Source: Acidobacteriota bacterium | GTDB lineage: Bacteria > Acidobacteriota > Terriglobia > Terriglobales > SCQP01 | NCBI GenBank assembly: GCA_021826505.1 | Contig: JAKAZV010000001.1 | Span: 1 to 34,474 of the forward strand | Reading direction: 5' to 3' | Length of the DNA stretch: 34,474 nucleotides | In this document: positions 1-34,474 of the stretch, in pieces | Position numbering within the stretch: the first letter of the stretch is position 1 | How the letters are laid out: each line of letters starts with the position of its first letter | Translations under genes and position numbers: made by a program | Notes under the pieces: generated by a model | Seen by the model: only the letters and a program-made list of their open reading frames with translations | Told to the model about the DNA's origin: nothing | Databases searched by the model: none

Positions 1-1575
1 ATGAAAGTCAACATTTTCAAGCAGCGTCGCGTTCCGGGCGTTGATGGTGTCGGAGAACATGAGACTATCCAGCGGCGAGACGCGGACCGTCCAATAGGTA
101 CTTTCATCGGTGTGCGGGTTCAGCGCAGTGTAGGGCGTGCCGACGGTCACGGTCTGCACCGCGCCATGAATCGCCAGCCAGGAAACCGGGTGATAATCGA
201 GGCCCAGAATCGGCCATGCCGTTTTGATCCGGTGCGTCAGGGTCGGATCCGCGACTCCCTGGCTTAAAAATTCGATATCATCTTTCATCAGCCGCACGCC
301 CGGGCGGATCTGAACCGATGGCCATGGGTTGAGCAGCAGGCTCAGATCGAGTTGCTGCTGGCCCATGCGCCATTCATTGGTTTGCGTATCGGAATACGGG
401 GTGGTGGTGTCGAACAGCGAGGTTTCTGCCGCGACCGCCGTCGTGTCGATGCGGCTATAGCGGTAGTCAGCGAGAAACGCCGCCCACGGCAGCAGTTGCC
501 AATCCAGGCCCTGCGTGGCGATCTGCTCCGGCGAACGGAGATTGGCCCGTGACGAAAGCGCGACGCTATAAGGCTGCGGATTCGCGCCGGAGGGCAGGAC
601 AGACGCCAAGCCATTGAATTCCATGTCGAGCGCCGCCGGGCCGGTGTAGTGATAGGCCATATAGGATCCGTGCCAGCGCAGTTCCGGAAACAGATCGCCG
701 GAATAGGACGTTTCGAGCAAGGGCGAACTCCGTTGAATCGCTTCGACCCAGGAAGCATGCGAGAGCGGTTGATTGCGCGTCGTCGGATCGTCCACGTTGA
801 TCGACAGTTCCGGCGACTGCAAGTTCACCCCATTGATCGCTTCTTCATAGCGATCAAACCCCAGCATGACGCGGACATTCCAGCTATGATAGGAATCTTC
901 GATTCCAGCCCGGATACGCTGGTCGGATTCATCGATGGGGGCCGACATGAGAAATGGATTGCCACGCGCATAGAATCCCCACGAACCCGGCGCTCCATAG
1001 AAATCCAGCGAGCGCGTGGTTTCATCCCAGCCGCTTCTCAGGCTGCTGTCATAGAGAAACCGCAGGCGCAGACGCCGCGTCAGATGGACCGCAAGATCGA
1101 CGTGGCCCACCTTGCGCACGGTGGAATAGGCATGATTGGGCGTGAGCCCATGAAAGCCGCCGGCGATGGCCGCCATATCGTCCTCGCCCCAGGTGAAATA
1201 ACTCTGGCGAAAGTTCACCCGCAGGTCGTAAACACCCGTCTTGTGAACGGTGAGCTGACCAGTCGGGAATGGATCGTTCCCGATGCCGCTCAGGGTGAAA
1301 GAAAATTGATCCGCCCAGGGATTATTTCCCGTGCGGCTTCTGCCGAACAAATCGAAATCGGATAACCCAAGCCCCTTCCGCAAATCGAGCAAGCTGCGGA
1401 ATACTTCACCGTTACCGTGGGTATCGAGGAAGCGCACCGAGGATCCAAAATCTCCCTGGACGGCAAAATCACTCCATCCCGTTCCGATTTCCGGCGCCTG
1501 CTGGGCCGAAGCCGTGGCTACACACCAGAAGAGCGCCGACAGAAGCAGCCCAATCACTCTCGCCCGTGCCAGCAT
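1..1575 (-). CDS. Outer-membrane beta-barrel protein, putative MtrB/PioB-like porin of a porin-cytochrome conduit (C-terminus truncated by window edge)
   Basis: Reverse-strand frame open from ATG at 1575 to position 1 (525 codons); begins MLARARVIGLLLSALFWCVATASAQQAPEIGTGWSDFAVQGDFGSSVRFLD (signal peptide), strong RBS GGGGAGGAAACTC; alternating hydrophobic/polar strands (e.g. LDLSLLLNPWPSVQIRPGVRLMKDDIEF). Not in ORF track because it has no stop in the window. 54 bp downstream of a decaheme cytochrome gene. Confidence 0.65.
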   Translation of the reverse strand, partial: MLARARVIGLLLSALFWCVATASAQQAPEIGTGWSDFAVQGDFGSSVRFLDTHGNGEVFRSLLDLRKGLGLSDFDLFGRSRTGNNPWADQFSFTLSGIGNDPFPTGQLTVHKTGVYDLRVNFRQSYFTWGEDDMAAIAGGFHGLTPNHAYSTVRKVGHVDLAVHLTRRLRLRFLYDSSLRSGWDETTRSLDFYGAPGSWGFYARGNPFLMSAPIDESDQRIRAGIEDSYHSWNVRVMLGFDRYEEAINGVNLQSPELSINVDDPTTRNQPLSHASWVEAIQRSSPLLETSYSGDLFPELRWHGSYMAYHYTGPAALDMEFNGLASVLPSGANPQPYSVALSSRANLRSPEQIATQGLDWQLLPWAAFLADYRYSRIDTTAVAAETSLFDTTTPYSDTQTNEWRMGQQQLDLSLLLNPWPSVQIRPGVRLMKDDIEFLSQGVADPTLTHRIKTAWPILGLDYHPVSWLAIHGAVQTVTVGTPYTALNPHTDESTYWTVRVSPLDSLMFSDTINARNATLLENVDFH

Positions 1576-1629
1576 GAGTTTCCTCCCCTTCTGGATGCGG
1601 AGCGGTTGGTTGGCCGCTCCGCACCCGGT

Positions 1630-2676
1630 TCACTTCAACAAGTACGGATCGGTATTCGAGCCGTGCACGGCCACGTGGCAGCGCACGCAATCTCCCCGCG
1701 TCTGGAAACCGAGCCGCCCATGCGGCACGTTGTCGGCATGCGGGGCAAGGTGACATTCCAGACACAGGGTCCGGGTATCACGCCGTTTCAATAGCAGCCG
1801 ATTGACGCTGCCGTGAGGTGTGTGACAGGCCAGACAGCCGGTGACGAACGAGGCTGGATGTTCATAGACAAAGGGGCCGCGTTTGCCGGGATGGCATTTA
1901 AGGCATCCGGCCTGACCGATGCGCGCGTTAAAAAGGCCATGTGGGACTCTGCTATGAGGGTTATGGCAGCTGGAACAACTCAGCAATCCCTCAGGCACGC
2001 GATGATGCACAGGCAAGGCAAATTGCGCGCGCACATCGCCGTGACAGGTGTAGCACAGAACCGGCTCGGGCTGTTTCAGCATTCCATCGCGCAGCCAGGT
2101 GAGCTCTTCCGGCCGCTGTGGAACTTCATACAGCATGGCCAATGCCGGCTGCGGCGCAGCATGGATCGGCACAATGTCATCGGTCAGATGCGAGGTGTGG
2201 CACCCGGAGCAATCGACGCCGTTGAGCAGATGGGTCGAGTGTTCAAATCCCGCCTGGCGAGGGCCGCTGGCGTGACAGTAAAGACAATGCTCCGCGTTCT
2301 CGCGCGGCGAGGCATGAAAGCCGAAAATGAGCCGGTTCGCCGCCGCCGTTTTGGCATCGTCGCCATGGGCCGCCCGCTCCGCCCGCGCATGGGCGCGGCC
2401 GGGGCCATGACAGGTTTCGCAGCTCATCAGAGGCTTGCCATTGGGCGCGCGCAGCCGCGCGTGCGGGGTCTTAAGAAACTCCACCACCTCGGCCTTATGA
2501 CAAGACTTGCAATCGCGGATGCTGGCCGATTCGAAGGCGGGAATCGCCGCCGGATGGCGCCAAGCCACCGAGGCGGCATGATGAACGCCCGGCGTGGTTT
2601 GCGCGAAGACAAAGGATGAAAGTGATACCAGGGTTGAGAAGACAAGTCGAAGCGCGAAGCCAGTGGATATTTTCAT
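1630..2676 (-). CDS. Decaheme c-type cytochrome, MtrA/DmsE family
   Basis: Signal peptide MKISTGFALRLVFSTLVSLSSFVFAQ and ten CXXCH motifs (CKSCH, CETCH, CLYCH, CSGCH, CYTCH, CSSCH, CLKCH, CLACH, CLECH, CVRCH); DmsE/MtrA-like segment CLKCHPGKRGPFVYEHPASFVTGCLACHTPHGSVNRLLLK. Confidence 0.93.
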   Translation of the reverse strand: MKISTGFALRLVFSTLVSLSSFVFAQTTPGVHHAASVAWRHPAAIPAFESASIRDCKSCHKAEVVEFLKTPHARLRAPNGKPLMSCETCHGPGRAHARAERAAHGDDAKTAAANRLIFGFHASPRENAEHCLYCHASGPRQAGFEHSTHLLNGVDCSGCHTSHLTDDIVPIHAAPQPALAMLYEVPQRPEELTWLRDGMLKQPEPVLCYTCHGDVRAQFALPVHHRVPEGLLSCSSCHNPHSRVPHGLFNARIGQAGCLKCHPGKRGPFVYEHPASFVTGCLACHTPHGSVNRLLLKRRDTRTLCLECHLAPHADNVPHGRLGFQTRGDCVRCHVAVHGSNTDPYLLK

Positions 2677-2748
2677 TCCATCACCGCCTTGCTTCTTGCA
2701 CGTGACTTACCAAAACTTCTTGCCCGATCCAAGCCTGCATTGCTCGCC

Positions 2749-2769
2749 GCGGCGGCTTTTTCCCGCCGC
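2749..2769. other. Perfect hairpin GCGGCGG-CTTTTTC-CCGCCGC in divergent intergenic region
   Basis: 7-bp perfect arms with 7-nt loop, between the decaheme start (2676) and the cupredoxin/cytochrome start (2947). Confidence 0.5.
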
Positions 2770-2946
2770 ATATTCACCATATCCGGCGTGCCGTGATGAG
2801 CCAATGATTTGTAATATATCTCAGCATGGGGTACGCAAATACTGGTGTGAGCGGCGTCATAGGCGGGTATAACCGGCATCAAAGACTCATCTGCGCCCGC
2901 ATGCTCGGATAGGTATATGCAGACAGTTCCGTCAGAAAGGATAACG

Positions 2947-3879
2947 ATGCGGACTCGTCAGTTGGGGCCAGGTATGCTGCTGCTGGGAATTTTGAGCGCC
3001 GGACTGCCGGCGCAGGTCCGGCTTTCCGGCCGAATCCGGATTCCTCCGCCCGCAACGACCCGCCTGCCGGGCGTGCTGATGGCGCCGGCGGCGCTGCCGG
3101 CGGCGGTGTATTTGCTGCCGGAGCGGCCGACGGCGGCTCTGCCGGGCAGCCAGGATTCATATCTGATACGGGTCGTCTGGAACCACTTTCAACCCGCCCT
3201 GCGGGTGGTGCCGGCCGGCGCGAAGGTGGTATTTGAGAACCAGGGAACCATCAATGTTTCGCTTCAACTGTTGCGGCTGCGCGGGCAGCGGCTGTTCGAG
3301 GGACACTGCGCCATCTGTCATGGCGCCAATGGCGAGGCGATGACCCCGGTCGGCTCCAGTATGCGGCCGCATGCCTTGAATCTGACCGCGCCGGCGATTC
3401 AGGCCAGGAGCGAATCCCAACTGGCGCAAATCGTATGGCACGGCATTGCCGGCAGCGGCATGCCGCGCTGGCATCGCGTGCTCAGCTACGCCGAACTGCG
3501 GCGCATTGTGCACTACGTCAAACAACTGCCGCAACTGGATGCGGGCACCGAGCTGCCGCCGCGGGGCGCGGCCGCGCGCCGGGCGCGCGGCTGGCGGAAT
3601 GAATCGTTGGGCATACTGCGGCCAAACGCAACCCTGGTCCGCCGCTTTCCCAGCCTGGGCATTTATCCGGTGCGCATCGCCGGCCAGAACGGCGAGCGGG
3701 GCTACATCCTGGTGGCGCCGAGCTCCTACTGTAACGTGACCAACGCACAAGGTTATTACCGGCTTCCGCCGGCGCCGCCCGGCCGCTATCAACTGGTGGT
3801 ATGGCATCCCGGCAACCCGGCGGAAACCCGAATCATTGAACTGCATGGTGACAAACAAATAAGTCTGAATCTGCATTGA
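2947..3879 (+). CDS. Secreted cytochrome c domain nested in a cupredoxin-like (methylamine utilization protein-like) domain
   Basis: ATG at 2947 with RBS AGAAAGGATA; signal peptide MRTRQLGPGMLLLGILSAGLPAQ; N part FQPALRVVPAGAKVVFENQGTINVSLQ, heme motif CAICH with distal GMPRW, then LGILRPNATLVRRFPSLGIYPVRIAGQNGERGYILVAPSSYCNVTNAQGYYRLPPAPPGRYQLVVWH. Confidence 0.8.
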   Translation: MRTRQLGPGMLLLGILSAGLPAQVRLSGRIRIPPPATTRLPGVLMAPAALPAAVYLLPERPTAALPGSQDSYLIRVVWNHFQPALRVVPAGAKVVFENQGTINVSLQLLRLRGQRLFEGHCAICHGANGEAMTPVGSSMRPHALNLTAPAIQARSESQLAQIVWHGIAGSGMPRWHRVLSYAELRRIVHYVKQLPQLDAGTELPPRGAAARRARGWRNESLGILRPNATLVRRFPSLGIYPVRIAGQNGERGYILVAPSSYCNVTNAQGYYRLPPAPPGRYQLVVWHPGNPAETRIIELHGDKQISLNLH

Positions 3880-3929
3880 TGTTCCGCTCCGGAAACGGAG
3901 CGGGATCAAGCTCAGGAGGGCCACGATTT

Positions 3930-4304
3930 ATGAATGCTCATTTTCCCAAACGGTTAGGATTCCTGATCACTGTCTCAACTCTACTGATGCTGTGCCTGTG
4001 GTTCGCCCCCATGCTTCCGGCGAGGACTACAGGCGCCGATAGCGCTCAGATTCGCCTCGGCCGAAAAGTATTCATGTCCCGATGCGCAGTCTGTCATAAG
4101 GCGGACGGCACCGGGCAGAGCTATCTCGGTCCCAAAGCCAACCTGCACCGCCGGGTGGTGCAAAAAAAACCTGATGCCAAGCTGGCCGCTTTTATTAAAA
4201 AAGGCTATCCGCCCATGCCGGCCTGGGAAGGGGTGCTGACGCCGGCGCAGCTTCGGGCGGTCATCCGCTTCCTACGGACATTTAAGCCGGCAGGCGGGAA
4301 ATGA
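3930..4304 (+). CDS. Monoheme class I-like cytochrome c
   Basis: ATG at 3930 preceded by CTCAGGAGGG RBS; signal peptide/TM, CAVCH heme motif, YPPMPAW distal Met region and C-terminal helix LTPAQLRAVIRFLRTF. Confidence 0.85.
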   Translation: MNAHFPKRLGFLITVSTLLMLCLWFAPMLPARTTGADSAQIRLGRKVFMSRCAVCHKADGTGQSYLGPKANLHRRVVQKKPDAKLAAFIKKGYPPMPAWEGVLTPAQLRAVIRFLRTFKPAGGK

Positions 4305-4414
4305 CGCACCTCGGGGCGGCGGAGACAAGGGTTTTTTGACGCGGGCTGTGGGCTTTCACCCAGCGGCCAGACGCTGCAGCCGTATTTTATTTGAGTTAAA
4401 AAGAGCGGCCGTGC

Positions 4415-5191
4415 TCAGGCGTCTTTCAGCATTTGCAATGCGCGCGGTTTAATCAATAGAAAGCCGTTGCCCCGCCGCCGCAGGATGCCTTGCCTGCGCA
4501 GATCAGACAGAATCCGGCTGACGGTTTCGCGCGAGGTGCCAATGCTATCGGCAATGTCCTGCTGAGTCAGCGGAAGATTGACCAGCGTGCCCTGGGGGTT
4601 GTCCTGGCCGTGTTCCAGGGCGTGGGAAAGCAGCAGTTCGGCTAAGCGGGCGCCGACATGACGATGCAACGTCAATATGCGGGTGTGTTCCCAGGATCGC
4701 TGCAACTGCAGGGCGAGAGCCTCGATAATGGTCCGGTAGTTGTTGGGATGGTCGGCTAAAAACGCCAGAAACTGCGCGCGCGGGATGAAGCTGATCTGGC
4801 AGGGCAGCAGAGTTTCCGCGCTGACCGGATAGGGGCTGCCGCTGAGCGAACTGCTGATGCCCAACACCTCGCCCCGGCCGACACGGCGTAAAATTACCGT
4901 GGCGCCTTGCGCGGAATGGGCGAAGGTCTTGATTTCTCCCGAGCAGATCACATAGATGCCGCGCGCCGGCTCACCTTCAAAAAACAGCACCACGCCGCGC
5001 GGATACCAGGCGGTCTGGCGAATCTCGAGCAATTTGGTCAGCTCCGCTTTCTCGAAATGGCCGAGAAAGCAGGTATCGGCGCTGGCGCAACCGTCACAGC
5101 GCGGAATGGTTGAATGGCCGGCTGCCCTGGTAGCAGCAGCGCTCGTTACCTGCGTGCGCTCTGTTGCCCGGGTGATAGGTTTTTGCACCAT
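4415..5191 (-). CDS. Crp/Fnr family transcriptional regulator, FNR-type with probable [4Fe-4S] ligand cysteines
   Basis: N-terminal CDGCASADTC (C-x2-C-x5-C), central LLPCQISF, cNMP-binding-like fold, HTH with SRETVSRILSDLRRQGIL (E..SR recognition helix as in FNR). Confidence 0.88.
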   Translation of the reverse strand: MVQKPITRATERTQVTSAAATRAAGHSTIPRCDGCASADTCFLGHFEKAELTKLLEIRQTAWYPRGVVLFFEGEPARGIYVICSGEIKTFAHSAQGATVILRRVGRGEVLGISSSLSGSPYPVSAETLLPCQISFIPRAQFLAFLADHPNNYRTIIEALALQLQRSWEHTRILTLHRHVGARLAELLLSHALEHGQDNPQGTLVNLPLTQQDIADSIGTSRETVSRILSDLRRQGILRRRGNGFLLIKPRALQMLKDA

Positions 5192-5276
5192 AGAATCCCC
5201 TTTACAGCCGCTGGCCGGCGTCCCTGCCTGATCCGTCCCTGGTCACCGCAGGGTTCCAGCCATGGTCCAAACGGAC

Positions 5277-5290
5277 TTGATAACGATCAT
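5277..5290. promoter_or_regulatory. Candidate FNR box TTGATAACGATCAT
   Basis: 13/14 palindrome positions match TTGAT-N4-ATCAA (last base T); about 86 bp upstream of the FNR-type gene start. Confidence 0.5.
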
Positions 5291-5400
5291 GCACTTGTGT
5301 TGCCAAAGTCATCCAGATGTCTCGGTAGGCATGGCGCGCCGCCATATTATTTAGCGGGCAAATGGGGTCCAGGTGTCATTTACTGGAGTTACAGCACTGG

Positions 5401-5414
5401 GTGATGTGCATCAC
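5401..5414. promoter_or_regulatory. Candidate FNR/CRP-like palindrome GTGATGTGCATCAC
   Basis: TGAT-GTGC-ATCA core within a 6-2-6 perfect palindrome, in the same intergenic region. Confidence 0.4.
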
Positions 5415-5558
5415 AGGATGGCATGGCGGAAGAAATGCGGCTGCGCCCGAAAAGGCTGTTCGCTTGAAACCGGCGGCAGGTTGCGTAAGCGAATTGGCAT
5501 AGAGTTGAGCTTGCATGCATGGCTCAGATGACGGAAAATAAAGAAGACCGATCTTCGT

Positions 5559-5634
5559 GGGGCTGTGGCGCAGCTGGGAGCGCGCTTCAATGGCATTGAA
5601 GAGGTCGCGGGTTCGACTCCCGCCAGCTCCACCA
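5559..5634 (+). tRNA. tRNA-Ala (anticodon GGC), CCA encoded
   Basis: Cloverleaf GGGGCTG/CAGCTCC acceptor, D stem GCGC/GCGC, anticodon stem CTTCA-ATGGCAT-TGAAG, T arm GCGGG-TTCGACT-CCCGC, A73, CCA. Confidence 0.95.
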
Positions 5635-5659
5635 AATCTCTCCGATTCTTTTCCATCCC

Positions 5660-6904
5660 GTGCCGCGCGCGCCGCAGCTTGAATGTAGTTTGAGCGAAGC
5701 CCGCGAAGGCGTACGCGCGCTCTGCCGGGAACGTCCCGAACCGGTAAAAGCAGAATCCGTGCCCCTGGCCGCGGCCGCGGGCCGCTATCTGGCCGCACCC
5801 ATAGACGCCGACCGCGACCAGCCGCCGTTTGATCGTTCCCTGCGCGACGGCTACGCCGTGCGCGCTTCTGAAGTGCGCCCGGGGCAACCTCTGCCTGTGC
5901 GCGGGTTGGTGGCGGCCGGCCAGGAGGCCGCGCAGTTACCCCCTGGCGCTTCGGTCGAAATCATGACCGGCGCGGCCGTGCCCGAGGGCGCGAACGCGGT
6001 CTTGATGCTGGAGCATGCGGAAGCGCGAGCGGAGGGCATCATCCCCAGCCGTTCGATCAGTTCCGGCGAGAATATTGCGCCGCGGGGCAGTGAAGCCCGC
6101 GCCGGCGATGCCATTCTTGCACCCGGCCAAATGATTTCCGCGATGGGCGCGGCTTTACTGGCGGCGCTGGGGTATGCCATGGTTCCGGTCCGGGAACGGC
6201 CGCAGGTCGCGATACTCTCAACCGGCAATGAGGTTGTTGAGGCGGAGAACCATCCCCAGCCAACCCAGATCCGCAATTCCAATGGCCCGGCTCTGGCGGT
6301 GCTGGTGGAACAGTCCGGAGGATTGGCCTGGCGGCTGCCGATCATTCGCGATGAGATCAAGGAGTTGCGGCAAGCCCTGCGTGATACCGCCTGCGCGCCG
6401 CTGATCCTCATCACTGGAGGAGTTTCCCGCGGCCGTTTTGATCTGGTGGAAGAGGCTCTGCTCGAAATCGGAGCCACGATCATTTTCGACGCGGTCAGAA
6501 TTCGCCCCGGCCGGCCGGCGGTATTGGCAAAGTTGCCGGGAAACAACGGCAATGCACCCCGGTTGGCATTCGGGTTGCCAGGGAATCCGATCAGCGCCAT
6601 GCTGGGCTTCAGATTATTGGTGCAGCCGGCGCTGGCCTGGCTGGCCGGGGCGGACGAGCGCGCCTGGGATTGGCCCGGACGGGAATGTTGGCTGGCCAAT
6701 GCCTGGCACGGCTCGGCCAGTAACCTGACACAGTTTTTACCTGTGCGTGGCATCAGGCATGGAGACAAAAACCTGATGGAACTGGTTCCGTACCATGGTT
6801 CCGGCGATCTGACCGCCGCGTCCCGGGCCGAAGGCTGGATCATGATTCCGGAAAACACGGAAAATCTGCCGTCCTCCAGCCCGGTACAATTTGTTCCATT
6901 CTAA
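5660..6904 (+). CDS. moeA: Molybdopterin molybdenumtransferase MoeA (probable GTG start)
   Basis: DRDQPPFDRSLRDGYAVRA, VEIMTGAAVPEGANAVLMLEH, ATIIFDAVRIRPGRPAVLAKL, FGLPGNPISAMLGF motifs. Confidence 0.93.
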   Translation: MPRAPQLECSLSEAREGVRALCRERPEPVKAESVPLAAAAGRYLAAPIDADRDQPPFDRSLRDGYAVRASEVRPGQPLPVRGLVAAGQEAAQLPPGASVEIMTGAAVPEGANAVLMLEHAEARAEGIIPSRSISSGENIAPRGSEARAGDAILAPGQMISAMGAALLAALGYAMVPVRERPQVAILSTGNEVVEAENHPQPTQIRNSNGPALAVLVEQSGGLAWRLPIIRDEIKELRQALRDTACAPLILITGGVSRGRFDLVEEALLEIGATIIFDAVRIRPGRPAVLAKLPGNNGNAPRLAFGLPGNPISAMLGFRLLVQPALAWLAGADERAWDWPGRECWLANAWHGSASNLTQFLPVRGIRHGDKNLMELVPYHGSGDLTAASRAEGWIMIPENTENLPSSSPVQFVPF

Positions 6905-6934
6905 AATCGAGTCAGATTTTCAAAAGCAAGGATC

Positions 6935-7861
6935 ATGGCAGAGGAAATCATTGATCTGCGGCATTTTCGCTCGCGTCAGCTCGATCCGCTCTGGAACGAG
7001 CAGGCCCGGGAATGGCGCCGCGATCTGCGCTGGGATTACGCCAGCACTCTGACCCTGGTGCGGCAATATGTGGAAAGCCGTCTGCTCTCGGGCTATGTAC
7101 TGACCGGCAACGGACGCGAACCCCTGGGCTACGGCTTTTTTATCTATGATTCCGGCAAAGGCATTATCGGAGATCTGTATATTCGCCCCGAGATGAGGAC
7201 CGAGGCTCGCTCGAACCGTTTGCTGGAGGCTATGCTGGAAACCCTGCAATCCACTCCCGGCCTGCGGCGGATTGAGGCGCAGATCATGCCGTATCAGCCG
7301 GCCGAACTGGAACTGGTCTTCCGCGCCGCCGGCTTTGCGGCTCACCGGCGCAAGTTCATGGTTCAGCCGCTCGAAGCCGCGCCGGCTGACAGCCCGGTCC
7401 AGGGGCTTGCACCCTGGTCGGGCGAAGCCATGGATGCCGCCGCCCAATTGATTGTGGAGGCATATACCGGCAGCGTGGATGCCGTCATTAATGATCATTA
7501 CCGCACCCGGGCCGGAGCCGTGCGATTTTTGCACAATCTGGTGCGTTTTCCGGGCTGCGGATTCTTTGATACCGGCGCTTCCTGGATGGCGATGGGGACG
7601 GACCGGCTGAGGGGCCTGATTTTATGTTCCCGGGTCATGCCCGACGTGACTCATATCACCCAACTCTGCGTCTGGCCTGGCGCCCGGAGGCAAGGTCTGG
7701 GCTGGCAGCTTCTGCTACAAGCACGCGTCGCATTGTGCCGCAGCGGCTGCCAGGCCTGGTCCCTGACGGTCAGTGCGGAAAATTCCGCCGCCTTGCGGTT
7801 ATATGAAAGGTTTGGGTTCGATACCCTGCGCGAATTTGATGCTTATGTCTGGGAGCGATGA
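6935..7861 (+). CDS. GNAT family N-acetyltransferase
   Basis: C-terminal GNAT motif LCVWPGARRQGLGWQLLLQARVAL...LTVSAENSAALRLYERFGFDTLREFDAYVWER. Confidence 0.85.
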   Translation: MAEEIIDLRHFRSRQLDPLWNEQAREWRRDLRWDYASTLTLVRQYVESRLLSGYVLTGNGREPLGYGFFIYDSGKGIIGDLYIRPEMRTEARSNRLLEAMLETLQSTPGLRRIEAQIMPYQPAELELVFRAAGFAAHRRKFMVQPLEAAPADSPVQGLAPWSGEAMDAAAQLIVEAYTGSVDAVINDHYRTRAGAVRFLHNLVRFPGCGFFDTGASWMAMGTDRLRGLILCSRVMPDVTHITQLCVWPGARRQGLGWQLLLQARVALCRSGCQAWSLTVSAENSAALRLYERFGFDTLREFDAYVWER

Positions 7862-7885
7862 CCGAAGAACCTGGCCGCGTAATCT

Positions 7886-10800
7886 TCAATCGGCGAAAGC
7901 GTGGTCGAGCAAAGCCTGCTGTTCTTTCTGGTGGCGGCGGAGCGAGCCGGTCGCGGGGCTGGCCGCTTCCGTCCGTCCGATATATTGAATATTGCCTTTG
8001 TGCAGCGCCGGCCAGCGCTGGGTCACATAATTCCAGGCGCCCATGTTCTCAGGTTCTTCCTGAACCCAGCGATATGCTGCCTCCTGGGGAAATCCAGACA
8101 GGGCGGATTTGAGGCTGGTCTGCGGCCAGGGATAGAGCAGTTCCACCCGCACGATCGCGGTCGTTGAATCGTTGCGTTCCCGGCGCCGGGCAGCGAGTTC
8201 GTAGTAGATTTTGCCGCTGCACAGCAGCACCCGGCGGCAATGGGCATCCAGAACACTCGTTTCGGTTTCACGCAGCACAGGCGCAAATCCCGACTGAATG
8301 AATTCGGGAAGGGAACTCGCCGCGGCAGTTGAGCGCAACAGACTTTTAGGCGTAAAGATCACCAGCGGCCGGCGGGTTTCAGGGGCGGAAGCGCCGGAGA
8401 GCCCCTGGCGGCGCAGAAGATGAAAATACTGGGCCGATGTGGTGCAGTTGGCAATGCGCAGATTGTTTTCCGCGCAGAGTTGTAAAAATCGCTCCGGCCG
8501 GGCGCTTGAATGTTCCGGCCCCTGGCCTTCATAGCCGTGCGGCAAGAGTAAAGTGATGCCGCTGGTGCGGCCCCATTTCGAATAAGCCGCGGCCAGAAAC
8601 TGGTCAATCATGACTTCAGCGCCATTGGCAAAGTCGCCGAACTGGGCCTCCCATAAAACCAGAGCCGTGGGATGAATGGTGGAATAGCCATATTCAAAGC
8701 CGAGAGCGGCTTCTTCCGAAAGCAGGCTGTCGTGGACGGCGAAATCGGCCTGGCGCCCGGGCAGGTGTTCAAGCGGAGTGTACAAATCGCCGCTATGGTA
8801 GTCGGCCAGAGTGAGATGGCGCTGGCTGAAGGTGCCGCGGGCGGTGTCCTGCCCGGTCAACCGGATGGGCACTCCATCGAGGAGCAGACTGCCAAAGGCC
8901 AGCGATTCGGCCAGGGCCCAGTCCACGGCTTGGGCATCGGTCACCGCCCGCGTGCGCTTTTCCAGCCAGGGTTTCAGCTTGGGATGAATGACAAAGCCTG
9001 CGGGCGTCGCAGCCAGGCCGCGGGCAATTTCGCGCAGACGATCCGCCGGCACGGCCGTGACCGGAGCCGCGGATGGCGAAGCATGCGGGGCCGCTAAGCC
9101 GGCGGTGTGTGGCGCCGCGGAAGAGGCCGGGTGCGCGGCGGGACGAGCGTCAAGCTTGTCGCGTTCGGCCGTTAAGATGGCATCCGCTTCCCCGGGCGCC
9201 AGAATTTTTTCGCGCTCCAGTTGTGCGGCATAAATGGCGCGGGGCGTGGGGTGGCTTTCAATATTGCGATAGAGAACCGGCAGGGTCAGGCTGGGATCAT
9301 CGCCTTCATTATGACCGTGGCGGCGATAGCAGACGATATCCACCACGACGTCGCCGTGGAATTCGTTGCGATAGTCGAAGGCCAGATGCAGGCCGCGCGC
9401 GACCGCTTCGGGGTCATCGCCATTGACATGGAAGATGGGCGCCTGCACCATGCGGGCCACGTCGGTGCAGTACAGGCTGGAGCGGGCCGCGCCCGGGGCG
9501 GTGGTAAAGCCAATACGGTTGTTGACGATGATGTGCAGGGTGCCGCCTACGGCATAGCCATCCAGTTGCGACAGGTTCAGGGTCTCCGCGACCACGCCCT
9601 GGCCGGCAAAGGCGGCATCGCCATGAATCAGCACCGGCAGCACGCGGCGGCCCGCCGCGTCATCCAATAATTCCTGGCGCGCTCGCGCCGCGCCTTCCAG
9701 CATGGGATCCACCGCTTCCAGATGGCTTGGGTTGGGCGCCATCCAGAGCCGCATTTCGCGATCCTGGCCGCGGTAAATGCCTTCGGCGCCGAGATGATAT
9801 TTGACGTCGCCCGAGCCCTGCACGCTTTCAGGATCGATATCCTCGAAGCGGGAAAGCATGGCCGCCATGGACTGGCCGATGATATTGACCAGCACATTCA
9901 AACGCCCGCGATGGGCCATGCCAAGCAGCACTTCTTCCATGCCCTCGGAGGCGGCGCGCGCCAGCAGGCCGTCGAGCGCGGGTATCAGGCTGTCGGCGCC
10001 TTCCAGGGAAAAACGCTTATGGCCGATATAGCGCGAATGCAGCAGCCGCTCGAAGGCTTCCGCGGCGGAGAGTTTTTCCAGCAGCCGGCGTTTTTGCGGC
10101 GCGGCCAGCGGCCAATGACCCTGCGCCGGCTCCAGCCGGCGCTGCAGCCAAAGCCGCCGGTCCAGATTTTGAATATGCATGTACTCGCAGGCCAGGGTGC
10201 CGCAGTAGGTGGCGCGCAGGACATTTAAAATGGTCCGCAGTGTCTGCATCGGCGGGCCGGTCTCGGCGGGCTCGCCGGATAGAGAAGTCAGGAATTTACG
10301 GTCGTAATCCCACAGGCTCAGCCCGTAATGGCCGGGATCGAGTTCGGGATGCTCGGGCGCGGCCGTGGCCAGCGGATCCAGTTGCGCCAGCAGATGGCCC
10401 CGCACCCGGTAGGCATGCACAAGCTGCAATACCGCCGCCTGCTTGCGCACGGCTTCAAGATCATGGCCGCCGAGGCCAATGGCCCCCGGGGAGGCGTCAC
10501 GCGACCAGCGTACGGCATGGAAGGGAAGATCGAGCTGGCGGAAGAGGTTCTCGTGAAAATCATCTTCGCCGAGCAGCAAGGCGGAGATGGTGGCCAGGAA
10601 TTCGCCCGATTCGGCGCCCTGCAGAATGCGGTGGTCGTAGGTGCAGGTCAGGCTCATGACCTTGCCCACGCCCAGGGCATGCAGCGTGTCTTCCGGCATG
10701 CCTTCAAAGCCGCTGGGGTATGCCAGTGCGCCGGCGGCGATGATGGCCCCCTGGCCCGGCATCAGACGCGGCACCGAGGCCTGGGTGCCCAGAGTGCCGG

Positions 10801-11530
10801 GATTGGTCAGGGTCATGGTCGCGCCGCGCAAGTCGGCCGGCGCCAACTGGCCCTGCCGGGCGCCTTGAATCAGGCGGTCGGTTTCAGTGACGAAATCGGA
10901 AAAATTTAAAGTTTCGGCCTGATGCAGCACCGGAACCAACAGCGTGCGTCCGCCGCCGCGAGCCGCCACATCCACCGCCAGTCCAAGGTGCACATGCCCT
11001 GGATCGAGGCGGGCCGGCTGACCCTCCCATTCGCCATAGGCGCGATTCATGGCGGGATGCCGCTGCAGGGCCCGTAAAATGGCCCACGCCAGAATATGGG
11101 TCAACGACAGCTTGCGCCCGCGCGGCGCCAGTTGCTGGTTCAGCAAGCGCCGATTCTCCTCGGCCAGCCGCATGGGAATTATGCGCTGGGAAGTCGCGGT
11201 TGGAACCGCCAGACTGGCGGCCATGTTCAGGGCAATACGCGCGGCGGCGCCCCGGAGGGGTTCGGGACGGGCTTCAGCGCCGGGTTCCTGGGGTGATTGA
11301 ATCACGCCCACGCCCGGCGCCGCTCCTACGGCGGACAGGGCCGGTATAGAGCCGGCCTTATGCCCATTGGTCGTCCCGGCCAGGGCTGCTTCAAAAGCCT
11401 CACGCCAGCTTGAGGGCACGGCCTGCGGATTGCTGGAAAAGTCGCGAAACAGCTCTTCGGCAAATCCTTCGTTCGGCCCTAATGCCGCTAAATAGGCGCG
11501 AATGCGATCGTCTAAATTTACGCTTGCCAC
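7886..11530 (-). CDS. kgd: Multifunctional 2-oxoglutarate decarboxylase/dehydrogenase E1 with N-terminal E2-like acyltransferase domain (KGD type)
   Basis: E2-like segment ...LTCTYDHRILQGAESGEFL followed by thiamine-dependent E1 (LLGMAHRGRLNVLVNIIGQ, GDAAFAGQGVVAETLNLSQL, YRRHGHNEGDDPS, LPHGYEGQGPEHSSARPERFLQL). Probable GTG start at 11530 (GTG GCA AGC GTA) after GGAAGG. Confidence 0.92.
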   Translation of the reverse strand: MASVNLDDRIRAYLAALGPNEGFAEELFRDFSSNPQAVPSSWREAFEAALAGTTNGHKAGSIPALSAVGAAPGVGVIQSPQEPGAEARPEPLRGAAARIALNMAASLAVPTATSQRIIPMRLAEENRRLLNQQLAPRGRKLSLTHILAWAILRALQRHPAMNRAYGEWEGQPARLDPGHVHLGLAVDVAARGGGRTLLVPVLHQAETLNFSDFVTETDRLIQGARQGQLAPADLRGATMTLTNPGTLGTQASVPRLMPGQGAIIAAGALAYPSGFEGMPEDTLHALGVGKVMSLTCTYDHRILQGAESGEFLATISALLLGEDDFHENLFRQLDLPFHAVRWSRDASPGAIGLGGHDLEAVRKQAAVLQLVHAYRVRGHLLAQLDPLATAAPEHPELDPGHYGLSLWDYDRKFLTSLSGEPAETGPPMQTLRTILNVLRATYCGTLACEYMHIQNLDRRLWLQRRLEPAQGHWPLAAPQKRRLLEKLSAAEAFERLLHSRYIGHKRFSLEGADSLIPALDGLLARAASEGMEEVLLGMAHRGRLNVLVNIIGQSMAAMLSRFEDIDPESVQGSGDVKYHLGAEGIYRGQDREMRLWMAPNPSHLEAVDPMLEGAARARQELLDDAAGRRVLPVLIHGDAAFAGQGVVAETLNLSQLDGYAVGGTLHIIVNNRIGFTTAPGAARSSLYCTDVARMVQAPIFHVNGDDPEAVARGLHLAFDYRNEFHGDVVVDIVCYRRHGHNEGDDPSLTLPVLYRNIESHPTPRAIYAAQLEREKILAPGEADAILTAERDKLDARPAAHPASSAAPHTAGLAAPHASPSAAPVTAVPADRLREIARGLAATPAGFVIHPKLKPWLEKRTRAVTDAQAVDWALAESLAFGSLLLDGVPIRLTGQDTARGTFSQRHLTLADYHSGDLYTPLEHLPGRQADFAVHDSLLSEEAALGFEYGYSTIHPTALVLWEAQFGDFANGAEVMIDQFLAAAYSKWGRTSGITLLLPHGYEGQGPEHSSARPERFLQLCAENNLRIANCTTSAQYFHLLRRQGLSGASAPETRRPLVIFTPKSLLRSTAAASSLPEFIQSGFAPVLRETETSVLDAHCRRVLLCSGKIYYELAARRRERNDSTTAIVRVELLYPWPQTSLKSALSGFPQEAAYRWVQEEPENMGAWNYVTQRWPALHKGNIQYIGRTEAASPATGSLRRHQKEQQALLDHAFAD

Positions 11531-11657
11531 CCTTCCAGTATAGCGAGGGCGAAGATGTGAAGAAGCGAAGAAGCAGAGTAAAGAATGGGTCGGGCGGGTG
11601 GGTACGATTTGAGTGCGCGCAGAGCAATATCGTCTGGAAGCGATAAAATACAAGCCA

Positions 11658-12284
11658 ATGGCAACGGCGGATTCCCAAACCCTGATCCTGGCGCTGACCG
11701 GCGCCAGCGGCATCGCGCTGGGCCGCATGGCCTTGCAATACCTGGCTGCCGATGCCAGGGTGGGCCATATTTACCTGGTAATTTCCGATCACGGCCGGCG
11801 GGTGATGTGGGAAGAACTGGGCGAGCGTCCCGCCAGCGGCCAATCTCTGCCGGATTTTCTGCTGTGCGGCGGCATCGGACGGGAAAAAATCGAATGTCTC
11901 GATCCGCGCGATATCGGCGCCGCCATCGCCAGCGGCTCTGTTGCCCATCAAGGCATGCTGATTCTGCCCTGCAGCATGGGTACGCTGGCCGCCATATCGC
12001 ACGGATTATCCGATAACCTGATCGAACGCGCGGCCGATGTTTGCCTGAAGGAGCGCCGGCGTCTGGTGCTGGCGATTCGGGAAACTCCGTTCAACCTGAT
12101 CCATCTGCGTAATATGCTGGCCGTAACCGAGGCGGGCGCAACCGTTTTCCCCATCATGCCCGCATTTTACGACCGCGCGGTCACGCCCGAAGACGGCATG
12201 CGGCAGTTTGTGGCGCGGGTGCTGGCACATTTCCAGCTTGACCCGGCCGGGATGTTTCGCTGGCCGGGCGGCGAAGCAAAATGA
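11658..12284 (+). CDS. ubiX: UbiX family flavin prenyltransferase
   Basis: LALTGASGIALGRMAL, LPCSMGTLAAISHGLSDNLIERAADVCLKERRRLVLAIRETPFNLIHLRNMLAVTEAGATVFPIMPAFY. Confidence 0.93.
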   Translation: MATADSQTLILALTGASGIALGRMALQYLAADARVGHIYLVISDHGRRVMWEELGERPASGQSLPDFLLCGGIGREKIECLDPRDIGAAIASGSVAHQGMLILPCSMGTLAAISHGLSDNLIERAADVCLKERRRLVLAIRETPFNLIHLRNMLAVTEAGATVFPIMPAFYDRAVTPEDGMRQFVARVLAHFQLDPAGMFRWPGGEAK

Positions 12285-12305
12285 TGCGATGCGGGTGAAA
12301 CCGCT

Positions 12306-13256
12306 TCAGGGCTTCAGGATGATTTTGCCGTAACTGGCGCGGCTTTCCAGCAGGCGGTGAGCCTCGGCGGCTTCGGCCAGCGGATATACGGCGCCGATCA
12401 CAGGCTGAACCTTTTTACGGCGGGCATATTCCAGCAGTTCGTCCATGGCCATGGAAACCGCTTCCGGCGATTGCAGCAGGCTGCGGAGATGCAGCGCGTG
12501 GACACTCAAGCTGTTGGCAAACAACTGGCCCAGATGCAATTGGCCGGGGTCGCCGCTGAGGGCTCCATAGACGATTAAACGGCCCAGCGGCCGCAGGAGC
12601 TCCAGATCGGCGGCCAGGGTGGCGCCACCGACACTTTCGAGAATAATGTCAATGCCGTCTCCGCCCGACTGCTCGCGCACGGCATCGCGGTAGTTGTAAT
12701 CGGAGCTTTCGATGACGTGCTCCAGGCCGGACTGGCGCAGCCACTCGGCTTTTTCCGCGCTGCTGGTGATGCCGAAAATTTCGGCTCCCATCTGGCGGGC
12801 CAGTTGCGCCGCGGCGGTGCCAACGCCGCCCGCGGCGGCCTGAATCAGCAGCTTTTCATCCGGTTTCAGGTCCGCCATCCAGAGCGCGTAATACGCCGTA
12901 AGATAGGTGACGAGAAAACCCGCCGCCTGTTCGGCGCTGAGCTCGGTGGGGTAGGGAAAAGCGAGAGCGTCGGGCACCAGGGCGTACTCGGCATATCCGC
13001 CCCGCTCGACAATGCCCATAATGCGCTTGCCCTGGTGAGCGCCGGAGACCGCAATGCCGGACACCTCCAGCCCCGGGACAAACGCAGGTTGCGGGCCGCC
13101 GGGATAACGGCCGGTACGCATCATGCAATCGGCGAAGTTGACCCCGATCGCCTCAACTTTGACCAGCCCGAAGCCAGGCTCCGTGGCGGGCGTGGGTGCT
13201 TCGCTATACTTGAGTACTTCGGGACCGCCGTAAGACTCAACTGTGATGACCTTCAT
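12306..13256 (-). CDS. Quinone oxidoreductase / zinc-less MDR family oxidoreductase
   Basis: MKVITVESYGGPEVLKYSE, AAAGGVGTAAAQLARQMGAEIFGITSSAEK Rossmann motif, IDIILESVGGATLAADLELLRPLGRLIVYGALSG. Confidence 0.88.
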   Translation of the reverse strand: MKVITVESYGGPEVLKYSEAPTPATEPGFGLVKVEAIGVNFADCMMRTGRYPGGPQPAFVPGLEVSGIAVSGAHQGKRIMGIVERGGYAEYALVPDALAFPYPTELSAEQAAGFLVTYLTAYYALWMADLKPDEKLLIQAAAGGVGTAAAQLARQMGAEIFGITSSAEKAEWLRQSGLEHVIESSDYNYRDAVREQSGGDGIDIILESVGGATLAADLELLRPLGRLIVYGALSGDPGQLHLGQLFANSLSVHALHLRSLLQSPEAVSMAMDELLEYARRKKVQPVIGAVYPLAEAAEAHRLLESRASYGKIILKP

Positions 13257-13487
13257 GCCGCGCCTTTCCTGAAACCGAATGTTTTCAACCACAAACGTTC
13301 ATTGTAAGCTGGGGTTCGCGATGGAAGCAAAGGAATCCTGCATGAGCCTGGCGGAAAAAGCTCAAAAGCCCCCGCGGGCACGGGTTTGCTTATGGAGCTG
13401 AAACCCATTCCGACACCGGCGGATGCGGGCGCCATCCGGGCCGGCGTGTCCCTTGCGCCTAACTCGCCAACCCGACGGAAAAAAGTC

Positions 13488-13877
13488 ATGATTTTTTTGT
13501 TGATTCTCATTGCCGTGCTGCTGGAGGCTTCGGCGCAGCTTTTATATAAAGCCGGAGTCAACCAGCTCCCCCCTCCCTCGGCGCCGCTTTGGCATTTGCC
13601 CGCGCTCTGGGACTTTACCTGGAGCGCGCTGGGAAACTGGCGCGTGCTGCTGGGAATCGGGCTATATATACCTGAAGTGATTCTTTGGTGGGCGATTTTA
13701 TCCAAAGTGGAGGTGAGCTATGCTTTTCCGCTCACCAGCATGAGCTATGTGCTGCTTTTGTTGATGGCGAAGTTCTTTTTGCACGAAGACATCCCTCTGG
13801 AGCGCTGGCTGGGCGCTCTGGCGGTGGTGACGGGTGTGTTTCTGATTACCCGTTCCGCCGGCGCCAGCCGGCATTAG
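13488..13877 (+). CDS. Small EamA/SMR-like membrane transporter
   Basis: Four predicted TM helices; MIFLLILIAVLLEASAQLLYKAGV...EVSYAFPLTSMSYVLLLLMAKFFLHEDIPLERWLGALAVVTGVFLI. ORF extends upstream to 13386; start uncertain. Confidence 0.7.
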   Translation: MIFLLILIAVLLEASAQLLYKAGVNQLPPPSAPLWHLPALWDFTWSALGNWRVLLGIGLYIPEVILWWAILSKVEVSYAFPLTSMSYVLLLLMAKFFLHEDIPLERWLGALAVVTGVFLITRSAGASRH

Positions 13878-13926
13878 GATCCGTAATTTTCCCGGCTGAA
13901 TAGCTGAAATGGGTTAGCGTAAAGGT

Positions 13927-15114
13927 ATGCAAAAGTCCGGCTTTCGAAGGTGGCTGGTGATCATTTGCCTGAGCCTGGGGTGGGCATTGGGTTGCGTTTC
14001 ATTGTGCCAGGGACAGGAAGCCTATCCAAGCTGGCAGACGCAGGCTCCGCCTCTGACTCCTACCCCAAAGCCAGATACCGGCGCAACACCCCAGCTCATT
14101 GGCCCGCCGACGCAGACCATCCGCGCGGCCGTGAACCTGGTGGATATTCCCGTGCTGGTGCTGAATAAGCGGGGCAATGCGGAATTAGGTTTACAGGCGG
14201 GAAATTTCAGAGTGGAGGACGATGGCCATGTGCAGAAGCTGGTGGCCTTCGATAACGAAGCCCGTCCGGTATCCATCGCCATCATCATTGACACCACCGA
14301 ATATGCGGCTGTGGAACAGGCCAAACGCTCCGCCTTGCTGCTGGCGAATATGGTGGTGGGCGCAAAGGGCCGGGCCGCGATTTTTGTGGCCGGAAACGAT
14401 ACCCGACAGGTATTGAGTTTTACCGGACGCAAACGGGCCATCATTGAAACTTTGCGATCGCTGAAGGTTGGACCTAAAGGCAACGACATTACCGAAGCCC
14501 TGACGCTGGCGGTGCTGCGGATTTCTCATCAGCCGATCGCGCGCCAGCGCGCAATTCTGGTGATCAGCCGGCAGAATCCTTCGGGCAATGAATATGCCAA
14601 GGCGATCGTGCAGGCCTCCATGTCGAATGCGACACCGGTGTTTAGAATCAAGCCCAACCGGTACAAAGCGCATCGCGTGAACCCGTATTCGCCCTCGGAA
14701 CATGGCACCGGCCCGGGATCAAGCCGGGTCATACATCCAGCTTCTCCCATTGGCCGGAATGGCGCACCGGAGGCGTGTTCCTCGTGCAATGCCAATTTTG
14801 GCCCCACCATTGAACTGGCTGCCAAGGGCGCCAAAGCCGGGGTGATGACCATTTTGGGGCATTTCATCAAGCTGCGCGGCTGGAGCTACGCCTATGCCAC
14901 CGGCGGTTTGAGCTATAACGCCGGCAGCAACCGCGATTTTGACCGGAAACTGGCGAGCATCGGCAATGCATTACGGGCGTTTTATCAGCTCTACTACACT
15001 CCCGTGCTGGGTCCGGTGGCTGAAGTGCATCTGGTGAAGGTGAAAGTTTATGGAGCCGGCAAAGTCCGGCAGATCGCCTATCGGCATACCTATGTGGGCG
15101 TCCCCGGCACGTGA
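13927..15114 (+). CDS. VWFA domain-containing protein (acidobacterial VWFA-related type)
   Basis: Signal peptide; IRAAVNLVDIPVLVLNKRGNAELGLQAGNFRVEDDGHVQKLVAFDNEARPVSIAIIIDTTEY. Confidence 0.8.
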   Translation: MQKSGFRRWLVIICLSLGWALGCVSLCQGQEAYPSWQTQAPPLTPTPKPDTGATPQLIGPPTQTIRAAVNLVDIPVLVLNKRGNAELGLQAGNFRVEDDGHVQKLVAFDNEARPVSIAIIIDTTEYAAVEQAKRSALLLANMVVGAKGRAAIFVAGNDTRQVLSFTGRKRAIIETLRSLKVGPKGNDITEALTLAVLRISHQPIARQRAILVISRQNPSGNEYAKAIVQASMSNATPVFRIKPNRYKAHRVNPYSPSEHGTGPGSSRVIHPASPIGRNGAPEACSSCNANFGPTIELAAKGAKAGVMTILGHFIKLRGWSYAYATGGLSYNAGSNRDFDRKLASIGNALRAFYQLYYTPVLGPVAEVHLVKVKVYGAGKVRQIAYRHTYVGVPGT

Positions 15115-15122
15115 AAAGATCC

Positions 15123-15242
15123 CGCTCAGGGATCAGCATCGCATAGCGGCGTTGGAACCCGCTCGGCAATCCTCAAGTACATTCGTGTGCATTCCGGTTG
15201 CTTCGCTGTTTCCGCCTGGCTCTGCTCGCTTCTCTCTGAGCG
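15123..15242. repeat. Dispersed intergenic repeat, copy A (full length)
   Basis: Ends CGCTCAG...CTGAGCG; shares GGGATxAGCATCGCATAGCxGCGTTG, ATCCTC and TTTCCGCCTGGCTCTGCTxGCTTCTC with copy C at 29527-29644; ends complementary. Confidence 0.8.
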
Positions 15243-15261
15243 CGCAACATCATTCGACGGC

Positions 15262-15297
15262 GGAGGGCCGGGGCCTGCCAGACAACCCCGGCCTTCC
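15262..15297 (+). terminator. Strong hairpin GGAGGGCCGGGG-N12-CCCCGGCCTTCC (possible terminator-like structure, no U tract)
   Basis: 12-bp stem with one G.T; lies between the VWFA gene and ubiE. Confidence 0.35.
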
Positions 15298-15305
15298 CAC
15301 TCGAT

Positions 15306-16136
15306 ATGGCTTTAATATTCTTGATGGTGGTCCCGTGGGCCGCCGCTCAACGGAATGAGGAAGTGACCGAACCGAGATCTGATCTATTGTGCAAGCCAGC
15401 CGGTTCGCGTCCTCTGGGCGTGGCTGAAAATGATGTCGCCAGCCACGTACGCTCCATGTTCAGCGCCGTGGCGCCGCGCTATGACCGGGCGAATCACCTG
15501 CTCTCGGCGGCGACCGATATCTACTGGCGGCATCAGGCGGCGCGGCGCATCGCGCGCGAACTGCCGGCCCGGGCGAAGGCGCTTGATATCTGCTGCGGCA
15601 CGGGTGATATGAGCTTCGCCCTCGCCCGGCGGCTGCGCGCCGGGCAGACGTTATGGGCCGCCGATTTCAGCCATGCCATGCTGCTCGAAGCTCAGCGCAA
15701 AGCCGTCCGGCGCAAACAAGCCGGTCCGCTGGGCTGGATCGAGGCCGACGCCCTGCAATTGCCATGGCGCGACGACTCGCTGGATGCGGTGCTGACCGGG
15801 TACGGCTTTCGCAACCTGGCCGGCTATGAGGCGGGGCTGCGCGAATTTTACCGCGTGCTCAAGCCCGGCGGGAGGCTCTATATTCTGGAATTCTTCCGGC
15901 CCGAACTGCCGGTGCTGAAACCGCTGTATGAGTGGTACTTCAGCCATATTCTGCCCCGGCTCGGACATTGGCTGACCGGCCGGCGAGCGGCGTATGAGTA
16001 TTTGCCACGCTCGGTGGCCCACTTTGCCACGGTGCGGGAGCTCGCAGCCTGGATGCGCCAGGCCGGCTTTGCCGATGTGGGTTTTCGCCGCCTGACCGGC
16101 GGCATCACGGCGCTGCATTGGGGGGTGAAGCAGTGA
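15306..16136 (+). CDS. ubiE: UbiE/MenG-type demethylmenaquinone/ubiquinone methyltransferase (true start may be GTG 15420)
   Basis: MFSAVAPRYDRANHLLSAATDIYWRHQAAR, ALDICCGTGDMSFALARR, DAVLTGYGFRNLAGYEAGLREFYRVLKPGGRLYILEFFRP. Confidence 0.92.
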   Translation: MALIFLMVVPWAAAQRNEEVTEPRSDLLCKPAGSRPLGVAENDVASHVRSMFSAVAPRYDRANHLLSAATDIYWRHQAARRIARELPARAKALDICCGTGDMSFALARRLRAGQTLWAADFSHAMLLEAQRKAVRRKQAGPLGWIEADALQLPWRDDSLDAVLTGYGFRNLAGYEAGLREFYRVLKPGGRLYILEFFRPELPVLKPLYEWYFSHILPRLGHWLTGRRAAYEYLPRSVAHFATVRELAAWMRQAGFADVGFRRLTGGITALHWGVKQ

Positions 16137-16222
16137 AGATAATTAGAAACAATGCGTTACGATCTATTGTTTAAAGTAATTAATTAGAAGCAGCTATTGA
16201 ACGGGATTGCAGAGCAAGAGAA

Positions 16223-17350
16223 TTACAGCTCGGCCTGGCCATTCATTTGTTTAGAATTCTGCGAGAGCTGGATTATTTCCCGCACCGCCTCCAGCGCGGC
16301 CGCCGCGGGCACGTTGCGCACGATTTCGACCGTTCCGATGTCGCGGGGCAGAACGAAATGTAAAACCCCGGAGCGCATTTTTTTATCGGTTGCGGTATGG
16401 GCCAGCACGGCGCTGGCGGTAGCCGGAATCGAAGGCAGCGGCCGCGCGGTTTTGAGGATGGTCTGGATGAGAGTGCGGGCGGTTTCAGCCCGCAGCCGGC
16501 GCAGGCGCACGGCCAAGTGGCAGGCGGCGATCATGCCCCAGGCGACGGCCTCGCCGTGGAGGAAATGGCGGTATTCCGTCGTGGCTTCGAGGGCATGGCC
16601 GAAGGTATGGCCAAAGTTCAGGATGCGGCGCAGATCGGATTCTTTTTCATCCGCGGCCACGATTTCCGCTTTGGCGCGCACGCAATCGGCGATCACCGGA
16701 TCGAGCACGGCCGGCTCGCGGCGGCGGATTTCCTCGCCGCGCTGTTCAAACAGTTGATACAGTCCAGGCTGGCGGATGATGCCGTATTTGATGGCTTCGC
16801 TCAGGCCGGAACGGTATTCGCGCTCGGGCAGGGTGGTCAGGGCCTCGGGATCAATCAGCACCGCGCGCGGATGATGAAAGGCGCCAGCCAGGTTTTTTCC
16901 GGTTTTTAAATTGACTCCGGTTTTGCCGCCGATGGCGCTGTCAATCATTGCCACCAAAGTGGTCGGCAGTTGCAGCACGGAAATGCCGCGCATATAGATG
17001 GCGGCCAAAAAACCCGCCACATCACCCACCACGCCGCCTCCCAGGGCCAGAATGACGGTTCCGCGGTCGGCGCCGAGTTGCGTCAGCCGAACGGCTAAGT
17101 CCTCAACCGTGGATAAATTCTTGTAACGCTCGCCATCACGCATTTCCAGCACGTGAAAGCTTACGCCTTCCTGGCGCAGGCTGGCTTCCACGGCAGCGCC
17201 ACAGTGTTTGCGGATGGGCGCGGTGGTGACGATGACCGCCCGGTTGCCTTCCTCGACGTATTTTTTGGCCAGCGTGCCGGCATGCCGCAAGGCGCCCCGC
17301 TCGATCAGGCAGGTATAGGGGTTGGCTAACTCGACGGTGATCTTTTTCAC
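16223..17350 (-). CDS. aroB: 3-dehydroquinate synthase
   Basis: LALGGGVVGDVAGFLAAIYMRGISVLQLPTTLVAMIDSAIGGKTGVNLKTGKNLAGAFHHPRAVLID, LNFGHTFGHALEATTEYRHFLHGEAVAWGM. Confidence 0.97.
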   Translation of the reverse strand: MKKITVELANPYTCLIERGALRHAGTLAKKYVEEGNRAVIVTTAPIRKHCGAAVEASLRQEGVSFHVLEMRDGERYKNLSTVEDLAVRLTQLGADRGTVILALGGGVVGDVAGFLAAIYMRGISVLQLPTTLVAMIDSAIGGKTGVNLKTGKNLAGAFHHPRAVLIDPEALTTLPEREYRSGLSEAIKYGIIRQPGLYQLFEQRGEEIRRREPAVLDPVIADCVRAKAEIVAADEKESDLRRILNFGHTFGHALEATTEYRHFLHGEAVAWGMIAACHLAVRLRRLRAETARTLIQTILKTARPLPSIPATASAVLAHTATDKKMRSGVLHFVLPRDIGTVEIVRNVPAAAALEAVREIIQLSQNSKQMNGQAEL

Positions 17351-17521
17351 GGCCCCTCGCTGGAGCCTCAGAATAGCAGATCATCACCGGGGTTGCGGAG
17401 CCGCTATTCGGATCGCGGTTGGCCGCGTGGCCAATGCGGCCAAAGTGTGAAACCCGCAAGGGAATCCTGGCCGTGAGCCGCGCGCACAGTCAGGCCGAGT
17501 CATTTATGCGACGATTAAGCC

Positions 17522-18490
17522 ATGGACATCCCGCGTTCCGCCCCTGGGCCCAATGCCAGGTCCGCTTGCCAGATAAAAATTCTCCTGGCCTCGGCCGTCA
17601 TGTTGCTGCTCGCCTCCGCGGGACTGCGCGCACAAACCGGGGGACTGGTTCGCGCGGTGCATGGCCGCGCCGCCTATGCCTATACCGCGCATGTGGTGAG
17701 TTTTGGCGTGCGCGCGCCCGCTACTTCCGGTCATGCCCGGACCATCCGCTATATTCTGCGCGAGCTGCGGGCCGATCACGCCGGCATCGAAACCGTGCCC
17801 TATATCGCGCATACGCCGGGCGGAACTTTCCATGAGGAAGATATCGTGGCCAAATTTCCGGGCGCCGGCAAGGGGCAGGGAATTTTAGCCGTCTGCGGGC
17901 ATTTCGACACCAAGATTGAAAAAAAATTCCGCTTCGTGGGCGCCAATGACGGCGGCTCCAGCACGGGCATGCTGCTGGAACTGGCGCATGCCCTGGCCGC
18001 ACATCGCCTGCGCAAGCCGGTCTGGCTGCTGTTTCTGGACGGGGAAGAAGCCGTGGTGCATTGGCAGGGAAAAGATAACGACTACGGCAGCCGCCATCTG
18101 GCGCATTTATGGGTGCGCCAGGGAGTGGCGCCCCGCATTCGGGCCCTGATTCTGGTGGATATGATCGGGGATAAGGATCTGGATATTTTGCGCGAAACCA
18201 ACTCGACCGGCTGGCTCAATAGCTTTATACAATCCGCGGCGGGCAAGCTGGGCTACAGCCGTTATTTTTTCCAAACCTCGAGCGCGGTCGAGGATGATCA
18301 TATTCCGTTCCTGCATGCCGGCATTCCGGCGGTGGATCTGATTGATTTCACCTATGGCCCCAATAACCGGCAATCGCCCGGTCCTTACTGGCACACCGCG
18401 CAGGACACCATGAACAAGCTCAGCCCGCACAGTTTCCGCGTGGTGGGGCGGGTGGTGGCCAAGGCCCTGGAAATGCTGGCCGCGCAATAA
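17522..18490 (+). CDS. M28 family zinc peptidase / glutaminyl-peptide cyclotransferase-like, secreted
   Basis: CGHFDTKIEKKFRFVGANDGGSSTGMLLELAHAL, LLFLDGEEAVVHWQGKDNDYGSRHLAHLW, VEDDHIPFLHAGIPAVDLIDFTYG. Confidence 0.85.
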   Translation: MDIPRSAPGPNARSACQIKILLASAVMLLLASAGLRAQTGGLVRAVHGRAAYAYTAHVVSFGVRAPATSGHARTIRYILRELRADHAGIETVPYIAHTPGGTFHEEDIVAKFPGAGKGQGILAVCGHFDTKIEKKFRFVGANDGGSSTGMLLELAHALAAHRLRKPVWLLFLDGEEAVVHWQGKDNDYGSRHLAHLWVRQGVAPRIRALILVDMIGDKDLDILRETNSTGWLNSFIQSAAGKLGYSRYFFQTSSAVEDDHIPFLHAGIPAVDLIDFTYGPNNRQSPGPYWHTAQDTMNKLSPHSFRVVGRVVAKALEMLAAQ

Positions 18491-18496
18491 GGATCA

Positions 18497-18529
18497 CGCT
18501 CAGGGATCGGCATCGCAGAACGGCGTTGG
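18497..18529. repeat. Dispersed intergenic repeat, copy B (left half only)
   Basis: CGCTCAGGGATCGGCATCGCAGAACGGCGTTGG matches the left end of copy A; no right end before the tatC stop at 18548. Confidence 0.7.
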
Positions 18530-18547
18530 AAACCACCCGGCCCCGGC

Positions 18548-19357
18548 TCATTTGCCCGCGGACTGGCGGGCGGCGCGGCGGTCGCGGCGCTCCTTGCCGA
18601 ACAGATAAGCCAGGCCGATGCTGAGAATATACAGCGCCAGCATGGGAGTGGCGAAAACCACCATGGTGGTGATATCGGAGGTGGGGGTGATGATGGCGGC
18701 GATGATAAAAATAATTAAAAACGCATAGCGGAAGTTGCGCAGCAGAAACCGGGAGTTCACCAGGCCCATCAGCGAAAGAAATAGAATCAGCACCGGCAGC
18801 TCAAAAACCAGTCCGCTGCCCAGGACCACGGTGGCGAACAGATCGAAATATTCGTTGATCTCGATATTGGGCTGAAAATGATGCGCGTAGCCGATGAGAA
18901 AATTCAGCACCATGGGAAAGGCGAAGGCATAGGCGAATATGCCGCCGCTGATGAACAGCGCCGAGGTAAATAATACAAACGGAATAAAATAACGGCGCTC
19001 GCGGGGATAAAGTCCGGGCGAGATGAATTGCCAGACCTGGAACAGGACCCAGGGCGAAGCCAGAAACAAACCGGCGATGAGCGCCAGTTTGACATAAAGA
19101 TTGAAAGGGTCAATGGGGTTGAGATAAATGAGCCGCGCGGTGAAATGATGGGCGGCCAGCGCCCGCACCAGCGGCCGGTCCATGGCCGAATAAATCTGGT
19201 TGTGGTAGTAAAAGCAGACGAGAAAACCGGCCAGCACGCCCAGCACGGAAAAAAAAATCCGCCGCCGCAGCTCCTCGAGGTGTTCGAGAAACGACATGGC
19301 GCCCTGGTTGGAAGCCGAGCCGCCTTTGGCGGCGCGCAGACGGTTAAGAATAGGCAT
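18548..19357 (-). CDS. tatC: Sec-independent protein translocase TatC
   Basis: MSFLEHLEELRRRIFFSVLGVLAGFLVCFYY, FELPVLILFLSLMGLVNSRFLLRNFRYAFLIIFIIAAIITPTSDITTMVVFATPMLALY. Confidence 0.97.
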   Translation of the reverse strand: MPILNRLRAAKGGSASNQGAMSFLEHLEELRRRIFFSVLGVLAGFLVCFYYHNQIYSAMDRPLVRALAAHHFTARLIYLNPIDPFNLYVKLALIAGLFLASPWVLFQVWQFISPGLYPRERRYFIPFVLFTSALFISGGIFAYAFAFPMVLNFLIGYAHHFQPNIEINEYFDLFATVVLGSGLVFELPVLILFLSLMGLVNSRFLLRNFRYAFLIIFIIAAIITPTSDITTMVVFATPMLALYILSIGLAYLFGKERRDRRAARQSAGK

Positions 19358-19368
19358 ATTTAATCAAA

Positions 19369-19956
19369 TCAGGCAGGATCCGCGGATGAAGCCGGATCGG
19401 GATGACGGGGCGGATGTTCGGGCGGGGATGCGGCAGAAGAAACCGCGGTTTCAGCCGGAAGGGAAGCGGGATGCGCTTCCGGGCCGGCCGGGGCCGGCGG
19501 CGCCGCCCCCGCGGCAGCCTCACCGGCAACCACGCTCTCATGCTCGTCCGTCCAGTCATCAGTCGCTTCATTCAGAAATTCATCTTCCACGGCCGCATCA
19601 TCTTCGCGGCTCCATTCCGCTTCGGCCAGGGCGTCTTCTTCTTCCGCGCTTTCCGCGTCCATGCCGGCGGATTCAGCGCCGGCATCGAATTCGTCCAGCT
19701 CCGAATCCCAGGCCGGGTCAAGATCGCGGCCGGTATAAGGCTCGACGGAGTCGGGCAGCAGGTCGCGATGGGCCTGGGATTCAGCCGGCGTCTCAAGATT
19801 ATGGATTTCATCTTCCAGAGACTGCTTGAATTCATTGCTGGCCCGGCGCAGCTCATTCATGGTTTTCGCCACCACGCGGGCGATTTCCGGCAGCCGCTTG
19901 GGGCCGAAGACCAGCAGGCCCAGAACCGCGAAAAAGATGATTTCGGGAAAATTCAT
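19369..19956 (-). CDS. TatA/TatB family translocase subunit with long acidic/proline-rich tail
   Basis: MNFPEIIFFAVLGLLVFGPKRLPEIARVVAKTMNELRRASNEFKQSLEDEI; 11 bp upstream of tatC. Confidence 0.9.
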   Translation of the reverse strand: MNFPEIIFFAVLGLLVFGPKRLPEIARVVAKTMNELRRASNEFKQSLEDEIHNLETPAESQAHRDLLPDSVEPYTGRDLDPAWDSELDEFDAGAESAGMDAESAEEEDALAEAEWSREDDAAVEDEFLNEATDDWTDEHESVVAGEAAAGAAPPAPAGPEAHPASLPAETAVSSAASPPEHPPRHPDPASSADPA

Positions 19957-20092
19957 GCCTTGCAGCAGATGCCCATGCGGCGCACGGGCGAAAACCAGCA
20001 GCCTTTTCCATGATACCGAAATGTCCAACCAGCGCCAGACGTCCGGATTTCCCGCCGCATGGGGCTATGATAAAAGCAGGGAAAATCATTCC

Positions 20093-21205
20093 ATGAGCCA
20101 GTCCGGCCGCCGTTTATTCAGGATTTTCGGCATCAATATCGAGTTTGACTATAGCTGGTTCATCATTCTGTTCCTGTTTTCACTCTGGCTGGGGGATTAT
20201 TTCCGCGCCCAGCCGGGCTGGACGCCGGCCCAGGTCTGGACGGCGGCGGTGGTCACCACGCTGCTGTTTTTCGCCTCCGTGGTGGTGCATGAGCTATCCC
20301 ATAGCCTGATGGCGCGGGCGCGCGGCATTTCCGTGCACAGCATCCGGCTGTTTGTATTTGGCGGCGTGAGCCAGATCGAAAGCGAGCCGCGGCAGGCCTG
20401 GGAAGAGTTCGCCATTTCGATCGTGGGACCGCTAACCAGCCTGATTCTGGGCGCGCTGCTGGTGCTGGCGGCGCGCACGCAGACGCCGCATTCCTTGCCC
20501 TGGGCCGTTACCTACTGGCTGGGCTGGATCAATATCGTGCTGGGGCTGTTTAATTTAATTCCCGGTTTTCCCCTGGATGGCGGCCGGGTATTGCGGGCCG
20601 CTCTTTGGTCGCTCAGCCATAACTTTGACAAAGCCACGCGCTGGGCGGCCAACGTGGGCAAAGGCATCGCGATTTTATTCATTCTTTATGGAATTGCCCA
20701 GGTGCTGCGGGGCGGCGATCTGGGCGGGATCTGGATGGTGCTGATCGGCTGGTTTCTGCTTTCCGCCGCCGATCAGAGCCTGCGCCAGGTCAAAATCCAG
20801 AACGCGCTGGCCGATTACACGGTGCGCGACATTGCCAGCCCTTTTTACAACCGCCTGGCTGCCGGGGAAAATTTAGAAGACTATTTCAACCAGATTTCCG
20901 GACAGCACGAATACCGGCCCAGCCTGGTCATGGATGACGATCAATTGCTCGGCGTCATCGCCCCTTCGGATCTGCGGCGCACGCCCCGCGAACAATGGAA
21001 CTCCACCCCGGTGCGGCAAGCCATGACGCCGCGGGACCAGTTGACCACGGCGGGCCCGCGCGAAAGCCTTCATGAGGTGCTGAAGAAAATTGTGGCCGCC
21101 AATCTGAGCCAAATTCCCATCCTGCAGGACGGCAAGGTGCAGGGCGTGATCCGCCGCGACCGGATTTTGCAGCTTCTGCACGATCATTTAACCCCGCAGC
21201 CCTGA
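20093..21205 (+). CDS. Site-2 protease family (M50) membrane metalloprotease with CBS domain pair
   Basis: VVVHELSHSLMARARG (HExxH), LFNLIPGFPLDGGRVLRA, C-terminal CBS repeats (SLVMDDDQLLGVIAPSDLRR; SQIPILQDGKVQGVIRRDRILQLL). Confidence 0.93.
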   Translation: MSQSGRRLFRIFGINIEFDYSWFIILFLFSLWLGDYFRAQPGWTPAQVWTAAVVTTLLFFASVVVHELSHSLMARARGISVHSIRLFVFGGVSQIESEPRQAWEEFAISIVGPLTSLILGALLVLAARTQTPHSLPWAVTYWLGWINIVLGLFNLIPGFPLDGGRVLRAALWSLSHNFDKATRWAANVGKGIAILFILYGIAQVLRGGDLGGIWMVLIGWFLLSAADQSLRQVKIQNALADYTVRDIASPFYNRLAAGENLEDYFNQISGQHEYRPSLVMDDDQLLGVIAPSDLRRTPREQWNSTPVRQAMTPRDQLTTAGPRESLHEVLKKIVAANLSQIPILQDGKVQGVIRRDRILQLLHDHLTPQP

Positions 21206-21278
21206 AATCTTGAGGGCGGCCGCGCCGCGCGGGTCAACCGCATGCCCGGCGGCCCGCGTCGTTTATTCTGGAACTCTG

Positions 21279-23741
21279 ATGAATTCTGTTACCTGCACGA
21301 ACTCCGCCTGGGGCCAGCCGGGCATGACGCCGCGCTGGACGCGCGGCTCGAAAGATGGCGTGGGCTGCGCCTATGCCGCCAGCAGCCGGGTCTGGTTTAC
21401 GCTCGCGCAGGGAGTGGTGACCGAGGTCTACCACCCCACGATTGACCGCCCGCAGGTCCGCGATTGGCAATTTCTGATCACCGACGGCCAAAGTTTTTTT
21501 CACGAAGAACGCCGCGATCTGCAGGGCACAACCGAATTGCTGGAACCCGGCGCGCTGGCCTATGCGGTGACGAAATGGGATCCGCGCGGGCGCTACCGGA
21601 TCGAAAAAGAAATTTTCTGTCACCCCCATCTGGATTGCGTGCTGCTGCGCGCCCGGCTGGTCAGCGCCCAGGCCGGGCAGGCGCTACGGCTTTATTCGCT
21701 CTGTGCGCCGCACCTGGAATCGGGCGGTTGGGATAATGAGGGCGCGGTCTGGAACTGGGCGGGACGGCGCATACTGATCGCGCATAAGGGCGGCACCTGG
21801 CTGGCATTGGCCGCCGATGTGCCCTGGCGGGATGCGTCGTGCGGCTATGTGGGCGTCAACGACGGCTGGACCGATCTGCACGGCAATTTTCAGCTTGACT
21901 GGCACTTCGACTGCGCCGGACCGGGCAATATCGCGCTGATCGGCGAACTGGCATTGCCGGAGACCACTGAAGCCCGGCTGGCGCTGGGATTTGGCGCCAC
22001 GCCGCATAGCGCCATCAACACCGTGCTGCAGGCGCTCAGCCGGCCCTGGGATGAAGCCCGGGAAATAGCGCTGCTCCAGTGGCGCCAGGCGATGGCGCCG
22101 GCGCAGCCGATGGTTCCCGATCATGCCAAACCGGCTCCGGCCCGCGGCGCGCGGCCGGAGCCGGAAGTCGCAAAAGTCTGTGGCGATGGCGGCCGGCTCT
22201 ACCGCGCCAGCCTGAGCCTGCTGTTATCGCATGAGGACAAGACGTATCCGGGCGCGATGATCGCCTCGATGAGCATCCCCTGGGGCGAGGTCAAGAGCGA
22301 TGATGAATTGGGCGGCTATCACCTGGTCTGGACGCGCGACATGGTGCAGTCGGCCACCGGGCTGCTGACAGCCAGTCTGGCGCCGGCGTCCTTGCGGGCG
22401 CTGGTCTATCTGGCCACCGCGCAGCGCGAGCACGGCGGGTTTTATCAGAATTTCTGGATTGACGGCACGCCCTACTGGCGCGGCCTGCAGCTGGATGAGA
22501 TTTCATTTCCCATTATTCTGGCTTGGCGCCTGCGGCTGGCCGGACAGCTGGCGGATTTCGATCCCTGGCCGCTGGTCATGGCCGCCGCCGGGTATATCTG
22601 CCGTCATGGGCCGGCGACGGCACAGGAGCGCTGGGAAGAAGCTTCCGGCTATTCTCCCTCGACGCTGGCGGCCACGATTGCGGGACTGATCTGCGCCGGC
22701 GGCTTTGCCCGCGAGCGGGGCGAGACCGCGATCGCCCAGTACGTGGAAGAGTACGCGGATTTTCTTGAAGCCCATCTCGAGGCCTGGACGGTGACCACCC
22801 AGGGCGCGCTGGTGCCCGGCATTCCCCGGCATTTCATACGCATTCACCCCATGGACCTGAGCCAGGCCCAGGATGATGAGGATGCCAACCATGGCACGCT
22901 GCGCATCGCCAACCGTCCGCCGGGCGCCGCGTACGAGTTCCCGGCCAAAGATGTGGTGGATGGCGGCTTTCTGGAGCTGGTCCGTTACGGCATACGCCGG
23001 GCCGGCGACCCGCTGTTTGAGGATTCGCTGCGCGTGGTGGATGCGGTTCTGAAGGTGGATACGCCGCAAGGCCCTTGCTGGCGCCGTTACAACCACGATG
23101 GCTACGGACAGCGTACGGACGGGAGTGCGTTTCAGGGCTGGGGCCGGGGCGGCGCTTGGCCGCTGTTGACCGGCGAACGCGGGCATTATGAATTAGCCGC
23201 CGGCCGCGATGCCAGCCCCTATCTGCGGGCGATGGAGAATTTCGCCCATGGGGTGGGGCTCTTGCCGGAGCAGATCTGGGATCTGCCGGACATGCCGTCC
23301 AAATTTCTCGCCTTTGCCGGCCCGGCCGGCTCGGCGATGCCTCTGATGTGGGCGCATGCGGAATATGTCAAACTCGCCCGCGCGGTTTCCACCGGCCTGG
23401 TTCCCGACCGCCTGGAAATTGTGGCCGAGCGCTACCAGCGGCCCCACGCGCGCTCGCGGCTGGAAATCTGGAAGCCGCACCGGCAATGCATGCGCGCCCA
23501 GGCCGGCGGCAAAGTACGGGTTCAACTGCGGGCCGGGTTCACGCTGCACTGGACCCTGGATGAATGGCATACCGTGCGGGATACATCCTCAACCCATGTT
23601 GCGCTGGGGCTGGATTATGTGGATGTGGATCTGCCCGCCGCTCAACGCGCGCCTTTGCGCTTCACCTGGCGCTGGGCCAGCGATCAAAGCTGGAACGGCC
23701 ATGATTACGTCATTGAAATTTCACCCGCGGCCGCGGGCTGA
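21279..23741 (+). CDS. Glycoside hydrolase family 15 (glucoamylase-like)
   Basis: GGYHLVWTRDMVQSATGLL, TATAQREHGGFYQNFWIDGTPYWRGLQLDEISFPIILAWRL, RYNHDGYGQRTDGSAFQGWGRGGAWPLLTGERGHYELAAG. Confidence 0.93.
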   Translation: MNSVTCTNSAWGQPGMTPRWTRGSKDGVGCAYAASSRVWFTLAQGVVTEVYHPTIDRPQVRDWQFLITDGQSFFHEERRDLQGTTELLEPGALAYAVTKWDPRGRYRIEKEIFCHPHLDCVLLRARLVSAQAGQALRLYSLCAPHLESGGWDNEGAVWNWAGRRILIAHKGGTWLALAADVPWRDASCGYVGVNDGWTDLHGNFQLDWHFDCAGPGNIALIGELALPETTEARLALGFGATPHSAINTVLQALSRPWDEAREIALLQWRQAMAPAQPMVPDHAKPAPARGARPEPEVAKVCGDGGRLYRASLSLLLSHEDKTYPGAMIASMSIPWGEVKSDDELGGYHLVWTRDMVQSATGLLTASLAPASLRALVYLATAQREHGGFYQNFWIDGTPYWRGLQLDEISFPIILAWRLRLAGQLADFDPWPLVMAAAGYICRHGPATAQERWEEASGYSPSTLAATIAGLICAGGFARERGETAIAQYVEEYADFLEAHLEAWTVTTQGALVPGIPRHFIRIHPMDLSQAQDDEDANHGTLRIANRPPGAAYEFPAKDVVDGGFLELVRYGIRRAGDPLFEDSLRVVDAVLKVDTPQGPCWRRYNHDGYGQRTDGSAFQGWGRGGAWPLLTGERGHYELAAGRDASPYLRAMENFAHGVGLLPEQIWDLPDMPSKFLAFAGPAGSAMPLMWAHAEYVKLARAVSTGLVPDRLEIVAERYQRPHARSRLEIWKPHRQCMRAQAGGKVRVQLRAGFTLHWTLDEWHTVRDTSSTHVALGLDYVDVDLPAAQRAPLRFTWRWASDQSWNGHDYVIEISPAAAG

Positions 23742-23778
23742 CGTACAGTAAAAAGAGCATCGCCGAGGAGTCAAAGTT

Positions 23779-24075
23779 ATGCCCAGAAAATCAGATTCCG
23801 CCGCGCCCAGGCCGCGTGCGCGCGCCACCCAGCCGGCCCAGTCCCGGCGGAAAAAACCGGCCGCGGATCAGGCCCCGCCGGATGCGGCGCAAGTGATATC
23901 GGCCGCGGTTTCTTCCAGCTTGCCGGTGACGAGAGTGGGCGAGCCAACGCGGGATGAAATCCGGCTGCGGGCCTATGAAATTTATCAGCGCCGGGGCGGG
24001 CACGGGGGCAGTGAACAGGAAGACTGGCTGCAGGCCGAGCGCGAATTGCGCGGCCCAAGATCCCATGCCAGTTAA
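23779..24075 (+). CDS. DUF2934 domain protein
   Basis: TRDEIRLRAYEIYQRRGGHGGSEQEDWLQAERELR. Confidence 0.8.
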   Translation: MPRKSDSAAPRPRARATQPAQSRRKKPAADQAPPDAAQVISAAVSSSLPVTRVGEPTRDEIRLRAYEIYQRRGGHGGSEQEDWLQAERELRGPRSHAS

Positions 24076-24679
24076 ACCCGCATGCATCTTGCTGGATCTG
24101 GGCGGGGTGGTGCTGACCAACGGCTGGGATCGCGGCGAGCGCCAGGCCGCGGCGCGGCGTTTCGGATGTGATCCGGACGCCGTGGAGGCCAGGCACGCGA
24201 AGTTTTCCGATGCGCTGGAAACCGGCAGAATCAGTCTTGCAGCCTATATCCAAAATGTTTTAATTCCGGCCATGGGAGGCGCTGCGCCGGCCCCGGCGGA
24301 TGAAATCGCGGCCTGGATCTTCCAGCAGTCACAGCCGCTGCCCGGCGCCCTGGAGCATTTGGCGAAGCTGGCTTCCGGACCCTGGCTGCTGGCCGCCCTG
24401 AATAATGAATCCGCCGAATTGAACCAATACCGGATCCGGCAATTCGGGCTGCAAAAGTTGATTCGTGTCTTTTTCAGTTCCTGCTACATGGGACTGCGCA
24501 AGCCGGATGTGAGGATCTATCAACAGGCGCTCCAGATGCTGCAGCAGCCGCCGGAAGCGGTGCTGGCCGTGGACGACCGTCCGGAAAACCTGGCCGCCGC
24601 GCGCAGCCTGGGGATGGCCACGGTGCGGATTGAGCCGCCGGGGAATTTTACGCCGCTGTGGCAGTATTTATCCGATTAA
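24065..24679 (+). CDS. HAD-IA family hydrolase
   Basis: ILLDLGGVVLTN, SSCYMGLRKPDVRIYQQAL, VLAVDDRPENLAAARSLGMATV; ATG overlaps the upstream stop by 11 nt. Confidence 0.9.
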   Translation: MPVKPACILLDLGGVVLTNGWDRGERQAAARRFGCDPDAVEARHAKFSDALETGRISLAAYIQNVLIPAMGGAAPAPADEIAAWIFQQSQPLPGALEHLAKLASGPWLLAALNNESAELNQYRIRQFGLQKLIRVFFSSCYMGLRKPDVRIYQQALQMLQQPPEAVLAVDDRPENLAAARSLGMATVRIEPPGNFTPLWQYLSD

Positions 24680-24686
24680 GCCAAAA

Positions 24687-25676
24687 TCACAGCTTTTCCA
24701 GCACTGCCTGGGCGAAGGCGCGGGTTCCGGACTGCCCGCCGGCATCGCGGGTCAGAACTTTGCCTTCGCGATAAACTTCCAGCAGCGCGGCATGCAGGCG
24801 ATCGGCGGCGGCGAATTGGCCGATATGGCGCAGAAGCATTTCGCCCGCCAGCAGGACGGCGGTGGGGTTGGCCTGATCCTTGCCGGCGAGATCGGGCGCG
24901 GTGCCATGCACGGCCTCGAACAGGGCATGGGTCTCGCCCAGGTTCGCGCCCGCAACCAGGCCCAGTCCGCCCACCAGCCCGGCGCAGAGATCGCTGACAA
25001 TATCGCCGTACAGATTTTCCAATAACAGCACGTCGAATTGAGCGGGGTTCAGCACCAGCTGCATGCAGGCGTTATCCACGATGATTTCGCGATAGTCAAG
25101 CTCGGGATATTTTTCCGCCACCGCGCGGGCGCAGCGCAGAAACAGCCCGTCGGTGAGCTTCATGATGTTGGCCTTATGCACCGAGGCGATCTGCCGGCGT
25201 TTCTGCTCGCGAGCGTGGCGAAAAGCGAATTCGGCGATGCGGGTGCAGGCTTTTTCCGTAGCGATCTTCAGGCTTTCGACCACCCCGGGAATGATTTCAT
25301 GCTCAATGCCGCTGTACAGGCCCTCGGTATTTTCCCGCACAATGATCAGGTCCACGCCGGAAAAGCGGCTCTCGACGCCGGGCAGGTTTGAAATCGGGCG
25401 CAGGTTGGCATAAAGCTCAAAGTGCTTGCGCAGCGCGACATTCAGGCTGGCATGGCCGGTTCCAATGGGCGTGGCCAGCGGACCTTTCAGGCATAAGCCG
25501 GTGCGCTCGAAGCTTTGCCTGACAGCGGCGGGCAACAACTCGCCCGCGGATGCGGAAAACCCGGCGGGAACCACATCCCATTCCAGACCGGCGCGCAGGG
25601 CGTCGAGCACGAGCACGGCCGCGTCCACTACCTCGGGACCGATACCGTCGCCGCGAATCAGTGTGATGACAGGCAT
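24687..25676 (-). CDS. Isocitrate/isopropylmalate dehydrogenase family protein (probable NAD-dependent ICDH)
   Basis: MPVITLIRGDGIGPEVVDA, LIIVRENTEGLYSGIEHEI, VHKANIMKLTDGLFL, LYGDIVSDLCAGLVGGLGLVAGANLG. Confidence 0.93.
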   Translation of the reverse strand: MPVITLIRGDGIGPEVVDAAVLVLDALRAGLEWDVVPAGFSASAGELLPAAVRQSFERTGLCLKGPLATPIGTGHASLNVALRKHFELYANLRPISNLPGVESRFSGVDLIIVRENTEGLYSGIEHEIIPGVVESLKIATEKACTRIAEFAFRHAREQKRRQIASVHKANIMKLTDGLFLRCARAVAEKYPELDYREIIVDNACMQLVLNPAQFDVLLLENLYGDIVSDLCAGLVGGLGLVAGANLGETHALFEAVHGTAPDLAGKDQANPTAVLLAGEMLLRHIGQFAAADRLHAALLEVYREGKVLTRDAGGQSGTRAFAQAVLEKL

Positions 25677-25735
25677 AGATTCCAGTATAGAAGGCAGGGA
25701 ATATTCGAGAAGGGCTCTGGCGTGATTTACGCGGC

Positions 25736-25763
25736 TTGACGGCGGGAAGAACGAGCATATTTT
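25736..25763 (+). promoter_or_regulatory. Weak candidate sigma70-like promoter upstream of MbfA-like gene
   Basis: TTGACG-16 bp-TATTTT. Confidence 0.3.
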
Positions 25764-25847
25764 TTGCCGGCCGGCCGCGCGCGCCGGTCTGAGGGCGAAC
25801 CGGGAGCGTCGCCAGGCCGAAGCTCAAAAATCCCGGCCAGACGCTGG

Positions 25848-25881
25848 CCATAAGCTGGCTGGATGATAAAGCCAGCTATGG
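25848..25881 (+). other. Hairpin in putative MbfA leader: CCATAAGCTGGCT-N9-AGCCAGCTATGG
   Basis: 8-bp perfect core stem (AGCTGGCT/AGCCAGCT) extended by CCAT/ATGG across a single-A bulge. Confidence 0.5.
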
Positions 25882-25951
25882 GGAAGTTGCCAGCGAAGGC
25901 GGTTTAAGAGATAGTGGATACGCATAATTCCGCAAGCGCGCGGGGCTGCCT

Positions 25952-26911
25952 ATGGCAAAAAAATTCAAGGATCTTACGGAGCCGGAAATTCTGGCCCTGG
26001 CCATCTCCCTGGAAGAAGAAGATGGCCGGATTTATGGCGAGTTTGCCGACGGACTGCGCCAGGATTTTCCCGCCACGGCGGAAATATTCACCGCCATGCA
26101 GGCGGAAGAAAACGGCCATCGCCAGGCGCTGATTGAGACCTTCCGCGCCCGCTTTGGCGAACATATTCCGCTCATCCGCCGCCAGGATGTGGCGGGCTTT
26201 GTCGAGCGCCGTCCAGTCTGGCTTTTACGGCCTTTGGGCGTGAACGTGGTGCGCAAGCAGGCGGAGATCATGGAGCTGGAAACCCGCCAGTTTTATGAGC
26301 GCGCGCTGAGCCGGGTTACGGATGCATCGGTGCGCAAACTGCTGGGCGATCTGGCCGAGGTCGAGCGGCAGCATTCGGAAAAAGCCGCCTCGCTGGAATC
26401 ATCCCTGCTGCCGCCGGAAGTGCGGCAGCAGGAAGAAATCGCCCGCCGCCGGCTCTTTGTGCTGCAGATCGTGCAACCAGGGTTGGCGGGGCTGATGGAT
26501 GGCTCGGTTTCCACCCTGGCGCCGCTGTTTGCCGCCGCTTTTGCCACAAATGCGAGTCAGGTGGCTTTTCTGGTCGGCCTGGCGGCCTCGATCGGGGCCG
26601 GCATTTCCATGGGCTTTGCCGAGGCGCTTTCAGACGACGGCTCGATGACCGGACGCGGCCATCCCTGGGTGCGCGGGCTGGTTTGCGGCTTGATGACCAC
26701 GGCCGGCGGCCTCGGCCATACGCTGCCGTTTTTGATTCCCAAATTTCATCTCGCGGTCACGGTGGCGTTTATTGTGGTGCTGTGCGAGCTGGGCCTGATC
26801 AGCCAGATTCGCCATCGCTACATGGACACGCCATTTCTGGCGGCGGCGTTTCAGGTGGTGGTGGGCGGGTTATTGGTGTTTGCGTCCGGTGTCTTGATTG
26901 GCCATGCGTGA
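25952..26911 (+). CDS. MbfA-like membrane protein: N-terminal ferritin/rubrerythrin domain fused to VIT1/CCC1 iron transporter domain
   Basis: LAISLEEEDGRIYGEFAD...MQAEENGHRQALIE, MELETRQFYERAL...EVERQHSEKA, then VQPGLAGLMDGSVSTLAPLFAAAFATNASQVAFLVGLAASIGAGISMGFAEALSDDG. Confidence 0.92.
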   Translation: MAKKFKDLTEPEILALAISLEEEDGRIYGEFADGLRQDFPATAEIFTAMQAEENGHRQALIETFRARFGEHIPLIRRQDVAGFVERRPVWLLRPLGVNVVRKQAEIMELETRQFYERALSRVTDASVRKLLGDLAEVERQHSEKAASLESSLLPPEVRQQEEIARRRLFVLQIVQPGLAGLMDGSVSTLAPLFAAAFATNASQVAFLVGLAASIGAGISMGFAEALSDDGSMTGRGHPWVRGLVCGLMTTAGGLGHTLPFLIPKFHLAVTVAFIVVLCELGLISQIRHRYMDTPFLAAAFQVVVGGLLVFASGVLIGHA

Positions 26912-27448
26912 TCGGCGCGCATGGCTGATCCGCGCCGGGAAGCGGAAGCCGGGGCGGATTTCGCTATGGCGAATATAGCCGCCGGTTTCGGCCGTCCAGT
27001 ACATCAGGCCGCTTACCCCCAGCGCCAGCAGCAATAACGCCAGGGCGGCCCAGCGGGGCAGGCGCGAGAGCCGGCGCGCATGAATTCCATACCAGGCCAG
27101 CAGCGCCGCCGCGGCCAGAACCAGGACTCCGGTCAGGGCATAGCCGGCGGCATTGGCATGGGCATGAATCAGGGCCGGAGCCATGCCCAGCCGGCGCATA
27201 TAGCCGGCAGCCGATTGCCCGGTGAGATAAACCGGTATCGCCGCCAGGCCGGAAAATATCCATAAAGCCAGTCCGGCTTTTTGAAATTCCTGGGTCGGCC
27301 GGAACCAGCCCCAGAGATAGAAGCCCACCCCCAGCGGCACGGCAATCACCGGCAGGTGGTTAAGCAGCAAGTGCCAGTGCACGACGTTATAGATGAAGCG
27401 CGGCCCGCTGCCGGTGGGAAGCGCGGGCCGCGCAACATGGGAGGACAT
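26870..27448 (-). CDS. Membrane protein, DUF2231-like
   Basis: Hydrophobic helices with WHLLLNHLPVIAVPLGVGFYLWGWF and HAHANAAGYALTGVLVLAAAALLAW. Confidence 0.65.
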   Translation of the reverse strand: MSSHVARPALPTGSGPRFIYNVVHWHLLLNHLPVIAVPLGVGFYLWGWFRPTQEFQKAGLALWIFSGLAAIPVYLTGQSAAGYMRRLGMAPALIHAHANAAGYALTGVLVLAAAALLAWYGIHARRLSRLPRWAALALLLLALGVSGLMYWTAETGGYIRHSEIRPGFRFPARISHARRSRMANQDTGRKHQ

Positions 27449-27466
27449 GATGAATGCGGCTCCCGA

Positions 27467-28378
27467 TTAACGGACGCGCAGGTGGCGCAGATAGCGATAG
27501 CTGATCTTGATGGCCGTCAGCGGCGAGAGCGGCGCGGTTTGATCCTGCTCGACGAAAATATGTTTCGCTCCCGCCATGGGCGCGTGGGCAAAAACCCGGG
27601 CCCAGTTGATTTTGCCGCGGCCGACCTCGGTGAAAGGATCAAATCCGCGCGGGAATTGATGCGGATTATAGGCGGCCGGCACATGATGCTTCATGTCCTT
27701 GATGTGCAGCAGCGGATAACGGCCGGGGGAGCGCTTGAACCAGGCCACGGGATCCTGTTGTGCGTAGGTGATCCAGAAAACATCCATTTCAAACTTCAGC
27801 AGTTCAGGATCGGTTTCACGATGCAGAATTTCATACCCGGTGGTGCCGCCGGTGGGAATGAATTCGGTGATGTGATTGTGATAGCAGAACTGCAGGCCGT
27901 GCTTTTTGGCGATTTTGCCGGCCTCATTATAGCGGGCGGCGATGCGCTTCCAGCCTTCGGCATCATGCACGCCGGTGTTCATCGTGACAAAGTAGCGCAG
28001 ATGGTAGGGGTCGGCCTGGGCCATGAGGATTTCCCATTGCCGGGGCGTGCCCGGATTGGGCTGCATGGCGAGCGTGCTGACCATGCTCAGGCCGGACTCG
28101 CGCAGATAGCGCCGCATCGTCTGCCAGGGAGCCGGCATTTGGGTGACATCGCCTTCGACCAGCCGGTAACCCGCGGCATGCACCGCGCGCAGAGTGGGCA
28201 GCGGACGGTGGGCAAATAAATTTCGCACCGTGTAGAGTTCCAGCCCAATCGGTCCGCTCCAGGCAGGGTGGGAGGCGGCATGGGCGGCGCGGCTGGCCAG
28301 CAGAGCGGCAGGCGCGCCCAGGCCGAAAAGCCCGGTCGCGGCCTGACGCAGAAATTGACGGCGATTGGAAGGTTCCAT
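27467..28378 (-). CDS. Tat-exported sugar phosphate isomerase/epimerase (TIM-barrel)
   Basis: MEPSNRRQFLRQAATGLFGLGAPAALLASRAAHA twin-arginine signal; IGLELYTVRNLF, FCYHNHITEF, FEMDVFWITYAQQDPVAW, HIKDMKH. Confidence 0.88.
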   Translation of the reverse strand: MEPSNRRQFLRQAATGLFGLGAPAALLASRAAHAASHPAWSGPIGLELYTVRNLFAHRPLPTLRAVHAAGYRLVEGDVTQMPAPWQTMRRYLRESGLSMVSTLAMQPNPGTPRQWEILMAQADPYHLRYFVTMNTGVHDAEGWKRIAARYNEAGKIAKKHGLQFCYHNHITEFIPTGGTTGYEILHRETDPELLKFEMDVFWITYAQQDPVAWFKRSPGRYPLLHIKDMKHHVPAAYNPHQFPRGFDPFTEVGRGKINWARVFAHAPMAGAKHIFVEQDQTAPLSPLTAIKISYRYLRHLRVR

Positions 28379-28443
28379 AGCGAAGCAGTATAGAACATTT
28401 TGATCCCGCACCGCAGTGCGGACACCGGAAAGGCACTCAAGGT

Positions 28444-29517
28444 TCAGCCGGAGTGGCGGATATGGACCACATCCCCATCCTGGACGATGTATTCCTTGCC
28501 TTCCAGCCGCAGCCGGCCTTTTTCCCGGGCGGCGGCTTCGCTGCCGGCCTCGAGCAGTTCATTCCAGCGAATGACCTCGGCGCGGATAAAATGATGCGCC
28601 AGGTCGGAGTGAATGGCGGCGGCGGCATCGAGGGCGCGGGCGCCGCGCGGCAGCGGCCAGGCGCGGCATTCATCCTGGCCGGCGGTGAAAAATGAGATCA
28701 GGCCCAGCAGCTCGTAGAGCGCCTGGGCGATGCGCACGATGCCGGGTTCCTTGAGACCGTATTCGGCCAGAAACGCGGTGCGCTCCGGCGCGGGCAGGGA
28801 AGCGATCTCGCGCTCGATTTTGGCGCAGACGGCCAGGGCGCGGCTTTGCGGCTTCGCCTGCAAAAGCGCATGCAGGCCGTAGCGCTCAACCGCCTGATCC
28901 ATGGCTCCGGCTTCGGATTCATCGAGGTTCAGCACGTACAGAATCGGTTTCTGGCTCAGGAACTGAAAGCCGCGCACCATGCGGGCCTGATCGGAGTTGA
29001 GGGCCAGGGTGCGCAGGGGCTGCTCCGCCTCCAGATGCTGCTGCATGCGGGCCATCAGCTCCGCTTCCTGCTGCAGGGCCGGGGTGCGCTGCTTTTTCAG
29101 TTCTTTTTCCAGGCGCTCGCGCCGCTTTTCCACCTGGCTCAAGTCGCTGAAGATGAGATCAAATTCCAGGTTTTGAATTTCCTGGGCCGGCTGAGCCTCG
29201 CTGGCGGCATGCATCAGGCTGGGGTCGCGGAACAGCCTGACCATGTGCAGCAGGGCATCCACATCGCGCAGCGCGGCAATTCCGGTTCCGGCGCGCAGAT
29301 CGGCGGGCGTGAGGGTGGCGAGATCGAATAATTCCAGCCGGGCCGGAGTATGCTTAGCCGGCTGATAATGCTCCGACAGGGCATCAAGGCGCGGGTCGGG
29401 AATCAGGGCCAGGCCCTGCTGATCGGCGCGCTTGCCGGGGGAAGAAGCCGATTGAGTCAGCAGTTCAAAGAGCGTGGTTTTGCCGGTTTGAGGGAAGCCA
29501 ATGATGCCAGTTTGCAT
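28444..29517 (-). CDS. ychF: YchF/OLA1-type ATPase with TGS domain
   Basis: MQTGIIGFPQTGKTTLFELLT P-loop, YVLNLDESE, C-terminal RLEGKEYIVQDGDVVHIRHS. Confidence 0.88.
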   Translation of the reverse strand: MQTGIIGFPQTGKTTLFELLTQSASSPGKRADQQGLALIPDPRLDALSEHYQPAKHTPARLELFDLATLTPADLRAGTGIAALRDVDALLHMVRLFRDPSLMHAASEAQPAQEIQNLEFDLIFSDLSQVEKRRERLEKELKKQRTPALQQEAELMARMQQHLEAEQPLRTLALNSDQARMVRGFQFLSQKPILYVLNLDESEAGAMDQAVERYGLHALLQAKPQSRALAVCAKIEREIASLPAPERTAFLAEYGLKEPGIVRIAQALYELLGLISFFTAGQDECRAWPLPRGARALDAAAAIHSDLAHHFIRAEVIRWNELLEAGSEAAAREKGRLRLEGKEYIVQDGDVVHIRHSG

Positions 29518-29526
29518 AATCTAAAA

Positions 29527-29644
29527 GCGAAGGGATAAGCATCGCATAGCTGCGTTGTCAGGCGCTCAGACATCCTCACATGCCACCGAGTATGCCGCGG
29601 TGTCTTCGCGCTTTCCGCCTGGCTCTGCTTGCTTCTCCCTTCGC
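29527..29644. repeat. Dispersed intergenic repeat, copy C (full length) with terminal inverted repeats
   Basis: Ends GCGAAGGGATAAGC / GCTTCTCCCTTCGC are inverted repeats at 13/14; CTAAA flanks near both sides (29521-29525, 29646-29650). Confidence 0.8.
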
Positions 29645-29682
29645 CCTAAATGATCCGAATTCTGCCTTGCGCCGGCCAGGAT

Positions 29683-29712
29683 TTGCGGACGGAAAAGGTA
29701 AACGTTTATAAT
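29683..29712 (+). promoter_or_regulatory. Candidate sigma70 promoter TTGCGG-N18-TATAAT
   Basis: Perfect -10 hexamer, 36 bp upstream of ATG 29749. Confidence 0.5.
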
Positions 29713-29748
29713 AACAAAGGGCGGCTTCTCGAAAGGTCGAAATTACCT

Positions 29749-29946
29749 ATGTTTTCCAATGAACAGCGGGTTCGTCACACCTCCTACGGCACCGGCACCA
29801 TTGTGCATTCCGATGATCAGCGCACCTCGGTGCAATTTGACGAACACGGTCTGAAGAAGTTTGTGACCCGCATTGTGCAGCTTGAGGCCACGGATGTGCC
29901 CGCGCCCAGCCGGCCGGTGCGGAAAAGCCGCAAAAAGACCGCCTGA
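29749..29946 (+). CDS. Small stand-alone Tudor/SH3-like domain protein resembling the UvrD/PcrA C-terminal domain
   Basis: MFSNEQRVRHTSYGTGTIVHSDDQRTSVQFDEHGLKKFVTRIVQLE; GAAAGG RBS. Confidence 0.65.
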   Translation: MFSNEQRVRHTSYGTGTIVHSDDQRTSVQFDEHGLKKFVTRIVQLEATDVPAPSRPVRKSRKKTA

Positions 29947-30073
29947 AGATTGCGCACGCTTTCCCCCTAGGGCGATCATCAGTGCTGCCGGGCAACCTTG
30001 GATTGAATGCTTACCATCCAAGTGACACTTGTGCCAGGGCGCAAGCAATAACCTGGCGCGGATTCGGAACCGC

Positions 30074-30712
30074 ATGCAAGCTCGGCCCCTCATCGCTCAA
30101 CCACCCCTCGCACCCGAGTTCAGCAACGAAGCCGAGGCCATTCAACAAGCCAAGCTGGGCCATGGCGCGGCGTTCGCGTTCCTCTACCATCTGCATAAGC
30201 GGCGGGTCTATTCGCTCTGCCTGCGCATGACCGGCAACACCGCCGAGGCGGAAGACCTGGCGCAGGAGGCGTTTTTGCAGCTGTTTCGCAAAATCGCCAC
30301 GTTTCGCGGGGAAAGCGCGTTTTCCACCTGGCTGCACCGGCTATCGGTCAATGTGGTGCTCATGCATCTGCGCCGCAAAGGCCTGCCCGAGGTTTCACTC
30401 GAGGAAACCATGCAGCCCATGCAAGATGACGGGCCCAAGCGGGATATCGGCGAAAGGGATAAAAACCTGGTCGGCTCGCTGGACCGGGTGAATCTGGAGC
30501 GCGCCATTGAAAGCCTGCCTCCCGGATACCGCACAATTTTTGTCTTGCACGATATGGAAGGCTACGAACACAACGAAATTGCCAGTATGATGGGCTGCTC
30601 GATCGGCAACTCCAAATCGCAGCTCCATAAAGCCCGTATGAAGCTGCGGGATATGCTGCGCGAGCCGCCCCTGGAGCGGGCCGCGCGGAAGGAGGCCGAG
30701 CATGGCCGCTAA
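30074..30712 (+). CDS. ECF-type RNA polymerase sigma factor
   Basis: Region 2 ([67 protein letters not shown]) and region 4 ([48 protein letters not shown]). Confidence 0.95.
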
Positions 30713-31043
30713 GCCTCGCGCCCAGGCGCTTGACTGCGAGGGATTGCGTGATTTTCTGGCCCGCCAGACGGGTTTCCGGCTCAATGCCGCCGCGCGGCAG
30801 CATGTGGAAAAGTGTCCGGCCTGCCAGGCGCTGGTCAGCGACCTGGAATTTCTGGCCGCGCGGGTGCGCCATCTGCGGCCGCCCGAGCCCAGCCCGGCGC
30901 TGTGGGATAAAATCCGGTTTCAGCTCGAGCAGGAAGGCATCATTCGCAGCCAGTCTCCGGCCGAGCCGGTGGAAGTTGGCGCGGGCATGCCGCTGCTTTC
31001 CAAAAGCCCGGCTTCTACCCGTTCGCCCCGGCACCGCGGCTGA
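30702..31043 (+). CDS. Zinc-finger (ZAS-type) anti-sigma factor, apparently soluble
   Basis: HVEKCPAC (HxxxCxxC) motif; ATG overlaps the sigma stop by 11 nt; no obvious TM segment. Confidence 0.78.
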
Positions 31044-31178
31044 TCTGCAGGGCGAAGAGGGAAACGTCGCCGGACTTGGGCTGTCCATCGCTCAGAAATT
31101 GCGAGCGCAAATAACGGAAAGAACTTTCTCCTGGCGCCTCCATTTTTATAAACCTATAACAGCAGTGGACAGGGCCAC

Positions 31179-31721
31179 TTATTTCGGGAGCAATAAGGGT
31201 TGCGAGATAACAACATCGAAGAGCAGAGATAAAATGCGCTCCACCACGGCTTCAGGGTCCTGGCCCCCGGCGTCTACGCTTGCTTCCGCCTGCTGGTAGG
31301 CCGGCAGGCGCTGCTGATAAAGAGCCAGAAACGATTCCGCGTCGCGAAACAGCGGCCGCTGGGTCATCTGAGCGCAGCGCAGCAGCAGTTCTTCGCAGGG
31401 CACATCGAGAAAAATGGTTTTGCAGACCTGTTGAATATGCTGCCGGTTCATGGGCTGGGCGAAGGTGCCGCCGCCGCAGGCCACCACCATGCGGCGGCGG
31501 GTTTCGGCCTCGGCCAGGGCCGCGGCCAGCGCTTCGCGCTCATACGCGCGGAATTCGGTTTCGCCGCCGCGCTGGAAAATGACGGGGATTTCCATGCCCG
31601 CAAGCGCCACGATGCGGTCATCGAGGTCGCAGAAATACCACCCCAGCCGCTGCGCCAGCCGTTTGCCCACGGTAGACTTGCCGCTGCCCATAAAACCCAC
31701 CAGCGCCAGGGGACGTTCCAT
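31179..31721 (-). CDS. aroK: Shikimate kinase
   Basis: LALVGFMGSGKSTVGKRLAQRLGWYFCDLDDRIVALAGMEIPVIFQRGGETEFRAYEREAL, VVACGGGTF. Confidence 0.96.
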   Translation of the reverse strand: MERPLALVGFMGSGKSTVGKRLAQRLGWYFCDLDDRIVALAGMEIPVIFQRGGETEFRAYEREALAAALAEAETRRRMVVACGGGTFAQPMNRQHIQQVCKTIFLDVPCEELLLRCAQMTQRPLFRDAESFLALYQQRLPAYQQAEASVDAGGQDPEAVVERILSLLFDVVISQPLLLPK

Positions 31722-31768
31722 GACAAGATTTTACATCGGCCGCGCGGCCGTTATGATGGAAGAGAATC

Positions 31769-33823
31769 ATGGGCCAGGTGCGCATACTTCCCGACCGGGT
31801 TGTCAACCAGATCGCAGCCGGCGAAGTGGTCGAAAGGCCGGCGGCGGTGGTGAAGGAGCTGCTCGAAAACAGCCTGGATGCCGGCGCCCGAAGACTGCGG
31901 ATCGAAATCGAAGCCGGCGGCCGCAAGCGCATCGAGGTGCTCGATGACGGCGCGGGCATGACGCGCGATGACGCGCTCCTGGCGCTGGAGCGCCACGCCA
32001 CCAGCAAACTGCGCGAGACCAGCGACCTGCTCGCCATCCCCACGCTGGGCTTTCGCGGCGAGGCGCTGCCCTCCATCGCTTCGGTCTCGCGCTTGACGCT
32101 TGAAAGCGCGCCGGAAACGGGCGGCGGCACGCGCCTGGAAATCCGAGGCGGGAAATTGCAAAACGTTGCCGAAGCCGGCCTGCCGCGGGGCACGCGCGTC
32201 AGGGTTGAGGATTTGTTCGGGAACGTTCCGGCGCGCAGGAAATTTCTCAAAACCGAAGCCACGGAGTTCAGCCACATCGCCGGCGTAGTCACCCATTACG
32301 CCCTCGCTTATCCCGAAAACCATTTTGAGCTTTGGCATAACGGCAGACTCTGGCTGCAGGCCGCCGCGGCCGGATCGCTGGCCGAGCGCCTGCAGCAGAT
32401 TTTTGGCGCCGAGTTGCTGGAACAATTATTGGAAGTTCAGACCTCGATCCGCATGCCGCGTGAAGCAGATGACGAGGATGCAGACGCGGAAACTGCCTCC
32501 GCTCAGGCCCGCGATGAAGCCGAAGACGGCCCGACCGGCCCGGCGCTGGTCTTGTATGGATTCATTTCCCGGCCCGAGCTGCAGAAGCTGAACAGGAATT
32601 CGCTATACACCTTTGTCAATCGCCGGCTGGTGCGGGATCGCGTGGTGCAGCATGGCATTTCCGACGCGTATCGAAATCTGCTGCCCAACGGCGCCAGCCC
32701 GGTGGCGCTGCTGTTTCTCGATCTGCCCTATGCGGCCGTGGACGTGAATGTGCACCCGCAGAAGATCGAAGTACGGTTTCGCCGTCCCAACTGGGTGCAT
32801 GATGCGGTCCGAGACAGCCTCAGCCAGGTTTTGGGCGTGGCCCGGCCCGTGCCTAGCTTCCAGCGTGAAATTCACGCTCAGCCGACAGCGCGGCCGGCGC
32901 TGGAAACGCGCTATACCGGAAAGGTGAATGACCCCTATGCCGGCGCGGGCTGGCGCGGCAGTTCGGCCCTGGCGGCGGGAGGGGAAGTCCCCGGAGGACT
33001 CAGCCTGGAGGATCTGGCGCCGGAGTACCGGCTCACCCAGCCGCTGCCGCCTCCGGTGCCGGGAAGGCTGCCGTTGGCCTGGGAGCAGGCGCCATTTGAT
33101 CCGCTGGCGGGAACCAGCGCGATCGCAATTCGGGAGGGAGTGGCCGCGGTCGCGGCGGGCGAAGCCCAGGTCTATGCGCCTGAACCAAGCCGGGGCTGTC
33201 TGCCCAGCGCGCCCACGCCGGCCATGCCCGAAGCGGCTTGGGATTTGAGCAGCCTGACGCCGCTGGGACAGCTGCGCCAAAGCTATATATTGGCCGCCGG
33301 CGCGCAGGGCTTTTGCCTGGTGGATCAGCATGCGGCGCACGAACGGGTATTATTTGAGCAAACCGCGGCGGCGCGTGCCCAGGGACAGACGCTGTCTCAG
33401 ACTTTATTGCTGCCGGTGGTGGTGGAACTCAATCCGGCGCAGTGGGCGCGCTATGAGGAGATCGCCGCAGAAATGGACCGCAACGGCTTTGCCGCCGAGC
33501 CGTTCGGCGGACGCTCGCTGCGGGTGCTCAGCGTGCCGGCTGGCGTCGAGGGCCCCCGCGCTCAGGCCTTGCTGGAAGAAATTTTGGAAGTCAGCGAAGC
33601 CGGCGAGCGGCGGCTGAGCGCGCAGACACTGGAACTGCGCATTGCCGCCACCATTGCCTGCCATGCCGCGATCAAGGTCAATATGGCGCTCAATCCGGAA
33701 AAAATGTCCTGGCTGCTCTCGGCGCTGGCCGCAACTCGCCATCCCATGACCTGCCCGCATGGCCGGCCGGTGCTGTTGCGCTACTCGCTGCGCGAGATCG
33801 AACAGGCGTTCAAGCGGATTTAG
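31769..33823 (+). CDS. mutL: DNA mismatch repair protein MutL with endonuclease motif
   Basis: IRILPDRVVNQIAAGEVVERPAAVVKELLENSLDAGA, LDDGAGMTRDDALLALERHATSKL, FRGEALPSIASVSRL; C-terminal DQHAAHERVLFE and CPHGRP. Confidence 0.97.
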   Translation: MGQVRILPDRVVNQIAAGEVVERPAAVVKELLENSLDAGARRLRIEIEAGGRKRIEVLDDGAGMTRDDALLALERHATSKLRETSDLLAIPTLGFRGEALPSIASVSRLTLESAPETGGGTRLEIRGGKLQNVAEAGLPRGTRVRVEDLFGNVPARRKFLKTEATEFSHIAGVVTHYALAYPENHFELWHNGRLWLQAAAAGSLAERLQQIFGAELLEQLLEVQTSIRMPREADDEDADAETASAQARDEAEDGPTGPALVLYGFISRPELQKLNRNSLYTFVNRRLVRDRVVQHGISDAYRNLLPNGASPVALLFLDLPYAAVDVNVHPQKIEVRFRRPNWVHDAVRDSLSQVLGVARPVPSFQREIHAQPTARPALETRYTGKVNDPYAGAGWRGSSALAAGGEVPGGLSLEDLAPEYRLTQPLPPPVPGRLPLAWEQAPFDPLAGTSAIAIREGVAAVAAGEAQVYAPEPSRGCLPSAPTPAMPEAAWDLSSLTPLGQLRQSYILAAGAQGFCLVDQHAAHERVLFEQTAAARAQGQTLSQTLLLPVVVELNPAQWARYEEIAAEMDRNGFAAEPFGGRSLRVLSVPAGVEGPRAQALLEEILEVSEAGERRLSAQTLELRIAATIACHAAIKVNMALNPEKMSWLLSALAATRHPMTCPHGRPVLLRYSLREIEQAFKRI

Positions 33824-33830
33824 CAGTTGG

Positions 33831-33861
33831 GGCATGCCAGGATAAGGATGCCCGGCATGCC
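33831..33861. terminator. Hairpin GGCATGCC-N15-GGCATGCC between convergent genes (possible bidirectional terminator)
   Basis: 8-bp self-complementary arms; no U tract. Confidence 0.3.
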
Positions 33862-33894
33862 ATTAGCTGAACAGGAGCACGCTTGTCCCGGAAA

Positions 33895-34474
33895 CTACAC
33901 CGCTTCGACGCGGGCCGGGATGAATTCGTGATGCAGTGTCTCCGGGTCGCCCAGATGCGGATCGGTATTAAAGCCGAGTTTCACCGCGCCCTGCAGCGGC
34001 AGCGCGGCCGATGATCCGCCAACCGCCACGGCCAGTTTTCCCGGCTGGAGCACGAACTTGCGCAGCTTTTCCTCCCAGTACCAGAGCGAGGGGTCATGGT
34101 AGGGCAGGGTAAAAGTGATGCGGCGCGCCTCGCCCGGCTTGAGTTCCACGCGCGCGAAGCCGGCCAACTGGCGCAGTGGACGCTTCACCTTCGATTTGGG
34201 CGCGGTCACATAGAATTGCGCGATTTCTGCGCCGGCGCGCGCGCCGGTGTTTTTCACTGTTACGCTGACATGCAGAAAGCCTCCGGTTTTCAGCTCCGGC
34301 GCGCTGAGGTGCAGGTGGCTGTACTCGAAGCTGGTGTAGCTGAGGCCGTGGCCGAAGGGATAGAGCGGCTGGCCGCTGAAATACATATAGGTGCGGTTGT
34401 TCATGATGTTGAAATCATGAAAATCGGGCACCTGCTCGAGGCCGCGGAACCAGGTTTCGGCCAGCTTGCCGCTG
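33895..34474 (-). CDS. Glycoside hydrolase family 3 beta-glucosidase, C-terminal part (continues beyond window)
   Basis: SGKLAETWFRGLEQVPDFHDFNIMNNRTYMYFSGQPLYPFGHGLSYTSFEYSHL plus Fn3-like domain; reading frame open to the window edge. Confidence 0.9.
   Translation of the reverse strand, partial: SGKLAETWFRGLEQVPDFHDFNIMNNRTYMYFSGQPLYPFGHGLSYTSFEYSHLHLSAPELKTGGFLHVSVTVKNTGARAGAEIAQFYVTAPKSKVKRPLRQLAGFARVELKPGEARRITFTLPYHDPSLWYWEEKLRKFVLQPGKLAVAVGGSSAALPLQGAVKLGFNTDPHLGDPETLHHEFIPARVEAV

Follow-up and report, generated by a model that had tools for sequence, protein, structure and literature searches.

Acidobacteriota are dominant in many soils and at acidic sites rich in iron, and their role in iron cycling has mostly been guessed from isolated cytochrome genes. 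The stretch of DNA analyzed here, referred to as the window (34,474 nucleotides), forms the start of contig C40 in a 2.75-Mb metagenome-assembled genome (MAG; completeness 89.6%) of an Acidobacteriota bacterium. At its left edge, a multiheme cytochrome gene adjoins the gene of a barrel-like protein that runs off the contig. Do these genes belong to a conduit carrying electrons across the outer membrane, which proteins would complete it, and in which direction would the electrons move? The two genes are:

1630 to 2676, minus strand: secreted decaheme c-type cytochrome of the DmsE/MtrA family (ten CXXCH motifs, TIGR03508, 6r2q_A match)
1 to 1575, minus strand: MtrB-like porin, N-terminal 525 aa; the rest lies on contig C33 (L003 6479–6922)

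The cytochrome is 348 aa long, with CXXCH at residues 56, 86, 131, 156, 208, 234, 258, 281, 305 and 330. Composition-preserving shuffles held 0.09 such motifs on average and at most 2, and the count of exactly ten given for this minus-strand protein in a preliminary description is confirmed. The DmsE/MtrA profile check suggested there came out positive, with 198.1 bits against TIGR03508 (DmsE family; cut-off 192.2). The best PDB match is 6r2q_A, MtrA of the Mtr complex (E 3.3e-23), in an alignment spanning about 140 C-terminal residues. By the curated cut-off the protein is a DmsE/MtrA family member with predicted heme attachment. No second full-length decaheme of this kind turned up in the genome, and a genome-wide search for paired-CXXCH cytochromes returned this protein alone. 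The window branch is long in both the porin and the decaheme trees and its position is without resolution; we therefore make no claim of transfer. At a related locus, L040, a decaheme-type cytochrome (8274–9833) carries 11 CXXCH motifs and, following its first heme, an extra inserted class I cytochrome c domain.

The top-scoring family model of the decaheme is DmsE, and a molybdopterin protein gene lies about 6.5 kb to the left. Both would fit a DmsEF-like conduit feeding an extracellular terminal reductase for DMSO, iodate or another oxyanion. We consider this very improbable: the molybdopterin protein is a QrcB-like complex member downstream of a Cyc2-like gene, not DmsA, and TIGR03508 models MtrA/DmsE-type decahemes in general.

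The decaheme and barrel genes are separated by 54 bp (1576–1629), as first noted, and each protein begins with a Sec-type signal (by inspection), in keeping with the secretion proposed for both. The barrel frame had been described as open to the window edge. It is indeed open throughout 1–1575 and continues on C33 (7,056 bp), whose last 134 bp are identical to window positions 1–134 at 133 of 134 positions. The frame stays open through the junction and yields a porin of 672 aa with a C-terminal Phe, joined across two contigs (C40 window and C33) of a binned MAG. Given this overlap and the frame continuing across the join, the open end at the window edge is an assembly break. Two further cytochrome genes follow on C33:

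L003 6073–6489 (C33), same strand as the porin and downstream of it: monoheme cytochrome c
L003 5348–6025 (C33), same strand as the porin: NapC/NirT-type tetraheme cytochrome c

An outer-surface partner had been anticipated past position 1; the genes there instead encode a periplasmic monoheme cytochrome c and an inner-membrane NapC-type tetraheme. The former is a class I cytochrome c of 138 aa, membrane-anchored or secreted. One invariant Met follows the heme motif in this protein and five relatives, and His/Met ligation of its heme is therefore expected. The NapC/NirT-type protein (225 aa) scores 44 bits against PF03264 (cut-off 24.1) and falls under the narrower NapC, NrfH and TorC cut-offs. 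Its hemes are predicted from three CXXCH motifs and one CX4CH. The first motif reads CXXCHxM and is kept in three proteins, from this genome and two relatives.

Two related loci, L037 (YP4.bin42) and L039 (JOPF029), carry decaheme, porin, monoheme c and NapC-type genes in identical order on single contigs. This conserved order supports the view that the four genes form an operon and that the join is real. Were the join a chimera, the monoheme and NapC-type partners would lie outside this operon. The contigs do come from a binned metagenome and their 134-bp overlap contains one mismatch, yet the reading frame is uninterrupted at the junction, both relatives show the same order within one contig, and the Acs–element–Cyc2 order of C33 recurs in a same-genus genome. 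A chimera is thus extremely improbable.

The identity of the porin is less direct. Profile searches with Pfam and NCBIfam gave nothing above cut-off for the window porin. Against PF11854 (MtrB_PioB) it reached 14.7 bits, below the cut-off of 23, and 3 of 13 porin relatives gave matches, weak ones, with a best E of 5e-7. The profile of the porin family did match canonical acidobacterial PF11854 porins in hhalign (probability 99%, E 5e-18, 542 columns), so that the MtrB/PioB assignment proposed for this barrel fails at the family cut-off and holds at the level of profile comparison. A second acidobacterial family of decaheme-associated porins matched at 99.9%, while two Cyc2-like proteins, the sole negative control, gave 1.3%. 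Searching PDB sequences with the profile of the porin family gave no true match. The AlphaFold model of the L037 homolog is a barrel of about 26 strands at medium confidence (pLDDT 61), and its best PDB match is 6r2q_B, MtrB (TM 0.51/0.53, E 3e-8). TonB receptors ranked below it with TM values of at most 0.44; the lead of MtrB is small by E-value. Neither a TonB receptor nor OprO, either of which had been named as a possible better match for the barrel, displaced MtrB as the top fold match. As described earlier, the barrel has no CXXC near its N-terminus: the joined porin has a single Cys, in the signal peptide, and the CXXC of Shewanella-type MtrB is absent from it and from all 13 related porins.

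By these profiles, the porin is related to MtrB/PioB and by cut-off outside PF11854. Because the margin between MtrB and TonB receptors is small, the proposed relation rests on the agreement of neighborhood, profile and fold, with modest model confidence. The score under the PF11854 cut-off and the weak family matches might point to an unrelated porin or TonB receptor beside a soluble periplasmic decaheme. This is very improbable, since decaheme–porin adjacency is conserved among the relatives and MtrB is matched by profile as well as by fold. An MtrAB/PioAB-like conduit, as originally suggested, remains the best-supported reading, drawing on the DmsE cut-off, the MtrA and MtrB matches and the PF11854-porin profile. 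Of 297 Acidobacteriota genomes sampled, 67 encode canonical PF11854 porins; none was found in this one. Annotation pipelines relying on PF11854 will overlook the present family.

Taken together, the four genes likely encode a complete Mto-like electron conduit from the quinone pool to the outside, situated beside a Cyc2-like operon. We infer that the decaheme forms a complex with the porin, in which it would act as a wire inside the roughly 26-strand barrel and across the outer membrane. The class I monoheme cytochrome would shuttle electrons through the periplasm, and the NapC/NirT-type tetraheme would exchange them with the quinone pool. Electrons could run along this chain, from quinone pool to NapC-type tetraheme, monoheme c, decaheme in porin and outside, in either direction. 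No multiheme cytochrome of the cell surface was found, so the outer step is likely a direct contact between the outermost heme and Fe(II) or minerals. Electron exchange between this organism and extracellular iron or minerals is thus probable.

Relatives attach other inner-membrane modules to the same decaheme–porin core. The module after the core is NapC-type in L037, L039 and this genome. In L038 the core is followed by Rieske and cytochrome b/c proteins, and in L040 by a nine-heme protein with a cytochrome b561 domain, in a CbcL/MtoC-like layout, as well as a five-heme protein with a NapC domain. In L035 (8758–10798) a diheme cytochrome and a COX1-superfamily protein follow, possibly NorCB; this arrangement suggests a conduit wired directly to a terminal reductase. 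Near the L038 conduit (10934–16650, genome G004) lie genes for a five-heme protein, a further protein and a TAT-type protein, possibly a Qrc/ACIII-like complex such as that found beside cyc2. The diversity of modules on one core suggests that the decaheme–porin conduit is probably bidirectional hardware whose direction is set by its partner; the CbcL-like or Rieske/cytochrome b partners of the relatives allow either direction. In L045 the gene of a more distant porin homolog comes directly after those of three decahemes: one is MtrA-like, and the other two are large and contain MtrC/MtrF domains (E 1e-53 and 1e-49). These MtrC-like genes beside the homolog tie the porin family to outer-membrane and extracellular electron transfer.

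Upstream of the decaheme, the window contains a short copied element followed by three further genes:

2749 to 2859, minus strand: 112-bp element upstream of the decaheme, a copy of the Cyc2-like upstream region on C33 (L003 2489–2600)
2917 to 3879, plus strand: divergent gene for a cupredoxin-like/CarboxypepD_reg protein with an inserted monoheme cytochrome c domain
3876 to 4304, plus strand: secreted class I monoheme cytochrome c (PF13442 48.5 bits, cut-off 27)
4415 to 5191, minus strand: CRP/FNR-family regulator; two family mates have a homolog (61–62%) close to their Cyc2-like gene

The two copies of the element are 76% identical (E 1e-15) and are the only ones in the genome. G001, a genome of the same genus, also has the element ahead of its cyc2 gene (L131 3067–3187; 84% and 71%). 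Rfam gave nothing over threshold at the element. A small ORF was considered here and rejected by eye, as a stop and an indel interrupt the frame in the C33 copy; the element is hence more likely non-coding, and it is a probable shared promoter or leader.

In the protein at 2917–3879, the inserted cytochrome c domain replaces the copper-site region, leaving no recognizable Cu ligands; a homolog with copper ligands adjoins the second Cyc2-like gene of this genome, on contig C94. Four family mates have orthologs (about 60%). The gene divergent from cyc2 in G003, G007 and G010 is the ortholog of 2917–3879, whereas in this genome that gene is divergent from the decaheme instead. The true start codon of the monoheme cytochrome at 3876–4304, a likely periplasmic partner, may be further in. 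We regard the CRP/FNR protein as a candidate regulator of the island.

The Cyc2-like gene itself lies on C33, about 4 kb further left, and encodes a putative cytochrome-porin of 444 aa with one N-terminal CXXCH (AVPSYSRQTGFPCSTCHTTPPEL). The C94 gene product is a 61% identical paralog (AVPSYARQTGLPCSRCH). Keffer et al. define Cyc2 by AXPXFAR[Q/K][T/Y] before the CXXCH and PXL after it (PMC8406198). The corresponding residues are AVPSYSRQT (C33) and AVPSYARQT (C94), two and one differences from the strict motif. The remaining features agree with the definition: a single CXXCH, PXL, a length of 444–470 aa (at least 365) and a homolog with the strict motif, a Caballeronia protein with exactly ALPAFARQT that the C33 protein matches at 38% over 95% of the length. 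AlphaFold modeling of the Cyc2-like protein, on an alignment of two sequences only, gave a pLDDT of 26. For divergent, Cluster 3-type Cyc2 homologs, function is uncertain (PMC8406198). In G001 and family mates, the Cyc2-like gene is first in an operon whose other members encode a five-heme cytochrome and molybdopterin, Fe-S and NrfD subunits of Qrc/ACIII-like type. The Qrc equivalogs are the best models for these proteins, though scores stay below the equivalog cut-offs (QrcA 74.9/180 and, in the same-genus genome, QrcB 147/440 and QrcC 225/400). Beside the C94 gene lies a cupredoxin (PF00127, CTLHPGM). The same contig carries DabA/DabB-like inorganic-carbon uptake genes (L050 16379–20000, by inspection).

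Because the region upstream of the decaheme is a copy of that upstream of the Cyc2-like gene, the arrangement suggests that the two operons are co-regulated, and it predicts joint induction of the Cyc2-like and Mto-like systems. The simplest reading would be an insertion that brought in the conduit cluster together with an ADP-forming acyl-CoA synthetase gene, parted the Cyc2-like operon from its divergent cytochrome-cupredoxin partner, and was accompanied by duplication of the promoter region. More fully, in this acidobacterial genus the duplicated Cyc2 promoter would place a soluble-iron oxidase and a mineral-contacting MtoAB-like conduit under one control in an iron- or mineral-oxidation island, with the decaheme–porin core of the relatives serving as a module for different inner-membrane partners. 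We put this reading of insertion, shared control and modular core forward tentatively, as quite possible and short of probable.

Porin–cytochrome conduits are known to be reversible. We find it moderately probable that electrons are taken up from Fe(II) or reduced minerals and passed inward to quinone and oxidases. This is favored by the Cyc2-like neighbors under the shared upstream region, the cupredoxin beside the second Cyc2-like gene, the two heme-copper oxidases encoded in the genome, the lack of any paired-CXXCH cytochrome except the decaheme, and a gene set that equals the Sideroxydans Mto pathway (PMC13390432). Conduit reversibility, the uncertain function of divergent Cyc2 and the lack of RuBisCO, which was searched for in the genome and not found, weaken the case; the last leaves Calvin-cycle lithoautotrophy without support. 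The same conduit might run outward, its NapC-type protein oxidizing quinol and passing electrons to Fe(III), humics or an electrode by Shewanella Mtr logic. In favor of this are the retained CXXCHxM, a feature that in NrfH and CymA has been associated with the oxidation of menaquinol (PMC10654088), the MtrC-like surface cytochromes beside the same core in L045, and an earlier proposal of acidobacterial decahemes as signs of Fe reduction (PMC3669403). Against it stand the lack of a paired-CXXCH surface cytochrome in this genome, the upstream element common to the Cyc2-like oxidase operon and the decaheme, and the two heme-copper oxidases. We judge outward flow somewhat unlikely and retain uptake as the preferred direction.

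Among known systems, the Mto cluster of Sideroxydans lithotrophicus ES-1 (mtoA, mtoB, mtoD, imoA/cymA and pmcA; slit_2494–2498; PMC13390432) is the closest, with a pathway MtoAB–MtoD/PmcA–ImoA. Both clusters unite a decaheme, a porin, a monoheme c and an inner-membrane tetraheme of the NapC/NirT family, both lack MtrC, and ES-1 also carries Cyc2. Unlike the Mto cluster, the present one has an Acidobacteriota host, a porin under the PF11854 cut-off, a single monoheme gene with expected His/Met ligation where MtoD is bis-His, one CX4CH site in the tetraheme and an upstream region in common with the Cyc2-like gene.

Shewanella MtrCAB (PDB 6R2Q) and the acidobacterial MtrCAB Group 5 likewise pair an MtrA-type decaheme with an MtrB-fold porin; here, in contrast, MtrC is missing and the porin is without CXXC. 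For Group 5, no inner-membrane quinone oxidoreductase was reported near the cluster (PMC8805035), whereas a NapC-type gene belongs to the cluster here. PioABC of Rhodopseudomonas palustris TIE-1 shares the decaheme–porin pair without a surface cytochrome. It differs in that monoheme c and a NapC-type tetraheme here replace the HiPIP PioC, and the 348-aa decaheme lacks the long N-terminal extension of PioA. The C33 gene and its C94 paralog resemble Cyc2 fused cytochrome-porins (PMC8406198) in their one N-terminal CXXCH, PXL and length, and differ in their deviating motifs and a barrel that is putative. Porin–cytochrome complexes in Acidobacteria were already known (PMC7399161, PMC8805035), and CymA homologs have been reported absent from Acidobacteria (PMC6295460). 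Set against the open-licence PMC literature, Mto-, Pio- and Mtr-type conduits are known, and an acidobacterial cluster with its own NapC-type protein is new. Such a self-contained quinone-to-outside cluster offers a testable unit for iron cycling by Acidobacteriota.

Follow-up and report, generated by a model that had tools for sequence, protein, structure and literature searches.

Homology places a cytochrome c domain within an amicyanin-like cupredoxin scaffold encoded near Cyc2-like genes in Acidobacteriota

Cupredoxins of the amicyanin/plastocyanin type that also carry a CarboxypepD_reg domain are often annotated as 'methylamine utilization protein'. The cupredoxin fold also exists without its metal centre, as in quinol-oxidase subunit II (CyoA), in which the copper site has been lost. 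Chloroflexi encode nitrite reductases, NirK or NirS, to which cupredoxin and cytochrome c domains are fused (PMC8756737). In the model proposed for A. ferrooxidans, electrons pass from Cyc2 to the cupredoxin rusticyanin and then reach either Cyc1 and an oxidase or a bc complex (PMC10654088). Cyc2 proteins have a published signature, AXPXFAR[QK][TY] followed by CXXCH and PXL (Keffer et al. 2021, PMC8406198).

Here we describe CupCyt, a 310-aa exported protein encoded at 2947..3879 on the forward strand of a 34,474-nucleotide stretch of acidobacterial DNA (referred to as the window in the rest of the text). CupCyt resembles the CarboxypepD_reg-bearing cupredoxins in scaffold sequence, in the order and length of the two halves and in its export signal, but it lacks all four copper ligands and carries a 113-aa cytochrome c domain in the loop of the first ligand histidine. 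CyoA likewise has no copper site, but it has no inserted haem either. The NirK and NirS fusions, like CupCyt, combine a cupredoxin and a cytochrome c domain in a single chain, but their domains are joined end to end rather than nested and belong to an enzyme; CupCyt would be a carrier. With rusticyanin and Cyc1 of the Acidithiobacillus rus system, CupCyt shares a proposed role as periplasmic carrier beside a Cyc2-type porin-cytochrome, as well as a cupredoxin ancestor; it differs by a haem nested in the cupredoxin frame, by its cupredoxin lineage and by the downstream complexes. We found no precedent for a cytochrome c nested in a cupredoxin in the open-licence literature that we searched, the closest cases being the end-to-end NirK/NirS fusions.

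A cytochrome c domain within one cupredoxin scaffold

The limits of the parts of CupCyt were drawn from the translated open reading frame, Pfam searches, alignments and profile matches. A probable signal peptide without lipobox cysteine, identified by reading the sequence (aa 1-23, 2947..3015), precedes the first half of the scaffold (aa 24-101, 3016..3249), which we interpret as the N-terminal strand of a transthyretin-like domain, an inferred assignment, together with the first cupredoxin half. The cytochrome c insert (aa 102-214, 3250..3588), delimited by Pfam, alignment and hhalign, is followed by the second cupredoxin half (aa 215-261, 3589..3729; hhalign and alignment) and by the remainder of the transthyretin-like (CarboxypepD_reg) domain (aa 262-310, 3730..3876; Pfam and profile match). 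Pfam analyses placed cytochrome c at aa 112-194 above cutoffs (PF13442, 9e-10; PF00034, 4e-8), while the match to CarboxypepD_reg (PF13620, aa 264-308, 6.5e-6) was weak and fell under the gathering score. CupCyt meets the criteria for a class-I monohaem cytochrome c, namely a CXXCH motif and a downstream methionine in a GxMP-type motif. The haem-attachment motif CAICH (aa 121-125, 3307..3321) has both cysteines and the histidine invariant in orthologs, and the equally invariant Met172 of GSGMPRW (3460..3462) is the probable distal haem ligand, as inferred from class-I cytochromes c. CAxCH and GSGMPxW are invariant across all five full-length inserted proteins; that the haem is actually present is inferred from these motifs.

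The sequence-only reading had proposed that 2947-3879 encodes a cytochrome c domain inside a cupredoxin-like domain, and homology to uninserted paralogs bears this out. The window genome and its relatives encode proteins of ~200-250 aa, one of them a paralog in the window's own genome (G000:C94), in which the regions matching the N-terminal flank (~aa 10-115) and the C-terminal flank (~219-309) of CupCyt adjoin without any cytochrome separating them. These uninserted proteins match Pfam Copper-bind and CarboxypepD_reg, and their nearest solved relatives are amicyanins (E 3e-6 in PDB). Alignment places the insert in the loop that bears the first histidine ligand of the copper, where ~14 residues (VKHNVSWKAIGGNR) have given way to 113. 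A profile built from ten uninserted paralogs of the window's family matched CupCyt in two segments that keep the order of the profile, first aa 26-106 (i-E 5e-9), then aa 220-309 (i-E 4.5e-14); it gave 89 bits for the whole of CupCyt and 85-97 bits for the real proteins, compared to 11 bits for the best of 10,000 shuffled decoys. The cytochrome c domain thus lies nested within a single amicyanin-like cupredoxin plus transthyretin-like protein, as shown by homology in the absence of a usable structural model. The flank segments quoted in that reading are present where it located them and are indeed the halves of one cupredoxin, although the scaffold additionally includes the transthyretin-like domain; the domain type, given there as methylamine-utilization, is refined to amicyanin-like, and the insert, put there at ~105 aa (about 3274-3592), is 113 aa long (nt 3250-3588). 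Nesting may even extend to a third level, with the cupredoxin lying inside the transthyretin-like domain; we infer this possibility because the CarboxypepD_reg matches start within the profile and the cupredoxin is preceded by an ISGKV-like strand. Cytochromes from the order that match aa 112-258 (L016-L028) were considered as further nested cases and rejected, since they consist of a cytochrome c with an unrelated C-terminal region.

All four type-1 copper ligands (His, Cys, His, Met) are replaced in the five full-length inserted proteins. The first histidine corresponds to Val104 in CupCyt (3256..3258) and to Glu in the orthologs; the cysteine and the second histidine are replaced by Ile244 and Gln247, both invariant in the five proteins, and the methionine by Glu250, with Glu or Ala across the group. 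Uninserted copies in the window's family retain ligands of the His...CTLHPGM type, and eleven remoter homologs inspected outside the family carry HNVF/HNIF...CNVHPEM or near variants, in agreement with the HNVFS and CNIHPxM pattern that the sequence-only reading gave for such domains. The claimed loss of the copper ligands also held, being complete and common to all orthologs. CupCyt therefore satisfies the scaffold-sequence criterion for a cupredoxin but not the copper-ligand criterion of an amicyanin-like type-1 copper protein. No metal analysis is available, and the absence of copper from the protein is inferred.

The inserted form occurs in six genomes (five full-length genes and one partial) of the window's family, among 14 family genomes searched. 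It was not found elsewhere in samples of 397 genomes from the order and 396 from the phylum (E <= 1e-25; the two samples partly overlap), which restricts it to one family of uncultured Acidobacteria among those sampled. Uninserted relatives are present in 200 of 299 genomes of the class (E <= 1e-20), and those inspected retain His...CxxHPxM. A scan of genome contigs with CupCyt as single query found nothing, the same scan with an ortholog alignment returned four named loci, and scans of viral contigs revealed no further homologs; the named records with CupCyt are acidobacterial metagenome bins. The four full-length orthologs are 57-62% identical to CupCyt, and a tree based on scaffold columns groups the inserted proteins in a single clade (SH-aLRT 100). 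The closest ortholog pair has a dN/dS ratio of ~0.18, with constraint on both scaffold and insert; purifying selection acts on the scaffold and on the haem domain in much the same way.

Gene neighbourhoods of the uninserted and inserted forms

Nine of the ten uninserted cupredoxin genes of the family lie directly upstream, on the same strand, of a gene for a Cyc2-like protein (L038-L046, e.g. G000:C94:4068-6293), in nine genomes. The tenth, a second copy in genome G002 (G002:C54, L053:3563-4450), has no Cyc2-like gene in the 8 kb read. As criteria for Cyc2 we used AXPXFAR[QK][TY], a single CXXCH, PXL and a length of at least 365 aa. The proteins of these pairs, hereafter clade A, are ~450-500 aa long, apart from one truncated by a contig end, and have one N-terminal haem with AVPSFARQTGLPCSRCH...PEL or similar; the motif is exact in 6 of 9 and one residue off in the other three (PSYAR or GVPSFAR), so that the family criteria are met. 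The Cyc2-like proteins had no Pfam or NCBIfam match, and the 16-stranded outer-membrane porin that characterises the Cyc2 family is only putative in them. A tree resolved them into two clades supported at 99 and 96. By analogy, the genes for the copper cupredoxin and the Cyc2-type protein would make up an acidobacterial pair resembling that of rusticyanin, away from the known rus operon; their pairing in nine of ten cases within this family is new. The contig of one such pair also encodes a DabA inorganic carbon transporter (L105:4382-7204); no RuBisCO was found in that genome.

CupCyt itself forms a two-gene unit with a small monohaem cytochrome c (3876..4304, forward strand), which is kept in all six genomes. 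At three loci (L058, L059 and L060), CupCyt is directly divergent from a Cyc2-like gene of the second clade (clade B), which is followed either by genes for a dihaem cytochrome, a Rieske protein and cytochrome b or by a Qrc/ACIII-like set comprising QrcA-like c7, QrcB-like MopB, FeS, NrfD, ActD and dihaem c subunits. From its gene content, we infer that this set encodes a quinone-linked complex. Genes for Qrc-like subunits (QrcA, QrcB), ActD and a dihaem cytochrome c were observed adjoining a Cyc2-like gene at L060:3-6320, L061, L094 and L100. The Qrc/ACIII-like set is directly divergent from CupCyt at L061. In genome G002 the Qrc/ACIII-like operon takes this divergent position, and the clade B gene is on a different contig. 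Clade B proteins are 54-59% identical to those of clade A and meet the length, haem and PXL criteria; their motif reads AVPSFSRQT, AVPSYSRQT or, in two cases, GVPSYSRQT. By the published motif their membership in Cyc2 is therefore not strict, and their barrel structure is inferred. Genome G009 encodes a clade B protein (L096:5532-6944) beside a Crp homolog, 65% identical to that of the window genome, yet CupCyt was not found in this genome.

In the window, the divergent neighbour of CupCyt codes for a DmsE-family decahaem cytochrome c with 10 CXXCH motifs (1630..2676, reverse strand; TIGR03508, 198.1 bits, cutoff 192.2). A candidate outer-membrane barrel gene (1..1575, reverse strand) follows and runs off the window into contig C33. 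It was called from its position and a Pfam search, in which the edge-cut gene missed the gathering score of the MtrB/PioB family (PF11854, E 0.13, 11.3 versus 23 bits), and position alone supports calling it MtrB/PioB-like. A Crp/Fnr-family regulator, assigned by Pfam, is encoded at 4415..5191 on the reverse strand, and a homolog is found near CupCyt at L058 and L059 too. Window bases 1-134 are identical but for one mismatch to the end of C33 (L094:6923-7056), an overlap that connects the two contigs within the barrel gene. On C33, the remainder of that gene is accompanied by genes for a cytochrome c and a NapC/NrfH-like trihaem cytochrome and by one more gene, then by a clade B Cyc2-like gene and the start of a Qrc/ACIII-like set; the NapC/NrfH-like trihaem cytochrome and cytochrome c genes (L094:5351-6504) adjoin the barrel and decahaem genes. 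CupCyt is thereby linked in the window genome to a clade B Cyc2-like gene ~7-8 kb away, with extra genes between the two. Among the genomes inspected, the trihaem/barrel/decahaem block between the Cyc2-like gene and CupCyt occurs only in this one.

Proposed electron path, alternatives and significance

The reading towards which we lean, without regarding it as established, is that CupCyt is a soluble periplasmic electron carrier partnering a Cyc2-like conduit, with haem c in place of copper on an old scaffold. The protein would descend from a type-1 copper amicyanin-like cupredoxin that was paired with an outer-membrane porin-cytochrome of the Cyc2 type. One paralog would have exchanged its copper-ligand loop for a complete class-I cytochrome c domain and lost the other ligands, giving a haem-bearing version that serves the paralogous clade B conduit. 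The electron would be carried by haem c (His125/Met172), and we infer that the retained beta-sandwich and transthyretin-like shell probably position the haem domain or dock to the conduit. The putative chain would connect extracellular iron, the Cyc2-like conduit, CupCyt and the small cytochrome c (3876-4304), and the latter to an inner-membrane bc-type or Qrc/ACIII-like complex or an oxidase, each link being drawn as reversible. The pairing of a Cyc2-type gene with the copper cupredoxin of this family would, by analogy, be an independent counterpart of the A. ferrooxidans scheme. In favour of this reading, CupCyt is linked to Cyc2-like genes in four genomes, with Rieske/cytochrome b or Qrc/ACIII-like genes adjacent; the layout in G002, the intervening genes in the window genome, the motif departures of clade B and the lack of CupCyt in G009 count against a partnership with Cyc2. 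The earlier claim that a haem module replaced the copper centre is supported, yet a functional swap is inferred only, from the sequence and the gene neighbourhoods. Without biochemistry or transcript data, the presence of haem in the protein, its lack of copper, its docking to Cyc2 and the direction of electron flow are inferred as well. The direction remains open, with Fe(II) oxidation slightly favoured by inference. Iron-based autotrophy through RuBisCO is not supported, because searches of the CupCyt genomes found no such enzyme.

Two alternatives concern the protein itself. An assembly or gene-prediction artefact could be suspected, every member coming from a metagenome-assembled genome, but it is all but excluded because five full-length genes from separate assemblies share an insert of exactly 113 aa, without internal stops. 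It is also very unlikely that CupCyt is a tandem fusion of three separate domains. This view can draw on the lack of a structural model, AlphaFold2 on the shallow five-sequence alignment having given a mean pLDDT of 39.6 and a pTM of 0.34, which is uninformative either way, so that the structure-prediction check suggested by the sequence-only reading speaks neither for nor against nesting. A further point for it is that the second cupredoxin half (aa 215-261), the piece with the weakest support, does not reach a significant HMM score in CupCyt alone (5 bits). Against it, the two flanks align in order to single uninserted proteins, and the homologs, the other check suggested, are single cupredoxins rather than tandem domains. 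Moreover, the second halves of the four orthologs reach 15.8-20.3 bits, whereas none of 10,000 decoys exceeds 14.6, and profile-profile comparison by hhalign pairs this half ungapped over 45 columns (probability 96.7, E 4e-10).

The other two alternatives accept the nested protein and concern its role. With the same anatomy, CupCyt could move electrons from the quinone pool outward, for the reduction of Fe(III) or another extracellular acceptor. This remains possible: the DmsE decahaem and barrel genes of the window and the NapC/NrfH-like trihaem gene of C33 resemble reductive chains, a Crp/Fnr regulator adjoins the CupCyt unit, the CupCyt genomes have no detected RuBisCO, a reversed operation of Cyc2/rusticyanin chains has been proposed for acidophiles, and some Acidobacteria are known to reduce Fe(III) (PMC8790237). 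However, CupCyt elsewhere adjoins Cyc2-like and bc- or Qrc/ACIII-like genes, not decahaem, barrel and trihaem genes. Alternatively, the scaffold could be a passive remnant and CupCyt a plain monohaem cytochrome c for inner-membrane complexes without a specific Cyc2 partner, as the divergent Qrc/ACIII-like operon in G002 and the 35-36% identity of its cytochrome c domain to stand-alone acidobacterial cytochromes c might suggest. We consider this unlikely, as the scaffold is conserved under selection similar to that on the haem domain, Cyc2-like genes are linked in four genomes and the uninserted paralog also neighbours Cyc2.

The preferred reading, a haem-bearing carrier for a Cyc2-like conduit, can be extended to a metal-centre swap in a Cyc2-dedicated carrier after duplication of the conduit-carrier pair, with copper and haem lines coexisting in one cell; for this bolder version we see the evidence as evenly balanced. 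If true, it would be a rare clear case of cofactor exchange within the same protein frame, for which the un-swapped copper form still present in the same genome would serve as a control, and two carrier types would be linked to two Cyc2-like conduits in acidobacteria. Because of this pairing, it would become directly testable which periplasmic carrier Cyc2 uses outside Acidithiobacillus.
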